A stretch of DNA of 64,000 bases from PVC group bacterium. GTDB lineage: Bacteria; Verrucomicrobiota; Kiritimatiellia; CAIKKV01. This document shows positions 1-64,000 of this stretch, piece by piece. Under the pieces are notes generated by a model. That model did no database searches. It was not told the origin of the DNA and worked only from the letters and a program-made list of their open reading frames with translations. The first letter of the stretch is position 1. Every line of letters begins with the position of its first letter. The stretch is taken from contig CAMDGM010000004.1 of the NCBI GenBank assembly GCA_945898015.1, forward strand, positions 1-64,000, in the 5' to 3' direction. The translations under genes were made by a program, and so were the position numbers.

Positions 1-1402
1 TCAGGGCCAGGTTGGCGTAGTTGAGGATTTCCGCCAGTTCCAGCCAGACCGACCCCAGGATCAACGACAGACTACCGGTCAGCACGATCAGGAAGGACAT
101 CGGTATGGCCACCATATTGCCGATCAGGGACACCAGCGAGACGTTCCCGAAAAAATAGGCGCACAGCGGGAGCGAGGTGAACCAGGCGGCGGTGGACAGG
201 GACATGGTGGTCCAAACCGCCCGGAGCATTTGAAAACCGATTCGCTTCCAGGCTGGAATCAGGTCATCCGCGAGAAAAGGATCCGGCTTCAGGAAGGCCG
301 GCACGGTATGATGCAACAGGGGCGCGAACAGGATCAGTCCACCGACCAGGCAAAACGACAGGATGAATCCGCGATCCAGCACCTGGAATGGATCGAGAGC
401 CACGATCAGCAAGGCGGCCGCCGCCAGCCCGGACGGTCCGTCCGCGCGCCGGCCGGCCAGCGAGGCGGCGAAGAAAAGGCCCGACATGATGCAGGCCCGC
501 AGGGCGCTGGCCGACGCGCCGGTGCCCATGGTGTAGATCAGCAGCAGCGGCGCCAGGACGGGGAACCACCAGATCCGGCCCAGGCCGCAAACCCGCAGGA
601 TGCAGGCGAGCAGCCACGCGATCATGCCGACATGAAGCCCGGAGATGGCAATCACGTGAAACGTGCCGGTGATCATGAAGTCCTGGCGGATAGCCGCGGG
701 CATGCGGAGCCGGGTTCCCAGCAGGAGCGCCTGTAAAAGCCCCGATTCATCGGGGTGGTCGGCGATTCCGGCGGCGAGGATGCCAGACGCATCCCGGCGT
801 TGTCGCTCGCAGAACTGGCGGAATCGGTTGCCGCGCTCCCGCTCCTGAAAATAGGCGCCATAGGGGCCGGTCCTGATTTCAACCGGATCGCGGCGACTGA
901 TGAATCCATGAATGGACCAGCGTTCGCCGTAGGCGGGGGGCGGCACCGGACGGGGTTTCACCCAGGTGACCATCAGGGGCCCGCGGACGGAACGGGGCGG
1001 TGAGGATGTGCTCGTGCGAATGGATTCGATCATCATGGGAAAGCGAAGCGAAAAGGGGCCTTTTTTCTGGATGGGGATCGGATCGCCAGCGACGACGCCA
1101 ACGGCCTCCACGTAGCCGCCAGTCCCCTTCGGGAGCCATAGGCGAACATCGGACAGGGAGACGGGGGAGACCGCCAGGGAGGCGGCCAGGGCCGCCAGGG
1201 TGCCAGTCAGGACGAGTATTCCGGCCGAAACGAACCCCATTCGAGCCGAAGCTGAACGCCAGGCGAAGAGCGCATAGAGCAATGCGGTTAACAGAAAGAG
1301 GGCGGCGCCGAAGAGCCATAAAGGGTCGGGGCGGAAGAATAGTCCGGCGAGGGTACCCGCCATTCCGGCCGCCGCGATTCCGATCAGGGGCCGCCGCCGC
1401 AT
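1..1402 (-). CDS. comEC: ComEC/Rec2 family DNA uptake channel protein (partial, C-terminus beyond left edge)
   Basis: This reading frame is absent from the ORF track because it is open at the window edge; I translated it by hand from the ATG at 1402 (467 residues visible, no stop). The N-terminus has several hydrophobic segments followed by a DUF4131-like soluble region. A competence-domain signature, HVIAISGLHVGM, appears around residues 255-266 and is followed by more membrane helices. ComEC proteins form the inner-membrane channel that takes up single-stranded DNA during transformation. The start codon directly abuts the argG stop (TAA at 1403-1405), so it is probably the last gene of the arginine operon. 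Whether a C-terminal metallo-beta-lactamase domain follows cannot be seen. Confidence 0.88.
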   Translation of the reverse strand, partial: MRRRPLIGIAAAGMAGTLAGLFFRPDPLWLFGAALFLLTALLYALFAWRSASARMGFVSAGILVLTGTLAALAASLAVSPVSLSDVRLWLPKGTGGYVEAVGVVAGDPIPIQKKGPFSLRFPMMIESIRTSTSSPPRSVRGPLMVTWVKPRPVPPPAYGERWSIHGFISRRDPVEIRTGPYGAYFQERERGNRFRQFCERQRRDASGILAAGIADHPDESGLLQALLLGTRLRMPAAIRQDFMITGTFHVIAISGLHVGMIAWLLACILRVCGLGRIWWFPVLAPLLLIYTMGTGASASALRACIMSGLFFAASLAGRRADGPSGLAAAALLIVALDPFQVLDRGFILSFCLVGGLILFAPLLHHTVPAFLKPDPFLADDLIPAWKRIGFQMLRAVWTTMSLSTAAWFTSLPLCAYFFGNVSLVSLIGNMVAIPMSFLIVLTGSLSLILGSVWLELAEILNYANLAL

Positions 1403-2632
1403 TTACGGAATCTGGCCGGCCCGGGCCAAGGCGAGGGCTTCGACGCTTTGGATTTCGGCGAATCCCTGGGAGCTGACCGGGTTCAGCCCGGCGCTGGCTT
1501 CCATGGATGAGTCCGCCTCGTTATAGAGCGAGGCCTTGCAGTCGGTCAGGGACTGGAACAGGATGTTGCCCTTGTAAAGGCCCATGGAGACGGTTCCGGA
1601 GGCATGCGCGGAGAAGACGCCGATGGCGGCCCTGGCGGCCTGGGTGACGGGGTCGAAATAGCGGCCATCGTAGATTTGATCGGCCACCAGTTTGGACAGT
1701 TGCTGGAAGAGGAGGGTCGACCGGCGGTCCATGACGGCCTGGTAGACGTACCGGAGGGCGGTGCCCAGCAGTTCCATGCCCGGCGCCTCGTACACGCCGC
1801 GGCTCTTGGTGCCGACAATGCGGTTTTCCAGGGCATGCTTCATGCCGATGCCGTTCCGGCCACCCACCTGGTTGGCGGTGCGCATGGCGGAGATGGGATC
1901 CACAGACTGCCCGTTGATTTTCACAGCCCGGCCTTTTTCGAACCGGATCGTGACGGTTTCCACGGCATCGGGCGCCTGCATGGGCCAGACGCCCATGGTG
2001 GGTTTCACGATGGTCATGGCCGTTTCCAGGCTTTCCAGATCCTCGGCCTCGTGGGAGAGGCCGGCCAGATTGGCGTCGGTGGAGTATTTCTTTTTTCCGC
2101 CAACCGGCGCCGAAATGCCATGGGCGGCCAGGAATTCAGCCATCTGGGTCCGTCCCGGGAATTCCTTGAGCAGGCCCGGATCGCGCCAGGGCGCGTACAC
2201 TTTCATGCCGGGCGCCAGCACGTTTGTATACCGTTCAAAACGCATCTGGTCGTTGCCGCGTCCGGTGGCGCCGTGGGCGAGCACCGTGCATCCGCGCTTG
2301 CGCATTTCGGCCAGCAGGCCGCGGACGGTGACGGCCCGGGCGATTCCGGTCGAATTCCAGTAGCCGCCATCATACATGGCCTGCGCCTCCAGCACCTCGA
2401 AGCAGGCCTCGGCCATGGGCGCCTTCAGGTCCACGATGATCGTATCGACGCCACAGGGGGCCATCCGCGTGCGGATATCCTGGATGTCGGTTTCGTCGGG
2501 CTGGCCCAGATCGGCCGCGAAGGCGAGCACCGGCAGGCCGGAGTCGACCAGTTTCTTGCAGATGGTTCGGCTGTCCAGTCCGCCGGACACGCAGGCGCCA
2601 ATTTTTTCGTGCTTCAAGTCGGCTAGTTTCAT
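1403..2632 (-). CDS. argG: Argininosuccinate synthase
   Basis: 409 residues, the usual family length. The N-terminal ATP pyrophosphatase loop reads CVSGGLDS (residues 14-21), where most homologues have AYSGGLDT. Citrulline/aspartate-binding segments such as AHGATGRGNDQMRFE follow. The enzyme condenses citrulline and aspartate with ATP to argininosuccinate in the cytoplasm. A GGAG Shine-Dalgarno lies 8 bases before the ATG. The gene starts 14 bases after argD and is followed without a gap by comEC, so it belongs to the argJBDG operon. The family assignment is secure; the altered loop residues are conservative. Confidence 0.95.
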   Translation of the reverse strand: MKLADLKHEKIGACVSGGLDSRTICKKLVDSGLPVLAFAADLGQPDETDIQDIRTRMAPCGVDTIIVDLKAPMAEACFEVLEAQAMYDGGYWNSTGIARAVTVRGLLAEMRKRGCTVLAHGATGRGNDQMRFERYTNVLAPGMKVYAPWRDPGLLKEFPGRTQMAEFLAAHGISAPVGGKKKYSTDANLAGLSHEAEDLESLETAMTIVKPTMGVWPMQAPDAVETVTIRFEKGRAVKINGQSVDPISAMRTANQVGGRNGIGMKHALENRIVGTKSRGVYEAPGMELLGTALRYVYQAVMDRRSTLLFQQLSKLVADQIYDGRYFDPVTQAARAAIGVFSAHASGTVSMGLYKGNILFQSLTDCKASLYNEADSSMEASAGLNPVSSQGFAEIQSVEALALARAGQIP

Positions 2633-2646
2633 GGGAGTTCTCCGGA

Positions 2647-3864
2647 TCAGCCTTCTTCATCCTGGGGACGCGCCACGCCGTGCCACTCGGCCACGGCGTC
2701 CTCGATGATTTCGAGGGCTTCGTCGATTTCCGTATCCTTGACGGTCAGGGGCGGGAGGAACCGGACGACCGATTCCGCGGTGGCGAGCGAGATCAGGCCC
2801 ATGCCGCAAAGGGTTTCGACGAGCGGCTTGGCCGGCTGATCGAGCACGAGCCCAAGCATCAGGCCGGCACCGCGCACGGCCTTGACGTGCTCGTAGTTGC
2901 CGACGAGGGCTTGAAGTCCGGCCTGGAACCGGGCTCCGGCTACCGACGCGCGAGCCACGAGGTTTTCCTCCTCGATGACGGCGAGCATGGCCAGGGACGC
3001 GGCGACGCAGACGGGATTGCCGCCGAAGGTGCTGCCGTGTTTGCCGGGCTGGAACACGTCGGCCACGCGGGGCGAGGTCACGATGGCGCCGATCGGCAGG
3101 CCGGAGCCGAGGGCTTTCGCCAGCGAGAAGGCGTCGGGTTCGATACCGGCGGCCTGATAGCCGAACCAATGGCCGGTCCGGCCGAGTCCGCACTGCACTT
3201 CGTCGCAGAGCATGAGAATGTCCCGTTCCGTGCACAGGGCGCGGATGCCCTGAAGGAAGGCGGGATCGGCGGGAATGACTCCGCCTTCGCCCTGCACGGC
3301 TTCCACGAGGATGGCGGCGGTCTTGTCGGTCACCAGGGCGCGGACGGCTTCCAGGTCGTTGTAGGGCGCATGGACGAAGCCCTTGGGCATGGGCTCGAAG
3401 CCGGCCTGGTGCTTGGACTGGCCGGTGGCGGCCAGCGCGGCGAGGGTGCGGCCGTGGAAGGAGCCGGTCATGGAGATGATTTCCGTGCGCTTGCGGGCAT
3501 GCCCGTGCAGGCGGGCCAGCTTGATGAGCGCCTCATTGGCCTCGGCGCCCGAGTTGCAGAAAAAGCATTTCCCCTTGAGCGACAGGGCAGAGAGTTTCTC
3601 GGCCAGGCGGCCCTGCAGTTCGGTGTAAAACAGGTTGGACACGTGCATGAGCGTGCCGGCCTGATCACGGATGGCGGCCACCACCTTCGGATGGCAATGC
3701 CCCACATTTGACACGGCGATGCCGGCGATGAAGTCGAGATAGACATGGCCTTCCGCATCCCAGACGCGGGTGCCTTTCCCCTTCACGAGCGCCCGACTGG
3801 GGGACGCGTAGGTGGGGATGACGAACTGCGAGTAAAGGCTGGCGATCTGTTCGGTCTTAGTCAT
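2647..3864 (-). CDS. argD: Acetylornithine aminotransferase (class III PLP transaminase)
   Basis: The track ORF begins at 3909, but the start chosen is the ATG at 3864 (MTKTEQIASLYSQF), because it overlaps the argB stop in ATGACTAA, typical of translational coupling. This gives 405 residues, normal for ArgD. The PLP-binding region includes LCDEVQCGLGRTG and the Schiff-base lysine segment SLAKALGSGLPIGA; FCNSGAEANEALIK is also typical. The enzyme transfers an amino group from glutamate to N-acetylglutamate semialdehyde, and many homologues also act in lysine synthesis. It is the third gene of the arg operon. Confidence 0.93.
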   Translation of the reverse strand: MTKTEQIASLYSQFVIPTYASPSRALVKGKGTRVWDAEGHVYLDFIAGIAVSNVGHCHPKVVAAIRDQAGTLMHVSNLFYTELQGRLAEKLSALSLKGKCFFCNSGAEANEALIKLARLHGHARKRTEIISMTGSFHGRTLAALAATGQSKHQAGFEPMPKGFVHAPYNDLEAVRALVTDKTAAILVEAVQGEGGVIPADPAFLQGIRALCTERDILMLCDEVQCGLGRTGHWFGYQAAGIEPDAFSLAKALGSGLPIGAIVTSPRVADVFQPGKHGSTFGGNPVCVAASLAMLAVIEEENLVARASVAGARFQAGLQALVGNYEHVKAVRGAGLMLGLVLDQPAKPLVETLCGMGLISLATAESVVRFLPPLTVKDTEIDEALEIIEDAVAEWHGVARPQDEEG

Positions 3865-4735
3865 TTTGGATAATCTCCGTGCCGACACCGGCGTCTGTGT
3901 AGATTTCAAGCAACAAGGAGTGGGGGAGCCGCCCGTCGATCAAGTGCACCTTGAAGACGCCGGATTCCAAGGCGTCCACTGCGCTTCGGATCTTGGGCAG
4001 CATGCCGCCGTCGATGACGCCGTCTTTCACCAATCCCTCCACATCCCGCACGCGCAGGGTGGAAATGATGGAATTCTCGTCCGGCGGGTTGCGCAGCAGG
4101 CCCGGCACATCGGACAGGTAAGCCAGTTTGCGGGCCTTGAGCGCCTTGGCCACGGCGGCGGCGGCGTCATCCGCGTTCAGATTGTACAGGTGGCCGTCGG
4201 GGCCCATGCCGAGGGGTGTGACGACGGGAATTTCCCCTGCCAGGAAGCACGCCTGCAAAGGGGCGGTGTTTACGTTGCGGATATCGCCTACAAACCCCCA
4301 GTCCAGGGTTTCGCCGGTCTGGGGGTCTTTTTCGACGCGTTTGACGACCTGGAAAACAGTTTCGCCCGGAATGCCGCGGGCGCGGGCGCCCTTGGCCTTG
4401 AGGCTGTCCACAATCTCGGGATTGATGACGGTTTGGATGACTTCGTGGACGATGGCGATTGTCGCTTCGTCGGTGACGCGGAGGCCTTTGACAAAATGGG
4501 CCTGGAGGCCGGCTTCCTTCATGCGCCGGGAGATGGCCTTGCCTCCGCCATGGACGATCACAGGCCGCATGCCCACGCAACTCATGAAGGTGAGATCGGT
4601 GAGAATGTTGTCGCTGTTGGCCTTCTCCTCCATGGTGCTGCCGCCGTACTTGATGACGACCACGGCGTCCCGGAAGGACTGGATATAGGGCAGGGCTTCG
4701 ATCAGGGTTCGGGCTTTGGCGATGATCGTTTTCAT
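3857..4735 (-). CDS. argB: Acetylglutamate kinase
   Basis: The real start is the ATG at 4735 (MKTIIAKARTL, 292 residues); the track extension to 5422 reads antisense-like sequence inside argJ. Kinase motifs include VVIKYGGSTMEE near residue 28 and VIVHGGGKAIS near residue 65, the nucleotide and substrate loops of the amino acid kinase fold. ArgB phosphorylates N-acetylglutamate and in many bacteria is the arginine-feedback-controlled step. The gene starts 2 bases after argJ and overlaps argD by 8 bases. An N-terminal helix precedes the first strand, as in arginine-sensitive hexameric ArgB enzymes; sensitivity itself is inference. Confidence 0.94.
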   Translation of the reverse strand: MKTIIAKARTLIEALPYIQSFRDAVVVIKYGGSTMEEKANSDNILTDLTFMSCVGMRPVIVHGGGKAISRRMKEAGLQAHFVKGLRVTDEATIAIVHEVIQTVINPEIVDSLKAKGARARGIPGETVFQVVKRVEKDPQTGETLDWGFVGDIRNVNTAPLQACFLAGEIPVVTPLGMGPDGHLYNLNADDAAAAVAKALKARKLAYLSDVPGLLRNPPDENSIISTLRVRDVEGLVKDGVIDGGMLPKIRSAVDALESGVFKVHLIDGRLPHSLLLEIYTDAGVGTEIIQND

Positions 4736-4737
4736 AG

Positions 4738-5955
4738 TCAGGTCGTGTAGGATCCGTTGATTTTCACATACTCTTCCGAGCAGTCGCACGTCAACATGGT
4801 GTGCGACGCCTGGCCCAGATGCAGGGATACCGTGAGGGTGAAGGTTTTCCGAGCCAGGATTTTTTCCAGGGTGGACAGGGAGAACCCCGGCGCCCGGCGG
4901 CCGTTCTTCACGGCGCGCTTGCCGTCGTAGGCGATGTCGACCTTGTCGGGATCCAGGCGGGCGCCTGAATAGCCGGCCGCGCAAATCACGCGGCCCCAGT
5001 TGGGGTCGCCTCCGAACCACGAGGTTTTGACGAGCAGGGAATTGCAGATGGCCCGGGCCGCCCGGCGGGCGTCGTCGGGAGTGCGGGCGCCGTCCACGGT
5101 GACGGTGACGCACTTGGTGGCGCCTTCGCCATCGCAGACGACGCGGCGGGCCAGATCCAGGGTGATCCGGTTGAGGGCCTCGCGGAAGAGGGGCCAGGCC
5201 GGGTGGGCGGGGTTGAGCGGTCGATTTCCGGCGGCTCCGTTGGCCAGGAGAATCACCGTGTCGTTGGTGCTCATGTCCCCGTCGATGGAGATGCGGTTGA
5301 AGCTGTGTTCCACGGATTCGCGAAGGGCGGAACGGAGGGCGGCCGGGGAAATGGCGGCATCGGTGGTCAGGAAGCAGAGCATGGTGGCCATGTTTGGCTC
5401 GATCATGCCGGCGCCCTTGCACATGCCGCCCAGCGTGACGGTCCGGCCGTCGACCTGGAACCGGACGGCTGTTTGCTTGTCCACCGTGTCGGTGGTCATG
5501 ATGGCGCGGGCGGCCGCATCGCCGCCGGTGCGGGAGAGGGCGGCTACGGCGGCGGGAATGGCTTTGATGAGTTTGTCGACCGGCAGGGGGACGCCGATGG
5601 TGCCCGTGGAGCCGACCAGCACCGATTCAACCGGCAGGTTGAGCGCGGCTGCGGCGGCCCGGGTTGTGGCTTTGGAGTCCAGGAGGCCCTGCGGCCCGGT
5701 GCAGGCGTTGGCATTCCCGCTATTGATGAGAATGGCCTGGGCCCGGCCCCGTTTCAGGCGGGTCTGGCAGAGCAGGACCGGGGCCGCCTTGACGCGATTG
5801 GTGGTGAACAGGCCGGCGGCGGTGGCGGGGGTGTCCGAGACGAGCAAGGCCACATCGTTCCGGTCCGGATACTTGATTCCGGCGGCGGCGGCCGAAGCCC
5901 GGAAACCGGCCGGGGCGGTGACGCCTCCCGTTATTTCCTGAATGTGACGTGACAT
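4738..5955 (-). CDS. argJ: Bifunctional ornithine acetyltransferase / N-acetylglutamate synthase
   Basis: The start is set at the ATG at 5955 (MSRHIQEITGG, 405 residues), preceded by AAGGAG; the track start at 6219 lies inside rpsI. The autocleavage site that frees the nucleophilic threonine is visible in KGAGMIEPNMATMLCF (cleavage between Ala and Thr), so the precursor should split into alpha and beta chains. ArgJ recycles the acetyl group from acetylornithine to glutamate. It is the first gene of the arginine operon, behind the rpsI terminator. Whether it is mono- or bifunctional cannot be read from sequence alone. Confidence 0.93.
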   Translation of the reverse strand: MSRHIQEITGGVTAPAGFRASAAAAGIKYPDRNDVALLVSDTPATAAGLFTTNRVKAAPVLLCQTRLKRGRAQAILINSGNANACTGPQGLLDSKATTRAAAAALNLPVESVLVGSTGTIGVPLPVDKLIKAIPAAVAALSRTGGDAAARAIMTTDTVDKQTAVRFQVDGRTVTLGGMCKGAGMIEPNMATMLCFLTTDAAISPAALRSALRESVEHSFNRISIDGDMSTNDTVILLANGAAGNRPLNPAHPAWPLFREALNRITLDLARRVVCDGEGATKCVTVTVDGARTPDDARRAARAICNSLLVKTSWFGGDPNWGRVICAAGYSGARLDPDKVDIAYDGKRAVKNGRRAPGFSLSTLEKILARKTFTLTVSLHLGQASHTMLTCDCSEEYVKINGSYTT

Positions 5956-6040
5956 GAGAGCTCCTTGCGCTGTCGAGAAGAGGAGAGGAAAGTATCGGGT
6001 ATTTGAAGGAAAAGTCGAACGAAAAAGAGGGGATGCGGGC

Positions 6041-6074
6041 AAAAAAAAGGCCCCGGAATGTCCGGGGCCTTTTA
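6041..6074 (-). terminator. Rho-independent terminator of rplM-rpsI
   Basis: A perfect 9-bp stem (ggccccgga/tccggggcc, 6049-6069) with a 3-base loop is followed on the minus strand by eight T residues. It lies 13 bases past the rpsI stop and separates the ribosomal genes from argJ. A shorter T run on the other side could make it weakly bidirectional. Confidence 0.9.
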
Positions 6075-6086
6075 CGAACAGGAGTT

Positions 6087-6485
6087 TTACCGCTTGGAGA
6101 ACTGGAAGCGGCGACGGGCGCCCGGTTGCCCGTATTTCTTGCGTTCCTTCATGCGGGGATCGCGAGTCAGGCAGCCGCTTTCCTTGAGGACCTTGCGGTT
6201 GGACGCGTCGGCCACGCAAAGGGCCCGGGAGATGGCGTGGCGCAAGGCGCCAGCCTGGCCGGTGACGCCGCCGCCGGTCAATTCGGCCTTGAGGTCGAAC
6301 CGGACGAGCGTGTCAGTGGCTTTCATGGGCTGCTGGATGTAGTTGATGACGGCTTCGGTGCAAAAATACTGCTCCGGCGTGCGCTGATTAACCTGCCACT
6401 TGCCGGTGCCCGGCACCAGATGCACGCGCGCGACCGCAGTCTTGCGGCGTCCGGTGGCGCTGAATTCGATTACTTTGTCGGCCAC
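6087..6485 (-). CDS. rpsI: 30S ribosomal protein S9
   Basis: 132 residues. The N-terminal FSATGRRKTAVARV and C-terminal Arg/Lys-rich RDPRMKERKKYG...RRRFQFSKR tail are diagnostic of S9, whose tail contacts P-site tRNA. Translation starts with GTG at 6485 behind AAGGAG. It lies 21 bases after rplM in the universally conserved rplM-rpsI order and is followed by a strong terminator. Confidence 0.97.
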   Translation of the reverse strand: MADKVIEFSATGRRKTAVARVHLVPGTGKWQVNQRTPEQYFCTEAVINYIQQPMKATDTLVRFDLKAELTGGGVTGQAGALRHAISRALCVADASNRKVLKESGCLTRDPRMKERKKYGQPGARRRFQFSKR

Positions 6486-6506
6486 GATCTTATCTCCTTG
6501 CTTCGA

Positions 6507-6929
6507 TTAAATGGCTTTCGGGGCCTGGGCCTCGTGGGGGTGCGCGACTCCGGCATACACCTTGAGGCGCTTGAAAATATCGGCCGCGAGCTTGTTCTTC
6601 GGCAGCATGCCTTTGACGGCGGATTCCACCATGCGCTCGGGATGGCGCGCGCGCATCCGGGCGGCGGTAGTTTTGTGCAAGCCGTTGCGGAAGCCGGTGT
6701 AACGCTGGTAGACTTTGGTCTCTTCCTTGCGGCCGGAGAGCGCCACTTTTTCGGCGTTGATCACCACCACAAAATCGCCGGTGTCCATGTGGGGCGTGAA
6801 TGTGGGCCGGTGACGGCCGCGCAACACGTTGGCGATCTGGACGGCAAGACGGCCGAGCGGTTTGTTGGCGGCATCCACCAGAACCCAACCCCGCTTGATA
6901 TCTTTTTCAATGGGCAGAAATGTTTTCAT
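6507..6929 (-). CDS. rplM: 50S ribosomal protein L13
   Basis: 140 residues. L13 features are clear: WVLVDAANKPLGRLA near the N-terminus, GDFVVVINAEK in the middle and GMLPKNKLAADIFKRLKVYAG near the C-terminus. It is an early-assembly 23S rRNA-binding protein. Its own promoter lies in the short gap after gspD, so it is not dependent on the secretion operon. Confidence 0.97.
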   Translation of the reverse strand: MKTFLPIEKDIKRGWVLVDAANKPLGRLAVQIANVLRGRHRPTFTPHMDTGDFVVVINAEKVALSGRKEETKVYQRYTGFRNGLHKTTAARMRARHPERMVESAVKGMLPKNKLAADIFKRLKVYAGVAHPHEAQAPKAI

Positions 6930-6964
6930 TCGTGACGTTTCCTTGCTGAGACAATGAACGGTGA

Positions 6965-6994
6965 AATCTATCTAAAACCCACCCAGCCTGTCAA
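6965..6994 (-). promoter_or_regulatory. Candidate promoter of rplM-rpsI
   Basis: On the minus strand TTGACA (6989-6994) and TAGATT (6965-6970) are separated by 18 bases, about 35 bases upstream of the rplM ATG. It falls exactly in the 68-base gap between gspD and rplM. Confidence 0.6.
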
Positions 6995-6997
6995 CTG

Positions 6998-9472
6998 CTA
7001 TTTGGCTGATTTTTCGTCCGCCACGATGGGCGGCGGGTTGGTCATGGCCGGGACGGCCTCGGTGACGGGGGGGGTGGCGGCGGAGTTATTGCCTGCTGGG
7101 TGGCGTCGGTCCAGTTTATCCTGGATTTTCTTCTGGCGGAGCTCCTGATCCGAGGGGTCGCCGAGTTTGCTGTTGGACCAGCCGCGTTTCCAGAGACCGG
7201 CCACGTCGGCGGAGTCCCGCCGGCGGATCGCGTCGTTCCGGATGTCCTCGGGGTTGTCCAGCACGTAGGGGGTGATGAAGACCATCAACTCTTCGCGTTT
7301 GTTGCCGCGCGTGGTGTCCCTGAAGGGGATGCCGAGAAGGGGTATGTCGGCCAGGAACGGAATCTTGGTGACATTGTTGATTTCGGTTTTTTTGGTCATG
7401 CCGCCGAGCATGATCGTATCGCCGCTGGTGACGGCGATCGAGGCGCTCATTTTGCGGCGGGACACGATTGGCCAGGGGGTGCTTTGGATGGTTTTCGTCT
7501 TATCGGCATCTTCCGTGTTCTGCTCGATTTCCATGACCACGAACTTATTCTTGTTGATGCGGGGCGTCACGGACAAGGTGGTGCCGACGGGAAGCCGCTC
7601 GATATCGTCGACATAGGTGACGCCGGTGCCATCGTTGACGGGTTTCTGCCCCTTGTAGAAATAAAGATCTTCGGACACATCGATGGTGGCTTTTTTGTTG
7701 TCGGTAGTCAGAATTACGGGGGAGGAGATGATGCGGGTCCGGTTGTCGCTGGCGGTGAGCTTGAGGACCACGTCCAAGTTGAGGTCGAAAAAGGTCATGA
7801 AATAGCCGAGGTTGCCGGGGACGGCAGACGGGGTGTTCAGCGCATTCATGGGCGCCCCGCCTCCGAGGGCGCTCCCGCCCGTGAAAGCGAAAAGGGGTTT
7901 CCGCACGCCGGCGGCATCCTGTTTGAAGGCGGTCATGGAGCGCTGGAGCCAGTCTACCCCTGTTTCTGAATTTTTATCGAGCGTGACGCCGAGGATGATG
8001 GCTTCGATCAGCACTTGCGAGAGCATGATGTCCATGTCCCGGATGATTTCCTCGAGGGCGGCCATGTCGCCTTTGCTGGCCATGATGACCAGGGCGTTGG
8101 ACCGTTTGTCCGAGAGGATTTTGACGCTCTGCGCGCTCAACTCGCCGACGTTGGATTTGACGGCGGCCGCTGCGGGCGCGGTTTTCTGCTGCATCTGCTT
8201 GATGTAATCGCTGAGCTCCGCGCTTCGCTCGGGCGCGACACCGCCGGCCGCGTCCTTGGCCGTGGCGGCGCCGGCGCCGGCCGCCGGGGTGGTTTCCTTG
8301 GAGGCTCCGATGAGCTTGCTGAGCATGCCTTCCACTTCGATGGCATCCGCATATTCCAGGCGGAAGACCTTGACGATGACGTTCGGCTCGACGCCGATGT
8401 CGATTGCTTCGACGATTTTGTTGAAGAATTCCATGTTTTCGGGCCGGGTGATGATGATGAGAATGTTGGCGCGGTCGTCTGCCACCAGTTTGACCTGCCC
8501 CTGGATCAAATCGCGTTTTGCTTCGGATTCCACCACGGGCGAGATCGCCCGGCTGACGGTGCCGGCCCGGATGACGCCGGGTGGCCCGGTGAGGGCGGGG
8601 CGCACCACGGTGGCCGGGGTTTTCTGCTGCTGGGCCTCCGTCTCCGCGATGATTTCCGCCAGGCGGGCCTTGATTTCGGAGGCCTTGGTGTGCAGGATGC
8701 GGACGATATGCAGCTCCTCTTTCATTTCGATCGGCTGGTCGATGAGGGCGAGGAGTTGCTTGACGCGCTCGATGTTGACCGAGGTGTCGGTCACGAGCAG
8801 GCTGTTGATCCGGGGCAGGGCCTGGATGTTGGCGTAGGGGTGGACGACGGTGGCGATGGCGGCCTGCGCGTCGGCCAGTTCGATGTGTTTGAGCGGGATG
8901 ATCTCCGAGACCAGGTAGCCGGTGTCCTTCGCCAGGGCGGCGGCGTCTTCGGTGCCGGTGCGAATCATGTCCCCTTCGGCCCGGACGGTGTTGATCTGGA
9001 CCACTTTGGTGAACATGTCGCCTTCCGTGACGAGGGCCACGTTGTTCATGGCGAGGATCGCTTCGATGGCGGCGATGGCCTGGGGAACCGTGACTTTTTT
9101 CTCGATGCGCAGTGTGATGTTCATCTTGACGCCCGGCGCCATGAGAATGGTGCGTCCGGTCAGCTCGGCGTAGCGATCGAGCACCATTTCAAGCGGGGAA
9201 TCGCTGAATTTCAGGGATAGCAGCTTTTCGCCGCTATCCGAGGGCGGGGCCGGATTGGCGGCCGCAGAATCTGCCCCGGAAGCGGCATCCGGAAGCGGGA
9301 CGGGCGCCGGCCGTGGCAGGTTCGGGCGGACCGTGGTGATGGCGTGGACAGGCGGGAGGGTGGGCGCGGGCGGATCGACCGGCGGAACCGGATCCTGCGC
9401 CGGAGCGTTCGTCGTGAAAGCCATCAGGAGGACGGCCAAAACTGACAGGGCCATGCTTTTCCAATGCGTCAT
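6998..9472 (-). CDS. gspD: Type II secretion outer-membrane secretin GspD
   Basis: 824 residues. A signal peptide ends near NAPAQ (about residue 26) and is followed by a Pro-rich linker. N-domain repeats (N0 to N3, about residues 80-480) contain LVTDTSVNIERV and LIIITRPENMEFF. The secretin pore domain at about residues 530-775 ends in IPLLGIPFRDTT...ELMVFITPYVL. It forms the outer-membrane channel of the type II system. It is the last gene of the gsp operon, 20 bases after gspM, an unusual position since gspD is near the front in proteobacteria. The N-domain linkers are long and Ala/Pro rich, as in other PVC bacteria. Confidence 0.93.
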   Translation of the reverse strand: MTHWKSMALSVLAVLLMAFTTNAPAQDPVPPVDPPAPTLPPVHAITTVRPNLPRPAPVPLPDAASGADSAAANPAPPSDSGEKLLSLKFSDSPLEMVLDRYAELTGRTILMAPGVKMNITLRIEKKVTVPQAIAAIEAILAMNNVALVTEGDMFTKVVQINTVRAEGDMIRTGTEDAAALAKDTGYLVSEIIPLKHIELADAQAAIATVVHPYANIQALPRINSLLVTDTSVNIERVKQLLALIDQPIEMKEELHIVRILHTKASEIKARLAEIIAETEAQQQKTPATVVRPALTGPPGVIRAGTVSRAISPVVESEAKRDLIQGQVKLVADDRANILIIITRPENMEFFNKIVEAIDIGVEPNVIVKVFRLEYADAIEVEGMLSKLIGASKETTPAAGAGAATAKDAAGGVAPERSAELSDYIKQMQQKTAPAAAAVKSNVGELSAQSVKILSDKRSNALVIMASKGDMAALEEIIRDMDIMLSQVLIEAIILGVTLDKNSETGVDWLQRSMTAFKQDAAGVRKPLFAFTGGSALGGGAPMNALNTPSAVPGNLGYFMTFFDLNLDVVLKLTASDNRTRIISSPVILTTDNKKATIDVSEDLYFYKGQKPVNDGTGVTYVDDIERLPVGTTLSVTPRINKNKFVVMEIEQNTEDADKTKTIQSTPWPIVSRRKMSASIAVTSGDTIMLGGMTKKTEINNVTKIPFLADIPLLGIPFRDTTRGNKREELMVFITPYVLDNPEDIRNDAIRRRDSADVAGLWKRGWSNSKLGDPSDQELRQKKIQDKLDRRHPAGNNSAATPPVTEAVPAMTNPPPIVADEKSAK

Positions 9473-9492
9473 ACCGGATCCTTTGCTGGGCT

Positions 9493-10077
9493 CTAGGGAC
9501 GAGCTGTTGCCGTGGTCGCCGTCACGTTCGTGGACCCTCCCGGACCGCCCGCCGCTTTAAGGCGCAGGTACGAGCAGTTGATCGTGAAGGTTCCCTTTAA
9601 CAAGCCCCTGTTCTCGGACTTGATGTAAAGCTGGCTGATATCGAGCATACCATGATCCTCTTGCAGGGCAAAGAGGAAATGGGCCAGGGCGTCGAGAGAC
9701 CCTTCCCAGTTGCACTTGATATCCAGGGCGCCGATATCGCCGTGTCGCTTTTCCTTCTGCGGTTCCCGGCGTGTCAGGGTGAGGCTGTTCTGGGTGGCCA
9801 ATCCCTCGACCTTGATCAGCATGTCCGCGGTGACATCCTGGGATTCCGGGTACGCGGTGAGTGTTTTGAGCGCCTCGTTCAGCTTGGCCTGCCAGGCCCC
9901 CTTCTGGTCGGTCATGCGCCGTTCCGTTTCGAGCGTTGCGATCAAGCGCTCCTGGCGGTCGCGTTTTTCACGGACGGCGGTCAGTCGGGGATCGGCAAAG
10001 AAATACCAGGTGGGGAGGAAGACCAGGACAACCCCGGTGATCCACGCCAAGATCAATTCGCGCGGCGTCAGCTTCAT
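9493..10077 (-). CDS. gspM: Type II secretion protein GspM-like (PilO-type)
   Basis: 194 residues. One N-terminal membrane segment (about residues 9-28, ILAWITGVVLVFLPTW) is followed by a coiled-coil-forming region and a small ferredoxin-like C-terminal domain. This fits GspM/PilO, the inner-membrane platform partner of GspL. Sequence identity to known GspM is not recognisable by eye; the call rests on topology and on position between gspL and gspD. It overlaps gspL by the ATGA tetranucleotide. Confidence 0.7.
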   Translation of the reverse strand: MKLTPRELILAWITGVVLVFLPTWYFFADPRLTAVREKRDRQERLIATLETERRMTDQKGAWQAKLNEALKTLTAYPESQDVTADMLIKVEGLATQNSLTLTRREPQKEKRHGDIGALDIKCNWEGSLDALAHFLFALQEDHGMLDISQLYIKSENRGLLKGTFTINCSYLRLKAAGGPGGSTNVTATTATARP

Positions 10078-11465
10078 TCCCCGCCCTCCTGGAAGAGCGC
10101 AATCGCGATCCGGAAGGTCTCCCGGTTTTTGGTGCGGATCGGGCCCTGTAGTTCGGTGCCGTAAAACAGGGTGGAGGCGTCCAGCGCTTTTTTGAAGTCA
10201 TAGACGGCCTGGGAGGCGGGTGCCTCTCCGGACAGGGCGATCGCTTTTCCCTTTTCGAACGTGATCTGGTTCAACTCGATGCCGGCGGGCATGAGCGAGG
10301 TGATTTCTCGGAGGCATTCCAGGGCGGATCGTGTGATGTCGCCAAACAGGTTCAGCGATTGTACCCGTTTGCGGTTGTCCCGGACGTCCTGGGCGGCCGG
10401 TTTCATGACGGCCAGCTGGGCTTCGAGGCCGGCCAGCCGGCGGGAATGAAATTCCTGCCAACCGAGCACCGCGCCGATGCTGAGAAGCCAGACGCCCAGT
10501 GCCACTCCCGAGGCCGCCGCCAGCCGCTGCTTGATCTGGCGGTTTTTTTCCGCGATCCGCCAGGTGTCCAGGACCAGGTCCAGCCGGACACCGGGGGTGT
10601 CAGCTTCCCGCCGCGCCACTCCCTCGCTCAGCGGACCCAGGGAGTCGAGCGGCTCGGCCTTGACCGGCCAGCCTCCGGCGGCGGTCAGGGCGGCCGGGAG
10701 TTCGGCCGGGGCGTCCGCGGCCATCCAGATGACAAGTTCAGAGATCGGCTGGGATCCGTGCTCCAGTTCGAGCGAGGTCATGGCGGAGGCGGTTTCCTCG
10801 GCAATGTCCTGAGCGAATTCGGCAGGGGACAATCCGTCGATTCGGGCGTGGGACCGGAATAACACGGGAGCGCCGGAATCGGCCACCAGCAGCTCGCAGG
10901 ATTGCGTTTCGGCGATCAGCAGGACCCGTCGGCCAGCTCCCATGATCTCGGGCCGGCGCCGCAGGATGTCCCACCAACCCAGGGTGCTGAGGGTGATCCG
11001 GTCGATCCGCAGCTTGTGCCGGCGAAGGGCGGATCCGATGGACTCCACGACGGATTTCTGGATGGCCGCGATCAGGACACGCGAATCGTTTTCACGGGTT
11101 TCCAGCACGTCGTAGGAATAGGAGACCGTTTCAGGGGGGAACGGGGAAAGGGCGTCGATTTGGAGTTCGACCATACCGGCTAATTCACGGGGCTCGACGG
11201 CGGGGAGGATGACGAGGCGCTGGATGGCGCTGGATCCGGGCAAGACCAGTGTGGCGTGGCGTCCGGGCATGGCGCGAACGGCCGCTTCGAGGGCGGCCTC
11301 CGCTTCGGGCGAAGGGGGCGCCGGCTTGCGCAGGAGATCTTCGCCGTCGGGCAGGGCTTCGCGGCCGGTGGCGTCCAGTTCCCAGCCCTCGCGGCCTTTT
11401 CGCAGGCGCGTCCATTCGATCGAGCTGCTCCGGAGCGCGATCGCCTGATATTCCGGCTTACCCAT
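10074..11465 (-). CDS. gspL: Type II secretion protein GspL (PilM-like actin fold)
   Basis: 463 residues. The N-terminal 280 residues resemble the cytoplasmic actin-like domain of GspL/PilM, for example ELQIDALSPFPPETVSYSY. A membrane segment near residue 325 (GVALGVWLLSIGAVLGW) is followed by a PilN-like periplasmic domain. GspL links the GspE ATPase to the membrane platform. It fits between gspK (9-base gap) and gspM (4-base overlap). It may equally be described as a PilM-PilN fusion. Confidence 0.75.
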   Translation of the reverse strand: MGKPEYQAIALRSSSIEWTRLRKGREGWELDATGREALPDGEDLLRKPAPPSPEAEAALEAAVRAMPGRHATLVLPGSSAIQRLVILPAVEPRELAGMVELQIDALSPFPPETVSYSYDVLETRENDSRVLIAAIQKSVVESIGSALRRHKLRIDRITLSTLGWWDILRRRPEIMGAGRRVLLIAETQSCELLVADSGAPVLFRSHARIDGLSPAEFAQDIAEETASAMTSLELEHGSQPISELVIWMAADAPAELPAALTAAGGWPVKAEPLDSLGPLSEGVARREADTPGVRLDLVLDTWRIAEKNRQIKQRLAAASGVALGVWLLSIGAVLGWQEFHSRRLAGLEAQLAVMKPAAQDVRDNRKRVQSLNLFGDITRSALECLREITSLMPAGIELNQITFEKGKAIALSGEAPASQAVYDFKKALDASTLFYGTELQGPIRTKNRETFRIAIALFQEGGE

Positions 11466-11474
11466 CCGACTCCT

Positions 11475-12566
11475 TTAAAGCGCGGTCTCTTCCTGCCAGC
11501 GGAGGATGCGGAAGGCGCCCTTGCTCTGTTCGGCGATGCAGGAAACGGTCCAGGTTACATCCCCGACGCGGCCGACGCTGGTGATCCGCAAAATCTGCGA
11601 CTGAGTGGTTATACGGTCTTTCAGCCGATTTCTCAAGTCCGGAAAATCGGAGAAGCGATTAAAGAAGTCTTCGGGGTTTTTATAAGAGGTGTCCTCGTCG
11701 GGGAATTCAGGGTCACCCTCGCGTTCCAGAATGATTTCGGAGGCCATGGGTTCATCGATGTCCAGCGAGAGGGCCATGAGCACCCGCAGGGAGGCGGCGT
11801 TGATGTTGACCTGGCGGCTGCCGTAGGTGGTGAGCAGGTCCGCGATGCCGCTGATCGTCTTGGGCGGCTCATCCGAATGGCCCCGTTCCTCCGGCGTCTC
11901 GAGCGTTCCGCCGTAGAGGTAGGTGTTGGTGAAGCCCTTGATCAGGAGCAACTCGTTCACCGTGTCGAGAGGGGCGTTTTTCGCGCGGTAAGGCTTATCC
12001 TGTTTCAGGTAGTAGTCGTCGCTTTCGGCGCCATCGGGGCAGGGGACATCGTCGGGGTCGATCCAGTCGATGAAGGCGTCGAACAGCTTGGGCCACTCCT
12101 CTTCAGGGATGCCGCCCAGGTCGAAAACCCCCTCCCAGTCGGCCAGCGTCTTGAGTTCGTTGACGTTGATCAGGGAGGGTTCGGGCACGATGGTGAGGTT
12201 CAATTCCCCCTCGCCCAGCGAATCGGTGATGCTGACGACGTTCAGGCCTTCCTTGAGCCGCTTGGCCTGGTCGAACCAGACTTTCTCCGCGTGGGCGTCG
12301 TCGGGGTTTTTCGGGTCGATTTGACTGCTGATGGCAAAGAGGAAACGGGCCTTGTCGATGCCGGACTGGGCAATCTGCTCGGCTTTCAGGCGCTGCCGGT
12401 AAAAACTGGCGATGCGGGATTCGAGCTTCATTTCGTAGGCGAACGAACCGATCATGAGGGAGAGCAAGGCGATGACCCAGACGGCCACGATCAGGGCGGA
12501 ACCGGAGCGGCTCCGACCCCGGGGTCGGGGCCGGCAGGCGGCGGGGCTGGATGCGGGCTGTTTCAT
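11475..12566 (-). CDS. gspK: Type II secretion minor pseudopilin GspK
   Basis: 363 residues. After a short Arg-rich leader comes a hydrophobic helix (SALIVAVWVIALLSLMIG, about residues 23-40) that lacks the usual FTLLE sequence, as is normal for GspK. A large alpha-helical region with helix-hairpin-helix-like repeats (LLLIKGFTNTYLYGG, and INAASLRVLMAL) follows. GspK caps the pseudopilus tip with GspI and GspJ. It starts 7 bases after gspJ. Confidence 0.85.
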   Translation of the reverse strand: MKQPASSPAACRPRPRGRSRSGSALIVAVWVIALLSLMIGSFAYEMKLESRIASFYRQRLKAEQIAQSGIDKARFLFAISSQIDPKNPDDAHAEKVWFDQAKRLKEGLNVVSITDSLGEGELNLTIVPEPSLINVNELKTLADWEGVFDLGGIPEEEWPKLFDAFIDWIDPDDVPCPDGAESDDYYLKQDKPYRAKNAPLDTVNELLLIKGFTNTYLYGGTLETPEERGHSDEPPKTISGIADLLTTYGSRQVNINAASLRVLMALSLDIDEPMASEIILEREGDPEFPDEDTSYKNPEDFFNRFSDFPDLRNRLKDRITTQSQILRITSVGRVGDVTWTVSCIAEQSKGAFRILRWQEETAL

Positions 12567-12573
12567 GAGGGGG

Positions 12574-13263
12574 TCACCAGGAGAGCGGCGCGATGGGGAT
12601 GGCGACGATCCGCTCGACTTTGAGCGGTTCTTCGCCCGGTTCAGCGGGTTTGAGGTAGAGGCTCAGATGAAGGTAGGAGGGAATGCTGTTGGTCGGCTCC
12701 CATTCGTCTTCCCAGGAAATTTCGCCGAAGGCATCCACATTGGTGCTGATTTCGCAATCGAACCCCGCCACGGCCGAGGAAAGCAAGGTGAAGGGGGCGT
12801 CCTTGTCGGGATCGAAGTCCTCTTTTTGTCCGAATGGGCGCCAGGATTTGACCGCCGCGCAGGATCGGCCTTTTTCGTCGTCTTCCACCGTGAAGACGAT
12901 CCGGTGGAGGGAGGAGGCCTCGGTGGTGTCGGTGTCCAAGAGGGCGGACCCGGTTTTGACCCAGCTGATCCGGTCCCGGGCCGTGGGCCCGCTGCCGTCA
13001 TTTTCGAGCCAGAATCCGTAGACGGAGGCCGATTGCTTGCCCGCTTTTTTATAGTACGCGGACCGGAGCCCCGAGACGAGCTGATCCAGAATGGCGTCTG
13101 AGTGGTTGAGGTTGGCCGCCGCGGTGGTGCCATCGCGCCAGGCCCGGGAGACGTTGGAGAAGGTCATGACGATCACGGTCATGGCCATAGCGAGGATCGC
13201 CACAGCGATGGTGACTTCAAGCAGGGTGAACCCGGCGCGCCGGACTGGGAGACGTGGCGTCAT
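12574..13263 (-). CDS. gspJ: Type II secretion minor pseudopilin GspJ
   Basis: 229 residues with a type IV prepilin leader: Arg-rich start, then AGFTLLEVTIAVAILAM with Glu at +5. Cleavage by the prepilin peptidase (gspO, 24.3 kb) is expected before Phe. The C-terminal part is beta-rich. Position between gspI (ATGA overlap) and gspK, and length, support GspJ. Confidence 0.8.
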   Translation of the reverse strand: MTPRLPVRRAGFTLLEVTIAVAILAMAMTVIVMTFSNVSRAWRDGTTAAANLNHSDAILDQLVSGLRSAYYKKAGKQSASVYGFWLENDGSGPTARDRISWVKTGSALLDTDTTEASSLHRIVFTVEDDEKGRSCAAVKSWRPFGQKEDFDPDKDAPFTLLSSAVAGFDCEISTNVDAFGEISWEDEWEPTNSIPSYLHLSLYLKPAEPGEEPLKVERIVAIPIAPLSW

Positions 13264-13667
13264 GGCTGGTCCGCCTCCGGCAGGTCGTTGGTGTAGTAGT
13301 AATAGCGGACCGTTTCTTCGTAGGTATTGCTGCCCCGGCCTTCCCAGGTGACCCGGTTGTGGAGGACGAACAGCCCCACGTCTTCGTAGTCCGGCTGGAC
13401 TTCGGCCACGCGTTTGAACAGGAAACCCGGGAGAATCTCGGTTTCGGGCACTTCCTTGTTCACCAGTTCGTCGTCCTTTTCAACGATGGGAAAGCGCAGT
13501 TCGGCCAATTCCAGGGCGTAGCGGGCCTGATGGTAGGACTTGGAGACGGCGACCAGGGCGAGGCAGCGCGAGGTGGCGGTGGCGAGCGCGGCCACGCCAA
13601 GCCCGAGGATGGCCAGGGCCAGCACGACCTCCAGGAGGGTCAGTCCGATGCGGCTATTTTTCCTCAT
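13260..13667 (-). CDS. gspI: Type II secretion minor pseudopilin GspI
   Basis: 135 residues, short as expected for GspI, with a prepilin leader MRKNSRIGLTLLEVVLALAIL (Gly/Leu cleavage site, Glu at +5). It overlaps gspH by 14 bases and gspJ by 4. GspI nucleates the tip complex with GspJ and GspK. The assignment relies on the leader, size and order. Confidence 0.78.
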   Translation of the reverse strand: MRKNSRIGLTLLEVVLALAILGLGVAALATATSRCLALVAVSKSYHQARYALELAELRFPIVEKDDELVNKEVPETEILPGFLFKRVAEVQPDYEDVGLFVLHNRVTWEGRGSNTYEETVRYYYYTNDLPEADQP

Positions 13668-14250
13668 GTTCGGCCTCGCCCAGGAAATCGACGGTGATCA
13701 CCGATTCATGGCCATCTTCATCCGCCAGCGTCACTTCATAGGGCGTGCAGGTGCCGTTGGTCTTGTACCGGACGGATGCCGGCCCTGCCTCTTCCGTGCC
13801 CGGATCGTCCCCGCGTGCGAGTTTCTTTACGATCACGCCGTCCAGTTTCCGGGCCAGGCCCCGGGGGGGAGAGGCCGGCGTGGCCGGTGTGCTGTCGGGC
13901 GGCCGGTTGGTGGCGAGGGTCTCAAAATCGGGCGTATTGGTGATGGCGGCCAGCTGATGGCGGGTGTAGACCTGAGCAACCGTTGTTTTGAGGGGCGGTC
14001 CTTCTTCGACGTTGATCTGGCTGCCGCCGAGGGTGAAGACCAGGTTCATGGGCCGCTGGCGCGAGACGGCCATGGTGTGGGCATACCGGCCGCAGGCCAT
14101 GACGGTTCGCGTGGCTTGCCGGAGGCGCTGGCCCTGAAGGGATTTTACAAACGCCGGCGTCGCGATGGCAGCCACGAAGCCGATGATCACCGTCACGAGC
14201 AGGACCTCGATCAGGGTGAACCCGTTTTTAGTTCGTGATGTCATCCGCAC
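13654..14250 (-). CDS. gspH: Type II secretion minor pseudopilin GspH
   Basis: 198 residues from the GTG at 14250; an in-frame ATG at 14244 (MTSRTKNGFTLIEV) is the more likely start. The prepilin leader NGFTLIEVLLVTVIIG is classical. It overlaps the end of gspG, implying coupled translation. The remaining region is beta-rich with a Pro-rich loop. GspH/FimT-type assignment is by position and leader. Confidence 0.78.
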   Translation of the reverse strand: MRMTSRTKNGFTLIEVLLVTVIIGFVAAIATPAFVKSLQGQRLRQATRTVMACGRYAHTMAVSRQRPMNLVFTLGGSQINVEEGPPLKTTVAQVYTRHQLAAITNTPDFETLATNRPPDSTPATPASPPRGLARKLDGVIVKKLARGDDPGTEEAGPASVRYKTNGTCTPYEVTLADEDGHESVITVDFLGEAEHEEK

Positions 14251-14605
14251 TGCCCATCACCTCGTCGGGCCCCCCCGAGACGATCGAGTAGCTTCCGTCC
14301 GTTTGGTTGGGCGTGTAGGTGAAGTCTTTTCCCCAGCCGTCTTTAGGCAGGGATTTGGCGTTTTTGAGGTAGGGGAGCAGGTCCTGCAGCGAGGGCGGCA
14401 GCTTGGCGCTGTGATCGAGCATATAGGAGTCGATGGCGGTGTCCATGGCCGAGATCGTTCCGCGGGTGGCGTTGATTTGCGCTTTTCCGAGGTTATGACC
14501 CAGTTTGGGCACGGCCACGGCCGCGAGAATGCCGATAATGACCACCACCAGCATGATTTCAATGAGGGTGAAGCCGGAGCGGCGTCGAGGGGTTTGATTC
14601 GTCAT
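14228..14605 (-). CDS. gspG: Type II secretion major pseudopilin GspG
   Basis: The start is set at the ATG at 14605 (MTNQTPRRRSGF, 125 residues) because GGAAGGAA precedes it; the track ATG at 14620 overlaps that ribosome-binding site. The leader RSGFTLIEIMLVVVIIGILA and C-terminal LPKDGWGKDFTY are hallmarks of GspG. It is the main subunit of the secretion pseudopilus. A private promoter just upstream would give extra expression relative to its neighbours. Confidence 0.93.
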   Translation of the reverse strand: MTNQTPRRRSGFTLIEIMLVVVIIGILAAVAVPKLGHNLGKAQINATRGTISAMDTAIDSYMLDHSAKLPPSLQDLLPYLKNAKSLPKDGWGKDFTYTPNQTDGSYSIVSGGPDEVMGSADDITN

Positions 14606-14638
14606 GGCAGTTCCTTCCAACTCGATTTATATTGGACA

Positions 14639-14667
14639 ACTATAAGGCAAGTGAAAGCCCGGGGCAA
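14639..14667 (-). promoter_or_regulatory. Candidate internal promoter for gspG
   Basis: On the minus strand TTGCCC (14662-14667), a 17-base spacer and TATAGT (14639-14644). It sits in the only sizeable gap (77 bases) inside the gsp operon. A short CGGGGC-tt-GCCCCG inverted repeat overlaps the -35 side. Confidence 0.5.
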
Positions 14668-14682
14668 GCCCCGTTTCCCGGC

Positions 14683-15969
14683 TCAGGCGCCCAGGCCGCT
14701 GGTCATTTCGAAGACGGCCATGAGCATGGAGATGGCCACGAATCCGACGAGGGCCGCAATGACGACGATCATGATGGGTTCCAGGAGGGTGGTGAAGATC
14801 TTGATGCTTCGGTCCAGCTCGTTTTCGTAGCGGTTGGCGATGTGGAGCAGGGAGCCGGACACGTCGCCGGTCTGCTCGCCCACGGCCAGCATGTCGGTGA
14901 TCATGGGGGGGAAAATGCCGCCGGCGGCGAGCGGCTTGGAGATGGTGGTGCCGTCGGTGACGCGTTCGCGGGCATTGTGGATTTCACGGGCCAGCACGTC
15001 GTTGCCGATGATCCGTTCGACGATGGCCAGCGATTGCAGCACGGGCACCCCGTTGGCGAGGAGCGTGCTGAGGGTGCGGGCGAACTGGGCAAAGGCGCTG
15101 GCCTGGACAATGCTGCGGATCACCGGGAGCTTGAGCTGGGTCTGGTGCCACCAGAGCCGCCCCTTTTCCGAGGCCAGGTACCGGCGGATCAGGACGCCGG
15201 CAATCACGAGCAGGGCGAGGATCAACAGGCCGTAGCGTTTGCAGATCATGCTGAAATCGATGAGAATCCGGGTGGGCAGGGGAAGCGTCCCTTTGAGTTC
15301 CTCGAAGATGATGGCGAACCGCGGGATCACGAACACCATCGAGAAAATGAGCGTGCCCATGCCCATCAGCATGACGATCGAGGGATACACCAGGGCCATG
15401 GCGACCTTTTCCTTAACCTCCTTGATGCGTTCGTAATGCGTGACCAGCCGCTGTAGCACGTCGGTCAGCGTGCCGCTGGCCTCGCCGGCCTGGATCATGG
15501 AAATATAGAAGGACGGGAAGGAGTCGGCGTGTTCCGCCAGCGCGTCGGACAGGGCCAGGCCGCGGTTGATTTCGTCGCGGATGGCGGCCACGAGCGGATG
15601 CTCGTCCCCCTCCTGGCCGCGCCGGGCGAGGGTGTTGAGGGCCTGGCTCAGCTTCATGCCCGAGGCCAGGAGGTCGGCCAGTTCGCGGGAGAAGATGAGC
15701 ATCTCAGTGTAGGTGAAGCGCATTTTCCGGGCCGGCGGCGTGAAATGGAGGATTTGCCGCCAGGATCGGGGGCGCTTTGCCGGGGCGGTGGCGGGGCCCC
15801 CGCCTTTGGCCGGGGGTTTGGCTGCCGCCGCGCCGTCTTCGGTCACGGACACGGGCACGGACCCGGCGGCCTGCAATTTTTGCAGCACGGTCCGGCGGTC
15901 GGGGGCGTCCATGACGCCTTCGGATTTCTCTCCGGTCCGGGAGCGGGCGGTGTAGGTGAAGCGGGGCAT
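14683..15969 (-). CDS. gspF: Type II secretion inner-membrane platform protein GspF
   Basis: 428 residues with two T2SSF domains. The first, about residues 90-220, includes FSRELADLLASGMKLSQAL and YPSIVMLMGMGTLIFSM. The second, about residues 290-420, includes FARTLSTLLANGVPVLQSL and a final membrane helix IMIVVIAALVGFVAISML. It is the polytopic membrane protein through which GspE drives pseudopilus assembly. It follows gspE after 3 bases. Confidence 0.93.
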   Translation of the reverse strand: MPRFTYTARSRTGEKSEGVMDAPDRRTVLQKLQAAGSVPVSVTEDGAAAAKPPAKGGGPATAPAKRPRSWRQILHFTPPARKMRFTYTEMLIFSRELADLLASGMKLSQALNTLARRGQEGDEHPLVAAIRDEINRGLALSDALAEHADSFPSFYISMIQAGEASGTLTDVLQRLVTHYERIKEVKEKVAMALVYPSIVMLMGMGTLIFSMVFVIPRFAIIFEELKGTLPLPTRILIDFSMICKRYGLLILALLVIAGVLIRRYLASEKGRLWWHQTQLKLPVIRSIVQASAFAQFARTLSTLLANGVPVLQSLAIVERIIGNDVLAREIHNARERVTDGTTISKPLAAGGIFPPMITDMLAVGEQTGDVSGSLLHIANRYENELDRSIKIFTTLLEPIMIVVIAALVGFVAISMLMAVFEMTSGLGA

Positions 15970-15972
15970 GGT

Positions 15973-17670
15973 CTACTCGGTTTCCTCGGTCACGCGCAAG
16001 ACTTCCTCGACCGTCGTGGTGCCGTCGAAGACTTTCGCCCAGCCGTCCTCGCGCAGGGTGCGCATGCCGTCGGCAATGGCCCGCTGCTTCAGGGCGGAGA
16101 CGGGCGCCCGGGAAACGATGAGCGGTTCGATGGCGTCGTTCACCGCGAGCACTTCGAAGATGCCGAGGCGGCCCCGGAACCCCGTGTGGCGGCATTTTTC
16201 GCAGCCGTTGGCCTCGTAGATCCGGGCCTTCAGCCGGGCCTCGGGATCGAGATGGAGCTCGGCGGCCAGCGCCTCGTCCACGGCCACCGGCTTGCGGCAG
16301 GCGGGGCAGAGGCGGCGCACCAGTCGCTGGGCGATGATGCCTTCGAGGGAGGAGGCCACCAGGAAGGGCTCCACCCCCATGTCGATCAGGCGGGTGACCG
16401 CGCCCGCCGAATCGTTTGTGTGCAGGGTGCTGAGCACCAGATGGCCGGTGAGCGAGGCCCGGATGGCCATTTCGGCGGTTTCGAAGTCGCGGATTTCACC
16501 CACCATGATGATGTCGGGATCCTGGCGCAGGATGTGGCGCAGGGCCGTGGCGAAGGTGAGCCCGATTTCCTGCCGGACCTGGATCTGGTTGATCCCGGCC
16601 ATTTCATATTCGATCGGATCCTCCACGGTGATGATGCGGTCTTCCACCGAATTGATTTCGTGGAGAAAGGCGTAGAGGGAGGTGGACTTGCCCGAGCCGG
16701 TGGGGCCGGTGACGAGCAGGATGCCGTTGGGCCGGCGGATCATCTTTTCGATGAGCCCGCGGTCCCGGGGGTTGAACCCCAGCTCCGGCAGCCCGATGTG
16801 CTGCTTGCCGCGCAAGAGCAGGCGGAGGGAGACGCTTTCGCCGTAGACCGTGGGCATGGTGGAGACTCGGATGTCGATGTCCTCGCCGCGGATGCGCAGG
16901 CCGATGCGGCCGTCCTGGGGAAGCCGCTTTTCGGCGATGTCCATGGTGGCCATGACCTTGATGCGCGAGAGAATGGCGGCCTGGAAGCGCATCAGCTGCG
17001 GGGGCAGCGGGGTGGCGTGCAGCACGCCGTCGATGCGGTACCGGATGCGCAGCTCCTTCTCCATGGGCTCGAAATGGATGTCCGTGGCCCGTTCCTGATA
17101 GGCTTCCCAGATGATCTGGTTCACGAACTTGACGATGGAGGCTTCCTGGTCGTCCTCGTTCAGCTCGGTCTTGAACTTGGCGGCGTCGTCCTCGACCTCG
17201 ATGCGGTTGTCCTGGATGAGCTGTTCGACGGTTTCGGCGCCGACCCCGTAGCGTTTCTTGGCGGTGCGGGCGATGTCGGAGGAGGCGGCCAGCACCAGCC
17301 TCACGCGCATGCCGGAGGCGAGGCGGAGGGAGTCGGTCAGGCCGGGGGTGAACGGGTCGCTGGCGGCGACGAGCAGGGCGCCGTTTTCGATGGCCAGGGG
17401 CAGGACGTTGTGCTGGAAGACCGCCTTGGTGGGCAGTTTTTCGAGCACGGCGGTTTCAATGGTGGCGGCGTCCAGTTCGCGGTAGGGCAGGTTGAGGGCG
17501 CGGGCCAGGGCGGCCAGGTATTCGGGCTCGGAGGCGACCCCCTCGGCGACCACGGTGGCGGTGATGCCCTGCCCGGATTGAACGCTTTTTTCGAGCACGG
17601 TGGCGATCTGTTCGGGCTTGAACAGCTCCGTGCGCTGGAGAATGGCCGCAAGGCTGGAAGGGACTGTCAT
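15973..17670 (-). CDS. gspE: Type II secretion assembly ATPase GspE
   Basis: 565 residues. The N-terminal MshEN-type domain (about 1-150) is followed by the ATPase core: Walker A GPTGSGKS near residue 320, Walker B DIIMVGEIRD near 390, and a zinc site CPAC...CEKC near 455-495. It powers pseudopilus extension from the cytoplasm. It is the first gene of the operon. No Shine-Dalgarno is visible, and a candidate -10 box lies 8 bases before the ATG, so its mRNA is probably leaderless. Confidence 0.94.
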   Translation of the reverse strand: MTVPSSLAAILQRTELFKPEQIATVLEKSVQSGQGITATVVAEGVASEPEYLAALARALNLPYRELDAATIETAVLEKLPTKAVFQHNVLPLAIENGALLVAASDPFTPGLTDSLRLASGMRVRLVLAASSDIARTAKKRYGVGAETVEQLIQDNRIEVEDDAAKFKTELNEDDQEASIVKFVNQIIWEAYQERATDIHFEPMEKELRIRYRIDGVLHATPLPPQLMRFQAAILSRIKVMATMDIAEKRLPQDGRIGLRIRGEDIDIRVSTMPTVYGESVSLRLLLRGKQHIGLPELGFNPRDRGLIEKMIRRPNGILLVTGPTGSGKSTSLYAFLHEINSVEDRIITVEDPIEYEMAGINQIQVRQEIGLTFATALRHILRQDPDIIMVGEIRDFETAEMAIRASLTGHLVLSTLHTNDSAGAVTRLIDMGVEPFLVASSLEGIIAQRLVRRLCPACRKPVAVDEALAAELHLDPEARLKARIYEANGCEKCRHTGFRGRLGIFEVLAVNDAIEPLIVSRAPVSALKQRAIADGMRTLREDGWAKVFDGTTTVEEVLRVTEETE

Positions 17671-17678
17671 AGCGGGTT

Positions 17679-17707
17679 ATCATAGACCTTGCCGCAGGCC
17701 GCTTCAA
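17679..17707 (-). promoter_or_regulatory. Candidate promoter of the gsp operon
   Basis: On the minus strand TTGAAG (17702-17707), a 17-base spacer and TATGAT (17679-17684). The -10 ends 8 bases before the gspE ATG, placing the expected transcription start at about the start codon. Confidence 0.6.
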
Positions 17708-18020
17708 CCTTTTTTCCCGGTCTTGCGCGAGCGTTCTTCTCTTCTGGAGGGCGGCGGGCCTCCGCCGCCGTCTGGGTAGTGCGAGGCGTCCCTGCCGAGC
17801 CGCATGGCGGGTGTTTTGGCGGGTTGTGCCCCGCGAAAAAGCCCTCTGGATTTATTTATGGTGAGCCTGTGGATCTATCCCGGTGTTCATGCTGGCTGGC
17901 GAGTTCACCCGAGTGAGCTTTGTAGCAACATGCTGGGCAGCATATAGTTGCGTTAAAAAAGGTCACGCCACTTTTCGCTTTTTGTCCGTTACGGCGTTGT
18001 CTTCACGCTATCTTTATGCG
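17708..18020. other. Non-coding gap between gsp operon and toxin-antitoxin loci
   Basis: No convincing gene is seen in this stretch. The only structure noticed is a perfect 8-bp GC hairpin (ggcggcgg/ccgccgcc, loop gcct, 17750-17769) without a T tract on either strand. The small ORFs in the track here have no recognisable features. Confidence 0.5.
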
Positions 18021-18048
18021 TTGACATACATATGTGATATGCTAGTAT
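18021..18048 (+). promoter_or_regulatory. Candidate promoter/operator of first vapBC pair
   Basis: TTGACA (18021-18026), a 16-base spacer and TAGTAT (18043-18048). The spacer contains the 8-bp palindrome acatatgt, a plausible ribbon-helix-helix antitoxin site. The -10 ends 6 bases before the ATG. Confidence 0.5.
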
Positions 18049-18054
18049 GCGTTT

Positions 18055-18327
18055 ATGAGAACAACAATGGAACTGGATGACGATTTGGTTCAGGAGTTGA
18101 GAGATCGTTTGAGTCGAGAGGGCGGATCGTTGCGAAAGGCGCTGAATTCGGCCCTGCGAAAAGGGCTATACGACTCCGGTCGCCAATCACAGCCGGCGCC
18201 CTATCGCTGTCCGAGCGTGCATATGGGCATGCTGGTATCGCCGGGAATCGACCTTGACAAGGCCCTTGCGCTGGCGGCTGCCTTGGAAGACGCGGAGACG
18301 GCCGGGGAACTCGAGAGGCGGAAGTAG
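18055..18327 (+). CDS. VapB-type antitoxin (ribbon-helix-helix)
   Basis: 90 residues. The N-terminus MRTTMELDDDLVQELRDRL is typical of ribbon-helix-helix antitoxins that bind their own promoter. The C-terminal half probably wraps the toxin. No Shine-Dalgarno precedes the ATG. It lies 5 bases upstream of a PIN-domain toxin, giving the usual antitoxin-first order. Confidence 0.82.
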   Translation: MRTTMELDDDLVQELRDRLSREGGSLRKALNSALRKGLYDSGRQSQPAPYRCPSVHMGMLVSPGIDLDKALALAAALEDAETAGELERRK

Positions 18328-18332
18328 CGGAC

Positions 18333-18764
18333 TTGAAACTCATCGACCTCAACCTTCTGTTATATGCCGTCAACGCCGACAGCGTCCAGCATGACCAGGC
18401 CCGCACGTGGCTGGAGACGGTGTTGTCCGCCAACGAACCGATTGGGTTTCCGTGGATGGTGCTGCTCGGGTTTCTCCGCGTCTCCACCCATCCCCGCATT
18501 TTGGCGAACCCGCTATCTCCGGGCCAGGCCATGGAGATTGTGGATGGCTGGCTGGCATTGCCGTGCGCGCGGATCCTGGCGCCACGAGAAGCGCATTGGC
18601 GAATTCTGAGAACGCTGCTTGAGGCAACGGGGACGGCGGGCAATCTCACTACGGACGCCCATTTGGCGGCGCTGGCGATCGAGAACGGGTGCGAGCTATG
18701 CTCGACCGACAGCGACTTCCATCGCTTTCCCGCGCTTCGCTGGGTCAATCCGCTGGCGAAATAG
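18333..18764 (+). CDS. VapC-type PIN-domain ribonuclease toxin
   Basis: 143 residues. PIN-domain acidic motifs are present: LIDLNLLLYA at the N-terminus, TTDAHLAALAIENG near residue 107 and STDSDFHRFP near 127. The pattern FPWMVLLGFLRVSTHPRI marks a VapC subfamily in which the second acidic residue is shifted or absent from the usual place. The expected activity is Mg-dependent RNA cleavage, neutralised by the upstream antitoxin. The start codon is inferred as TTG or ATG-like near 18333; the track start is used. Confidence 0.85.
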   Translation: MKLIDLNLLLYAVNADSVQHDQARTWLETVLSANEPIGFPWMVLLGFLRVSTHPRILANPLSPGQAMEIVDGWLALPCARILAPREAHWRILRTLLEATGTAGNLTTDAHLAALAIENGCELCSTDSDFHRFPALRWVNPLAK

Positions 18765-18802
18765 TAGAAGACAGAGGCCATTCGGCCATGCGCCCTTTAC
18801 CG

Positions 18803-18851
18803 AATATGCCAAAATGGCATATTGACACCATTTTCATGTAGATGTAATAAT
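18803..18851 (+). promoter_or_regulatory. Promoter with overlapping palindromic operator of second vapBC pair
   Basis: A perfect inverted repeat aatatgcca-aaa-tggcatatt (18803-18823) overlaps the -35 TTGACA (18822-18827); AATAAT (18846-18851) follows after 18 bases. The arrangement is typical of antitoxin autorepression. The -10 ends 6 bases before the antitoxin ATG. Confidence 0.7.
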
Positions 18852-18857
18852 TTAAGC

Positions 18858-19154
18858 ATGATCAGAACACAGATACAATTGCCGGATGAGTTATATCGCG
18901 AGGTGAAGCGCGTCGCCGCCGAGCGCGAGATGTCGCTGGCTGAACTAGTGCGGCGGGGGCTGGAGACCATCCTGAGCCGTTTTCCCTCACATCCTGAATC
19001 ACGCGCCACCTGGGAGTTGCCCAAACCCCGGCCGCTGGGGGGTGATGCGTTCTTCGAAAATCGGGATTGGCGTTACGATATTAACGAAGGGCGCGGAGTG
19101 GTGCGCGAGAAACCTTCAAACTACCGTACCCGGCGAAAGAGCGGAACGACATGA
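18858..19154 (+). CDS. CopG/VapB-type antitoxin (ribbon-helix-helix)
   Basis: The start is set at the ATG at 18858 (98 residues) rather than the track start at 18822, because the upstream codons overlap the -35 element. The N-terminus IRTQIQLPDELYREVKRVA plus MSLAELVRRGLE is a clear ribbon-helix-helix. Its stop overlaps the toxin start in ATGA. No Shine-Dalgarno is present, suggesting leaderless translation. Confidence 0.85.
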   Translation: MIRTQIQLPDELYREVKRVAAEREMSLAELVRRGLETILSRFPSHPESRATWELPKPRPLGGDAFFENRDWRYDINEGRGVVREKPSNYRTRRKSGTT

Positions 19155-19597
19155 TGTCGTGCGATACCAACGTTCTATTCGCCGTGCTCGACAGCGAGTC
19201 CGCTCATCATGCGGCAGCCATCGCCTATCTGAATGGCGTGAGAGAGTCCGAGCAGTTTGGTCTCTGCGAGTTGGTGCTGGTTGAACTTTATGGACTTTTG
19301 CGCAACCCCACCGTTTCTAAACACCCGCTAAACGGAGCCGAAGCGGCGCGTGCCATTCAGCAATTCCGATCTCACCCGACGTGGTTGATTCTGGACTACC
19401 CGGGACCCCAGGCGGGGGTCATGAGCCGGTTGTGGGAACTTGCCGCAAAGGCGGATTTCCCGTACCGGAAGGTCTACGATGCGCGCCTGGCCTTGACGTT
19501 GCGGCATCACGGCGTCACCGAATTCGCGACGTGCAACGTGAAGGATTTTCAGGGGTTTGGCTTCAAGAGAGTCTGGAACCCCCTGGCGGCGGGGTAA
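19151..19597 (+). CDS. VapC-type PIN-domain ribonuclease toxin
   Basis: 148 residues. PIN motifs are SCDTNVLFAVLD, the acidic LVLVELYGLLRNP, KVYDARLALTLRHHG and TCNVKDFQGF. This is a different VapC subfamily from the preceding pair. It starts inside the antitoxin stop codon, so the two are translationally coupled. Expected role: RNA cleavage when the antitoxin is degraded. Confidence 0.86.
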   Translation: MMSCDTNVLFAVLDSESAHHAAAIAYLNGVRESEQFGLCELVLVELYGLLRNPTVSKHPLNGAEAARAIQQFRSHPTWLILDYPGPQAGVMSRLWELAAKADFPYRKVYDARLALTLRHHGVTEFATCNVKDFQGFGFKRVWNPLAAG

Positions 19598-19688
19598 TCA
19601 AGGTTCTATGGCGGACAGGCGAGTGCGCAGGACATGCATCGTGGCTAGGTTGTTTATGCGCTGACCCCATTTTGCCTACCCCATTTCC

Positions 19689-19715
19689 TTGACCCGCGGG
19701 TCATTCCGATATAAA
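19689..19715 (+). promoter_or_regulatory. Candidate promoter with palindrome for lipoprotein gene
   Basis: TTGACC (19689-19694) and TATAAA (19710-19715) are 15 bases apart, which is short. A perfect 12-bp palindrome gacccgcgggtc (19691-19702) overlaps the -35 and could be an operator. Confidence 0.35.
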
Positions 19716-19733
19716 TAGAAACGGATAGGACGA

Positions 19734-20228
19734 ATGGACTGGAGGATCAAGGTGATAGCATCCGAACGATTCAGGGTTGGCCGAACGGTTTCTGCTTGCA
19801 TGCTGTTGTGGCTGGCCGGTTGTTTGTCCGATCATCCCGGATCGAGCAGCCTGGCCTATGTGGATGTCGAGACGCCAAGCGTGGATGCCATTCAGGCGGA
19901 GATTATCCGCGTGTTTGAAGCTGACAATTATACGTTGTCGGACTCGTTTGGGAGCCTGGTGTTCGAACGCGAGGGCACCCAGCGAGACCGGGTGCTGTTC
20001 GGGCGATACGATGACGAGCGGCTGGTCATGCGGGTCGTGGTGTCGCTCGAATCCAGGCGGGTGGGTGGATATCTTGTTCGGGCGGACGTTTACGCGGTGC
20101 GCGATGGACGGGAAGAGTCCCTGTCCCGGCTGGCCAGTCGGTCTTATCAGAATCTGTTGAACCGGGTGAAGGCCAATTTGGCGACGTCGGGTGGCGCTGT
20201 CCAAGACGCGCGGCCGGCTCATCCGTAG
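19734..20228 (+). CDS. Small exported lipoprotein of unknown function
   Basis: 164 residues. A positively charged N-terminus, a hydrophobic segment and a lipobox LAGC (Cys at residue 30) indicate a lipid-anchored envelope protein. The mature part has no motif I recognise; it is mixed alpha/beta with an acidic middle. Its last 10 bases overlap the convergent radical SAM gene. Confidence 0.6.
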   Translation: MDWRIKVIASERFRVGRTVSACMLLWLAGCLSDHPGSSSLAYVDVETPSVDAIQAEIIRVFEADNYTLSDSFGSLVFEREGTQRDRVLFGRYDDERLVMRVVVSLESRRVGGYLVRADVYAVRDGREESLSRLASRSYQNLLNRVKANLATSGGAVQDARPAHP

Positions 20229-21334
20229 AATTTCGCGAGAAACGCGGGATTGGCTTCGGCATACAGGGTGGCGCCCACCCGGTCCGCCATGGCGATCGAC
20301 AGGCGCTCGTGGCGGCAGACGAGGCCGTCCACCCGGTCGATGGCGCCGGTGGTGGCGTAGTTGATACAGGAGCACCAGTTCATGCATCGGTCCCGGGAGG
20401 AACACTCCGCGCATTCCGGAACCCGGTTGCCCCGGCAGGCGAGGATGCCGGCCCGCTTGGCCCGGTCAAAGCCGTCGAACACGTTGCCGATCCGCAGCGC
20501 CTCGTTCGTGTCGTCCCCGACGATCCGTTCGCAGGGGTAAATGTTCCCGCTGGCCGCGATGGCGATTTCCTTCTCGCCGAATCCGCACTTGTCGCACGGG
20601 GCGTAACCCTCCTTGAGATGGACGCGGATCTTGCCGTCGATGACGTTAATGCGCTGCGGAATGCCTTTCCGGTAACAGCCGATGTAAAGATCGCCAATTT
20701 GTTCATAGGCCGCCTGCCAGGCGGCGAGCGCGGGTTCCGGCCAGGCTATGTAGAAATTCGGATTGAGCGAGATGGAGCGGATGTCCTGGGCGATCAGCCA
20801 CTCCACTGAATCGGCCAGATGCGCGATGTTCCGGGGATCCGGCACCATAATCACTTCGCCGGCCGCGGAAGGACCCCGGAAGAAGCGCAACGCCGCCGAG
20901 CAGGCGGCATGGGAGCCGCGCCCGTTGCGGAAGCGCCGCAGGGTGTTGTGCATGGACGCGTTGCCGTCCAGGGAGAGGCCCGCGTAAAAGCCGTTTTTCT
21001 TGAGCCAGGACGCCTTGGTTTCGTCCATCAAGGTCAGGTTGGTGGTGATGGTCTTGTTGAGCCGGATGCCCAGGCGTTCCGCCTCCGTGGCGGCATAGGC
21101 CGTGGCGCGTTGCAGCAGCGGCCATTCGAGGAGGGGTTCGCCGCCGAAGAATCCCAGTTGCGCCGGCGGGCTTTTTTCTCCGGTGAGGCGAGCCCGTTTG
21201 AGGGTGTTTTCCAGACAGAAGTCGATGGCGCGTTGGGCAACCGCCCAGGACATCCGGCGGTTGGATTTCGTCCCGGCATAACAGTATGCGCACCGCAGGT
21301 TGCAGGCGTGCGTCAGGCAGAGGGTGAAATCCAT
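20219..21334 (-). CDS. Radical SAM/SPASM domain protein (peptide- or protein-modifying type)
   Basis: 371 residues. The radical SAM cluster motif is CNLRCAYCYAG (Cys 11, 15, 18), followed by GFFGGEPLLEW. The C-terminal SPASM region contains CDKCGFGEKEIAIAASGNIYPC and a cluster of cysteines (CAECSSRDRCMNWCSC) for auxiliary iron-sulfur centres. SPASM enzymes usually modify ribosomally made peptides or sulfatases. It begins 6 bases after a 135-residue exported Pro-rich protein, so the two form an operon and that protein is the obvious candidate substrate. The substrate assignment is inference. Confidence 0.88.
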   Translation of the reverse strand: MDFTLCLTHACNLRCAYCYAGTKSNRRMSWAVAQRAIDFCLENTLKRARLTGEKSPPAQLGFFGGEPLLEWPLLQRATAYAATEAERLGIRLNKTITTNLTLMDETKASWLKKNGFYAGLSLDGNASMHNTLRRFRNGRGSHAACSAALRFFRGPSAAGEVIMVPDPRNIAHLADSVEWLIAQDIRSISLNPNFYIAWPEPALAAWQAAYEQIGDLYIGCYRKGIPQRINVIDGKIRVHLKEGYAPCDKCGFGEKEIAIAASGNIYPCERIVGDDTNEALRIGNVFDGFDRAKRAGILACRGNRVPECAECSSRDRCMNWCSCINYATTGAIDRVDGLVCRHERLSIAMADRVGATLYAEANPAFLAKFYG

Positions 21335-21340
21335 GGGCGA

Positions 21341-21748
21341 TTAGGGCGTGCCGGCCGGTTCGCCGGGAACGCGCGGCAGGGGCATGCCGCCTTTCAGCCG
21401 GAGGGTGTCGCCACTCGGCGGCACGTTGGTGGTGGCGCAGGTGGTGGCCGTATTGGTTGGGGCGACCGGCGCGTTGGTGACGGCCGGCATTCGGCCTCTA
21501 AGGCGCACCGGTTCCACGGCGATTTCGCCGAGCAACTTGCCTTCCTTGACCGGTTCGGATTGCTTGACCGGCTTGGGTTCCTGAAGGGGCACTCCGGCCA
21601 GGGGTTTCGGCAGGTTATCCGCCTGCGCGCCGCAGGCCCAGGCCCCGAGCGCCAGGGCCGCCGCGCCGGCGATTTTCCGATGGCGAAGGAACTGCTGGCG
21701 GGTCGGATAGGCGGGCGTCTGGGCGGGATCGGTTTTGCTGACTTTCAT
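21341..21748 (-). CDS. Exported Pro-rich protein paired with radical SAM enzyme (candidate substrate)
   Basis: 135 residues, no family recognised. A hydrophobic stretch IAGAAALALGAWACGAQA (about residues 26-43) looks like a signal peptide or lipoprotein anchor ending in AQA. The mature part is rich in Pro, Val and Glu and holds two similar motifs, VRLRGRMP and LRLKGGMP, about 34 residues apart. Only one Cys occurs in the mature region. It is directly upstream of the radical SAM/SPASM gene, preceded by AAAGGGG. Being a modified peptide is a hypothesis; it could simply be a surface protein. Confidence 0.55.
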   Translation of the reverse strand: MKVSKTDPAQTPAYPTRQQFLRHRKIAGAAALALGAWACGAQADNLPKPLAGVPLQEPKPVKQSEPVKEGKLLGEIAVEPVRLRGRMPAVTNAPVAPTNTATTCATTNVPPSGDTLRLKGGMPLPRVPGEPAGTP

Positions 21749-21780
21749 GAGGCACCCCTTTCCGGGCTGAAGTTGTCTGG

Positions 21781-21809
21781 ATTTTGGCTCAAATGAGGCG
21801 CCGAGGCAA
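21781..21809 (-). promoter_or_regulatory. Candidate promoter of the radical SAM operon
   Basis: On the minus strand TTGCCT (21804-21809), 17-base spacer, CAAAAT (21781-21786), about 32 bases before the ATG at 21748. Confidence 0.35.
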
Positions 21810-21860
21810 GCCTATTAGGAGTCGACCCGCGCGCGGAGTTGAAAAAACATGAAAATGGGA

Positions 21861-21890
21861 TTGACAGCAAGGCCCCTCATTTTCGACAAT
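21861..21890 (+). promoter_or_regulatory. Candidate promoter of the ilv leader and ilvBN
   Basis: TTGACA (21861-21866) and GACAAT (21885-21890) with an 18-base spacer. The -10 ends 6 bases before the ATG of the leader peptide, so the transcript would begin at or next to that codon. Confidence 0.6.
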
Positions 21891-21896
21891 GACCAC

Positions 21897-22022
21897 ATGA
21901 AGATCATGAAGGACAGCTTCACCGTGAGCAACCGCGCCGCCGCTCCGTTTCAGACGGGGCTGGATGTCGTGGTTGTTATTCTGGCCGTAACAGGCCTTGC
22001 GGTGGGGGATCGCCCTTCCTGA
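21897..22022 (+). CDS. ilv operon leader peptide (attenuator-control peptide)
   Basis: A 41-codon ORF missed by the track. It contains the run VVVVILAV at residues 24-31 (codons GTC GTG GTT GTT ATT CTG GCC GTA), with more Val and Leu to residue 36, and stops at TGA 22020-22022, 67 bases before ilvB. Runs of the amino acids made by the downstream pathway are the hallmark of transcription-attenuation leaders such as IvbL and IlvL in enterobacteria. Stalling of the ribosome on these codons when valine, isoleucine or leucine is scarce would control the terminator at 22048-22075. The peptide itself is probably not functional after synthesis. Confidence 0.85.
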   Translation: MKIMKDSFTVSNRAAAPFQTGLDVVVVILAVTGLAVGDRPS

Positions 22023-22075
22023 GTTGGAGACCCAGATCAACAGGAAGCCCACCGCCGGAAGCGGTGGGTTTTTTT
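21999..22075 (+). terminator. ilvBN attenuator: terminator with competing antiterminator
   Basis: The terminator is cccaccgc-cggaa-gcggtggg (22048-22068) followed by seven T. The 3-prime arm sequence gcggtggg is exactly duplicated inside the leader ORF at 21999-22006, where it can pair instead with 22048-22055 to form an antiterminator. A ribosome stalled on the Val/Ile/Leu codons (21966-21983) would leave 21999-22006 free; one reaching the stop codon would cover it. A 7-bp stem (22015-22021 with 22041-22047) may add a further competing or pause structure. Confidence 0.85.
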
Positions 22076-22089
22076 GTTAAGGAGAGACC

Positions 22090-23811
22090 ATGAGAACGGG
22101 TGCGCAGTGTGTGATTGACGGGTTGAAGGATGCGGGGGTGACCACGGTCTTCGGGCTTCCCGGGGGCGCGGTTTTGGATTTGTTCGACACCCTGTCCCGG
22201 GCGCCATTCGAGTTTGTGCTCGTGCGCCATGAACAGGGCGCCGCCCATATGGCGGATGGCTATGCCCGCGCCACGGGGCGGACGGGCGTCTGCATGGTGA
22301 CCTCCGGGCCGGGGGCCACGAACACGGTGACCGGCCTGGCCACCGCGCATATGGACGGCGTGCCCATCGTGTGCGTGACCGGCCAGGTGCCGAGCCATAT
22401 GATCGGCAACGACGCGTTCCAGGAAGCGGACACCGTGGGCATCACCCGCGCCGTCACCAAGCACAATTACCTGGTGCGCAATGTGGATGACCTTCCCCGG
22501 ATCATGGCCGAGGCGTTCAAGATTGCCCGCACGGGCCGTCCGGGCCCGGTGTTGATCGATATCCCCAAGGATGTGCAACGCGCCAAGACGGCGGCGGTGT
22601 TCACGGGCGATCCGGACATCCGCAGCTACAAGCCCATGGAACGCGGGCATCCCAAGCAGATCACCCGCCTGGCCCAGGCCATCAACAAGGCACGGAAGCC
22701 GTTGTTTCTCGTGGGGGGCGGCGTGATTGCGGGTGAAGCCTCGGCGGAATTGACCGAACTGGCCCGCAAGGCCGGGGTGCCGGTGGCCACGACCCTGCTC
22801 GGGCTCGGGGCGTTTCCCGAGACGGATCCGCTGGCGCTTCGCATGGTGGGCATGCACGGGTTTGTGGCGGCCAACCGCGCCATCAGCGCCTGTGACCTGC
22901 TGGTTTCCGTGGGTGCCCGCTTCGACGACCGCGTGACCGGCAAGATCTCGGAATTCGCGCCGCATGCCACGATTGCCCACATCGACATTGATCCCTCGGC
23001 CATCTCCAAGAGTGTGGAAACGCATATTCCTGTGGTGGGCCATGTCAAGCAGGTGTTGCAGGCGCTTCTCCTGGAGGTGCAATCCGTGGACCGGAGCGGG
23101 TGGCTGACCCAGCTGGACGAGTGGAAAAAGCAGAGCCCGGCCGCTTACGACGTCCACTCCAAGGTGTTGCTGCCCCAGTTCGTGATCGAGAAGATCTACG
23201 AGGTGTCGAAAGGCAATGCGATCGTGGTGACCGACGTGGGCCAGCACCAGATGTGGTCCGCTCATTTTTACAAATACACCCAGCCCCGGACGTTCCTGTC
23301 GTCGGGCGGCCTGGGCACGATGGGCTTCGGCCTGCCGGCTGCCATCGGCGCGCAGCTGGGCCGGCCCGACAAGCGGGTGGTCACGATCTGCGGGGACGGC
23401 GGCATCCAGATGAACTTCCAGGAGCTGGTGGTGGCGGTGGAGCACAAGCTGCCCGTGGCCGTCGTGATCCTGAATAACGGACGCCTCGGCATGGTGCGGC
23501 AATGGCAGGAGATGTTCTACGCCAAGCAGTATTCCGCGTCGATCCTGACGCCCGACGGCCGCCCGGCGAACGAGCGGATGGCGGATGCGAAGCCCGGCAA
23601 ATATCTTCCGGATTTCGTCATGATGGCCGAGGCGCATGGCGCGCTGGGCCTCCGCGTGACGCGCCAGGAGGAGGTGGTGAAGGCGCTCGAGAAGGCCTTC
23701 ACGGCCACCGGTCCGGTGGTGGTGGAATGCATCGTGGCCCCGGAGGAGAACGTGTACCCGATGGTGCCGCCCGGAGCGTCGTTGACCGAAATGATCCAGA
23801 GCATGGCATAA
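22090..23811 (+). CDS. ilvB: Acetolactate synthase large subunit
   Basis: 573 residues, typical length. The catalytic Glu lies in LVRHEQGAAHMADGYAR (about residue 48). The FAD/central domain follows, then the thiamine diphosphate motif CGDGGIQMNFQEL...VVILNN near residues 435-465. It condenses pyruvate with pyruvate or 2-ketobutyrate in branched-chain amino acid synthesis. A strong GGAGAG precedes the ATG. It is controlled by the upstream leader-peptide attenuator and followed by its regulatory subunit. Confidence 0.96.
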   Translation: MRTGAQCVIDGLKDAGVTTVFGLPGGAVLDLFDTLSRAPFEFVLVRHEQGAAHMADGYARATGRTGVCMVTSGPGATNTVTGLATAHMDGVPIVCVTGQVPSHMIGNDAFQEADTVGITRAVTKHNYLVRNVDDLPRIMAEAFKIARTGRPGPVLIDIPKDVQRAKTAAVFTGDPDIRSYKPMERGHPKQITRLAQAINKARKPLFLVGGGVIAGEASAELTELARKAGVPVATTLLGLGAFPETDPLALRMVGMHGFVAANRAISACDLLVSVGARFDDRVTGKISEFAPHATIAHIDIDPSAISKSVETHIPVVGHVKQVLQALLLEVQSVDRSGWLTQLDEWKKQSPAAYDVHSKVLLPQFVIEKIYEVSKGNAIVVTDVGQHQMWSAHFYKYTQPRTFLSSGGLGTMGFGLPAAIGAQLGRPDKRVVTICGDGGIQMNFQELVVAVEHKLPVAVVILNNGRLGMVRQWQEMFYAKQYSASILTPDGRPANERMADAKPGKYLPDFVMMAEAHGALGLRVTRQEEVVKALEKAFTATGPVVVECIVAPEENVYPMVPPGASLTEMIQSMA

Positions 23812-23830
23812 CGCGATAAGGAACCCGGCC

Positions 23831-24304
23831 ATGAAACATATCGTGACGTTGTTGGTGGAAAACAAGCCCGGGGTGCTGGCCCGGATCGTGGGCCTCATCT
23901 CGGGGCGGGGGTATAACATCGAGGGGCTGACCGTGGCGTCGACCCTGGACCCCGAGGTTTCCCGGATGACCATCGAGGTGCCCGGCGATGACCGCGTGAT
24001 TGAGCAGGTGACGAAACAGCTCAACAAGCTGGTCGACGTGATCAAGGTCGCGGACTTGACCGCGCAGCGTTACATCGGGCAGGAGCTGGTCTTTCTCAAG
24101 GTGGCGGTCGGCGAGGAGCAGCGGGGCGCCGTGATGGACCTGGTGGGGGTGTTTGGCGCCAAGGTGATCCTGGTGCAGCCCAATTCCCTGGTGATCCGCC
24201 TGGTGGATGAGCAACAGAAAATCGCGGATTTCCTCGACGTGATGAAACCCTATCGTGTGCAGGAGATTAATCGGTCGGGCCTGATCGCCATGGCGGCGGA
24301 TTGA
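23831..24304 (+). CDS. ilvN: Acetolactate synthase small (regulatory) subunit
   Basis: 157 residues. An N-terminal ACT domain (KHIVTLLVENKPGVLARIVGLISGRGYNIEGLTV in outline) and the C-terminal ALS regulatory domain are both present, matching the IlvH/IlvN length class. It activates IlvB and mediates valine feedback. It starts 19 bases after ilvB, in the same operon. Confidence 0.95.
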   Translation: MKHIVTLLVENKPGVLARIVGLISGRGYNIEGLTVASTLDPEVSRMTIEVPGDDRVIEQVTKQLNKLVDVIKVADLTAQRYIGQELVFLKVAVGEEQRGAVMDLVGVFGAKVILVQPNSLVIRLVDEQQKIADFLDVMKPYRVQEINRSGLIAMAAD

Positions 24305-24313
24305 GGAGTCGTC

Positions 24314-25183
24314 ATGGTGAGCGAGCTGGTCGCGATCGGCTATCCGTTTTTCACGTTGCTGGCGTTTTTCTGGGGCGCCTGCCTGGGCAGTTTCCTGAAT
24401 GTCTGCATCTATCGCATCCCGCGGCGCCTGTCCGTGGTGACGCCGCGCTCCCATTGCCCGGGCTGTAAGAATCTGATTGCGTGGTATGACAACATCCCGC
24501 TATTGAGCTGGGTGCTGTTGCGCGCGCGGTGCCGCCGGTGCGGCATTGCCATTTCGCCGCGGTACGTGATCGTGGAAGCCTTGACGGCGGTTCTGTTCCT
24601 GCTGGCGTGGTTCACGTATGGCGCCCAGCCGGGCGACCGGGTGCTGCATCTGGCGGGGGTGACCCACGTGGGGGTGGTGCCGGTCTATTGGCTGGCGATC
24701 AGCGGCCTCCTGCTGGGCGGGTTTGTGGATTGCCGGCACATGATCATTCCGGACCGGGTCAGTCTGGGCGGCATCGTGGCCGGCCTGATCCTGAGCCCGC
24801 TGGTGCCGGCCCTGCATGGGGCGAGCACGGCGTGGGGGGGGCTGCTCCAGGCCGCGTTCGGGGCCGCGTTCGGGTTCGGGTTGCTGTGGCTGGTGGCCCG
24901 GGTGGGCCGGATGATTTTCCACAAGGAGGCCATGGGTTTTGGCGATGTGAAGCTGATGGGGGCAATTGGCGCCTTTTTCGGGATGGCCGCGGTTTGCTTC
25001 ACGCTCTTTTTTGCCTCCCTGCTGGGCGCGATATTCGGCATCCTCTTTATTTTGACGGGCCGTCGGAAGCTCGGCCGGCATATTCCCTTCGGACCCTATA
25101 TCGTGTTCGCGGCCCTGATGTGGATGTTCTGGGGCCCGCGGTTTGTGGCGTGGTATGCCGCGCTCATGAGCCCCGCGTTTTAA
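24314..25183 (+). CDS. gspO: Prepilin peptidase / N-methyltransferase (GspO/PilD)
   Basis: 289 residues. The N-terminal methylase segment GSFLNVCIYRIPRR is followed by the zinc site CPGCKNL...CRRCG. The two catalytic aspartates are in GFVDCRHMIIPD and GFGDVKLMG. Eight or so membrane segments are visible. It should cleave and methylate the leaders of the GspG-K pseudopilins encoded at 11.4-14.6 kb. It sits 9 bases after ilvN, away from the main gsp operon. Confidence 0.93.
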   Translation: MVSELVAIGYPFFTLLAFFWGACLGSFLNVCIYRIPRRLSVVTPRSHCPGCKNLIAWYDNIPLLSWVLLRARCRRCGIAISPRYVIVEALTAVLFLLAWFTYGAQPGDRVLHLAGVTHVGVVPVYWLAISGLLLGGFVDCRHMIIPDRVSLGGIVAGLILSPLVPALHGASTAWGGLLQAAFGAAFGFGLLWLVARVGRMIFHKEAMGFGDVKLMGAIGAFFGMAAVCFTLFFASLLGAIFGILFILTGRRKLGRHIPFGPYIVFAALMWMFWGPRFVAWYAALMSPAF

Positions 25184-25205
25184 CGGAGTCACGGGAGTGT
25201 GTGTG

Positions 25206-26012
25206 ATGCAAGACGCGGAATGGATTATCATCCGGGATTGGTTTCAAGGATATGAAGCGTGTTTTTCCGGGCCGGACGGCAAACTGCCGCCCCTGCTTCA
25301 GGGCAAGGCCGGCCATAGCCGGCGCGTCTCGGCCAACGCCCGCGACCTGGCCGTGGACCTCGGCCATTCCCGGGGCGAGGTGCTTCACGCGCAAACCGCC
25401 GGCCTGCTCCATGACGTGGGGCGTTTTCCGCAATTCCGCGATTTTGGCACCTTTTCGGATCCCCGGTCCATTAACCATGGCGAGCGGGGATGGACTGTGT
25501 TATGCGAGGATCCGGATTTTCTACGGTTGTCCGTGTCCCGGCGCGGTGACCTGCTGGCGGCCGTCCGCCACCATAACTGCCGGGTGTTGCCGGAGCAGTT
25601 AAGCCCGTCCGAGCGGCATCTGACGGAGATTGTCCGGGATTCGGACAAACTGGATATTTTCAAAGTCATTCTCGATGCGATCCAAAGCGGGGATGTCGAG
25701 AAGAACGAGACGATTTTCCTGCATGTTCCGGCGGAGGGCGGTCCCAATCCCCTGATTGTGGAGTGTATCCGGAATGGGCGGACCGCGTCTTATGAGCATA
25801 TCCGGAATCGCACGGATTTCGGGCTGCAGCTTCTTTCGTGGGCGTTCGATCTGGCGTTTGACGCCACTTGTCGCCGCCTGATTGACCGGGGGCTGTTTGA
25901 TGCGATTATTGCGCATTTGCCTGACGATCCGACCGTGCGCGAGTCCGTGGATATTGCCCGGACGCATCTTCATCGCCGGGTGGCTGCCGCCGGCGCCGCC
26001 GGCCAGGCATAA
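25206..26012 (+). CDS. HD-domain phosphohydrolase family protein
   Basis: The start is set at the ATG at 25206 (MQDAEWIII, 268 residues) since GGGAG ends 8 bases before it; the track GTG at 25197 overlaps this site. Metal-binding residues of an HD domain are visible: GHSRRV, AGLLHDVGRFPQF, VRHHNCR and RDSDKLD. Such proteins hydrolyse phosphate esters of nucleotides or cyclic dinucleotides; the substrate cannot be told. It ends in a bidirectional terminator and may be cotranscribed with gspO. Confidence 0.8.
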   Translation: MQDAEWIIIRDWFQGYEACFSGPDGKLPPLLQGKAGHSRRVSANARDLAVDLGHSRGEVLHAQTAGLLHDVGRFPQFRDFGTFSDPRSINHGERGWTVLCEDPDFLRLSVSRRGDLLAAVRHHNCRVLPEQLSPSERHLTEIVRDSDKLDIFKVILDAIQSGDVEKNETIFLHVPAEGGPNPLIVECIRNGRTASYEHIRNRTDFGLQLLSWAFDLAFDATCRRLIDRGLFDAIIAHLPDDPTVRESVDIARTHLHRRVAAAGAAGQA

Positions 26013-26044
26013 AAAAAGAGGGGAGCGGATGCTCCCCTCTTTTC
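26011..26044. terminator. Bidirectional Rho-independent terminator
   Basis: A perfect 10-bp stem agaggggagc-ggat-gctcccctct (26017-26040) has an A run on the left and a T run on the right. It serves the HD gene on the plus strand and the RRM gene on the minus strand, which converge here. Confidence 0.9.
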
Positions 26045-26066
26045 ATGGGTCTTTACGACCGATCGA

Positions 26067-26363
26067 CTACCAGCGTCCGCCGCCTCCGCCACCACCGCGC
26101 GAGCCGCCGCCACCGGTCTTGGGCTTGGGCTGCGATTCGTTGACGCGCAGGGCGCGGCCGTTCAGGTCCTGGCCGTTGGTGCCCGCGATCGCCTTCTCGG
26201 CTTCGCTCTTGTCGGGCATTTCAACAAAGCCAAAGCCTTTCGCGCGGCCGGTATCGCGGTCCATGACGACGCGAGCGGACGTCACTTTGCCGAATTTCTC
26301 GAACATGGCCTGCAGGTCGCGGTCGGTCGAATCGTACGGAAGGTTTCCAACATAGATGTCCAT
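26067..26363 (-). CDS. RRM-type RNA-binding protein with glycine-rich tail
   Basis: The start is taken at the ATG at 26363 (MDIYVGNLPYDS, 98 residues); the track extension lacks features. RNP2 (IYVGNL) and RNP1 (KGFGFVEM) motifs define one RNA-recognition motif, followed by a basic then Gly-rich C-terminus (GGGGSRGGGGGGGRW). Similar short proteins in cyanobacteria and other bacteria are cold-inducible or bind mRNA. It is monocistronic. The 257-base gap to hisH, divergent, would hold its promoter and 5-prime leader. Confidence 0.92.
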   Translation of the reverse strand: MDIYVGNLPYDSTDRDLQAMFEKFGKVTSARVVMDRDTGRAKGFGFVEMPDKSEAEKAIAGTNGQDLNGRALRVNESQPKPKTGGGGSRGGGGGGGRW

Positions 26364-26580
26364 AGCGTGAGCCTCTCCTGTGTCATGAGTCTGATTGATC
26401 CGATTCCCCATCTTGACACAAGCTGAAGCCCGGAAGCGGTCCTCCTGATGGCGCCGCCAAGTACAAAGGTCGTCCATTTGCGCCGTAATGTCAACAACCG
26501 TATTTCCCTCGTATTTCCCTCGCGGAATCCCCGCCTTGTTTTTCGAGCGCCACGGCTCCGAAAAAACCGTGTGCGGGGGC

Positions 26581-26608
26581 TTGCAGTCTGCGATGACCGT
26601 GCTATGCT
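26581..26608 (+). promoter_or_regulatory. Candidate promoter of hisHF
   Basis: TTGCAG (26581-26586), 16-base spacer, TATGCT (26603-26608). The ATG of hisH follows 12 bases later with no Shine-Dalgarno. Confidence 0.4.
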
Positions 26609-26620
26609 AATTTCTCCATC

Positions 26621-27244
26621 ATGATAACCATTGTCGATTATAAAGCAGGCAACCTGACGAGCGTCCGGCTGGCCTTTGAGCACCTCGGCGTGCCGGTGCG
26701 GGTCACGGATGAACCCGCGCAGGTGCGGGACGCCGAGCGGGTGGTTTTCCCCGGGGTCGGAGCCGCGGCGTCGGCCATGGCCACGCTGGGGTCCTTCCGC
26801 CTGGTCGAGGCGCTGCGGGCCGTGGCCGGCCGGGGCGTGCCGTTTCTGGGCATTTGCCTGGGCACCCAGATCATCCTCGAACGCTCCGAGGAGGACGGGG
26901 GTGTACCGTGTATCGGCCTGATCCGGGGCCGGGTGCGCCGGTTTGAATTCGACAATCCCCGGATCAAGATTCCGCAGATGGGCTGGAATGCGGTCCGGCG
27001 TCTCCGGCCGCACCCCCTTTTCGAAGGTATTCCCGACGCCAGCGAATTTTATTTCGTGCACAGTTATTATCCCGATCCGGCAGAACCGTCCGAACGGCTG
27101 GCTGAAACGGAATACGGCGGCTTTTCCTTTGCCTCCGTCCTGGGCCGTCAAAACGTGGTGGCCACCCAGTTCCACCCCGAAAAATCGGGTCGCCTCGGGC
27201 TCCGCCTGCTCTCCAACTTCGCGACGTGGAACGGCCAATGCTGA
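26621..27244 (+). CDS. hisH: Imidazole glycerol phosphate synthase, glutaminase subunit
   Basis: 207 residues. The glutaminase triad is visible: Cys79 in LGICLGTQ and the His/Glu of QFHPEKSG near residue 187. It supplies ammonia to HisF in histidine synthesis. The start codon has no Shine-Dalgarno and lies close to a possible -10 box. It overlaps hisF by 7 bases, matching the tight stoichiometry of the two subunits. Other his genes are not in the window. Confidence 0.95.
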   Translation: MITIVDYKAGNLTSVRLAFEHLGVPVRVTDEPAQVRDAERVVFPGVGAAASAMATLGSFRLVEALRAVAGRGVPFLGICLGTQIILERSEEDGGVPCIGLIRGRVRRFEFDNPRIKIPQMGWNAVRRLRPHPLFEGIPDASEFYFVHSYYPDPAEPSERLAETEYGGFSFASVLGRQNVVATQFHPEKSGRLGLRLLSNFATWNGQC

Positions 27245-28017
27245 CCAAACGCATCATTCCCTGCCTGGACATCCGCAACAAGCGCGTCACCAAGGGCGTG
27301 AAGTTCCAGAACAACGTGGAACTGGGCGATCCCGTGACCATGGCCGCCGGCTATTGCGCGGACGGGTGCGATGAACTCGTGTTCTACGACATCACGGCCT
27401 CGGCCGAGCGGCGCCCGATCGATATCGAGATGGTCAAAGAGGTGGCCCGGGCCATCCATATTCCCTTTGCGGTCGGCGGCGGTATTTCGACCGTGCAGGA
27501 CATGTCCCGCGTGCTGCTGGCGGGCGCCGAAAAGATCTCCGTCAACTCCCTGGCCGTCATGAATCCCGCCATCATCGCCGAGGGCGCCCGGGCTTTCGGC
27601 CGGCAATGCATCGTGCTGGGCATGGATCCCGTGCGCGCCGGGGATCTGGTCCGGTTTCCCAGCGGCTACGAGGTCACCATCCGCGGCTTCCGGGAGCGGA
27701 CGGGACTGGATGCGCTGGCGTGGGCGAAGCGCGCCGAGGAACTGGGCGCCGGCGAGATCGTGGTCAATTCCGTGGACGCGGACGGCACGCGCCGGGGTTT
27801 TGAATTGGCGCTGACCCGGTTGATTTCCGAAGCGGTCCGGATTCCGGTGGTGGCGTCGGGCGGAGCGGGATCGCCCGCGCACGTGGTGGAGGTGTTCCGG
27901 GACGCCCATGCGGATGCCGCGATCGTGGCGGGCATGATTCACACGGGCGAGTATACGATTCAGGCGATCAAGGCGGCGATGACGGAGGCGGGCATCCCCG
28001 TCCGGCGGGTCTGGTAG
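27238..28017 (+). CDS. hisF: Imidazole glycerol phosphate synthase, cyclase subunit
   Basis: The start is the ATG at 27238 (MLTKRIIPCLDIR, 259 residues) inside the end of hisH. The TIM-barrel catalytic aspartates lie in IPCLDI (Asp11) and VVNSVDADGTRRG (about Asp130), both conserved in HisF. It uses HisH-derived ammonia to close the imidazole ring and release AICAR. The gene probably continues into the polyamine operon, which starts 39 bases downstream. Confidence 0.96.
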   Translation: MLTKRIIPCLDIRNKRVTKGVKFQNNVELGDPVTMAAGYCADGCDELVFYDITASAERRPIDIEMVKEVARAIHIPFAVGGGISTVQDMSRVLLAGAEKISVNSLAVMNPAIIAEGARAFGRQCIVLGMDPVRAGDLVRFPSGYEVTIRGFRERTGLDALAWAKRAEELGAGEIVVNSVDADGTRRGFELALTRLISEAVRIPVVASGGAGSPAHVVEVFRDAHADAAIVAGMIHTGEYTIQAIKAAMTEAGIPVRRVW

Positions 28018-28056
28018 GCAATCACGGGGCGCGGGCCTCAAGCGGCAGGTGGCGGC

Positions 28057-29985
28057 ATGAACATGAAAATTGATTCGCTCGAGCGTTGGACCGTGGACCA
28101 GGCGGTTGAGTTGTATGGCATCCGGACCTGGGGAAGCGGCTATTTTGACATTTCCCCCGACGGCGTGGTCACGGCGCGACTGTCCGGCCCGAACGGGGAG
28201 CCGGTGAAGGTCAAGTTCACGGACGTGATCGAGGGTCTTCGGGCCCGCGGCATGATGCTGCCCGTGGTGCTGCGGTTCATGGGCATCCTGGGCGACCGCA
28301 TCCGCCTGCTCAACGAGACCTTCCAGCGCGCCATCGATTCGCTGGCCTACAAGGGCCTGTATCGCGGCGTGTTCCCGATCAAGGTCAACCAGCAGCAGCA
28401 GGTGGTGGAGGAGGTGACCCGGCAGGGGCGGGCCTGGCATCACGGGTTGGAGGCCGGCAGCAAGGCCGAGCTGATTGCGGCACTGGCCTACCTGCACGAT
28501 CCCGAGGCCTATATCGTCTGCAACGGCTACAAGGATGAGGAGTTCATCCGCCTGGCGCTGTCGGCCCAGAAAATGGGGCTCCGCCCGATCCTGGTGCTGG
28601 AGATGCCCGGGGAGCTGGAGCTGATCCTCAAGGTGGCGTCCGAGATGGCGGTGCGTCCCTGCATCGGCGTGCGCGTCAAGCTCTCGGCCCGCGCGGGCGG
28701 CCGGTGGACGGAGTCCGGCGGCGACCGCAGCGTGTTCGGCCTCAATACCGCCCAGATCATCGATGTGGTGGATGAGTTGCGCCGGCGCGACATGCTCGAC
28801 TGCTTCCAGATGCTCCATTATCACCTGGGCTCGCAGATTCCCAACATCGACCACATCCGCTCGGCGATCGCGGAGGCGGCCCGGATTTATGTCGGCCTCG
28901 TCCGCGAGGGTGCGGCCATGGGCATTCTTGACATCGGTGGCGGCCTGGCCGTGGACTACGACGGGTCCCACACGAATTTTCCGAGCAGCAGCAATTATGA
29001 CGTCTTCGAATACTGCACGGACGTCATTGAGGGCATCATGCGCATCGCCGATCCCGCGGGCGTGGCCCATCCGGTCATCATCAGCGAATCCGGCCGCGCG
29101 CTGATCGCCTATCACTCCGTGCTGCTGTTCAATATTCTCGACACGGCCCGGTACAGTTCGCATCAGCCGCCCGAGGTGCTGGAGTCCGGCGCGCCCGAGT
29201 CTTTGCGCAACCTCAAGGAAGTGGCCGACGCCATCATGACCGCCAAGAACATCCAGGAATGCTACCACGATGCCGTGTATTACCGGGATGAGCTGCGCAC
29301 CGGCTTCCAGCATGGGGCCATCACCTTGCGCGAACGGGCGCTGGGCGAGCAGATATTCTGGCATATCGTGGAAAAGGCGGTCCGCCAGGCGCGGGATCTC
29401 AAGTATATTCCCGAGGAGCTGCAGAAGCTGGAGACCGTGCTGGCCGACATTTATTACGGCAATTTCAGCGTGTTCCAGTCGCTGCCCGACTCGTGGGCCA
29501 TCGGCCAGCTGTTCCCGGTCATGCCGATCCACCGGCTGGACGAACAGCCCACCCGACTGGCCACCCTGTCGGACATCACCTGCGATTGCGACGGCAAGAT
29601 CGACCGGTTCATCGACCTGCACGACGTCAAGGAAGCGCTTCCCGTGCACGAGCTGAAGGCCAGCGAGGACTACGTCATGGGCGCGTTCCTGGTCGGGGCC
29701 TACCAGGAGACGCTGGGCGATCTGCACAACCTGTTTGGCGACACGAACGTGGTCACCGTCACCTGCGACGCGGAGGGCGGCATCGAGTTCACGCACGAGA
29801 TCCACGGCGATTCCGTGGCGGATGTGCTGACGTATGTGGAATATGATCCCAAGGAAATGGTCGAGCGCTTCCGCGAACTGGCCGAGAACGCCGTGCGCAC
29901 GAAGCGGATTGCGCCGAACGAGCGGCGCGACATTCTTGACGCCTACTCGGCCGGCCTGCGCGGGTACACTTACTACGAGGCATAA
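28057..29985 (+). CDS. speA: Biosynthetic arginine decarboxylase
   Basis: 642 residues, the size of SpeA. The PLP-lysine segment is GVFPIKVNQQQQVVEEV, and the Gly-rich phosphate loop ILDIGGGLAVDYDG lies near residue 290. A conserved C-terminal region with QSLPDSWAIGQLFPVMPIHRL is diagnostic. It converts arginine to agmatine, the first step of polyamine synthesis here. The next genes use its product, so this is the head of a spermidine operon supplied by the arg genes on the opposite side of the window. Confidence 0.95.
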   Translation: MNMKIDSLERWTVDQAVELYGIRTWGSGYFDISPDGVVTARLSGPNGEPVKVKFTDVIEGLRARGMMLPVVLRFMGILGDRIRLLNETFQRAIDSLAYKGLYRGVFPIKVNQQQQVVEEVTRQGRAWHHGLEAGSKAELIAALAYLHDPEAYIVCNGYKDEEFIRLALSAQKMGLRPILVLEMPGELELILKVASEMAVRPCIGVRVKLSARAGGRWTESGGDRSVFGLNTAQIIDVVDELRRRDMLDCFQMLHYHLGSQIPNIDHIRSAIAEAARIYVGLVREGAAMGILDIGGGLAVDYDGSHTNFPSSSNYDVFEYCTDVIEGIMRIADPAGVAHPVIISESGRALIAYHSVLLFNILDTARYSSHQPPEVLESGAPESLRNLKEVADAIMTAKNIQECYHDAVYYRDELRTGFQHGAITLRERALGEQIFWHIVEKAVRQARDLKYIPEELQKLETVLADIYYGNFSVFQSLPDSWAIGQLFPVMPIHRLDEQPTRLATLSDITCDCDGKIDRFIDLHDVKEALPVHELKASEDYVMGAFLVGAYQETLGDLHNLFGDTNVVTVTCDAEGGIEFTHEIHGDSVADVLTYVEYDPKEMVERFRELAENAVRTKRIAPNERRDILDAYSAGLRGYTYYEA

Positions 29986-29986
29986 C

Positions 29987-31162
29987 ATGAAACGCATACT
30001 CATCATCGGGGCGGGGGGGGTCGGGGGCGTGGTCGTTCACAAGTGCGCGCAGGTTCCCGAGGTGTTCGGGGAGATCTGCCTCGCCAGCCGGACGGTGGCC
30101 AAGTGCGACCGGCTGGCCGCGCAGCTCAAGCGGCCCATCCGCACGGCGGCCGTGGACGCCGACGATCCGAAGCAGGTCGTGGCCCTGATCCGCGACTTCA
30201 AACCCGACCTGGTGCTGAACGTCGCACTCCCGTACCAGGACCTCTCCATCATGGAGGCCTGTCTGGAGACGGGGGTGAGCTATCTTGACACGGCCAATTA
30301 CGAGCCGCCGAACGTGGCCAAGTTCGAGTATTCCTGGCAGTGGGCCTACCGGGCGCGCTACGAGAAGGCGAACCTCATGGCCCTCCTGGGCTGCGGGTTC
30401 GACCCGGGTGTGTCCAACATCTTCATTGCGTACGCCCTCAAGCACCACTTTGACGTGATTCACGAGGTGGACATCATGGACTGCAACGCCGGCAGCCACG
30501 GCAAGGCGTTCGCCACGAACTTCAATCCCGAGATCAATATCCGCGAGATCACCCAGCGCGGCCGGTATTTCGAGAATGGCGCGTGGAAGGAAACCGATCC
30601 GCTGTCCGTCCACAAGACCTTCGATTTCCCGGAAATCGGCCCCAAAGAGATGTACCTGATGTATCACGAGGAGCTGGAATCCCTCGTCAAGAACATCCCG
30701 GGCCTCAAGAGCATCCGCTTCTGGATGACCTTCGGCCAGGAATATCTCACGCACCTGCGCGTGTTGCAGAACGTGGGCATGACCCGCATCGACCCTGTGG
30801 ATTACGAGGGCCATCAGATCGTGCCGCTCAAGTTCCTCAAGGCCGTGCTGCCCGAGCCCTCGTCCCTGGGCGAGAAATACACCGGTAAGACCAATATCGG
30901 CTGCATGATCAAGGGCGTCAAGGATGGAAAGCCCCGCACCTATTATGTGTATAACGTGTGTGACCACGCCGAGTGCTACAAGGAGGTCAAGGCCCAGGCG
31001 ATTTCCTACACCACGGGCGTGCCGGCCATGATTGGCGCCAAGCTCATGCTCGAAGGAAAATGGAAGAAGCCCGGCATCTGGAACACCGAGCAGTTCGACC
31101 CCGATCCCTTCATGGCCGATCTGGCCCGGTATGGGCTGCCCTGGGTGGAGACGTTCCTGTGA
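29987..31162 (+). CDS. Carboxy(nor)spermidine dehydrogenase (saccharopine dehydrogenase family)
   Basis: The start is the ATG at 29987 (MKRILIIGAGGVGG, 391 residues), directly after the speA stop; the track start lies inside speA. A Rossmann motif GAGGVGG and the segment GCGFDPGVSNIFIAYA are typical of the Lys1-like branch that makes carboxyspermidine from putrescine and aspartate semialdehyde with NADPH. The partner decarboxylase follows with a 4-base overlap, which strongly supports this over a true saccharopine dehydrogenase. Whether the main product is carboxyspermidine or carboxynorspermidine depends on diamine supply; putrescine is expected here. Confidence 0.9.
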   Translation: MKRILIIGAGGVGGVVVHKCAQVPEVFGEICLASRTVAKCDRLAAQLKRPIRTAAVDADDPKQVVALIRDFKPDLVLNVALPYQDLSIMEACLETGVSYLDTANYEPPNVAKFEYSWQWAYRARYEKANLMALLGCGFDPGVSNIFIAYALKHHFDVIHEVDIMDCNAGSHGKAFATNFNPEINIREITQRGRYFENGAWKETDPLSVHKTFDFPEIGPKEMYLMYHEELESLVKNIPGLKSIRFWMTFGQEYLTHLRVLQNVGMTRIDPVDYEGHQIVPLKFLKAVLPEPSSLGEKYTGKTNIGCMIKGVKDGKPRTYYVYNVCDHAECYKEVKAQAISYTTGVPAMIGAKLMLEGKWKKPGIWNTEQFDPDPFMADLARYGLPWVETFL

Positions 31163-32298
31163 TCGACTGGCGGACCGTCCCCACGCCGTGCTATGTGGTG
31201 GACCTGCAGGCGTTGCGGGCCAACCTTGAATTGCTGGCCCGGGTCAAGGCCCGGGCCGGCTGCCGGATCCTGCTGGCCCAGAAGGGCTTTTCGATGTTCA
31301 GCGTCTACCCCCTGGTGCGCCAGCATCTGGACGGCGTCTGCGCCAGCTCTCCGCACGAGGCGCGGCTGGGGCGTGAGGAGATGGGCGGGGAGGTTCATGC
31401 CTTTGCCGCCGCCTACAGCGATTCCGATTTCACCGAGCTGGCCGGCTTGTGCGATCACATCGTGTTTAATTCGTTCGCCCAGTGGGAGCAGTTCAAGGGG
31501 CCCCTGGCGGCCGCTGGGCGCCGCCTCAGTCCGGGCCTGCGTGTGAATCCCGGCTATTCCGAGGTGGCGGTGGCGCTCTACAATCCCTGCGCGCCCGGCT
31601 CGCGGCTTGGCATCCGCCGCGCCGCCTTTGAAGGCCGTTCGTTGGAGGGAATCGAGGGGCTTCATTTCCATTGCCTGTGCGAGGAGAATGCCGATGCCCT
31701 TGAGCATGTGCTCGCCCATGTGGAGGCGCAGTTCGCGGACTTTTTCGGCCGGCTCCGCTGGATCAATTTCGGGGGCGGGCATCACATCACACGGCCGGAT
31801 TACGACGTGGAGAGGCTCATCCGCATCGTCACCGGATTCCGGGCCCGTTATCCGCATCTTCAGGTGTATCTCGAACCCGGCGAGGCGGTGGCGTTGAATA
31901 CCGGCTGGCTGGCGGCCACGGTGCTGGATGTCGTGCAGGCCGACAAGCCGGTGGCCATTCTCGACGCCTCTGCGGCGGCCCATATGCCCGATGTGTTGGA
32001 AATGCCGTACCGGCCGAATGTGCTGGGTGCGGGCAAGCCCGGGGAAAAGCCTTGGACTTGCCGGCTGGCGGGGCTGACCTGTCTGGCCGGCGATGTGATC
32101 GGGGAATACAGTTTTGACGCGCCGCTGAAAGTCGGCGACAAGGTGGTGTTTGCCGACATGGCCCACTATACGATGGTCAAGAACACCACGTTCAACGGCG
32201 TGCGGCTGCCGTCCATTGCCACCTGGGATGAGCTGGGCGGGGGCTTCCGTCTGGTGCGCGAATTCGGGTACGAAGATTTCAAACGGAGGCTGTCATGA
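31159..32298 (+). CDS. nspC: Carboxy(nor)spermidine decarboxylase
   Basis: 379 residues from the GTG at 31159, which overlaps the preceding stop (GTGA); the track start at 30973 is within the dehydrogenase. It is a fold-III PLP decarboxylase: VPTPCYVVDLQALRAN at the N-terminus, the PLP-lysine segment LAQKGFSMFS, FHCLCEENADAL and NFGGGHHITRPDYD. It removes the carboxyl group from carboxyspermidine to give spermidine. Its position between the dehydrogenase and speB completes the aspartate-semialdehyde route to spermidine. Confidence 0.92.
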   Translation: MIDWRTVPTPCYVVDLQALRANLELLARVKARAGCRILLAQKGFSMFSVYPLVRQHLDGVCASSPHEARLGREEMGGEVHAFAAAYSDSDFTELAGLCDHIVFNSFAQWEQFKGPLAAAGRRLSPGLRVNPGYSEVAVALYNPCAPGSRLGIRRAAFEGRSLEGIEGLHFHCLCEENADALEHVLAHVEAQFADFFGRLRWINFGGGHHITRPDYDVERLIRIVTGFRARYPHLQVYLEPGEAVALNTGWLAATVLDVVQADKPVAILDASAAAHMPDVLEMPYRPNVLGAGKPGEKPWTCRLAGLTCLAGDVIGEYSFDAPLKVGDKVVFADMAHYTMVKNTTFNGVRLPSIATWDELGGGFRLVREFGYEDFKRRLS

Positions 32299-33155
32299 AA
32301 CGCCTGCCTGGTTTTCTGGAATGCGATGTGCCCGCCGCGCCGCGCGAGACGGCCCGGTTTGAAATCATTCCCGCGCCGTTCGAGAAAAGCGTGTCCTACG
32401 GGCATGGCGCCGCGAAGGGCCCTCGCGCCATCCTGGAAGCGTCGCAGCAGCTGGAACCGTTCGACGGCGTCGGCGTGCCCGCCCACGCGGGCATATACAC
32501 CGGCCCGGCCGTGGATTGCCGCGGCTCGGCGGCCGCGGCGCTGGGCCGGATCCAGGCCCGGACGGCTGCAGCGCGGGCGGGCGGGCGAATTCCTGTGCTG
32601 CTGGGCGGGGAGCATACGGTGACACTGGGGGCGATCCGTGCGCTGGCGGCCACGGGAGGCTCGTTTGGCGTGGTTCAGTTCGATGCGCATGCTGATTTGC
32701 GGGACCGCTACGAGGATAATCCGCTCAGCCATGCCTGCGTGATGCGCCGGGTGGTGGAGGAAACCGGGGCGCCCGTGTTCCAGATCGGGTGTCGAGCCTA
32801 TTGCGAAGAGGAAGCGGCCTATCGGAAACGGAAAGGCATCCCTTTTCTGGATGCCGAGACGCTGGCGCTGACGGGCATGCCCCGGCGCGTGCTGCCGGCG
32901 GGTTTTCCGAAAACCATTTACATCACCTTCGACGTGGACGCCCTGGATCCCGCCGTCATGCCCGGCACGGGCACGCCGGTTCCGGGCGGATTGTTCTGGT
33001 ACGAGGCGCTGCGCCTCCTCCGGGCCGTTTCCGCTGGCCGCCGCATCGCGGGATTCGATGTGGTGGAGCTGGCGCCGCAGGCGGCCAGTCCCATCTCCGC
33101 GTTCACCGCCGCGCGCCTGGTGTATGCGATCATGGCGCTATGTTCGAAGGGGTGA
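32295..33155 (+). CDS. speB: Agmatinase (ureohydrolase family)
   Basis: 286 residues. Binuclear manganese ligands of the ureohydrolase fold are visible: GGEHTVTLG, QFDAHADLRD and TFDVDALDPAVMPGTGTP. It hydrolyses agmatine to putrescine and urea, linking speA to the carboxyspermidine enzymes. It overlaps nspC by ATGA. Arginase or other ureohydrolase activity cannot be excluded from sequence, but the operon points to agmatine. Confidence 0.92.
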   Translation: MKRLPGFLECDVPAAPRETARFEIIPAPFEKSVSYGHGAAKGPRAILEASQQLEPFDGVGVPAHAGIYTGPAVDCRGSAAAALGRIQARTAAARAGGRIPVLLGGEHTVTLGAIRALAATGGSFGVVQFDAHADLRDRYEDNPLSHACVMRRVVEETGAPVFQIGCRAYCEEEAAYRKRKGIPFLDAETLALTGMPRRVLPAGFPKTIYITFDVDALDPAVMPGTGTPVPGGLFWYEALRLLRAVSAGRRIAGFDVVELAPQAASPISAFTAARLVYAIMALCSKG

Positions 33156-33174
33156 GCCGAAAGGGATCTGAACC

Positions 33175-33903
33175 ATGTATCTGTTCGTTGCCGTGATGCC
33201 CCGCGAGACCTACTATGCCGACGGCCCGCAGGGCGCCAGCCGCGTGAAGGCCCGGCTGGAGCAGGCTTCGGGCGAGCGCTGCCTCATCGTGCCGTACCAG
33301 GAATTCGGGAGGGATACGGTCCGGGAATTCAAACCCCGTGCGGTGGTGATGTCCGGGTTCGGACGGCGGTTCGAGGATTATCCCGTGCGGGGGTTCTGGG
33401 GCATGGATGAGGTGCTGCGCACCGCCGACCTGCCGATCCTGGCGATCTGCGGCAGCCACCAACTCGCCGGATTCTGCTTTAACGGGAATTTGCGGAAGAT
33501 CCGGCGGCTGAAGGATCAGCCGATGCGGAGCCTGAAGCCGGGCGATCCCCTGCCGCGCCAGGCGAGCGGCAGCGATGCGGCCGGGTTGCGCCAGGCGGCC
33601 TGCTTCACCGCCAAGGGATTCTTCGAGATTGAACGCGTCAAGGCCGATCCGCTGTTTGCCGGACTGCCGGCTCGCATGACGCTCTGCTGTTCCCACTACT
33701 GCGAGGTTAAAAAGCTGCCGCCCGGCTTCAAGCTGCTGGCCCGCAGCGGGCATTGCGCCATCGAGGCTATGAAGCACCGGGAGCGCTGCTTGTATGGCGT
33801 GCAGTTCCATCCCGAGAAATTCGAGGCGCCGTTCTTTCATGGACGCAAGATGCTGGAGAATTTTGCCGGGATTGTGGAGAAGTTTTGGAATAAAAACGGG
33901 TGA
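33175..33903 (+). CDS. Class I glutamine amidotransferase-like protein in polyamine operon
   Basis: 242 residues. A class I glutaminase triad seems present: Cys92 in LAICGSHQLAG and His/Glu in VQFHPEKFE near residue 212. It has no synthetase partner in the operon, lying 19 bases after speB. Family members either hydrolyse gamma-glutamyl compounds (PuuD type) or feed ammonia to a partner. A role in polyamine conjugate or glutamylpolyamine turnover is plausible but only inferred from context. Preceded by AAAGGGA-like sequence. Confidence 0.75.
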   Translation: MYLFVAVMPRETYYADGPQGASRVKARLEQASGERCLIVPYQEFGRDTVREFKPRAVVMSGFGRRFEDYPVRGFWGMDEVLRTADLPILAICGSHQLAGFCFNGNLRKIRRLKDQPMRSLKPGDPLPRQASGSDAAGLRQAACFTAKGFFEIERVKADPLFAGLPARMTLCCSHYCEVKKLPPGFKLLARSGHCAIEAMKHRERCLYGVQFHPEKFEAPFFHGRKMLENFAGIVEKFWNKNG

Positions 33904-33937
33904 AGAAGAGGGTTCGGGGTTCAGGGAAGAGGGGCGG

Positions 33938-34003
33938 TAACTACGAAAATCGCGAAAGACACGAAAAAGAACCCGTTCGCGATTTTTGCGTGTTTCGTAG
34001 TTA
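33938..34003. repeat. Intergenic inverted repeat, type 1
   Basis: Outer arms taactacgaaa and tttcgtagtta are perfect 11-bp inverted copies; nested inside are aaaatcgcgaa and ttcgcgatttt. The whole 66-bp unit could fold as a long hairpin after transcription. It looks like a dispersed intergenic element rather than a terminator. Confidence 0.6.
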
Positions 34004-34053
34004 AGAAAATAACGTGAGGGTCGAGCCAGGATTCAGAGAATCACGAATGGACG

Positions 34054-34105
34054 CTAATGAACACGAATAAGAGTGATTTGATTAGTGTGCATTCGTGTTC
34101 ATTAG
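34054..34105. repeat. Intergenic inverted repeat, type 2
   Basis: Perfect 15-bp arms ctaatgaacacgaat and attcgtgttcattag separated by 22 bases. Similar attcgtg-ttcattag words are familiar from intergenic repeats in many environmental genomes, but copy number here cannot be counted beyond this one. Confidence 0.6.
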
Positions 34106-34153
34106 TGGTTGGTTTTCTTTGTCGGATGAGTGAATAAACGGGAAAAGGCGCGA

Positions 34154-34243
34154 ATGAAGCGGAGCATTTTCGTCCTGGCGCTGATCGCCGCGGCCTCAAT
34201 GAAACGGAGTATTTTCGTCCTGGCGTTGATTGCCGCAGCCACG
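34154..34243 (+). repeat. Tandem duplication of signal-peptide codons
   Basis: Two adjacent 45-base units (34154-34198 and 34199-34243) both encode MKRSIFVLALIAAA plus Ser or Thr. They match at 38 of 45 bases, and five of the seven differences are silent. Confidence 0.85.
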
Positions 34244-35479
34244 TGGCTGGGTCACGACATTTCCACGTTTGACGATCAGGGGCTGGGCAAGGAGCCGGCC
34301 ATGCTGGCGGCCGACCAAAACGCCTACCCGTTGCTGCTGGATGCCACGAACGTGTGGGTGAAGCCGCCCGAATGGGTGCGGGACTGGGCTGTGGCGGTCA
34401 CGAACTGGGACGCCTCCGCGGCCTCGAGTCTCGTGCAGTCCAATGCCGAATTCTACGCGCGGGTGGACAAGGCCCTGGCTCGTGAATCGTTCCAATCTCC
34501 GATTATACACAACTTTACGGATCTGATGCCTGGGATCGTATCCTATCGGGACATGGGCCGGTTGCTGAGGGTCAAGAGCGAATGGCATCTGAGACGAGGT
34601 GAGAAGGCGGCGGCCGTGGATGCGGCGGTCAAGCTGGTCCTCCTGGGGCACTTGATTGAGTCGGAAAACGGGAGCCTGATCGAATACCTGGTCGGGATTG
34701 CGATCAAAACCATGGGGCTGGACCAGGTTCTGGCCGTAGGTCTGGCACTTGACAGTCCCGAGTCGGTGCGGGTGCTGGGGAAACTATTGGAGTCTTACCG
34801 GGATGAGGCCGCCGGCTTTGAGCGGGCCATGCGGGCGGAATACCGATTCCAGGCAGGTGTGATTGATCAATTGGTCGGTGGCGATCTGACATTCCTGCAA
34901 CTTATGCAAGTCAATGAAGGCAACATGGACGTATCACATAAACCCGGCGCCTGGATGCCGGGCTGGATGCGCCGGGGGTTGATCCGGCTTGTGCTGCATC
35001 CGAACAGAACCAAGCAACAGCTTGCGGAGTATGACGCCGAGTTGATCGCCGGTGGAACCCATTCGCTTCAGAAGGCGTTCGGACCGCGGGTGGTGGCGGG
35101 CAGGGCGTACGCGAAGGATTTCGAGAAGGGCGGGATTGTTCGGCTGATGCATCGCAATCCGGTGGGGCTGATTTTGGTGCCCATCATGCTGTCGTCCCTG
35201 GATCTGATCCGGGAAAAAACAGCGCAAGTAGAAGGCAAGGCGAGTGGCGTGCGCCTGGTTCTGGCCTTACGGGCGTATGAGATGGAGAAGAAAACGCGGC
35301 CGGACAAGCTGGAGGCGCTGGCGCCGGATTATGTGCCGGCCCTCCCGCGCGATCCATTTGATGGGGCGCCGTCGTTCCGCTATGATGCGGCCCAGCGGCG
35401 GGTGTATGCCGTGGGGACGGATTTCAAGGACGACGGCGGGGACGAGGGGAAGGATAGGGTCTGGCATTTTGGGGAGTAG
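34154..35479 (+). CDS. Exported protein of unknown function with duplicated N-terminus
   Basis: 441 residues from the ATG at 34154, or 426 from the second copy at 34199; the track start at 34130 has no supporting site. The signal-type sequence MKRSIFVLALIAAA is repeated in tandem, so either start could give export. The body is mostly alpha-helical. The C-terminus, with RPDKLEALAPDYVPALPRDPF and a DGGDEGKDRVW ending, resembles the end of uncharacterised PVC proteins and of pseudopilin-like C-termini. No catalytic motif is recognised. It is flanked upstream by two intergenic repeats. Confidence 0.65.
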   Translation: MKRSIFVLALIAAASMKRSIFVLALIAAATWLGHDISTFDDQGLGKEPAMLAADQNAYPLLLDATNVWVKPPEWVRDWAVAVTNWDASAASSLVQSNAEFYARVDKALARESFQSPIIHNFTDLMPGIVSYRDMGRLLRVKSEWHLRRGEKAAAVDAAVKLVLLGHLIESENGSLIEYLVGIAIKTMGLDQVLAVGLALDSPESVRVLGKLLESYRDEAAGFERAMRAEYRFQAGVIDQLVGGDLTFLQLMQVNEGNMDVSHKPGAWMPGWMRRGLIRLVLHPNRTKQQLAEYDAELIAGGTHSLQKAFGPRVVAGRAYAKDFEKGGIVRLMHRNPVGLILVPIMLSSLDLIREKTAQVEGKASGVRLVLALRAYEMEKKTRPDKLEALAPDYVPALPRDPFDGAPSFRYDAAQRRVYAVGTDFKDDGGDEGKDRVWHFGE

Positions 35480-35489
35480 AAAGGCGATA

Positions 35490-35507
35490 ACGGCGGAGGA
35501 CCGCCGT
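35490..35507. terminator. Weak hairpin between convergent genes
   Basis: A 7-bp stem acggcgg-agga-ccgccgt lies between two convergent genes but has no T tract, so termination is uncertain. Confidence 0.3.
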
Positions 35508-35514
35508 GTCCCTC

Positions 35515-36762
35515 TTACACGGAGCTGCCGCAACAGGATTTGAATTTCCTGCCGCTGCCGCAGGGGCAGGGGCTGTTCCGTCCGGCGGCGGGGGGGCGGG
35601 CCGGCATGGCCCTTTCAAAGGCCGCGTTCTGCAGGAGGCGGTCGCGGCGGATTTCTTCGGCCAGTTTCTGGAAGCGGTCCGCCGTGTGGCTGAAAAACCG
35701 CTTCCAGCCCGGGCATAGATAGCTCAGCCGGCCTGGATCGCGCGATCCGGCATAGCGGTGCTTGGGGCAGTCGCCCGCGCACAGGCCCACCCACGCGCAG
35801 GAGTCGCAGGCCGGATTCCACGCGGACTTGCAGGTGCCGAACGTCTTGAACACGGGCGAGTCGAACAAGTTGTCCCAGGAGTCCTGCAGGATGTTGCCCA
35901 GTTTCAGATCGGGCTCGGCAAAAAAATCGCAGGGATACACATCGCCGTTGTGCTCCACCAGGAAATACTGGCGGCAATCGCGACCCATGTGGCAGACATT
36001 GGACTGACCCTCCACCAGACGGAAGAGGATCGAGTCGAAGAGCCGGATGGAGACCCGGCGCGTGTCCGAGCGGTGCCAGAGGTCGAAGAGGGTGCAGAGG
36101 AACTCGCCCCACACCTCGGGTTTGACGCTGAAGGGGAGAGGGTTGCCCCGGGGATCGAACTCCACGCAGGGAATGTATTGGTGGAACAGGTGGCCGTCCG
36201 CCAGCAGATGCCGATACACGGCTTCCGGTTGGCGCGAGTTGAGGTCGTTCACCAGGGTCAGGATGTTGAACTCCACCGCGTGCCGGCGCAGGCAGGCGAT
36301 TCCGTCCTGAACTCGGGCGTGGGTGGGCCGGCCGTCGGCGGTGACGCGGTGGGGGTCGTGGAGTTCCGGGGGGCCGTCGAGGCTGATGCCGAGCAGGAAG
36401 TGGTAAGCGGCGAGGTGGGCGGCAAAGGCGTCGTCGAGCAGCGTGCCGTTGGTCTGGAGCCCGTTGGCCACCACGGCGCCGGGCCGGCCGTATTGTTTCT
36501 GCAATCCGGTGACTTTTTGGAAGAAATCGAGGCCCATCAGGGTGGGTTCGCCGCCCTGCCAGCCGAAGGCATATTGGGGCTGGTCGGTGGCCATGTAGGA
36601 GGCCACGAGGCGGTCCAGCACGGCCTCAGACATGCGGTGGCGGGGGGATTCGGGGTAGAGCGCCGCCTTGCCCAGATAGAAACAGTAGTCGCAACGGAGG
36701 TTGCAGTCGGCCCCCGCGGGCTTGATGAGCAGCGAAAAAGGAGGATGGCGGGGCGTTGGCAT
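35515..36762 (-). CDS. Anaerobic sulfatase-maturase-type radical SAM protein with C-terminal SEC-C motif
   Basis: The start is set at the ATG at 36762 (MPTPRHPPFSLLIKP, 415 residues); the longer track ORF reads antisense to the next gene. Radical SAM motif CNLRCDYCFYLGK, then GWQGGEPTLMG, QTNGTLLDD and LGISLDGPPELHD. The SPASM region has CHMGRDCRQYFLVEHNGDVYPCDFF and CDSCAWVGLCAGDCPKHRY, the anSME pattern. These enzymes oxidise a Cys or Ser of sulfatases to formylglycine. The extra C-terminus GRNSPCPCGSGRKFKSCCG is a SEC-C zinc motif. No sulfatase gene is in the window. Confidence 0.88.
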   Translation of the reverse strand: MPTPRHPPFSLLIKPAGADCNLRCDYCFYLGKAALYPESPRHRMSEAVLDRLVASYMATDQPQYAFGWQGGEPTLMGLDFFQKVTGLQKQYGRPGAVVANGLQTNGTLLDDAFAAHLAAYHFLLGISLDGPPELHDPHRVTADGRPTHARVQDGIACLRRHAVEFNILTLVNDLNSRQPEAVYRHLLADGHLFHQYIPCVEFDPRGNPLPFSVKPEVWGEFLCTLFDLWHRSDTRRVSIRLFDSILFRLVEGQSNVCHMGRDCRQYFLVEHNGDVYPCDFFAEPDLKLGNILQDSWDNLFDSPVFKTFGTCKSAWNPACDSCAWVGLCAGDCPKHRYAGSRDPGRLSYLCPGWKRFFSHTADRFQKLAEEIRRDRLLQNAAFERAMPARPPAAGRNSPCPCGSGRKFKSCCGSSV

Positions 36763-36855
36763 AAGACTAAATAGAATACCATGCCGAAAGGCTGGACGTA
36801 AATAGGCAAAAATGCGAGACTGTCCGCCTTGACTGGGGTTGTTGGAGGACCACTT

Positions 36856-37764
36856 GTGGGCATCAAACAGGAAATTCCAAAACGGCAATATTATATGTTT
36901 GTCGTGGCAGAGTTTCTTTGCCGATTGTTTCCCCGTCGTTTTTGTTACTGGCTGGGTTTGCGGTTGTCGGACACCTTTTACCGGTCGGACGTGCGGGCCC
37001 GGAAGGCGGTCCGGGCCAACCTGCGCCGGGTGACCGATCATCTCGGGATGAATCTGGATGACGCGGCTTTGGAGCAGATGGTGCGCCGGGTCTTTCAGGG
37101 CTTTGCCAAATACCTGGTGGATTTTATCAGCCTGGGGCACATGACCCAGGCCGAGGCTGAGGCATTGGTGAAGCTCGAAAATCGGGAAGAGATCGAAAAG
37201 GTTAAGGCGTTGAACCGGGGCGCCCTGCTGGTGACAGCGCATCTAGGCAACTGGGAACTGGCGGGGGCGGTGATGGTGTCGCTGGGGTATCCGATCACGG
37301 CGGTGGCCCATTCGCAGGGGGCGAAGAAGTTGGACAATCTTTTCCTGAGTTATCGCCGCAAGCGAGGCATTACGGTGCTGCCGCTGGGGCTGATGGTGGT
37401 GCGCCAGTTGCTGGAGGTGCTGGAGAAGGGCGAGTTTGTGGCCCTGTTGGCGGACCGGGATTACACCCCGCGCAACCAGCCGGTGGACTTTTTCGGATCG
37501 CCGGCCAGTCTTCCCCGGGGTCCGGCGTGGATCAGCAGCCACTACAAGGTTCCGATCCTGCCTGGCTTTCTGTTGCGCCAGGAGGACGACACGTTTGTGA
37601 TGAGGATGTATCCCATCCTCAACGCGGAGGGCGACCAGGACGAGGAGTCGCTGCACCGGCAGTTGCGGGATGTGTTGCAGGACGGCATTCGCCGGGATCC
37701 GGGCCAGTGGTTCATGTTCGAGGATTTGTGGGATGGCAATCCCTATCGGGGTTGGTATCGGTAA
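36856..37764 (+). CDS. LpxL/HtrB-family lipid A acyltransferase
   Basis: The start is set at the GTG at 36856 (302 residues), 6 bases after GGAGGA; the track start lacks a ribosome-binding site. The acyltransferase motif HLGNWELAG (about residues 122-130) and DRDYTPRNQPVDFFG are characteristic of LpxL/LpxM enzymes, which add secondary acyl chains to lipid A at the inner membrane. A membrane-associated N-terminal helix is present. It is followed after 10 bases by a GT2 glycosyltransferase, and together they suggest an envelope-lipid role. Confidence 0.85.
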   Translation: MGIKQEIPKRQYYMFVVAEFLCRLFPRRFCYWLGLRLSDTFYRSDVRARKAVRANLRRVTDHLGMNLDDAALEQMVRRVFQGFAKYLVDFISLGHMTQAEAEALVKLENREEIEKVKALNRGALLVTAHLGNWELAGAVMVSLGYPITAVAHSQGAKKLDNLFLSYRRKRGITVLPLGLMVVRQLLEVLEKGEFVALLADRDYTPRNQPVDFFGSPASLPRGPAWISSHYKVPILPGFLLRQEDDTFVMRMYPILNAEGDQDEESLHRQLRDVLQDGIRRDPGQWFMFEDLWDGNPYRGWYR

Positions 37765-37774
37765 GGGAGGGTTT

Positions 37775-38509
37775 ATGGCGGCACAATCCGGGCGGCGGAG
37801 CGAGCGCGAGATTCGCGGGGCACAACGCGGCTGTGTGCTGATTCCGGGCTATAACGAGGCGGGCCGGATCGGGGCCGTGGCGCGCCGGGTTCTGGAATTT
37901 CTGCCCGATGTGGTGGTGGTGGACGATGGGTCTGCGGATGCCACGGCGGACGAGGCGCGCGCCGCAGGCGTGGCGGTGCTGCGGCACGAGGTGAACCAGG
38001 GCAAGGGCGCCGCGCTGGCCACGGGCTTTGCGTATGCCCGGGCCAAGGGGTTTGCCTGGGTGATCACGCTGGATGCGGACGGGCAGCACGATCCGGCGGA
38101 TATTCCCCGGTTTGTGGAGGCGTATGTGCGGACGGGCATCCCGGTGCTGGTGGGCAACCGGATGGGGGATACCGCGACCATGCCGCGCATCCGGCGCTGG
38201 ACGAACACCTACATGAGCAACCTGCTCAGTCGCGAGATGGGCCAGTATGTGCCCGACACGCAGTGCGGGTACCGGCTGTATCGCATCGATGTGCTGCCGT
38301 TCCTGGAGTCGCACTCCACCCGGTTTGCGGCGGAATCGGAATCGCTGTTGAATGTGGCGGCGCGGGGCCTGACGATCGGGCCCGTGCCGATTTCGGTGAT
38401 TTACCTGGAAGGGCGGGAGAGCCACATCCATCCGTTCCGGGACACGATCCGTTTCTTTTCCATGCTGTCGGACTATCGCCGCCGCCATCGGCACCCCTCG
38501 GACGAATGA
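37775..38509 (+). CDS. Family 2 glycosyltransferase (dolichol-phosphate-mannose-synthase-like)
   Basis: The start is the ATG at 37775 behind GGGAGGG (244 residues). GT-A fold motifs: LIPGYNEAGRIG, VVVVDDGSADAT, the DXD-type LDADGQHDP, and QCGYRLYR. No C-terminal membrane segments are seen. It probably transfers a sugar to a lipid carrier or envelope lipid. Cotranscribed with the upstream acyltransferase. Confidence 0.85.
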   Translation: MAAQSGRRSEREIRGAQRGCVLIPGYNEAGRIGAVARRVLEFLPDVVVVDDGSADATADEARAAGVAVLRHEVNQGKGAALATGFAYARAKGFAWVITLDADGQHDPADIPRFVEAYVRTGIPVLVGNRMGDTATMPRIRRWTNTYMSNLLSREMGQYVPDTQCGYRLYRIDVLPFLESHSTRFAAESESLLNVAARGLTIGPVPISVIYLEGRESHIHPFRDTIRFFSMLSDYRRRHRHPSDE

Positions 38510-38536
38510 CCGGGCGCGGGCCGGTTTTTCTTTTTT
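38509..38536 (+). terminator. Possible terminator after glycosyltransferase
   Basis: A short accgg/ccggt stem (loop gcgcggg) directly at the stop codon is followed by tttttctttttt. The stem is only 5 bp, so confidence is limited. Confidence 0.4.
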
Positions 38537-38558
38537 GCGGGCCGTGAAGCCTTTTCCT

Positions 38559-38586
38559 TTGACTATTTTCCGGAATCCGGTATCTT
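38559..38586 (+). promoter_or_regulatory. Candidate promoter of tRNA-Pro
   Basis: TTGACT (38559-38564), 16-base spacer, TATCTT (38581-38586), 31 bases before the tRNA. Confidence 0.45.
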
Positions 38587-38617
38587 ACTTGCCTGTTTGT
38601 TTTGGCATCTTGTTTTT

Positions 38618-38694
38618 CGGGGCGTAGCGCAGACTGGTAGCGCGTTTGGTTCGGGACCAAAAGGTCGAGGGTTCAAATCCCTCCGCCCCGACCA
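38618..38694 (+). tRNA. tRNA-Pro (anticodon CGG)
   Basis: A 77-base cloverleaf folds cleanly: acceptor CGGGGCG/CGCCCCG, D stem GCGC/GCGC, anticodon stem TTTGG/CCAAA with loop TTCGGGA (CGG at 38652-38654), T arm GAGGG-TTCAAAT-CCCTC, discriminator A and encoded CCA. It reads CCG proline codons. A tyrosine recombinase begins 165 bases downstream, so its 3-prime end is a likely integration site. Confidence 0.95.
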
Positions 38695-38699
38695 TCTGT

Positions 38700-38734
38700 A
38701 ACCTCAAGAACACTAATGTTCTTGAGGTTTTTTG
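38700..38734 (+). terminator. Rho-independent terminator after tRNA-Pro
   Basis: A perfect 13-bp stem aacctcaagaaca-ctaa-tgttcttgaggtt followed by a T run, 5 bases after the tRNA. Confidence 0.9.
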
Positions 38735-38794
38735 TTGCTCAAAAAAGGAAGCATAATTGAACCCAAATAAAAATGGCTATAATTTGGCGTTTCT

Positions 38795-38824
38795 TTGACA
38801 CTTTGCCCCTTTTCTGCATAATAT
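38795..38824 (+). promoter_or_regulatory. Candidate promoter of the integrase
   Basis: TTGACA (38795-38800), 18-base spacer, TAATAT (38819-38824); the ATG with CAGGAG upstream follows at 38859. Confidence 0.5.
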
Positions 38825-38858
38825 TTCATGGCGTTTCATTCCGTTCAGGAGTTTTCAA

Positions 38859-40451
38859 ATGGCATCTTTGGAAATGCGGAAGGATTCAAAATGGTGGTAC
38901 GGGCGCTGGCGTGCCCGGAACCAGCTTTATGTCCGGAACCTCGATGTCGTGATCGATGGCATACGCCCCGCTTCCGTCAAACAGACCAGCGACCGCCGAT
39001 TCGAAGCGTCCCGAGCCATCGCCATGGCGAAGCTTAATGAATTGGTGGGGCAATCCAAGAATCGGCGTGCGGAAGAGCTGGTCCAGACGCTTCATGAGAT
39101 TCGGACGGGCTCCCGTGTCGGCGCCATTGCGATCGACCAGATGTACGATCGATGGATCCGGATTCCCAGGCGCCGAGGTCGTCTGAGCGAAACCTACAAA
39201 CAGGTGGCCGAAACCATTTTCACCCGTTTCCGAGAGTTCCTCGCAGAGCAGCATCCGGATGTGCGGGAGATGGGCCAGGTGACTCACGCGATGGCCATCG
39301 CTTTCATAGTCGCCGAGGAAAACCGTGAAGTCGCCGGCCGAACCCTCAACTCGGTGTTGAGCTTGCTTAAGGGCGCGTTTCATAACCTGCGCCGGGAAGG
39401 CGGGTTCATCGAGAATCCGTTCGATGGGATTGTCACCAGAGACGAGGAGACGATCCATCGCAAGCCGTTCTCGGTGGAAGAAATTCGTGCGATCGTGGAT
39501 GCCGCGCAGCAGAACGACTTGTTCCGGAATCTTATCATCACGGGACTTTGCACGGCGATGCGGCGCGGCGACGTGTGCCAGTTGAAGTGGGCTGACGTGA
39601 ATTTGGCGAAGCGGATGATCAGCGTGAAGACGGCCAAAACGGGGGAACGGGTTTGGATCCCGATCTTCCCCTTGCTGTATGACGAATTAAGCAAGCTGCC
39701 GCACGAGGGGGAGTATTGCTTTCCGGAAGCCGCCTGGCTTTACCAAAGGAAGCCCGACGACGTCAATCGCCGGCTGAATGCCGTATTCCGTGCGGCCGGA
39801 TTTGTCGAACTCGATGAAGAGGGGAAGGTCCGGGCCAGCGAGCCGAACATCGTCGCACCCGAAGCACTGGCGAAGGCCCGTGAGGCGCTGGGACGCATAG
39901 ACCCCAGGACATACACCCGAAAGGTGCGGGAAAACCTCCTGCGCGTGTTCGACCTTTATGCCTCGGGGCTGGCTTACAATGCGCTTGCTCCGAAACTGGG
40001 GATAAGCAAGGGATCGGTTTCAAACTATTTGACGCGAATTGAAAAAATTGTGGGATTCCCGATCGTTCGGACGGCCAAGGTTGCGCCGCCGCAGGCGGCT
40101 GATGTGCTGGGGTACTTGCATGAGAAGCGAGAAGGCGGCGCGCACCGGGTCAACATTCACGGATTCCACGCGCTCCGATCAACCTTTGTGACGCTGGCCT
40201 TGACCGCCGGCGTGCCGGTGGAACTCGTTAAAGCGGTCACCGGCCACACGTTGACGGAAACCGTAATCGCGCACTATTTCCGTCCGAACCAGGAGCAGAT
40301 GCGCGCCGCGTTACAGGCCGCCATGCCAAGGCTGCTCATGAACGGGGGGCCGACGCGGGATGAGCAAGTCCGGCAGATTCTCGACGGCATGACCGCGAAG
40401 ACATGGAAAAAAGACCGCGAAAAAGTCCTTGCGTTGCTTGCGGGTGGATAG
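38859..40451 (+). CDS. Tyrosine recombinase/integrase with internal helix-turn-helix insertion
   Basis: 530 residues, longer than the usual 350-400. Catalytic residues are in place: Arg in TAMRRGDVCQL, Lys in KTAKTGERVWIP, HxxR in HALRSTF, His in GHTLTE and Tyr in IAHYFRPN. Between the Lys hairpin and HxxR lies an extra segment of roughly 100 residues (about 325-425) holding a helix-turn-helix (YNALAPKLGISKGSVSNYLTRI). The gene sits just after tRNA-Pro and is probably the integrase of a genomic island. Its 3-prime end is partly duplicated at 42291. Confidence 0.88.
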   Translation: MASLEMRKDSKWWYGRWRARNQLYVRNLDVVIDGIRPASVKQTSDRRFEASRAIAMAKLNELVGQSKNRRAEELVQTLHEIRTGSRVGAIAIDQMYDRWIRIPRRRGRLSETYKQVAETIFTRFREFLAEQHPDVREMGQVTHAMAIAFIVAEENREVAGRTLNSVLSLLKGAFHNLRREGGFIENPFDGIVTRDEETIHRKPFSVEEIRAIVDAAQQNDLFRNLIITGLCTAMRRGDVCQLKWADVNLAKRMISVKTAKTGERVWIPIFPLLYDELSKLPHEGEYCFPEAAWLYQRKPDDVNRRLNAVFRAAGFVELDEEGKVRASEPNIVAPEALAKAREALGRIDPRTYTRKVRENLLRVFDLYASGLAYNALAPKLGISKGSVSNYLTRIEKIVGFPIVRTAKVAPPQAADVLGYLHEKREGGAHRVNIHGFHALRSTFVTLALTAGVPVELVKAVTGHTLTETVIAHYFRPNQEQMRAALQAAMPRLLMNGGPTRDEQVRQILDGMTAKTWKKDREKVLALLAGG

Positions 40452-40471
40452 CACCAGAAGCCGCCAGGCTG

Positions 40472-41383
40472 CTACAAACCCAGGGCCGTCTTAAGCTTTG
40501 CCAATGCCGTCTTGCGCTTGTCCGCTTCCATCCGACGGATGTTCTGGAGCTTCCATTGCAACGCCGGCAGTTCGCGCAGATGCGCGATCCCGAGCGCGTC
40601 CCATTGCGGTTCGCCTTGCTTCATGGACACGAGAAAGCGTTTCTCATCCGCATCGAGTTCCTCACGAATCAGGGACACCAGTTTTTCTCGTGTTTCGCAT
40701 AGAGCTTGGACCGGCACCGCGTCGCGGGTCATGCCGGCAAATTCGTCCGCATAGACCTTCGCGATGTCTTTGAACTGCGGATCAAGCAACTCGTGCATGG
40801 GCCGGTCGTGCGAAGCCAGGTACACCACGAAGGCGCGTCTGACCTGTGGCGTCAGGCCCTCGTTTGCCAGGAGGAGGTGCACGTCGTACAAGTCCCGCGG
40901 ATGCTGCCGATCCAGTGCGGCACACAATTTGCCGCCGTAGATATCGGCCAGGGAAAGCGTCTGTGCAGCCACGAACAGTTCGAAGAACGTCTGCGCCTCT
41001 ACACACAGATCCCGCGCCTCCGGCGGATAGACACTCCCGCGCAGGACCTGGTTCGGCTCGATTTTGATTTGGACCTCGTCCAGCGAAACCGCGAGTCTCG
41101 TAGCTGTTCCATGGGACCGGCCGAATTGGACCCGAGCGCCGGCGATCCGATGCGTCACGTCTTTGGCGATGGCCTCCAACGTGCGCGAGATGTCGGCCAA
41201 CGCCTCCTCGCGTCCGGACAACGGCAGATAGGTCAGGTCAATGTCCACCGACAACCGGGGCATGGACCGGAGAAACAGGTTGATGGCCGTCCCGCCCTTG
41301 AGGGCGAAGCAGGGCTGCTTGCCGATCTCGGGGAGACATCGCAACAGCAACTTCGCCTGCCGAACATAAACGGGGTCAAACAT
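40472..41383 (-). CDS. AbiEii-type nucleotidyltransferase toxin
   Basis: The start is set at the ATG at 41383 (MFDPVYVRQAK, 303 residues); the longer track ORF runs into the antitoxin gene. The nucleotidyltransferase motif ALKGGTAINLF...RLSVDIDLTYL (GG[T/S], DxD) near residues 25-50 defines the family. In AbiE systems such toxins modify tRNA or other RNA, giving abortive infection or plasmid stability. The 8-base overlap with the upstream AbiEi gene supports a coupled pair. Confidence 0.88.
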   Translation of the reverse strand: MFDPVYVRQAKLLLRCLPEIGKQPCFALKGGTAINLFLRSMPRLSVDIDLTYLPLSGREEALADISRTLEAIAKDVTHRIAGARVQFGRSHGTATRLAVSLDEVQIKIEPNQVLRGSVYPPEARDLCVEAQTFFELFVAAQTLSLADIYGGKLCAALDRQHPRDLYDVHLLLANEGLTPQVRRAFVVYLASHDRPMHELLDPQFKDIAKVYADEFAGMTRDAVPVQALCETREKLVSLIREELDADEKRFLVSMKQGEPQWDALGIAHLRELPALQWKLQNIRRMEADKRKTALAKLKTALGL

Positions 41384-42146
41384 GGGCCGTTTCCTCCGAC
41401 TTCGGAACGGTGATCCGGTATTTCGGGTCATACTGTCCGCCTCGATAGAGAGAGCGTTTTCCCTTTCCGAGGTCGAGGCGCTCGGGCGAAAGCCGGCTGA
41501 CCCATTCATGCCCCGCGGACTCTGCCGCCCAGAGGAAGAGCCGTTTGACTTTGACCGACCGGCAGCTCTCCAGCAGGGATTGCAGAACAGCCGGCCGCAA
41601 TGTGCTTAAACCGCTTATGAGTTCAACCGCATGCGTGATCGCGTCATTCGTGGTGGCCAGAATGAGAACCTCCAGGATCGCGCGTTCCGGTGCGGATATC
41701 CGGACCGAGAACTCACCGCTCTTGAGTTCCGTGAACCCAACCGGATCGGCCGATTCGAAGAGCCTCAGGCTGTGATGTCGGATGCGCACACCCCAAGCGC
41801 GCTGAATGAACCATTCGGGCAGTTTCTCCCGGGGTTCACTGAAAAGGGTGACCACGGAGTCAACGCCCAGAGGCAGATAGTGCCCCAAACCGTTCAACGA
41901 CAACGCCGTGCCGCCTCCCGCATACACGCTGAGCCCCAGTTGAGTCTGAAGCGAGTAAACACCCCCGAGCCAGTCCACCGTGTCTCCGGTGCGCAAGAAA
42001 GCTCCACGGCCTATGGACTGGATCCAGCCGGATGCGCCATAACGCCGAGCCAACTGGCGGGACACGCCGTGCTTGTATAACCATGGCGATGTCGCCACGG
42101 CGCCCTTTGGCCATTGCATCAGTAGTTGGTTTATCTTGGTCTTCAT
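41376..42146 (-). CDS. AbiEi-type antitoxin/transcriptional repressor
   Basis: 256 residues. The N-terminal winged-helix part (MKTKINQLLMQWPKGAVATSPWLYKHGVSRQLARRY in outline) and VYAGGGTALSLNGLGHYL match the AbiEi family, in which the protein both represses its promoter and blocks the toxin. It precedes the toxin in the operon. Palindromes upstream at 42220-42250 are possible binding sites. Confidence 0.85.
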   Translation of the reverse strand: MKTKINQLLMQWPKGAVATSPWLYKHGVSRQLARRYGASGWIQSIGRGAFLRTGDTVDWLGGVYSLQTQLGLSVYAGGGTALSLNGLGHYLPLGVDSVVTLFSEPREKLPEWFIQRAWGVRIRHHSLRLFESADPVGFTELKSGEFSVRISAPERAILEVLILATTNDAITHAVELISGLSTLRPAVLQSLLESCRSVKVKRLFLWAAESAGHEWVSRLSPERLDLGKGKRSLYRGGQYDPKYRITVPKSEETAHV

Positions 42147-42219
42147 GATGAATACTCCAGGTTTACATCAGCGACTTGCAATGAACCGTCGTTGGGCATT
42201 AGTTCGAAATGATGCAGAT

Positions 42220-42250
42220 AATGTATACATTAGATTTACAAAAGTAAATC
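42220..42250 (-). promoter_or_regulatory. Palindromic operator region of the AbiE module
   Basis: The perfect 12-bp palindrome aatgtatacatt (42220-42231) and the inverted repeat gatttac-aaaa-gtaaatc (42233-42250) lie side by side, 74 bases upstream of the AbiEi ATG. On the minus strand TTTACT and TACATT with a 17-base spacer overlap them, consistent with autorepression. Confidence 0.5.
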
Positions 42251-42290
42251 AATAAAGAACAGAAGAGCGGGGACGCTTGATCGGGCCACA

Positions 42291-42347
42291 GCGTTGCAGT
42301 CCGCCATGCCAAGGTTGCTCATGAACGGGGTGCCGACGCGCTCTTAG
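42291..42347 (+). pseudogene. Remnant of an integrase 3-prime end
   Basis: Bases 42291-42340 match the integrase gene at 40308-40357 in 46 of 50 positions, and the reading frame is kept (ALQSAMPRLLMNG) until a TAG at 42345. It is a diverged fragment of a second integrase copy. Together with the intact gene it flanks the AbiE module as a direct repeat. The remaining 42147-42474 gap holds only this, the AbiE operators and AT-rich sequence. Confidence 0.75.
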
Positions 42348-42474
42348 AAGAATAAGAGCCCCTCCAACCGCCTTTTAATTGCCATGATTGCACAAAACAG
42401 GGGTGTGTTTTGGTATTATATTGATGTTTTTCAGGATATGAGTCATCATCTGAAGTCGAAAGATGAGGTGATCC

Positions 42475-43839
42475 ATGAAAAGGTTGGCAGAACGGAATCT
42501 CCAGACTTGGTATCAGAACTCCGGGCACAAGCCCCTGGTGATCCGTGGGGCAAGGCAGGTCGGCAAGTCAACGCTTGTCCGTAATTTTGCGCGCGAGCAA
42601 GGCCTTGATCTGATCGAAGTCAATCTGGAGAGAAATCGCCGGCTCAATGACCTTTTTGCCACGCAGAAAATGGCGGATATCTGCAGGGAAATCGAGATCA
42701 TAGCCGACAAATCGCTGTCTCCCGCCGGTGGCAAACTCCTCTTTCTGGATGAAATCCAGGCGACACCGGCGGCTATTCCCTGTCTGCGCTACTTCTACGA
42801 GGACAGGCCAGACTTGCCCGTCGTCAGCGCCGGGTCGTTGTTAGAGTTCGTGCTGGCCAAGCATAGTTTCGAGATGCCTGTCGGCCGGGTGGAGTATCTA
42901 TTCCTCGGTCCGATGAGTTTTCAGGAGTATCTCCTGGCTCATGGTCAAAACCGGCTCCTTGACCTGATCGATGATTTCAAATGGGACGATACCTTCTCCG
43001 ATGCCGCACACGAGAAGCTGCTGACTACGCTCCGTGAGTTCCTCGTTGTCGGCGGCATGCCGGAAGCCGTACAGAAGTCCGTTGACGGGCAGGGTCTGAA
43101 CAAGGTGCTGGACGTTCAAGCCTCGATCTGTGAGACCTACCAGGACGATTTCGCCAAATATGCGCGCGACAGCCAACTGATCCTTCTCCAGAACCTCTTT
43201 CGGCATGTCCCGGTGAATGCCGGCGACAAGGTCAAGTATTCCAATATCGACCCCCACCGCCCCGCCCGGCAGGTGCGAGAGGCGATTGACCTCCTGGTCA
43301 AGGCGGGGATCTTTTATCGCGTGACGCATTCCGATGCGGCAGGCATGCCGCTGAATGCCAGGGTCAACCCCAAGTTGTTCAAACTCTATTTTCTGGATGT
43401 CGGTCTTCTGAATTTCCTCTGTGGCACCAAGTATATTGCCCCCGAAGCGATCAGGGCCATGGACTTCATCAACAAGGGCAACGTGGCGGAGCAATTCGTC
43501 GCCCAACACCTATTCTTCGCCGGCCGCGTGAACTGCGCGCCTGAGTTGTTCTACTGGCTGAGGGAAGGCAAGGCGGGGAATGCGGAGGTGGATTTTCTCG
43601 CCGCCGATGCGCAGGGAGTGCTGCCCCTCGAAGTGAAAGCCGGCCAAAGCGGCGCCCTTAAGTCGCTCCACCAGTTCGTCCTGCACAAGAAGGTCTCACG
43701 GGCGGTGCGGTATGACTTGAACAAACCCTCCCGGCAAACGGTTACCTGTTCCGTGTCTTGCGGTGCCGGCGCTACCCCCGTGGATTTCACGCTGACCTCA
43801 TTGCCGCTATACATGATTCATCGAACCGATCTCTGGTAG
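42475..43839 (+). CDS. AAA-family ATPase with DUF4143 domain
   Basis: 454 residues. Walker A VIRGARQVGKSTL (about residues 22-34), Walker B KLLFLDEIQATP near 88-98, then the DUF4143 region, with a restriction-nuclease-like PLEVKAGQSG near residue 384. Such proteins are common in accessory DNA of anaerobes; the role is unknown, possibly stress, defence or toxin-like. The ATG follows GAGGTGATCC. The gene is bounded on the right by the insertion sequence but appears intact. Confidence 0.85.
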   Translation: MKRLAERNLQTWYQNSGHKPLVIRGARQVGKSTLVRNFAREQGLDLIEVNLERNRRLNDLFATQKMADICREIEIIADKSLSPAGGKLLFLDEIQATPAAIPCLRYFYEDRPDLPVVSAGSLLEFVLAKHSFEMPVGRVEYLFLGPMSFQEYLLAHGQNRLLDLIDDFKWDDTFSDAAHEKLLTTLREFLVVGGMPEAVQKSVDGQGLNKVLDVQASICETYQDDFAKYARDSQLILLQNLFRHVPVNAGDKVKYSNIDPHRPARQVREAIDLLVKAGIFYRVTHSDAAGMPLNARVNPKLFKLYFLDVGLLNFLCGTKYIAPEAIRAMDFINKGNVAEQFVAQHLFFAGRVNCAPELFYWLREGKAGNAEVDFLAADAQGVLPLEVKAGQSGALKSLHQFVLHKKVSRAVRYDLNKPSRQTVTCSVSCGAGATPVDFTLTSLPLYMIHRTDLW

Positions 43840-43890
43840 AGGCTGTTGTTCGGAGGGCGCCGGCAAGGGCGCCTGGTGCCTGACAGTCTC

Positions 43891-43935
43891 GTATCCGTTT
43901 CTTGTGAGTTATTGACGATAAGCGTCAACGGATAC
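43891..43935. repeat. Nested inverted repeats upstream of the IS
   Basis: Outer arms gtatccgtt and aacggatac (9 bp) and inner arms ttgacg and cgtcaa (spacer ataag) could form a cruciform or an operator. No gene is clearly attached on the right because the IS lies there. Confidence 0.4.
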
Positions 43936-43997
43936 CGCGGGCCAACGCCGGCGAGAACCGCACCGACCGGGGCTATGAAAAAATCCCTGAAAAAATA

Positions 43998-44032
43998 GTA
44001 ATAGTTTAGCGCGTTGAAGCGGCGGGGGCGGA
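43998..44032 (+). repeat. Left terminal inverted repeat of the IS
   Basis: 35 bases, identical in inverse orientation to 47450-47484. It is preceded by the target duplication aaaaaata. Confidence 0.95.
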
Positions 44033-44071
44033 AAGATTTTGATCGGGCGGCGGGGGCGCTCGATTTTTTTG

Positions 44072-44099
44072 TTGCATTCTTACCTAAGCATGATATAGT
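44072..44099 (+). promoter_or_regulatory. Candidate promoter of the small IS gene
   Basis: TTGCAT (44072-44077), 16-base spacer, TATAGT (44094-44099), ending 8 bases before the ATG at 44108. Confidence 0.5.
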
Positions 44100-44107
44100 G
44101 CATAGGC

Positions 44108-44449
44108 ATGAATGAACGGCTCGATTTTGAAGGATTGCTGGAGGAGCGCCGCCGGCTCTTGGCGCGATTGGGCGCCTGGCCGCCGGTCTTGCGCGGCTCG
44201 TTGCGCGAACACTTGGGCCGATGCGGCAACCCCACCTGCCGGTGCCATGCCAAGAAAAACCCTGTGCTTCATGGGCCGTATCGGTATCTGTCACACCGCT
44301 ACCAAAACCGGACCCAAACCATTTTGCTGACGAAAAGCAAGCTGCCGCATGCGCGGGCCGGCGTGGCCAACTACAAGCGCCTGATTGTTGCGAAAATCGC
44401 CGGTGAGTCCATTTTTCAGGTAAAAACGGGTGACGTTTTTGTTGGCTGA
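44108..44449 (+). CDS. Small IS-encoded Cys-rich protein (DUF6788-like)
   Basis: 113 residues. The middle segment CGNPTCRCHAKKNPVLHGPYRYL has three closely spaced Cys that could bind zinc. It resembles small proteins often found beside transposases and recorded as DUF6788; that link is from memory. It is convergent with, and overlaps by 34 bases, the end of the second transposase gene. Function is unknown; a DNA-binding accessory role in transposition is plausible. Confidence 0.65.
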   Translation: MNERLDFEGLLEERRRLLARLGAWPPVLRGSLREHLGRCGNPTCRCHAKKNPVLHGPYRYLSHRYQNRTQTILLTKSKLPHARAGVANYKRLIVAKIAGESIFQVKTGDVFVG

Positions 44450-45492
44450 ACGATCTTCATGAGGCCATTATCCTGTAACCATGCTTCGATCGCCTGACGC
44501 CGTGCGGCCTCCCTTGCACGACGGCTATCCTTTGGCATCTGGGCCACTATAGTCCTTGTCTGGTCTTCTATCCAGTTTTTTACCTCCTTTCTCCTATTGA
44601 GGGTGAAGTTCCGTAGGAACGCCTGATCGGAGTTGAAGAAGGTATACTCGGCGGTGTGACCATCGAGACACGGCCGGGGGTGCGCGTTGAGCAGGCTCGG
44701 GGCCGTCGCCAAGGCGGTGGTGATCGGCGTTCCAGCGAGCGTGAGCAGATCGACGGCGGCCTTGATTTCAAGTTGGGCGTATTCGATCGCGCCGTTGTAG
44801 CGGGGATAATAGGGTGGCGAGGTCAAGGCAAGGACCCCATAGTCGTCGAACACGCCATCAACCATCGCCTGCACCAGATTGCTGCCGTTGTCACGCTTCA
44901 TAACAAGCGGAGCGCCGAAGCGGTCGAACAGGAACTGCAACTGCATCGCGATCCGGGCCGCCGGCAGTTCCCACGCGACCAACAGGTCGAAGCGAAAGCG
45001 CGAGGCCAGGTCCCCCACGAGGTTCCAGAAGAGCCGGCCGTATTGGGCGGGATCCATGGCCCAGACCGCGCCCGGGTGAAGCCACACGAGGTGATAAAGA
45101 CTGGCCTGTTGATCGCGTTGGTGTTGCAGCCGGTGCTCCCGGACCCGGCGCGTAAACTCCCGCCGTGAGATGTCGGCTTGCCACTGTCGCCACAGGGCCG
45201 GGGCGCCCGGGCTGCGATGCACACCGTGGCGCAGGTCCGCGATGGCCTTGTCCAACGCCTCCGAGACGTGCTGCGCGGTCTTGCGGACGAACGGCTGGAC
45301 GGCCGTCTCCCCCCGACGAAGACGGCCGGACCAGCGCCGGACACTGGAACGCGACAGTTCCAGCGCCCGGCTCAGCCTTCGTTCCGACCAGCCCAGGCGG
45401 CCTTTCAACTCTTGGAGGATCTGCACCACGGTGCTCGCTGCCTTATTTTTTTTTGGCGCGGTCCTTACCCCCGGCCATCGTTTTCCACACAC
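44416..45492 (-). CDS. rve-type DDE transposase (second transposase of the IS)
   Basis: 358 residues from the track start; the true start may be slightly later because the first 50 bases overlap the upstream helix-turn-helix ORF. The N-terminus contains a helix-turn-helix (LGWSERRLSRALELSRSSVRRW). The catalytic triad is Asp in WAMDPAQYG, Asp in VMKRDNGSN and Glu in YNGAIEYAQL, with exactly 35 residues between the last two. The frame is open, so the enzyme may be active. Confidence 0.85.
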   Translation of the reverse strand: MCGKRWPGVRTAPKKNKAASTVVQILQELKGRLGWSERRLSRALELSRSSVRRWSGRLRRGETAVQPFVRKTAQHVSEALDKAIADLRHGVHRSPGAPALWRQWQADISRREFTRRVREHRLQHQRDQQASLYHLVWLHPGAVWAMDPAQYGRLFWNLVGDLASRFRFDLLVAWELPAARIAMQLQFLFDRFGAPLVMKRDNGSNLVQAMVDGVFDDYGVLALTSPPYYPRYNGAIEYAQLEIKAAVDLLTLAGTPITTALATAPSLLNAHPRPCLDGHTAEYTFFNSDQAFLRNFTLNRRKEVKNWIEDQTRTIVAQMPKDSRRAREAARRQAIEAWLQDNGLMKIVQPTKTSPVFT

Positions 45493-45757
45493 GCCACCGT
45501 TGCTCCAACAACAACACCTGTTGCTGGAGCTGCTGGTTCTGCGCCTGCATCTGCGCCAGCGGGCCGTCCCGCGTCGAGGGGGGGCGTCCGGCCTGGCCCG
45601 GACACAGTGCGCTGTGCATGCCCCGCAACGCCCGTGCCTCCCACTGGTAATACGTCTTGCGGGAGATCCCCAGGCGCTGGGCAGCCTGGGCCGCCGTCAG
45701 GCTCCCGGCCAACCGTTGCAGGATGACCGGCATCATCTGCTGTGGACTCGCGGGCAT
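45443..45757 (-). CDS. IS-encoded helix-turn-helix protein with coiled coil
   Basis: 104 residues. A helix-turn-helix LTAAQAAQRLGISRKTYYQW near residues 20-39 is followed by a Gln/Leu-rich heptad-like region that should form a coiled coil. It resembles OrfA-type DNA-binding subunits of two-component transposases. It is in the same frame as the preceding helix-turn-helix ORF, 30 bases further on. Confidence 0.7.
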   Translation of the reverse strand: MPASPQQMMPVILQRLAGSLTAAQAAQRLGISRKTYYQWEARALRGMHSALCPGQAGRPPSTRDGPLAQMQAQNQQLQQQVLLLEQRWRVWKTMAGGKDRAKKK

Positions 45758-47294
45758 GGTCGCTCCTTTCCGCCGGCGGCGTCACCGTCACGGCGCCGGC
45801 TTCTCCGACTCCGGCTTGGGCTTCGCGCCCAACCGGGCGAGCCGGCTGGTCAACCGCACGGCCTTGCGCTCCAGCAGCTTCTCCATGCGCGGCGGCAGCA
45901 TCGGCCCGCGCTCCTCCTGTCGGCGGCTCTGCGGCTCCAGCGCCTGCAGTATACCCTCCATGGCCCGTTCCTGCCAACCGCTCAGCAAGTTCGAGGGGAT
46001 GGCCAGCTCCCGGCAGATCTCCGAGGGCCTGCGCCGACCCGTCCATAACGCCAGCACCGCCTGGCACTTCTCCCGGGCGTTGTACACCCGGCGCTCCCGC
46101 TTCGGCTTCTCCGCTGCGTCCATCCCGACCTCCCGGCGCCTCCTGGCCGTCCACCAGGATGCGCACCTGTCCCCGATCCGCCTGCAACACCACGTTTTGC
46201 TCGCCCACCCGGCCCACCATGTAAAAGGGCGTCTGGGGCTTGCCCCGTAACGCCAGTTCCTTCACATTGGCTTCGACTCCCCGTTCCACCACCGCCCGCA
46301 CCTCTTTCTGGAGCGAGAAGTATCGGTCGGCCGGACAGAGCCCGTCGATGCCCTGATGGGGGCGTTGATGGTTGTAGTACTTCACCCAGTAGGCGATCCG
46401 TTCCTGAGCGTTCTCGAACGTATCGAACCGCGCCCGCTCCAGGAACTCCTCCCAGATCGTCTTCCAGAACCGCTCGATCTTCCCCAGCGTCATCGGGTGA
46501 TGCGGCGCGCTGCGGATGTGGTGGATCCGGTCCTTGGCCAGTTCCATCTGGAAGCGGGTTTTCCCTTTCCAGGCCGCATATTGCTTCCCGTTGTCCGTCA
46601 GCATCTCCTTCGGGATCCCATGATCGCCGACCGCCCGCCGATAGACTTCCATCACGTTCTCCGCCGTCTGGGATCGGCACACCCCGAGCCCCGTGATGTA
46701 GCGGGAGTGATCGTCGATGAACCCGATCAGGTAGCAGGCCTGCCCGTTCACCCGAAAGGTGAAGATGTCGCTCTGCCACATCTGGTTGGGCGTGGCCCGC
46801 TCGAAAAACCGCGGCTTCGGGGGATTCCTCCGGATTTTCCGCCGCACCGCCACCGGCATCGCCTGGTGCCGGTGCAGCGTCTGCCTCACAGTCTCCGCGC
46901 TGCCCGGAAGAAACAACGTCCGTCTCAGCCACTGGGCGATCTTGCGCACCCCGAAGGTGGGATGCTCTTGCTTAACGTCCATGATCGCCTGATGCACCGC
47001 CGCCGGTAATCGGGGTTTCCGCTTTCCGGCCTGGGCCTGGCGTGTGGCCAGCCCCGCATCGCCCGCCTGTTGATAACGCTCCACCCACTTGCGAAGCGTT
47101 GTGCCGGTCACCCCCAGTTCCTCGGACACGACCTCCAGGGGGATCCCTTCTTCCAGATGCAACTGCACCGCCTTGCGGCGCATCTCGACCGGGTGCGGGC
47201 TCGTGGATCGACCGCGTCTTTTCCCGCGCCGCTGTCCCGCCCCCCTCGGGGGGCGGGACACGCTCCCCGTCTTCTCACTGGCTATCCTGCTCAT
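45465..47294 (-). CDS. rve-type DDE transposase (first transposase of the IS) with long out-of-family tail
   Basis: The ATG at 47294 (MSRIASEKTGSV) is chosen, 8 bases after GGGAG. About 390 residues are recognisable: a helix-turn-helix (LEVVSEELGVTGTTLRKW), a second DNA-binding part, and the IS481-like catalytic core with Asp in WQSDIFTF, Asp in LTDNGKQY and Glu in GKIERFWK. The frame then stays open to 45465, but those last 220 residues overlap two helix-turn-helix ORFs in another frame and look like low-complexity read-through. Either a stop was lost, or a frameshift joins the core to the next ORF. Confidence 0.8.
   Translation of the reverse strand: MSRIASEKTGSVSRPPRGAGQRRGKRRGRSTSPHPVEMRRKAVQLHLEEGIPLEVVSEELGVTGTTLRKWVERYQQAGDAGLATRQAQAGKRKPRLPAAVHQAIMDVKQEHPTFGVRKIAQWLRRTLFLPGSAETVRQTLHRHQAMPVAVRRKIRRNPPKPRFFERATPNQMWQSDIFTFRVNGQACYLIGFIDDHSRYITGLGVCRSQTAENVMEVYRRAVGDHGIPKEMLTDNGKQYAAWKGKTRFQMELAKDRIHHIRSAPHHPMTLGKIERFWKTIWEEFLERARFDTFENAQERIAYWVKYYNHQRPHQGIDGLCPADRYFSLQKEVRAVVERGVEANVKELALRGKPQTPFYMVGRVGEQNVVLQADRGQVRILVDGQEAPGGRDGRSGEAEAGAPGVQRPGEVPGGAGVMDGSAQALGDLPGAGHPLELAERLAGTGHGGYTAGAGAAEPPTGGARADAAAAHGEAAGAQGRAVDQPARPVGREAQAGVGEAGAVTVTPPAERSDHARESTADDAGHPATVGREPDGGPGCPAPGDLPQDVLPVGGTGVAGHAQRTVSGPGRTPPLDAGRPAGADAGAEPAAPATGVVVGATVACVENDGRG
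45788..46123 (-). CDS. IS-encoded helix-turn-helix protein (IS3 OrfA-like)
   Basis: 111 residues, starting with ATG after GGAGGTCGGG. The region YNAREKCQAVLALWTGRRRPSEICRELAIP has the look of an IS3-family OrfA helix-turn-helix. The C-terminus is basic. It lies within the long downstream extension of the first transposase ORF but in a different frame; it is a likely true coding frame there. Confidence 0.68.
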   Translation of the reverse strand: MDAAEKPKRERRVYNAREKCQAVLALWTGRRRPSEICRELAIPSNLLSGWQERAMEGILQALEPQSRRQEERGPMLPPRMEKLLERKAVRLTSRLARLGAKPKPESEKPAP

Positions 47295-47449
47295 GGGTAA
47301 CACTCCCTTCACTCCAGAGTGTCACCCCTTTTCTACCTCAAACTGGACTCACCTCCCGGCGGCTGGCGCACCTCCAGAACCTCAATCCCTTGACCGTCCT
47401 CTTCCAACTGCTGGCCCACCCCGAAATCGTCGCCGCCGCCATCCTCTCG

Positions 47450-47484
47450 TCCGCCCCCGCCGCTTCAACGCGCTAAACTATTAC
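47450..47484 (-). repeat. Right terminal inverted repeat of the IS
   Basis: 35 bases, the exact inverse of 43998-44032, followed by the second target copy aaaaaata at 47485-47492. Confidence 0.95.
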
Positions 47485-47496
47485 AAAAAATATCTG

Positions 47497-47526
47497 TTGA
47501 CGGCCTGACCTTTTAACGTTTATATT
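47497..47526 (+). promoter_or_regulatory. Candidate promoter of the GntR/LacI-type regulator
   Basis: TTGACG (47497-47502), 18-base spacer, TATATT (47521-47526). The IS target duplication ends 4 bases before the -35, so everything upstream of this promoter has been displaced by the IS. Confidence 0.5.
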
Positions 47527-47564
47527 ACTGCGCATTATCAAATGAATAATAGGAGGTAACTCTA

Positions 47565-48683
47565 GTGAAACTAGATTTCTTACAGCAGCGTGCCGAGGCG
47601 CCCGAGGTACAGATCACGCGTTTCTTACGCCGCCAGATCGTGACTGGCGCCTTCGATCCGGGTGAGCGCCTGCCGTCCACCAGCGAGCTCGCGCGCCGCT
47701 GGCGGGTCAGCAACAGCGTCATTCAGCGCGCGATCGAACCGCTTGCAGCCGAAGGGCTGATGGCGCGGCGTGCCGGTGTGGGAACGTTTATTCAACCCTC
47801 CACGGAGAAGGCATCGGTTGCCCTTGTTTTCGGGCCCTCGCTGGTGGAGGAGTCGGCGCATTTCTATCGCGCCATGCAGAGGGGGCTTCAGGAGGAAATT
47901 CGGACCCACTCCTGGTCATGCCGCGTCTATGAGGGGCTCAATCCTTCCCCGGATGTCGATGCCTCGCACATGAAGGACGTGGCGACCCACATCGAGCACG
48001 ACCTTCAGAACCATGCATTCAAAGGCCTCGTTCTCGTCGGCATGCACGTGAACCTCTCGAAACTGCTGGAACGGGATATCGACCTGCCCATTGTTGTCTG
48101 CCATGACGCGGTGGTGCAGGACAGCGCCGATTTTCTGCGAACGAGCGTCGTCTACCTGGCGCGGGACGGCCGTCGCCGGCTGGTTTTCCTGGAGTCGTGT
48201 TTGACGGACTTCGCGAGGGCGCCAGGTGACCCCGTACTGGAAGCGCTGCAAACCGCCGCGAAGAAACAGGGACTGCCTCCGGTCGACCGGGTGACGCTCC
48301 CGAGGCCGGGCTCCGCATTCGACAACGATACGGCGACGCAGCAGCGGACATTGGCGGCAATCGCGGCGTGGCGCGCCCGGCCCGAAGGCCTGCCGGACGG
48401 CCTGATCGTGAGCGACGACATCGCCATGCGCGGCGTGGCCTTTGGCCTGATGCGCTCCGGCGTCAACGTGCCCGAAGAGGTGAGGATCGTGACCCACGCG
48501 AACGATCGGGTGCGCATGAACTACGGCATCCCGGTCACGCGGTACGAGTTCCCCGTCGAAGAAACGGCGAAGCGAAGCGTCGAGATTCTGTGGAAGCGGA
48601 TTCTCAACGAACCTCTGCCGCCGCTGCCCATCGTGCTCAAGGGAACGATGCGGGAGGATGGCGGGCAGTGTGCGGTTGCCTGA
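47565..48683 (+). CDS. GntR-type HTH transcription regulator with LacI-like sensor domain
   Basis: 372 residues from a GTG, 8 bases after AGGAGG. The N-terminal winged helix (QIVTGAFDPGERLPSTSELARRW, residues 25-47) is GntR-type. The remainder matches the periplasmic-binding-protein fold of LacI/GalR sensors, with LVLVGMHVN and GLIVSDDIAMRGVAFGLM. Such AraR-like chimeras control sugar-use genes. It directly precedes the polysaccharide locus and is its likely local regulator; the effector is unknown. Confidence 0.85.
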   Translation: MKLDFLQQRAEAPEVQITRFLRRQIVTGAFDPGERLPSTSELARRWRVSNSVIQRAIEPLAAEGLMARRAGVGTFIQPSTEKASVALVFGPSLVEESAHFYRAMQRGLQEEIRTHSWSCRVYEGLNPSPDVDASHMKDVATHIEHDLQNHAFKGLVLVGMHVNLSKLLERDIDLPIVVCHDAVVQDSADFLRTSVVYLARDGRRRLVFLESCLTDFARAPGDPVLEALQTAAKKQGLPPVDRVTLPRPGSAFDNDTATQQRTLAAIAAWRARPEGLPDGLIVSDDIAMRGVAFGLMRSGVNVPEEVRIVTHANDRVRMNYGIPVTRYEFPVEETAKRSVEILWKRILNEPLPPLPIVLKGTMREDGGQCAVA

Positions 48684-48735
48684 CGGGAATGTGGGTGGGC
48701 GGCGAACGGAAAGCAACGAACATAGGAGGCGAGCG

Positions 48736-50559
48736 ATGAATGGAGCAAAGACACTAGACGGTTGTCGGCGGTTTCTGAGGCGGGCCGGTGTTGCGATCAT
48801 TGCCGGGGCGGCGCTGCTGCCGATCTTGTCGGCGCAAACCGCACTCGGTTTGCAGTGGGTTGCTGCGACGGGCGGCGACATGACCAACGACGTCGGCCTT
48901 TATCGGATCCACACCTTCACGAACACGGCCATCACCGGCAAATTCGATGTCGCGTCCGGCGGCTCCGTCGAGGTGCTGGTCGTCGGCGGCGGTGGCGGCG
49001 GTGGCGGTGGCGGCTACGGTTCAGGGGGTGGCGGGGCGGGCGGGTTGATCTACTCGAACCACTATGCCGTGACCGCGGGCGCACTCATTGACGTCACCGT
49101 CGGCGCGGGAGGTATTGGCGTTTCCGGTACGGGGTATTCGACGACCATACACAACGGCTCCAATTCCGTTTTCGGCTCGTTGAACGCTTACGGCGGCGGG
49201 GGCGGTTCGAGCGGGAACACGAACGGCGGGACGGGCGGCTCGGGCGGCGGGGGTAGTGGAGGATATCGCACTGCCGGCGGCGGCGGCATATCCCCGCAAG
49301 GAAATGCCGGAGGCAGTGGTGCCGGACCGTACTCTGCGGGCGGCGGCGGGGGTGGCGCAGGAGAACCGGGAGGAGTAGGAGGTGCCACCTACGTCGCTGC
49401 CGATGGCGGCGATGGGTTGATGTACAACATCTCGGGCTCCAACTTCTACTATGCCGGCGGCGGGGGCGGTGGAACGCATAGCTACTACTATTCAGGCGGC
49501 CAGGGTGGCCTGGGGGGCGGCGGGAATGGCGCTTATCCGTATGGTGCCCCGTCCAAAGACGGCAGCAATGCCGTTCCCTGTACGGGCGGCGGGGGTGGCG
49601 GCGCTGGCGGAGGCAACGTGAGTTTGACTAAAGGCGGCGACGGCGGCTCCGGCATCGTGATCGTGCGGTACCTCCTGCCACCGCCTCCGGGGGCCGCCGC
49701 GATGGGAGGCGACACGATCGATATCGTCGGGAAGGACTACGTCCACACTTTCACGAACACGGCGATTCCCGCCGACTTTGTCGTCGTCAATCCTCACATC
49801 CTTTCCGTCGAGGTGCTGGTCGTCGGCGGCGGTGGCGGCGGTGGTGGCGGCGTCTACGGTTGTGGGGGCGGCGGCGCGGGCGGGCTGATCTACTCGAATC
49901 AGTATGCCGTGACCGCGGGGACGGTATATGACGTCACCGTCGGAGCAGGAGGTCTTGGAATCACCGGTTCGACGTATTCGGTGGTCATCTCCAACGGCGC
50001 CAATTCCGTTTTCGGAACGCTTATCGCTTACGGCGGCGGGGGCGGTGCGAGCGGGAACACGAACGGCGGGACGGGCGGCTCGGGCGGCGGGGGTAATGGA
50101 AGCTATCATCTTGGCGGAGGCAGCGGCATCTCACCGCAAGGCAATGCGGGCGGGAATGGCGCGGTTCTGTCCGGCTGGTACGCCGGTGGCGGCGGTGGCG
50201 GCGCCGGGGAAGCGGGGGGTGTAACACTCGGGTACAGGGACGCCGCCGATGGCGGCGACGGGTTGATGTACGACATCTCGGGCGCCGACATCTACTATGC
50301 GGGCGGCGGCGGCGGTGGGCCCTACGGCTACTACTACTCAGGTGGCCAGGGGGGATTGGGGGGAGGCGGGAATGCCGGATATCTCTACGACGCCGTCAAC
50401 CCTAATCGGAACGGCACCAATGGCGTTGCCGCTACGGGCGGCGGGGGTGGCGGCGGGGGCGGCACAACCGGCAGCAAAGGCGGCGACGGCGGCTCCGGCA
50501 TCGTGATCGTTCGGTATACGCTCCCGAAACTTGCCGGCACGGTCATCACGATTCGTTGA
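48736..50559 (+). CDS. Secreted glycine-rich protein with two tandem domains
   Basis: The ATG at 48736 (607 residues) follows GGAGGCGAGCG; the track start is upstream. A signal peptide ends near QTALG (about residue 37). Two similar units of about 270 residues follow, each with a conserved EVLVVGGGGGGGGG core, IYSN.YAVTAG..YDVTVGAGG and the end sequence SGIVIVRY. The units also match well at DNA level. Comparable Gly-rich proteins in PVC bacteria are recorded as glycine-rich domain proteins; adhesion or matrix roles are guesses. No C-terminal sorting signal is seen. Confidence 0.8.
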   Translation: MNGAKTLDGCRRFLRRAGVAIIAGAALLPILSAQTALGLQWVAATGGDMTNDVGLYRIHTFTNTAITGKFDVASGGSVEVLVVGGGGGGGGGGYGSGGGGAGGLIYSNHYAVTAGALIDVTVGAGGIGVSGTGYSTTIHNGSNSVFGSLNAYGGGGGSSGNTNGGTGGSGGGGSGGYRTAGGGGISPQGNAGGSGAGPYSAGGGGGGAGEPGGVGGATYVAADGGDGLMYNISGSNFYYAGGGGGGTHSYYYSGGQGGLGGGGNGAYPYGAPSKDGSNAVPCTGGGGGGAGGGNVSLTKGGDGGSGIVIVRYLLPPPPGAAAMGGDTIDIVGKDYVHTFTNTAIPADFVVVNPHILSVEVLVVGGGGGGGGGVYGCGGGGAGGLIYSNQYAVTAGTVYDVTVGAGGLGITGSTYSVVISNGANSVFGTLIAYGGGGGASGNTNGGTGGSGGGGNGSYHLGGGSGISPQGNAGGNGAVLSGWYAGGGGGGAGEAGGVTLGYRDAADGGDGLMYDISGADIYYAGGGGGGPYGYYYSGGQGGLGGGGNAGYLYDAVNPNRNGTNGVAATGGGGGGGGGTTGSKGGDGGSGIVIVRYTLPKLAGTVITIR

Positions 50560-50578
50560 CGCGACGTGAGGCCTGGAG

Positions 50579-50636
50579 AACGGCGACCTGTCTTCGCGCA
50601 AGCGCTACGGCAGTGCACGCGAGAACGGTGAACGAG
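50579..50636 (+). repeat. Dispersed 58-bp intergenic repeat, copy 1
   Basis: Matches 52326-52383 in 50 of 58 positions (core ttcgcgcaagcgctacggc). It lies between the Gly-rich gene and the next ORF; weaker similarity continues about 40 bases further. The rest of the 50560-50775 gap shows nothing else. Confidence 0.7.
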
Positions 50637-50775
50637 GCGGCAACCCAATCGTCGTCCGCTCCCGCGCGCCTCGCCGTAGCCCGTAGGGCGAAGGCGGGTC
50701 GCCGCTCTCTTTAACCGAGCGGGATCGCGAACGGAGTGAGAGAGAAGAGAGTACGGAAGGAAAGACCATAACAGC

Positions 50776-52269
50776 ATGAAAAAGACGGATACCACAAACT
50801 CCGCGCGCGTTTCGTTCCATGACAACCGGGATCTCGAACAGATCGTCGATCTGGATCTGGCCTACGGGCCGGTGGAGAAGATCGGGCCGCTGATGAGCGC
50901 GGACCGGCCGAGCGATCTCGGGTACATGTGTTGCTTCGCGGGAACGGTGGCGCCGCTCGATGACGGGCGCTGGCGGCTGTATCACTCCGTCTATGGACAG
51001 GGCTCGCGGATTGCCGTGGCCGAGTCGGCCGACGGCCTGCGCTGGGACAAGCCCGCCCTGGGCCAGAATCCGTGGCAGGGTCAGGACACCAATCATCTGC
51101 GCATCGAAGGGTTGGATGCCGCCGAAGGCATCATTCAGCCCCAAGTCGTGCGTCTGGATGATGGGGGGTGGCGGATCTATTTTTGGCTGCACGGCTGGGA
51201 CCGGGGCATGGTGCGTTTTGTTGCCGCCGACAGCGCGGACGGGTTGCACTTCCGGGTTCGCAACGTTGATCGGCCCTGCCTTTTCCACCCGATGGACCGG
51301 GAAGTGGGCGGGGTTTCCTGGACCGCGGGATTGGTTCCCGGGGCGGAAGGAAACGGCAAGTTCGATCATTTGCGTACTTACGATTTTATGGAAGCCAAGC
51401 GCCTGCGCTCCAACGACGCCACGTTTGTCTATCGCGATCCGAGGACCGGCGAGTTCGAGATGTACTCCGTCTGGCTGATGCCTAACGACGCGGGCACGGG
51501 CTGCCAGGTGTCGTTCGACAACGCCCCTGGGGCCCGGCGCACGTTGCACCGGCGCACCAGCGAGGATGGCCTGGCCTGGAGCGATCCGGAATTGATTCTG
51601 ACGCCGGACGAGCATGACCCCCGGCACATGCAGTTCTACCACTTGGCCGTGCATCGCGCGGGCGACTGGCGGATCGGCCTGCTGGGCCACTATCGCTGCT
51701 GGGAACAGACCATGGACATGGAACTGGCGTTCAGCCGCGACGGCCGCCACTGGTTGCGGCCGCTGCGGGGTGGCTGGATTCCGCGCGGGGGGCCGGACGC
51801 CATCGACGCCATGAGCATCTATCCCACCAGCCGGTTCATCAACCTGCCGGACGGTCGCCTGCTTCTGCTCTACGACGGGCATAATCAAAGACATGACGGC
51901 AAGCTGCCCGACGGGGTGACCGAGAAGAGGCGGGCCGTCATGGGCGCCGTGTGCCGTCCGGGCCGCTTCGCCGGCCTGGCCACACGGCCGCGCACCGTCG
52001 GGAGAATCACCCTCAAGCCGTTCATCCTGGGCTCGGACGAGATTCGAGTCGACGCCGACATCCGGGGCTCCGTGCTTGCCGAGCTGTGCGACCCCTATGG
52101 CCGGCCGCTGCCCGGGTACGGCATGGCGGAGTCGGTTCCATTGATCGGCGACTCGGACGCGCATGTGTTGCGCTGGCAGGGCGATCGGACACCGGCCCCG
52201 TATCGTTACGATGCGGTGATGCTGGTTCTGGAAGCGAAGGACGCGACGGTGTACGGGGTTGAGCGGTAG
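50776..52269 (+). CDS. Glycoside-hydrolase-like five-bladed beta-propeller protein (GH43/GH32-like)
   Basis: 497 residues with no signal peptide. Repeated S.DGL.W motifs (ESADGLRWDKP, SADGLHF, SEDGLAWSDPE, SRDGRHWL) mark a beta-propeller as in GH32/GH43/GH130-like families. A small beta-sandwich-like C-terminal part follows. The exact family and catalytic acids cannot be fixed by eye. The lack of a signal peptide suggests action on oligosaccharides in the cytoplasm, or another function. Confidence 0.6.
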   Translation: MKKTDTTNSARVSFHDNRDLEQIVDLDLAYGPVEKIGPLMSADRPSDLGYMCCFAGTVAPLDDGRWRLYHSVYGQGSRIAVAESADGLRWDKPALGQNPWQGQDTNHLRIEGLDAAEGIIQPQVVRLDDGGWRIYFWLHGWDRGMVRFVAADSADGLHFRVRNVDRPCLFHPMDREVGGVSWTAGLVPGAEGNGKFDHLRTYDFMEAKRLRSNDATFVYRDPRTGEFEMYSVWLMPNDAGTGCQVSFDNAPGARRTLHRRTSEDGLAWSDPELILTPDEHDPRHMQFYHLAVHRAGDWRIGLLGHYRCWEQTMDMELAFSRDGRHWLRPLRGGWIPRGGPDAIDAMSIYPTSRFINLPDGRLLLLYDGHNQRHDGKLPDGVTEKRRAVMGAVCRPGRFAGLATRPRTVGRITLKPFILGSDEIRVDADIRGSVLAELCDPYGRPLPGYGMAESVPLIGDSDAHVLRWQGDRTPAPYRYDAVMLVLEAKDATVYGVER

Positions 52270-52325
52270 GGCGGCGGTATTGCCGGAACTTCCGAAGAAG
52301 GCAGCGAGAGGAATCGGTGTACGAT

Positions 52326-52383
52326 AACGGTGACCTGCCTTCGCGCAAGTGCTACGGCAAGGCCCGCGAGAACGGACAACGAG
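52326..52383 (+). repeat. Dispersed 58-bp intergenic repeat, copy 2
   Basis: Second copy of the repeat at 50579-50636, in the same orientation and again just upstream of a gene. The first ORF of the track (52317 start) reads through it. Confidence 0.7.
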
Positions 52384-52457
52384 TAGAGAGCATCCGATCG
52401 TCCACCGTTCGCGTCGCCGTAATCGTCCACCGAAATGGCAGCAGAAAGGATCATGAA

Positions 52458-55400
52458 ATGAGGCGGGTAGCGGGTACGATGGTGCTATTGCTGCTGGGAT
52501 TGCTGGTTGCCGGGCCAATCACGGCCGAAGCCGACGCCGCCGCGGGGGCGATCGCACGCGATCTGGTCTTCTATCAAGGTTTCGACGCCGAGGGCGTCGC
52601 GGTCCTGCGGGGGGGCATCGCCTATTCCTTTGACCTTCGTGATGACGATCTGATCGACGGCAAGTTCGGCAGAGGGTTTCGCTGCGAGCCGCCATACGAG
52701 AACCTGCTGACGCCGGAGACGGCCAGCCCCACTCCGGACCGGGCGGGGTTCGAGGAGGGCGTTGGGGTGAAGCTGCGGACGGCGGACAGGGGCGGTTACC
52801 GCGATCTGCCAAGGCTCGTGGCCCAGGGCGCCACCGGCGTGCTGTGGTCCACCCGGCCCGTGGAGCTTACAAACCTGGGCAATCCGCACCGTGACCGGAA
52901 GTCTTTTCTCGCTTCGCTCTATCTGCGGGCGCCCCAGCCCGGCGCCAGAATACGCCTGACATTGACGGACGATATCGATCGGATCCCAGCTTCGAAAGAC
53001 AAGAAGGAACCCGATTTGGATGAATTGTTGACGGATGCTCTCGCCGCGAAAAACAATATTCTTGAGGATGTTCCGACGGTCGCGCCAAGCCTCTATGTCG
53101 AAACCGTCAGCGAAGCCGGCGAGATCACGCTGACGGGCGGCTGGCAGCGGGTCACCGCCGCCGTGCGGGTCGACACCCGCCGGCCGGCCCAGCGGTTGCG
53201 GCTCACGTTGACCTTGCTGGAACCCGCGGCGGCAGCCATCGAAGCATCGGCGTTGCAGGTGGAGCAGCATCCGCGGTTCCCGGACGGGAAGTCATACGCG
53301 GGTCCTTGGATTCCCGGAGGGACGCGCCGGGAGGGCAACAGACTGCACATGCCCTTGCGGCCTGTTGCCTTCAACGCCAAAGCGGGAACAATGGCCTGCT
53401 GGGTGCGCTATCCCCCTCTGGAAGGGGGCGGAAATCGCGATGGTCGCTCCCTCGTAACCGTGGGGTCCGGCTGGTGGGCGCCGGTCTGGACGTTGTCGCC
53501 GAACTACCCTTGCTACGTGGGCGATGCCGCTCGCGAGAAGTATGCGGCGGGGGCGGGAAGCGTCATCTCGCCCGGCGGCAGCAAGTACGGGGACGGCGCC
53601 TGGCATCACCTTGCCCTGACGTGGGCGGATGAGTCGTGCGCGCTCTATCTGGATGGCGAAGAAATCGGCCGCGCCGCCTATCTGTGCAAAGATCCGACCG
53701 AGCTCGCTTCGCTGGTGATCGGCGCCACCGTGCTCGATGGCATCCACGCCTCGGCCTATCTGGATGAAGTGGCGGTCTGGCGCCGCGCCGTCACGCCTGC
53801 GGAGGCGAAGGAGCTGGCTGCGATGCCGACGCCGCTGGTGGCCGGGCTGCCCCCCTGGCTGTTGCAGCGGCCCGCGCGGCTGCTGTACCACCGGGGGGAG
53901 GAGCGGGCCACGCTGGACCTGACCGTTGTGCCGCTAACCCCCACGGCGAACTCGGTGGCGGCCACCCTGAGCATTCCGGCGCTCGGCATTGCCCAGCGGG
54001 TTATCCTGACGCCCGGAAAAGAACACCGGATTCCTTTCCAACCCTGGCTTGCGGCGCCGGGCATCTATTCATTGTCGCTCCGCTCGGACGACGGCGCCCT
54101 GGACGCCACTTCGGAACTGGAGATTGTGCCGACGCTTCCTTCGCGCGACTTCGTCATCCTGTCATGGAGCGCCGGCAGCGACGTTCCCGGCTACGGCTTC
54201 ACCGCCGCTCTCAGCGACAATTGGGAGATCGAGTCGACGATGCGGCGGGGTTTGCTGGCGAGTCTGCGATTCGATGTCCGCCGCTGGCATCCCCTCCAAC
54301 CCGAACGGCCGCGGGAAAGTCTGGCGGCCGCGCAACGGGCGGCGGAGGCCGTCGCGCCGTTTCCGAATGTCTACGCGTGTCTGTTGAACACCGAGGTCGG
54401 CATTCCCGACCCATCCGGCAACCCCTGGTTCCTCACGCATTTGAAGCGGCAGACGGGCCTGGCTGAGATTCCGGCGGGTTTGCGTTTCGAGCCGCTGCGC
54501 ATCGTCAATCAGGCCACGAATCCTCCGGTCATACCGGAGAGCGACCCCTCGCTGCGGTTCGCCCGCTGGTATCGGGGCGAGGGCAAGGGCTGGCCGGAAC
54601 TGAACGCGCAAGTCGCGAAGGGCATGCGCGCGGCGGGCCTCACCGACACCCTCTTCTATACCGACCAGCCGGAGACAACCGCCGACCTGAAAGGGCTGGA
54701 GTCCGTTGACGTCTGGGACTATCCTCACGCGTCCGCGGGGCTGCCGGCAACGTTCAACCGAGTCTGCAACCTCGCGGAATTGGCGGGCAAGAAGGTCTCG
54801 TTGACGCCCGGCACGATCTTCTGGGATCCCTGGCCCTTCAAGATTGAAGGCAAGATCGTCTGCCTTTCGCCCGACATGATGCGCCAGTACCTGTGGATCG
54901 CTGTTGCCCATCCCCTCGACCACCTCGGGGCATACGGGATGGGGGAACTGCGCGACGGTTTCGAGCCGGCCGACACGAAACAGGCGTTGCGTGAAACGCT
55001 GGGCGCGGTTTATCCGATCGGCCTGTTGACCGGGGGGCTCCCGCAGGGGGCGCGGTCGGTGGCCTATCTGCGCTCGGACGGGCTGCTCTGGCAAGGCGCG
55101 GGCGACAACCAGTTTATCGACTTCTGGTTCACCCGGGCGGCGACTCGAGCGTTGGCGGAGGCGCGCGTGCGCTATGATGTCATTGGAGACGAACATCTGC
55201 GAGCCGGATGGCTGGCCCGTTACAAAGCCGTCGTCATACCTGGCACGCTGCGCATACCCGGGGATGCATACCGTTGTCTGACGGATTTCGCGAAAGCCGG
55301 CGGCACGGTCGTTGTCGACAAATATTGCCGCGCGGAGTTCCCCGGCGCGGTGGTGCTGGACTACGCCAATCGCGGCAAGCAGGCCGAGGCGGTCAAGGCC

Positions 55401-56093
55401 CTGCAAGCCTGGGCGAGGGAATTCGAGGCGACGCATCCCGAGCCGCTGCGCCTGCGCGCGGGCGACGACGCCTGGTTGCTGGACAAGGTCGACGGAGCGG
55501 CGCGTTTCGTCTTTGTCGTGAATGACCGCATGGAACCGGGGCGCTTGGGCAGGGAGAAGAACCTGAAGGCCGCCATCATCACGAGCGGCGAGCAGATCCC
55601 GCTGCGGGACAAGGGCCAGCCCCAGACCGTCGAGCTTACGTTCCCGCCTCTGGAACGAATGACGGTCTACGATGTGCGCTCGCATGCCGCGCTAGCCCCG
55701 GAAGAGAACCGCCTGAAAATCGACCTGGCGCCAGGCGACGCCGCGGTCCTGGCGGTCCTGCCGGAGCCGATCGGCGGCATCGAAGCCGAACTTCCCGCGA
55801 ATCTCGATGCGGGAGGCGAAGCCGAGTTGCGCGTGACCGTGCGTACGGTGGCCGGCGGACTGATCGCGCATCGCGATGTCCTGGAGCTTGCCGCGACCGA
55901 TGCCCGCGGCGTGCCGCTCGACTTGCCGCGATACCACCGGGTCGACCGCGGCCGGGCCTCAATCCCGATTCGCCTGCCGCTGTCCCTTGCGGCTGGGGAC
56001 ATCAAGATCGAGATCAAGGAATGGATCGGCGGAAAGACAAGAACGCTGACCCTGAAATGCGGACACGGAGCAGCCGACAGGCGGAAGGAGTAG
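52458..56093 (+). CDS. Large secreted LamG-domain protein, probable carbohydrate-active enzyme
   Basis: The start is set at the ATG at 52458 (1,211 residues), 7 bases after AAAGGA; the upstream track region is the dispersed repeat. A signal peptide MRRVAGTMVLLLLGLLVAG ends near residue 23. A LamG/concanavalin-type domain spans about residues 320-480 (GTMACWVRYP, DGAWHHLALTWADESCALYLDGEEIG). The next 450 residues resemble the TIM-barrel and GATase-like arrangement of some GH42-type proteins (FWFTRAATRALAEARVRYDV, IPGTLRIPGDAYRCLTDF), without a motif I can assign. The C-terminus is beta-rich. Likely periplasmic or secreted. Confidence 0.6.
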   Translation: MRRVAGTMVLLLLGLLVAGPITAEADAAAGAIARDLVFYQGFDAEGVAVLRGGIAYSFDLRDDDLIDGKFGRGFRCEPPYENLLTPETASPTPDRAGFEEGVGVKLRTADRGGYRDLPRLVAQGATGVLWSTRPVELTNLGNPHRDRKSFLASLYLRAPQPGARIRLTLTDDIDRIPASKDKKEPDLDELLTDALAAKNNILEDVPTVAPSLYVETVSEAGEITLTGGWQRVTAAVRVDTRRPAQRLRLTLTLLEPAAAAIEASALQVEQHPRFPDGKSYAGPWIPGGTRREGNRLHMPLRPVAFNAKAGTMACWVRYPPLEGGGNRDGRSLVTVGSGWWAPVWTLSPNYPCYVGDAAREKYAAGAGSVISPGGSKYGDGAWHHLALTWADESCALYLDGEEIGRAAYLCKDPTELASLVIGATVLDGIHASAYLDEVAVWRRAVTPAEAKELAAMPTPLVAGLPPWLLQRPARLLYHRGEERATLDLTVVPLTPTANSVAATLSIPALGIAQRVILTPGKEHRIPFQPWLAAPGIYSLSLRSDDGALDATSELEIVPTLPSRDFVILSWSAGSDVPGYGFTAALSDNWEIESTMRRGLLASLRFDVRRWHPLQPERPRESLAAAQRAAEAVAPFPNVYACLLNTEVGIPDPSGNPWFLTHLKRQTGLAEIPAGLRFEPLRIVNQATNPPVIPESDPSLRFARWYRGEGKGWPELNAQVAKGMRAAGLTDTLFYTDQPETTADLKGLESVDVWDYPHASAGLPATFNRVCNLAELAGKKVSLTPGTIFWDPWPFKIEGKIVCLSPDMMRQYLWIAVAHPLDHLGAYGMGELRDGFEPADTKQALRETLGAVYPIGLLTGGLPQGARSVAYLRSDGLLWQGAGDNQFIDFWFTRAATRALAEARVRYDVIGDEHLRAGWLARYKAVVIPGTLRIPGDAYRCLTDFAKAGGTVVVDKYCRAEFPGAVVLDYANRGKQAEAVKALQAWAREFEATHPEPLRLRAGDDAWLLDKVDGAARFVFVVNDRMEPGRLGREKNLKAAIITSGEQIPLRDKGQPQTVELTFPPLERMTVYDVRSHAALAPEENRLKIDLAPGDAAVLAVLPEPIGGIEAELPANLDAGGEAELRVTVRTVAGGLIAHRDVLELAATDARGVPLDLPRYHRVDRGRASIPIRLPLSLAAGDIKIEIKEWIGGKTRTLTLKCGHGAADRRKE

Positions 56094-56096
56094 TCT

Positions 56097-57200
56097 ATGT
56101 CATCACTGGAGATTGTTGCCCACTCCACCGTTTACCGCAATCCGGAACCGAACCGGGTCAGCGAGTACGTCGCGTTCCCGTGCATTCAGGCGTTGCCGGA
56201 CGACACGCTTGTCTGCATGTGCCGCCACGGCTCGGCGCGGGAAAGCGCGGACGGACGTGTGCGGGTGCACCGCTCGACCGATGGCGGTCGGGGCTGGCAA
56301 ATGCTCCCCGCGTTGCCCGATCCCGCAGGCGATCTGGCCGGGTGGTGGCTGCCGGGCGGCTTCGGGGTGACGGCCGGCGGCGACGTTCTCGCCTGGGCTA
56401 TCCAGGACGGCCCCGTGCGCACGCGCATTCACCAGTACCGGTCGTCCGATAACGGGCTCACCTGGCAGCCGCCGGCGGACATCGACCATGCCCCCTTCGA
56501 CAAGGTCGGTCCGGGCGGCAACATGGCCATGCTTGCCGACGGGACGCTGATTTCCGGAGGCGAGTGCGAAGGCGGCGGGCCCGGCGCCCGGGAGGCCGCC
56601 TGGGTGTCGCTAGTTACCCGCTCGACCGACGGCGGGAAGACTTGGGCGCCTTTCGCCCCGGCGCATCTTTCCACGCGGCCGCATTACTTCGACCTGCGGC
56701 TCGCCGCGTTGCCGGGAAACCGTCTCGTGGCGGCTTACTGGACGCAGGACATGCAGGCCAACGAAGGGCTGAACGTTCATCTCTCCTGGTGCGGCGATGC
56801 CGGCCGCACGTGGACGCCGCCGCGCGATGCCGGTTTCTGGGGGCAGGTCACGGACATCCTCGCGCTTCGTTCCGGCCGCGTCCTGGCGGTGACCAACCAC
56901 CGGCGTCCGCCGCTGGGCATCCGGGCGATCCTGTCCGATGAGGGCGGGGAACGGTTCGATGAGGCCGCCGCCGTCGAGCTGTGGGGACTTGAGCCCGGCC
57001 GCACGCGGAGCGCCCCCGCGCTGGCCGCCGACCGGGACGTTTCGGACAATGCGCCGCAGGCGTACCACCATTTCACCTTCGGAACCCCCTCGATCGCCCA
57101 GCTCGGCGACGGCACGATCGTGGTCGCCTTCTACGTGACTGAAGCCAACGTGACCTATACGCGCTGCTGCCTGTTGCGGGAAAGTAGACCATGCAACTGA
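56097..57200 (+). CDS. Sialidase/neuraminidase-fold protein (BNR repeats)
   Basis: 367 residues. Three Asp-box motifs (STDGGRGW, SSDNGLTW, STDGGKTW) show a six-bladed sialidase-type propeller. No signal peptide is present. Proteins of this group include exo-sialidases and other glycosidases; an Arg triad cannot be confirmed by eye. It starts 3 bases after the LamG gene, so the two are cotranscribed. Confidence 0.75.
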   Translation: MSSLEIVAHSTVYRNPEPNRVSEYVAFPCIQALPDDTLVCMCRHGSARESADGRVRVHRSTDGGRGWQMLPALPDPAGDLAGWWLPGGFGVTAGGDVLAWAIQDGPVRTRIHQYRSSDNGLTWQPPADIDHAPFDKVGPGGNMAMLADGTLISGGECEGGGPGAREAAWVSLVTRSTDGGKTWAPFAPAHLSTRPHYFDLRLAALPGNRLVAAYWTQDMQANEGLNVHLSWCGDAGRTWTPPRDAGFWGQVTDILALRSGRVLAVTNHRRPPLGIRAILSDEGGERFDEAAAVELWGLEPGRTRSAPALAADRDVSDNAPQAYHHFTFGTPSIAQLGDGTIVVAFYVTEANVTYTRCCLLRESRPCN

Positions 57201-57285
57201 CGAAAACGTGGCGGTTGGCGCCCGATCCCGAGGACCGCGGGCGGGAGACAACCTGGCAACATCACAACACAGAGAAGCGGATGAA

Positions 57286-58395
57286 ATGAAAAAACTGAAA
57301 ATTGGTTATATCGGATGGTTAATGCATGATGAGGGGCCGGAATGTACGACGGTCGCGTGGTGCGATATCGACGCCCGGAAACTTCAGGACCCGGCCAAAC
57401 AACATCCCAAAATCGCCATGTTCACCGATTATCGGGACATGCTCCGCACGTGCGAATTGGATTTGGTGGTGATTTCCACTCCAAATTTTGTGCATGCGGA
57501 ACAGGCCGTGGCGTTCCTGGAGGCTGGCAAGCATGTGTTCCTGGAAAAACCCATGGGCGTCAACCGGGCGGAATGCGACCGGATCATGGGAGCGTGGAAA
57601 CAGAGCGGCAAGAATCTGGGGATCGATTTTGAGATCCGCGTGTCGCCGTGCGCCCGCCGGCTCAAGAGCCTGATCGACAGCGGCGAGTTCGGCCGGTTGC
57701 GGCGCATCGAGTACCTGCACCACCAGGGCACTTGGCCGAAGACCGGAGGAAATGGCGGCTGGCGGATCGATCCGAAGACGAGCGGGGGGCTGCTGTTGGA
57801 GTGTCCGATCCATTACATCGACATCTTCCGTTTCTTTGCCGGGGAGGTCGAGTGGGTTCAGAGCACGGTGGGGCCCAACGTGCTGCCGCACTACGGCTTC
57901 GAGGACAACATCTGCGCGCATTTCTCCTTCGCGAACGGCGTGCTGGCGACGATGCTCAACACCCACACGCACAGCGCCATACCCGTTGTTCCCGGACAAT
58001 GGCGGGACACCAAGGAACACATGAACGCCATGGGTCACGACATGACCATGATCTTCACGCTGACCGGCGGGTCCATCGCCGTGGACTTTATAAAGCCCTC
58101 GATCATGATCAACCGGATCGAGGAATGGCCGGCGGGCTCCGGCGGCGTGCGGGTGATCCAGGAGCGGACTGAGGACTTCAGCCGTGCGGGCTACGGGTTT
58201 TACCACGATTCCGACGTCATGCGCTGGGAGTTCATCCGCCGGTGCGCCGCCGGAAAGCCGCCGGTGCAGGATCCCCTGGACGCCTGGCGTTCGCACATGG
58301 TCTGCCTGGCGGCCGAGCAATCCGCGAAAGAGGATTTCCGCCGAGTGAAGGTGGATTACGCCCCGCCGAAGGGCTTGAAGCCGACCGCAGGCTGA
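57286..58395 (+). CDS. Gfo/Idh/MocA-family oxidoreductase
   Basis: The start is set at the ATG at 57286 (MKKLKIGYIGWLM, 369 residues). The EKPMGVN motif near residue 85 and the C-terminal domain (LLECPIHYIDIFRFFAGE) are typical. The N-terminal dinucleotide loop reads GYIGWL, a shortened version of GxGxxG. Such enzymes oxidise sugars, inositols or glycosides with NAD(P). The position inside the CAZyme cluster suggests a role in processing the released sugar. Confidence 0.85.
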   Translation: MKKLKIGYIGWLMHDEGPECTTVAWCDIDARKLQDPAKQHPKIAMFTDYRDMLRTCELDLVVISTPNFVHAEQAVAFLEAGKHVFLEKPMGVNRAECDRIMGAWKQSGKNLGIDFEIRVSPCARRLKSLIDSGEFGRLRRIEYLHHQGTWPKTGGNGGWRIDPKTSGGLLLECPIHYIDIFRFFAGEVEWVQSTVGPNVLPHYGFEDNICAHFSFANGVLATMLNTHTHSAIPVVPGQWRDTKEHMNAMGHDMTMIFTLTGGSIAVDFIKPSIMINRIEEWPAGSGGVRVIQERTEDFSRAGYGFYHDSDVMRWEFIRRCAAGKPPVQDPLDAWRSHMVCLAAEQSAKEDFRRVKVDYAPPKGLKPTAG

Positions 58396-58424
58396 TGCGG
58401 ATATAACACAGCAAAGGAGCTCTT

Positions 58425-60509
58425 ATGCGTAAAATGCGTTGGATATGTGTGGTGATGATGACCGTCTGTGTCAGTGCGGTCAGGGCAACGGCCGCGCCGC
58501 CGGCGGTGGCGCGCGCGGCGTCCGGCGTCTTGGACGCCGAAGGGGAGTGCGGCTATCTGAAGCGCGCGGTGTGCGCGGCGGAGGCGGCCCACAGCGGAGC
58601 GCGGGGTTACGCGATCCCCTGCGTCAAGTATGCGGCGGACTACGCGTATGTCTCGGATTTCATTGAGATCGACCCCGGCCTCCGATATGAACTGTCGGGT
58701 TGGCTGCGGAACGGCGGCGCCGAACCGGTGACCGCCCATTTCGGGATCGAATCGTATGATGCGAACAAACAGCGCATCGAGCTGGTTGAGGTGCGATATC
58801 ACGAGTCGACGTTCAGCCGGTTGGCGGCGGACGCCAAAGCGGGCGACGACTCCATTCTCATCGAAGGGTCGTTGAAAGCTTATATCGGACATCCGTGGAT
58901 GCCTGTCGCTTTCCATGCCGACGCAACGTTTGCCGATCTGCCCAATCGCGACCTCTCCCCACCTCCCGCGGCTGTCTGGTCGGAGGAAGCCGGGATACGG
59001 GTCAAATTCGCATCGCCGCTGACCAACCATTACCCGAAGGGTACGGCCGTGCGGCAGCATAACCGGTTCGGCGCTGTTGAGCAGCCGTGGGCGTGCTTTT
59101 TCGGAACGGAACTGACCCGTGAATGGAAGGAGTATCGCAACGTCATCGAGGGCGGCAGCGCCTACCAGACCCGAGTGGACCGCTTCCGTCCCGGCACGCG
59201 CTATGTGCGTCTCATCATGTGGGCTCGGGCGAACGGCGGAAAGGAGGGCGTCGTGTATGCGGACGAGCTGGCGCTGAGGGCGGTCGGGAAGGCCGTTGCG
59301 GAGCCGGCCTATATCCACGTGCCGTTCTGCCTGGTCAAACTCGACCGGTTCGACGCGCTCTATCGCTGCGGCGAGAAGGCTGAGTTCAGGATTGTCAAGA
59401 AGGTGCGGGGACTGGACGAAATCACGAACGGGACCCTGACCGCGGTCTTTACACTGGACGGCGGGCGGGTGATCGCAACGCGCACGGCGGATGTGGCCGG
59501 TCCGCCGGACGCGCTCGTGTTCCGCGAGACGCTCAATGAGCCCGGCTTCCTGCGGTGCAACGTGACCTACGCCGACGGCGCCAAGGTCTATAGCAGCAGA
59601 GTCGTGGCGGCGGGATTCGATGTCGAACGCATCAGGCCGGGGGACCAGGCGCCGGCCGATTTGGCCTCCTACTGGCACGGCGAACTGGCACGCCTGGAGA
59701 AGGAAGTTCCCTTTGATTTGCGCATCGCCGTAGAGAAGGAAGACGGGGAATTCACATATTATCGGTTGAGCGGCGCGAATTTCGACGGCACCCGGATCAC
59801 GGCGGGCCTGACCGTGCCGAAAGCGAAGGGCCCGTTCCCGATCCGCGTGTTCGTTCCGGGCGCCGGCCCCGACAGCACGCCGATGGTAACGGTTCCGGGC
59901 TGCGTCGGGTTATCCATCAGCGTCTTTGACCGGATTTTTGGGCCCGGCGAATATGAGGCGTTCAATAAAACTCAGTGGTATTTCTACAAGGGCGCGGAAT
60001 CGCGCGAGACCTATTACTACTACAAGTCGATTCTGGGGGCGATGCGCATGGTCACTTACGCCATGACCCGGCCGGAATGGGACAGGAAGAACCTGTTCGT
60101 GACGGGGGGCAGCCAGGGCGGCGGGTTCTCCCTGATCATCGCCGGGCTGTTCTCCGATTCCGTCACCGGCGTGGCCGCCGCTGTGCCCGCGCTCTGCGAT
60201 CATAACGGCAAGGCCAACGGACGCACCGCCGGTTGGCCGCAACTGATGACGGCTCACTCGAATGTGGCCAACTACGCCAAGTATTACGATGCCGCGCTGT
60301 TCGCCACCCGCATCAAATGCCCCGTGATCGTCAGTGTCGGTTTCATTGACACGATGTGCGTCCCGAGTTCCGTGTATGCCGCTTACAACGGCGTTTCTTC
60401 CGAAAAACGCATATTCAATGCCCCGTTGGGCGGCCACGGCGACGGCGTGGCTTCGCAGGATAATTTTTCGGAGGACAGAAAGGTGTTTTTCGAAAAGTGC
60501 AAGAAGTAG
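58425..60509 (+). CDS. Secreted acetyl-xylan-esterase-type (CE7/AXE1) protein with N-terminal carbohydrate-binding-like region
   Basis: 694 residues. A signal peptide ends near RATAA (about residue 24). Residues 30-290 look like a beta-sandwich carbohydrate-binding region. The C-terminal 300 residues are an AXE1/CE7 alpha/beta-hydrolase: nucleophile Ser in FVTGGSQGGGFSL, acid in VGFIDTMCVPS, base in LGGHGDG. CE7 enzymes remove acetyl groups from xylan and oligosaccharides. The start follows AAAGGAG. Confidence 0.82.
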   Translation: MRKMRWICVVMMTVCVSAVRATAAPPAVARAASGVLDAEGECGYLKRAVCAAEAAHSGARGYAIPCVKYAADYAYVSDFIEIDPGLRYELSGWLRNGGAEPVTAHFGIESYDANKQRIELVEVRYHESTFSRLAADAKAGDDSILIEGSLKAYIGHPWMPVAFHADATFADLPNRDLSPPPAAVWSEEAGIRVKFASPLTNHYPKGTAVRQHNRFGAVEQPWACFFGTELTREWKEYRNVIEGGSAYQTRVDRFRPGTRYVRLIMWARANGGKEGVVYADELALRAVGKAVAEPAYIHVPFCLVKLDRFDALYRCGEKAEFRIVKKVRGLDEITNGTLTAVFTLDGGRVIATRTADVAGPPDALVFRETLNEPGFLRCNVTYADGAKVYSSRVVAAGFDVERIRPGDQAPADLASYWHGELARLEKEVPFDLRIAVEKEDGEFTYYRLSGANFDGTRITAGLTVPKAKGPFPIRVFVPGAGPDSTPMVTVPGCVGLSISVFDRIFGPGEYEAFNKTQWYFYKGAESRETYYYYKSILGAMRMVTYAMTRPEWDRKNLFVTGGSQGGGFSLIIAGLFSDSVTGVAAAVPALCDHNGKANGRTAGWPQLMTAHSNVANYAKYYDAALFATRIKCPVIVSVGFIDTMCVPSSVYAAYNGVSSEKRIFNAPLGGHGDGVASQDNFSEDRKVFFEKCKK

Positions 60510-60601
60510 AGCGGGGCGGACGCGACGCTCTACGGGCTTGGACGGGGAAAGATTCAAACGTTAACCAAGGGTTGAACGGACACAGTATCAGAACGGACAC
60601 A

Positions 60602-63600
60602 ATGAACATGACAACTGCAGCGCACACGTTAAGGCGGACGATGATCGGATTGCTGATCGCATGGTCGATGGCGGCCAGGGCTGAGGTGACCCTGACCCAG
60701 GACGGAAAACCCGTCGCCGTGTTGGTCCACAATGGATACACCAACCAGGCCGCGTCCCTGCAGACCTACCTGGCCAAGATCACGGGCACGAATCTGCCCT
60801 TCGTGGCCACGGCAGCCGAGGCCGCCGGCCGGCCGGCCATCGTCTTGGAGATCGTGGACAAGGTTCCGGGCGCCGGCGCCCGCCCGGAGATCGCGCGGCA
60901 GGCGTACCGGATCGTGACCGAAGGCCAGGTTCTGCGCCTCACCGGCGGCTCGGACATGGGCCTGACCTACGCGGTCTGGGGATTTCTGGAGGACCATCTC
61001 GGCTGCCGGTTCTACACGTTCAAGGCAACGAGTCTGACGTACACGGGGCCCGGCTTCGAGGTCGTGCCCTCGCAGCCCACATTGAAGATCGGCAAGATCG
61101 ACGACTTCCAGCAGCCCGCCTTCGCCCAGCGGGGAATGACAGCGCCGGACGCTCCGACGTGGATGTCGAAGAACCGCGCCGGCGGCTATCCGATTAACGC
61201 GGGCTACGGAAGTCTCTCCGCGACTCACAACTTCCATCATCTGGTTCCGCCCACGGACCGGGGCAGCCGCAAGGGGCTGTTCGCCGAGCACCCGGAGTTT
61301 TATCCGCTCAATAAGGCCGGCAAGCGTGAGGTGACCCCTGCCATGGGGCTTTGCGGCGCCAATCCGGACCTCCCCAAGTATCTGGCCGCCGCGCTCCAGG
61401 AAGACATCGAGCAGAACATGGAGTCTTGCGCCAAGCGGGGTGTCAAGTATGACCCCGGTGTGCCGATGGCGGTTGGGCAGGGCGATGGGTTTTCCGGCTG
61501 CCTGTGCGACGCCTGCCGCAAGCTTGTGAAGGATGAGCAGTCGGAGGCGGCGCCCTACATCCTGATGCTGAACCGCGCGCTCGATATTTTGGCTGCGAAG
61601 TACCCGAAACAGCAGGTCATCACGTTTGCCTATTTCGCCACGCTGCCCGCCCCCAAGACGATCCGGCCCCATAAGAATCTGTGGGTCTGCATCGTGACCA
61701 GCGACCTGGCCGCCATGGCCGCCGGCGATACGGTCGGTCCGATGCTCGGTAATCCCGCCAACCGCGACTACGCCGCTGCGTTGCGGGACTGGTGCAAGAT
61801 TGCGCCGAACCGCGTCGCCAACTACCACTGGACGCAGGGGCCGGTGTGGACGCAGGACATCACGGAGTGGCCCGTCATCTTTTACTGGGCCGACACGATG
61901 CGCTACTGGCAGGAATGCGGACTATACGGCGTCAACCAGTATCTTTACACGGAGAACTGGAAATGGCTGGATGGCTGGGTTCACTACAAACTGGCCTGGA
62001 ATCCGAAGGCCGACGCGGATGCGTTGATCCGGCAGTTCCTGGAGGACAACTACGGCAGGGGCGCCGCACCGTATGTATGGGACTATCTGAAGCTGGCTCA
62101 GGCGGCCTATGCCGACAGCGGCCATGTGCCGAATCCGTGCCGGTGGACGGGTTTCCTCACGACCACGCGGCTCAAGATATATTCCCCCTCGGTGCTGAAA
62201 AAGATGACGACCCTCATGGACAAGGCCATGAACGCCGCGAGGAAGGAGAAGAATCCCGCCCTGTTCACGAACCTGGTCGAGGCCCGAGGCAGTTCCGTCG
62301 ATCACCTCACCATCGACGCCGCCAGGGCGGAGGGCAACTGGGGGCCGGTGAAGAATCCGGAAGACGGCAAGCGCTGGTTCGTCCCCGCGGCAGACCCGCG
62401 CATACCCGCTTGCCTGGCGCGGGTCAGGCAGAGCATCGTAGCGGGCGGCGGGGGCGAATTCGGCTTCCCGCGCAATTTGACCGCGTTCTCATGCGAAAAA
62501 GGCGGGCCAGTAGTGGACTTGGATTCCGGCACGCTGTCGGCGGCGGTGTGTCCGGACCTCAAGGGGCAGGTGACGAGCGCGATGGATAAACGCAGCGGCA
62601 AGGAACTGTTGGCCGTGGTGGGCGCGGAAACCGGCTATCGTGACATGTTCTCCGTCACCGCCCAGATCTGGCTTCCCGTTCCCGTGGCCGAGAAGGGCTA
62701 TAACCAGCCGGGGTCGGAGTGGCTGGACGTCTGGAGCCGGTTCGTCAATCCATCCGGCAATAGCCTTGAAACCGATCTGACCCTCTCGCCGTCCTACTGG
62801 GGGTTCGATCCCAACAATCACCTGCGTCGTTCCGTCACGGTCGGTGAAGGAGGGTTGAAAATCGAGCGGACATATGTCCAGAGCAAGGGCGGGAAGATGC
62901 CCAGTCCCACCCGGTTTACGACCCGCTGGCTGCTGGCCGTGCCCGATCCCGCCAAGGCCAATGTGGCCGTGAGCGGCGGCGGCATCGCAAAGACGTTCGA
63001 TCTGCGGTCCGTGGCGTCCGCTGGAGTCGCCGGTGTCGCGAAGGCCGGCGAACGGAAGAGCGTGAGCGCCGCAACCGACAGGTTCGTCGTGGACAACGTC
63101 ACGGGCGCCGACGGGATGCCCGTCGTGCGCACGATTGCACTGCCGGTGGCAAGCAACAGCACGGACACGATCACGATCCAACTGGACCGTGGCGACGGCG
63201 TGGCGACCGTTCTGTCCACGCCTGCCGCGGGCTGGGCCACGGTGGAACTGCAACCCGTGGTGGACAAGAAGCACGTGCGCGTGACTCTGGTCGGCGTTCC
63301 GGTGGCCATGGGACCGGATCCTGTGACCAATGCCTTGCCGGCGCAAACGCTGAGCGCGAAGAAGGTGCCGGTGGTGAAGGTATTGTCCGACACGTCCGAC
63401 ATGAAACCAGCGACTCCCAAAATCAAGGATCTCGGAAACGGCCGCGCCATCAACGAACTGGACGGCGCCGAACTGGTGTGGATCCCCGCCGACGAGTTCT
63501 TGCGCGGCAGCCCGGAAGGCAAGGGGTGCAGCGACGAACGGCCCCAGAAGAAGATCTTCCTCGATGGCTACTGGATATACAAGCATCCGGTGACGCTGGC

Positions 63601-64000
63601 GCAGTACACGAACTTCTGTGCCGCCACGGGCAAGAAATTCGAGCCGACCTGGGGCCAGGACATGCATGCCGAGCCTGTTGGCGAGGCCGGAACCTATGCC
63701 GCGCTGATGAACTGGTTCGAGGCGGACGCCTATGCCAAATGGGCGGGCGCGGCCCTGCCGAGCGAGGCCCAGTGGGAGAAGGCCGCCCGGGGCACGGACG
63801 GCCGCGAGTACCCGTGGGGCAACGACTGGGACCCGGAGAAGGCGGTGGGCCTGGAGCGCACAACCTATCGCTTCACCTCGGGCCTGATGCCGGTGGGAAG
63901 CTCGCCCGCGGGCGCGAGCCCTTACGGGGTCGAGGACATGGCCGGCAACTGCTGGGAATGGGTGGCGGACTGGTATGCCCATGAATACTACGCGACGGCG
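60602..64000 (+). CDS. DUF4838 domain protein fused to SUMF1/formylglycine-generating-enzyme-like domain (partial)
   Basis: Open at the right edge and absent from the track; translated by hand from the ATG at 60602 (1,133 residues visible). A signal peptide ends near SMAARAE (about residue 24). An N-terminal GH67/GH20-like domain is followed by the DUF4838 core (FAEHPEFYPLNKAGK, GQGDGFSGCLCDACRK, QYLYTENWKWLDGW). A beta-rich linker leads to a SUMF1-type domain from about residue 955: LVWIPADEFLRGS, ALPSEAQWEKAARGTDGREYPWGN and EDMAGNCWEWVADWY. DUF4838 proteins are CAZyme-associated. The SUMF1 fold may act as a binding or modifying module; activity is unproven. Confidence 0.8.
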   Translation, partial: MNMTTAAHTLRRTMIGLLIAWSMAARAEVTLTQDGKPVAVLVHNGYTNQAASLQTYLAKITGTNLPFVATAAEAAGRPAIVLEIVDKVPGAGARPEIARQAYRIVTEGQVLRLTGGSDMGLTYAVWGFLEDHLGCRFYTFKATSLTYTGPGFEVVPSQPTLKIGKIDDFQQPAFAQRGMTAPDAPTWMSKNRAGGYPINAGYGSLSATHNFHHLVPPTDRGSRKGLFAEHPEFYPLNKAGKREVTPAMGLCGANPDLPKYLAAALQEDIEQNMESCAKRGVKYDPGVPMAVGQGDGFSGCLCDACRKLVKDEQSEAAPYILMLNRALDILAAKYPKQQVITFAYFATLPAPKTIRPHKNLWVCIVTSDLAAMAAGDTVGPMLGNPANRDYAAALRDWCKIAPNRVANYHWTQGPVWTQDITEWPVIFYWADTMRYWQECGLYGVNQYLYTENWKWLDGWVHYKLAWNPKADADALIRQFLEDNYGRGAAPYVWDYLKLAQAAYADSGHVPNPCRWTGFLTTTRLKIYSPSVLKKMTTLMDKAMNAARKEKNPALFTNLVEARGSSVDHLTIDAARAEGNWGPVKNPEDGKRWFVPAADPRIPACLARVRQSIVAGGGGEFGFPRNLTAFSCEKGGPVVDLDSGTLSAAVCPDLKGQVTSAMDKRSGKELLAVVGAETGYRDMFSVTAQIWLPVPVAEKGYNQPGSEWLDVWSRFVNPSGNSLETDLTLSPSYWGFDPNNHLRRSVTVGEGGLKIERTYVQSKGGKMPSPTRFTTRWLLAVPDPAKANVAVSGGGIAKTFDLRSVASAGVAGVAKAGERKSVSAATDRFVVDNVTGADGMPVVRTIALPVASNSTDTITIQLDRGDGVATVLSTPAAGWATVELQPVVDKKHVRVTLVGVPVAMGPDPVTNALPAQTLSAKKVPVVKVLSDTSDMKPATPKIKDLGNGRAINELDGAELVWIPADEFLRGSPEGKGCSDERPQKKIFLDGYWIYKHPVTLAQYTNFCAATGKKFEPTWGQDMHAEPVGEAGTYAALMNWFEADAYAKWAGAALPSEAQWEKAARGTDGREYPWGNDWDPEKAVGLERTTYRFTSGLMPVGSSPAGASPYGVEDMAGNCWEWVADWYAHEYYATA

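Follow-up and report, generated by a model that had tools for sequence, protein, structure and literature searches.

Two nested mobile elements at the locus

The locus raises the question of whether five genes enclosed by perfect inverted repeats constitute a single insertion sequence (IS) with two different transposases. The window analysed here is a stretch of 64,000 nt, and all coordinates are positions in it. In the first-pass annotation, the segment had been read as a 3.5-kb unit of two transposase genes, two helix-turn-helix (HTH) ORFs and a small Cys-rich gene that moved as one. Its 35-bp perfect inverted repeats and 8-bp target duplication are real and exact; they belong, together with the Cys-rich gene, to another element than the transposase genes do. 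The window contains two mobile elements, a four-gene element being nested in the relic of another one. Relatives were gathered from genomes of the same phylum and from GTDB genomes (41 loci from GTDB); the data are draft assemblies, mostly MAGs. The boundaries of both elements are as follows:

43990-43997, no strand: outer target duplication, left copy (8 bp, AAAAAATA)
43998-44032, plus strand: left arm (35 bp) of the perfect inverted repeat of the outer (probably IS66-like) relic; the same end, GTAATAGTTTAGC, is multi-copy in genomes G166 and G537
44108-44385, plus strand: DUF6788 accessory gene (PF20586) of the outer element, cut at residue 93
44386-47370, minus strand: inner four-gene, two-transposase insertion sequence, 2985 bp, with ends from comparison with about 25 relatives
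44386-44441, minus strand: inner terminal inverted repeat, B side (downstream of the gene)
47315-47370, minus strand: inner terminal inverted repeat, A side (upstream of the gene)
47371-47476, plus strand: what is left of the outer element's right end region, found again beside the GTAATAGTTTAGC end in G166
47450-47484, minus strand: right arm (35 bp) of the outer relic's perfect inverted repeat
47485-47492, no strand: outer target duplication, right copy (8 bp, AAAAAATA)

The two 35-bp arms are perfectly complementary, and AAAAAATA, an exact direct repeat of low complexity, abuts both of them. One pair of outer ends was found in the window's genome. The small Cys-containing ORF exists as annotated and was identified as Pfam DUF6788 (E 1.8e-20), but it is no part of the two-transposase element. 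Its Pfam match stops at residue 92, beside the inner boundary, and a DUF6788 relative is about 25 residues longer than this cut-off copy; thus, the window lacks the C-terminus of DUF6788 and the middle part of the outer element. Likewise, an outer-element stretch of G166 that is 78% identical to that of the window loses its similarity at 44385. We also considered a DUF6788 gene running across the inner element. Joining the flanks gave a continuous frame, yet the Pfam match was not lengthened, hence the flanks of the inner element are not contiguous DUF6788.

The outer unit is, in our reading, the deleted relic of another IS, probably an IS66-like one. No transposase gene is left in it, including IS66 TnpB/TnpC; in locus L162 a DUF6788 gene sits between IS66-like genes. 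The GTAATAGTTTAGC ends of the outer element also delimit a 134-bp MITE-like unit (L116, 3271-3404). In the window, the relic is neighboured by an AAA_14/DUF4143 ATPase gene (42475-43839) and by a gene for a GntR-type regulator with a periplasmic-binding-like domain (47565-48683).

Inside the 35-bp arms lies a second inverted pair with a 33-nt core (44402-44434 and 47321-47353, 76%) and full tips at 44386 and 47370. Throughout the inner family the ends consist of a TGTGC-type tip and an imperfect repeat of about 50 bp (about 55 bp in the window) followed by GGTRACACT, with a mean identity of 66% between the two ends of an element; in the group of L044, L046, L047, L049 and L058 the end pattern reads GGTTGACAC. 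Units of different genomes align at 75-90% identity over the whole 3 kb while their flanks are unrelated, and several contigs of relatives terminate at the inner tip, which places the inner element at 44386-47370. The window's genome carries a single copy of it.

Perfect repeats and an exact 8-bp duplication surround all five genes, as would be expected of one five-gene IS bounded by the 35-bp repeats. We nevertheless regard this reading as hardly credible, because A-D-C-B homologues elsewhere stop at the inner ends, because some genomes in which no A-D-C-B genes turned up carry the outer ends together with DUF6788 or the right-end sequence of the relic, and because DUF6788 is truncated at the inner tip. 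Of the suggestion that the five genes travel together, the part concerning A-D-C-B between the same ends was upheld, whereas DUF6788 was present at none of the other A-D-C-B loci. The case illustrates how, in nested elements, perfect outer repeats and a clean duplication can mislead element annotation.

Gene content and conservation of the inner element

The four genes of the inner element are all encoded on one strand:

46137-47294, minus strand: gene A, IS481-type DDE transposase (D176, D234, E274); conserved part, frame open to 45465
45788-46123, minus strand: gene D, the second OrfA-like HTH protein, lying over the C-terminal extension of A's open frame
45443-45757, minus strand: gene C, OrfA-like HTH protein (HTH_Tnp_1)
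44416-45492, minus strand: gene B, divergent retroviral-integrase-like DD(35)E transposase (D147, D201, E237); open frame extending back to 45696

These assignments agree with the earlier prediction of two rve-type transposases, one with D-35-E spacing (B), and two OrfA-like HTH ORFs. Protein A scored 240.2 bits with the NCBIfam IS481 model (cut-off 224) and 154.3 bits with the IS3 model (cut-off 160). The corresponding scores of protein B were 50.7 and 36.4 bits, and the window's B exceeded no NCBIfam family cut-off. A profile of B matched retroviral integrases, and its predicted fold (pLDDT 89.9) matched integrase cores. The proteins D and C are HTH proteins related to each other, and the Pfam scan of the inner genes revealed rve and HTH domains only. 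Recent duplication as the origin of A and B was rejected, BLASTP between them giving just 18.5 bits. The first-pass annotation had also allowed for one transposase gene being an IS of its own nested in the other; both turned out to be genes of the one inner element. A pair of adjacent ISs, each with its own transposase, was likewise discarded, as no second set of internal ends was seen within the inner element and B loci without an intact A are truncated or located at contig edges.

The catalytic triad of A was kept in all 33 proteins compared. In B, D201 and E237 were present in 39/39 sequences and D147 in 35/36. As judged from the sequences, A, D, C and B are all under purifying selection, with dN/dS values of 0-0.44 (eight pairs; one B comparison left out). 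Pairwise identities of A correlated with those of B (Mantel r 0.75, 0/2000 permutations).

These data bear on the possibility that A is the sole catalyst and that C-B, derived from a former IS3-like transposase, serves as regulator, target selector or inhibitor. A is the better conserved of the two and alone exceeds a curated family cut-off, and ISs normally use one transposase. The B triad, however, is kept in essentially all members despite large divergence, and B is under purifying selection and has a predicted integrase fold. Since the catalytic residues of B are kept, we consider a purely accessory role of C-B unlikely.

A conserved A run and overlapping frames

The overlap of genes C and B contains a run of A residues on the sense strand:

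45446-45454, minus strand: nine-A run where C and B overlap, a putative site of transcriptional slippage

A run was found at this place in all 32 testable elements (A8 in 20, A9 in 11 and A6 in one), and no other sense-strand run of at least eight A was detected in the 94.5 kb of element sequence. OrfAB of IS1447 arises from an A9 run through +1 transcriptional slippage (PMC6211511), and other IS genes are known to have A runs whose length varies (PMC1088944). With an A8 or A9 run in the C/B overlap of 31 of the 32 elements, the product of B is probably a C-B fusion protein that arises by slippage. The frame of B relative to that of C is usually -1 with A8 and +1 with A9, with exceptions. Mixed frame offsets of this kind are expected if the run length drifts under slippage; the imperfect match between run length and C/B frame offset nevertheless counts against the explanation that we favour below.

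A different kind of overlap exists between A and D. Across D, the frame of A contained 5 stops where 29.8 were expected after synonymous shuffling (window and 25 other loci). The controls behaved as expected, with 115 stops versus 108 expected in the third frame of D, and 47 versus 46, i.e. no depletion, in the frame of A across C. Consequently, a C-terminal tail of A seems to be overprinted on D.

Distribution and variants of the inner family

The order A-D-C-B between the same ends was found in about 30 genomes of several phyla, comprising Verrucomicrobiota/Lentisphaerae, Nitrospirae, Deltaproteobacteria, Acidobacteria, Planctomycetota and one gammaproteobacterium, and all loci that were not truncated had this gene order. 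Copy numbers per genome were low. In a sample of 195 genomes, B was always present in the host genome of full-length strong A matches, the exception being one partial A; loci with B only were fragments, cut short or lying at the edge of a contig. No B was found in plasmids, and phage records and viral contigs yielded no relative of B. This wide occurrence of A-D-C-B, with conservation of both active sites, supports the earlier proposal of a two-enzyme element that may represent a new family or a heteromeric system.

Some members deviated in structure. The L043 member (3407 bp) has an extra, third HTH gene between A and B, and in the closest relative (L025, 50-1648) A and D share one uninterrupted frame and thus form a fused A-D protein. 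Internally deleted derivatives of the inner family that kept both ends were observed in Victivallis genomes (L092, 331-1535 and 2809-4145; L093, 8132-9119), one of them adjoining an Rhs-repeat gene.

The two transposases could also have met in an ancient fusion of an IS481-like element with D and an IS3-like C-B element, of which only one set of ends remains, so that the second enzyme would be a passenger kept by chance or by its own mobility. A and B are not recent duplicates, and with D and C being related HTH proteins an OrfA of its own may originally have accompanied each transposase. We judge this scenario quite improbable in view of the same arrangement between the same ends across several phyla, of purifying selection on all genes, and of the lack of visible separate internal ends.

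Insertion sites of the inner element

No target duplication was detected in any of the 15 copies of the inner element with both flanks, which came from different genomes. The flanks of a copy were no more alike than mispaired flanks at lengths up to 40 bp, and there was no signal of palindromic targets. An empty site of the inner element was not found either. The sole relative found, G002, was tried as a candidate and dismissed, having the same left end at the same place. With neither a target duplication nor an empty site, a clean insertion event has not been seen, which counts against the favoured explanation.

The missing duplications may reflect adjacent deletions, recombination between copies or assembly joins rather than the mechanism of transposition. 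At several loci (L047 and the copies in L092 and L093) the flanks look like different genes, which makes adjacent deletion or recombination a live alternative, and the window's outer element has lost its middle. Both processes are documented causes for other ISs (PMC11708052). On the other side, a duplication signal above that of mispaired flanks was lacking in 15 of 15 copies of different genomes. Taken together, we give this explanation an even chance.

Proposed transposition mechanism

Element anatomy, ends, gene order, triads, A run, purifying selection and the absence of a duplication in the copies examined were read from sequence, and the steps below are proposed on this basis. All four genes would be co-transcribed from the A end. 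A would be translated as an IS481-type DDE transposase, while D and C, as small HTH proteins, may bind the ends and act in regulation. Slippage of RNA polymerase at the A8/A9 run would give a fraction of transcripts that encode a C-B fusion, equivalent to OrfAB of IS3. A and C-B would then form a single transposition complex that depends on both active sites, e.g. for different strands, ends or steps.

We favour, as a fairly probable reading of the locus, a nested pair in which an IS66-like relic surrounds a four-gene element whose transposition would jointly require A and C-B. The stronger proposal of a phylum-crossing IS family that needs the IS481-type A together with a slippage-made C-B and also inserts without target duplication is tentative, and we hold it to be somewhat doubtful.

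Comparison with known insertion sequences

To our knowledge, almost all bacterial ISs rely on a single enzyme. ISs are generally held to need one transposase, whereas the inner family keeps two dissimilar DDE enzymes with intact active sites across several phyla and shows no target duplication. It is a direct test case for how DDE active sites may divide their work and for the origin of target duplications. The inner element matched no named family in NCBIfam, and a two-DDE IS of its kind was not found in the literature searched. Judged against these two sources, the inner family is widespread but apparently undescribed.

The outer relic resembles the IS66 family in its GTAA ends and 8-bp duplication, a general-knowledge criterion which we take to point to IS66, so its family assignment is a presumptive one. 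Tn7-type heteromeric transposons have two catalytic proteins per element (TnsA and TnsB). In the inner element, both enzymes are DDE (rve) transposases, and the Pfam scan detected neither a TnsA-like nuclease nor an AAA+ partner.

With the IS481 family, the inner element shares the model score of protein A and, in most members, the TGT-type tips. IS481 elements have a single transposase and duplications of 2-15 bp (PMC10045372). The inner element differs in its size of about 3.0 kb, its four conserved genes and its second DDE enzyme, and no duplication of 2-15 bp was detected in the 15 copies, for which adjacent deletions are possible. With IS3 elements, especially IS1447, it shares the C-B arrangement, which resembles OrfA-OrfB in that an HTH protein precedes a DDE enzyme whose frame overlaps its own, with A8/A9 at the C/B overlap and a presumed fusion; an A run for slippage is likewise found in IS1447 (PMC6211511). 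The TG...CA tips are also alike. Unlike IS3 elements, the inner element has a B far under the IS3 cut-off, an extra full-length transposase (A) and an extra HTH gene (D), and the 3-5 bp target duplication of IS3 was not found in these copies. From its sequence, the inner element thus departs from both IS481 and IS3 in their defining features and appears to work in part like each of them.
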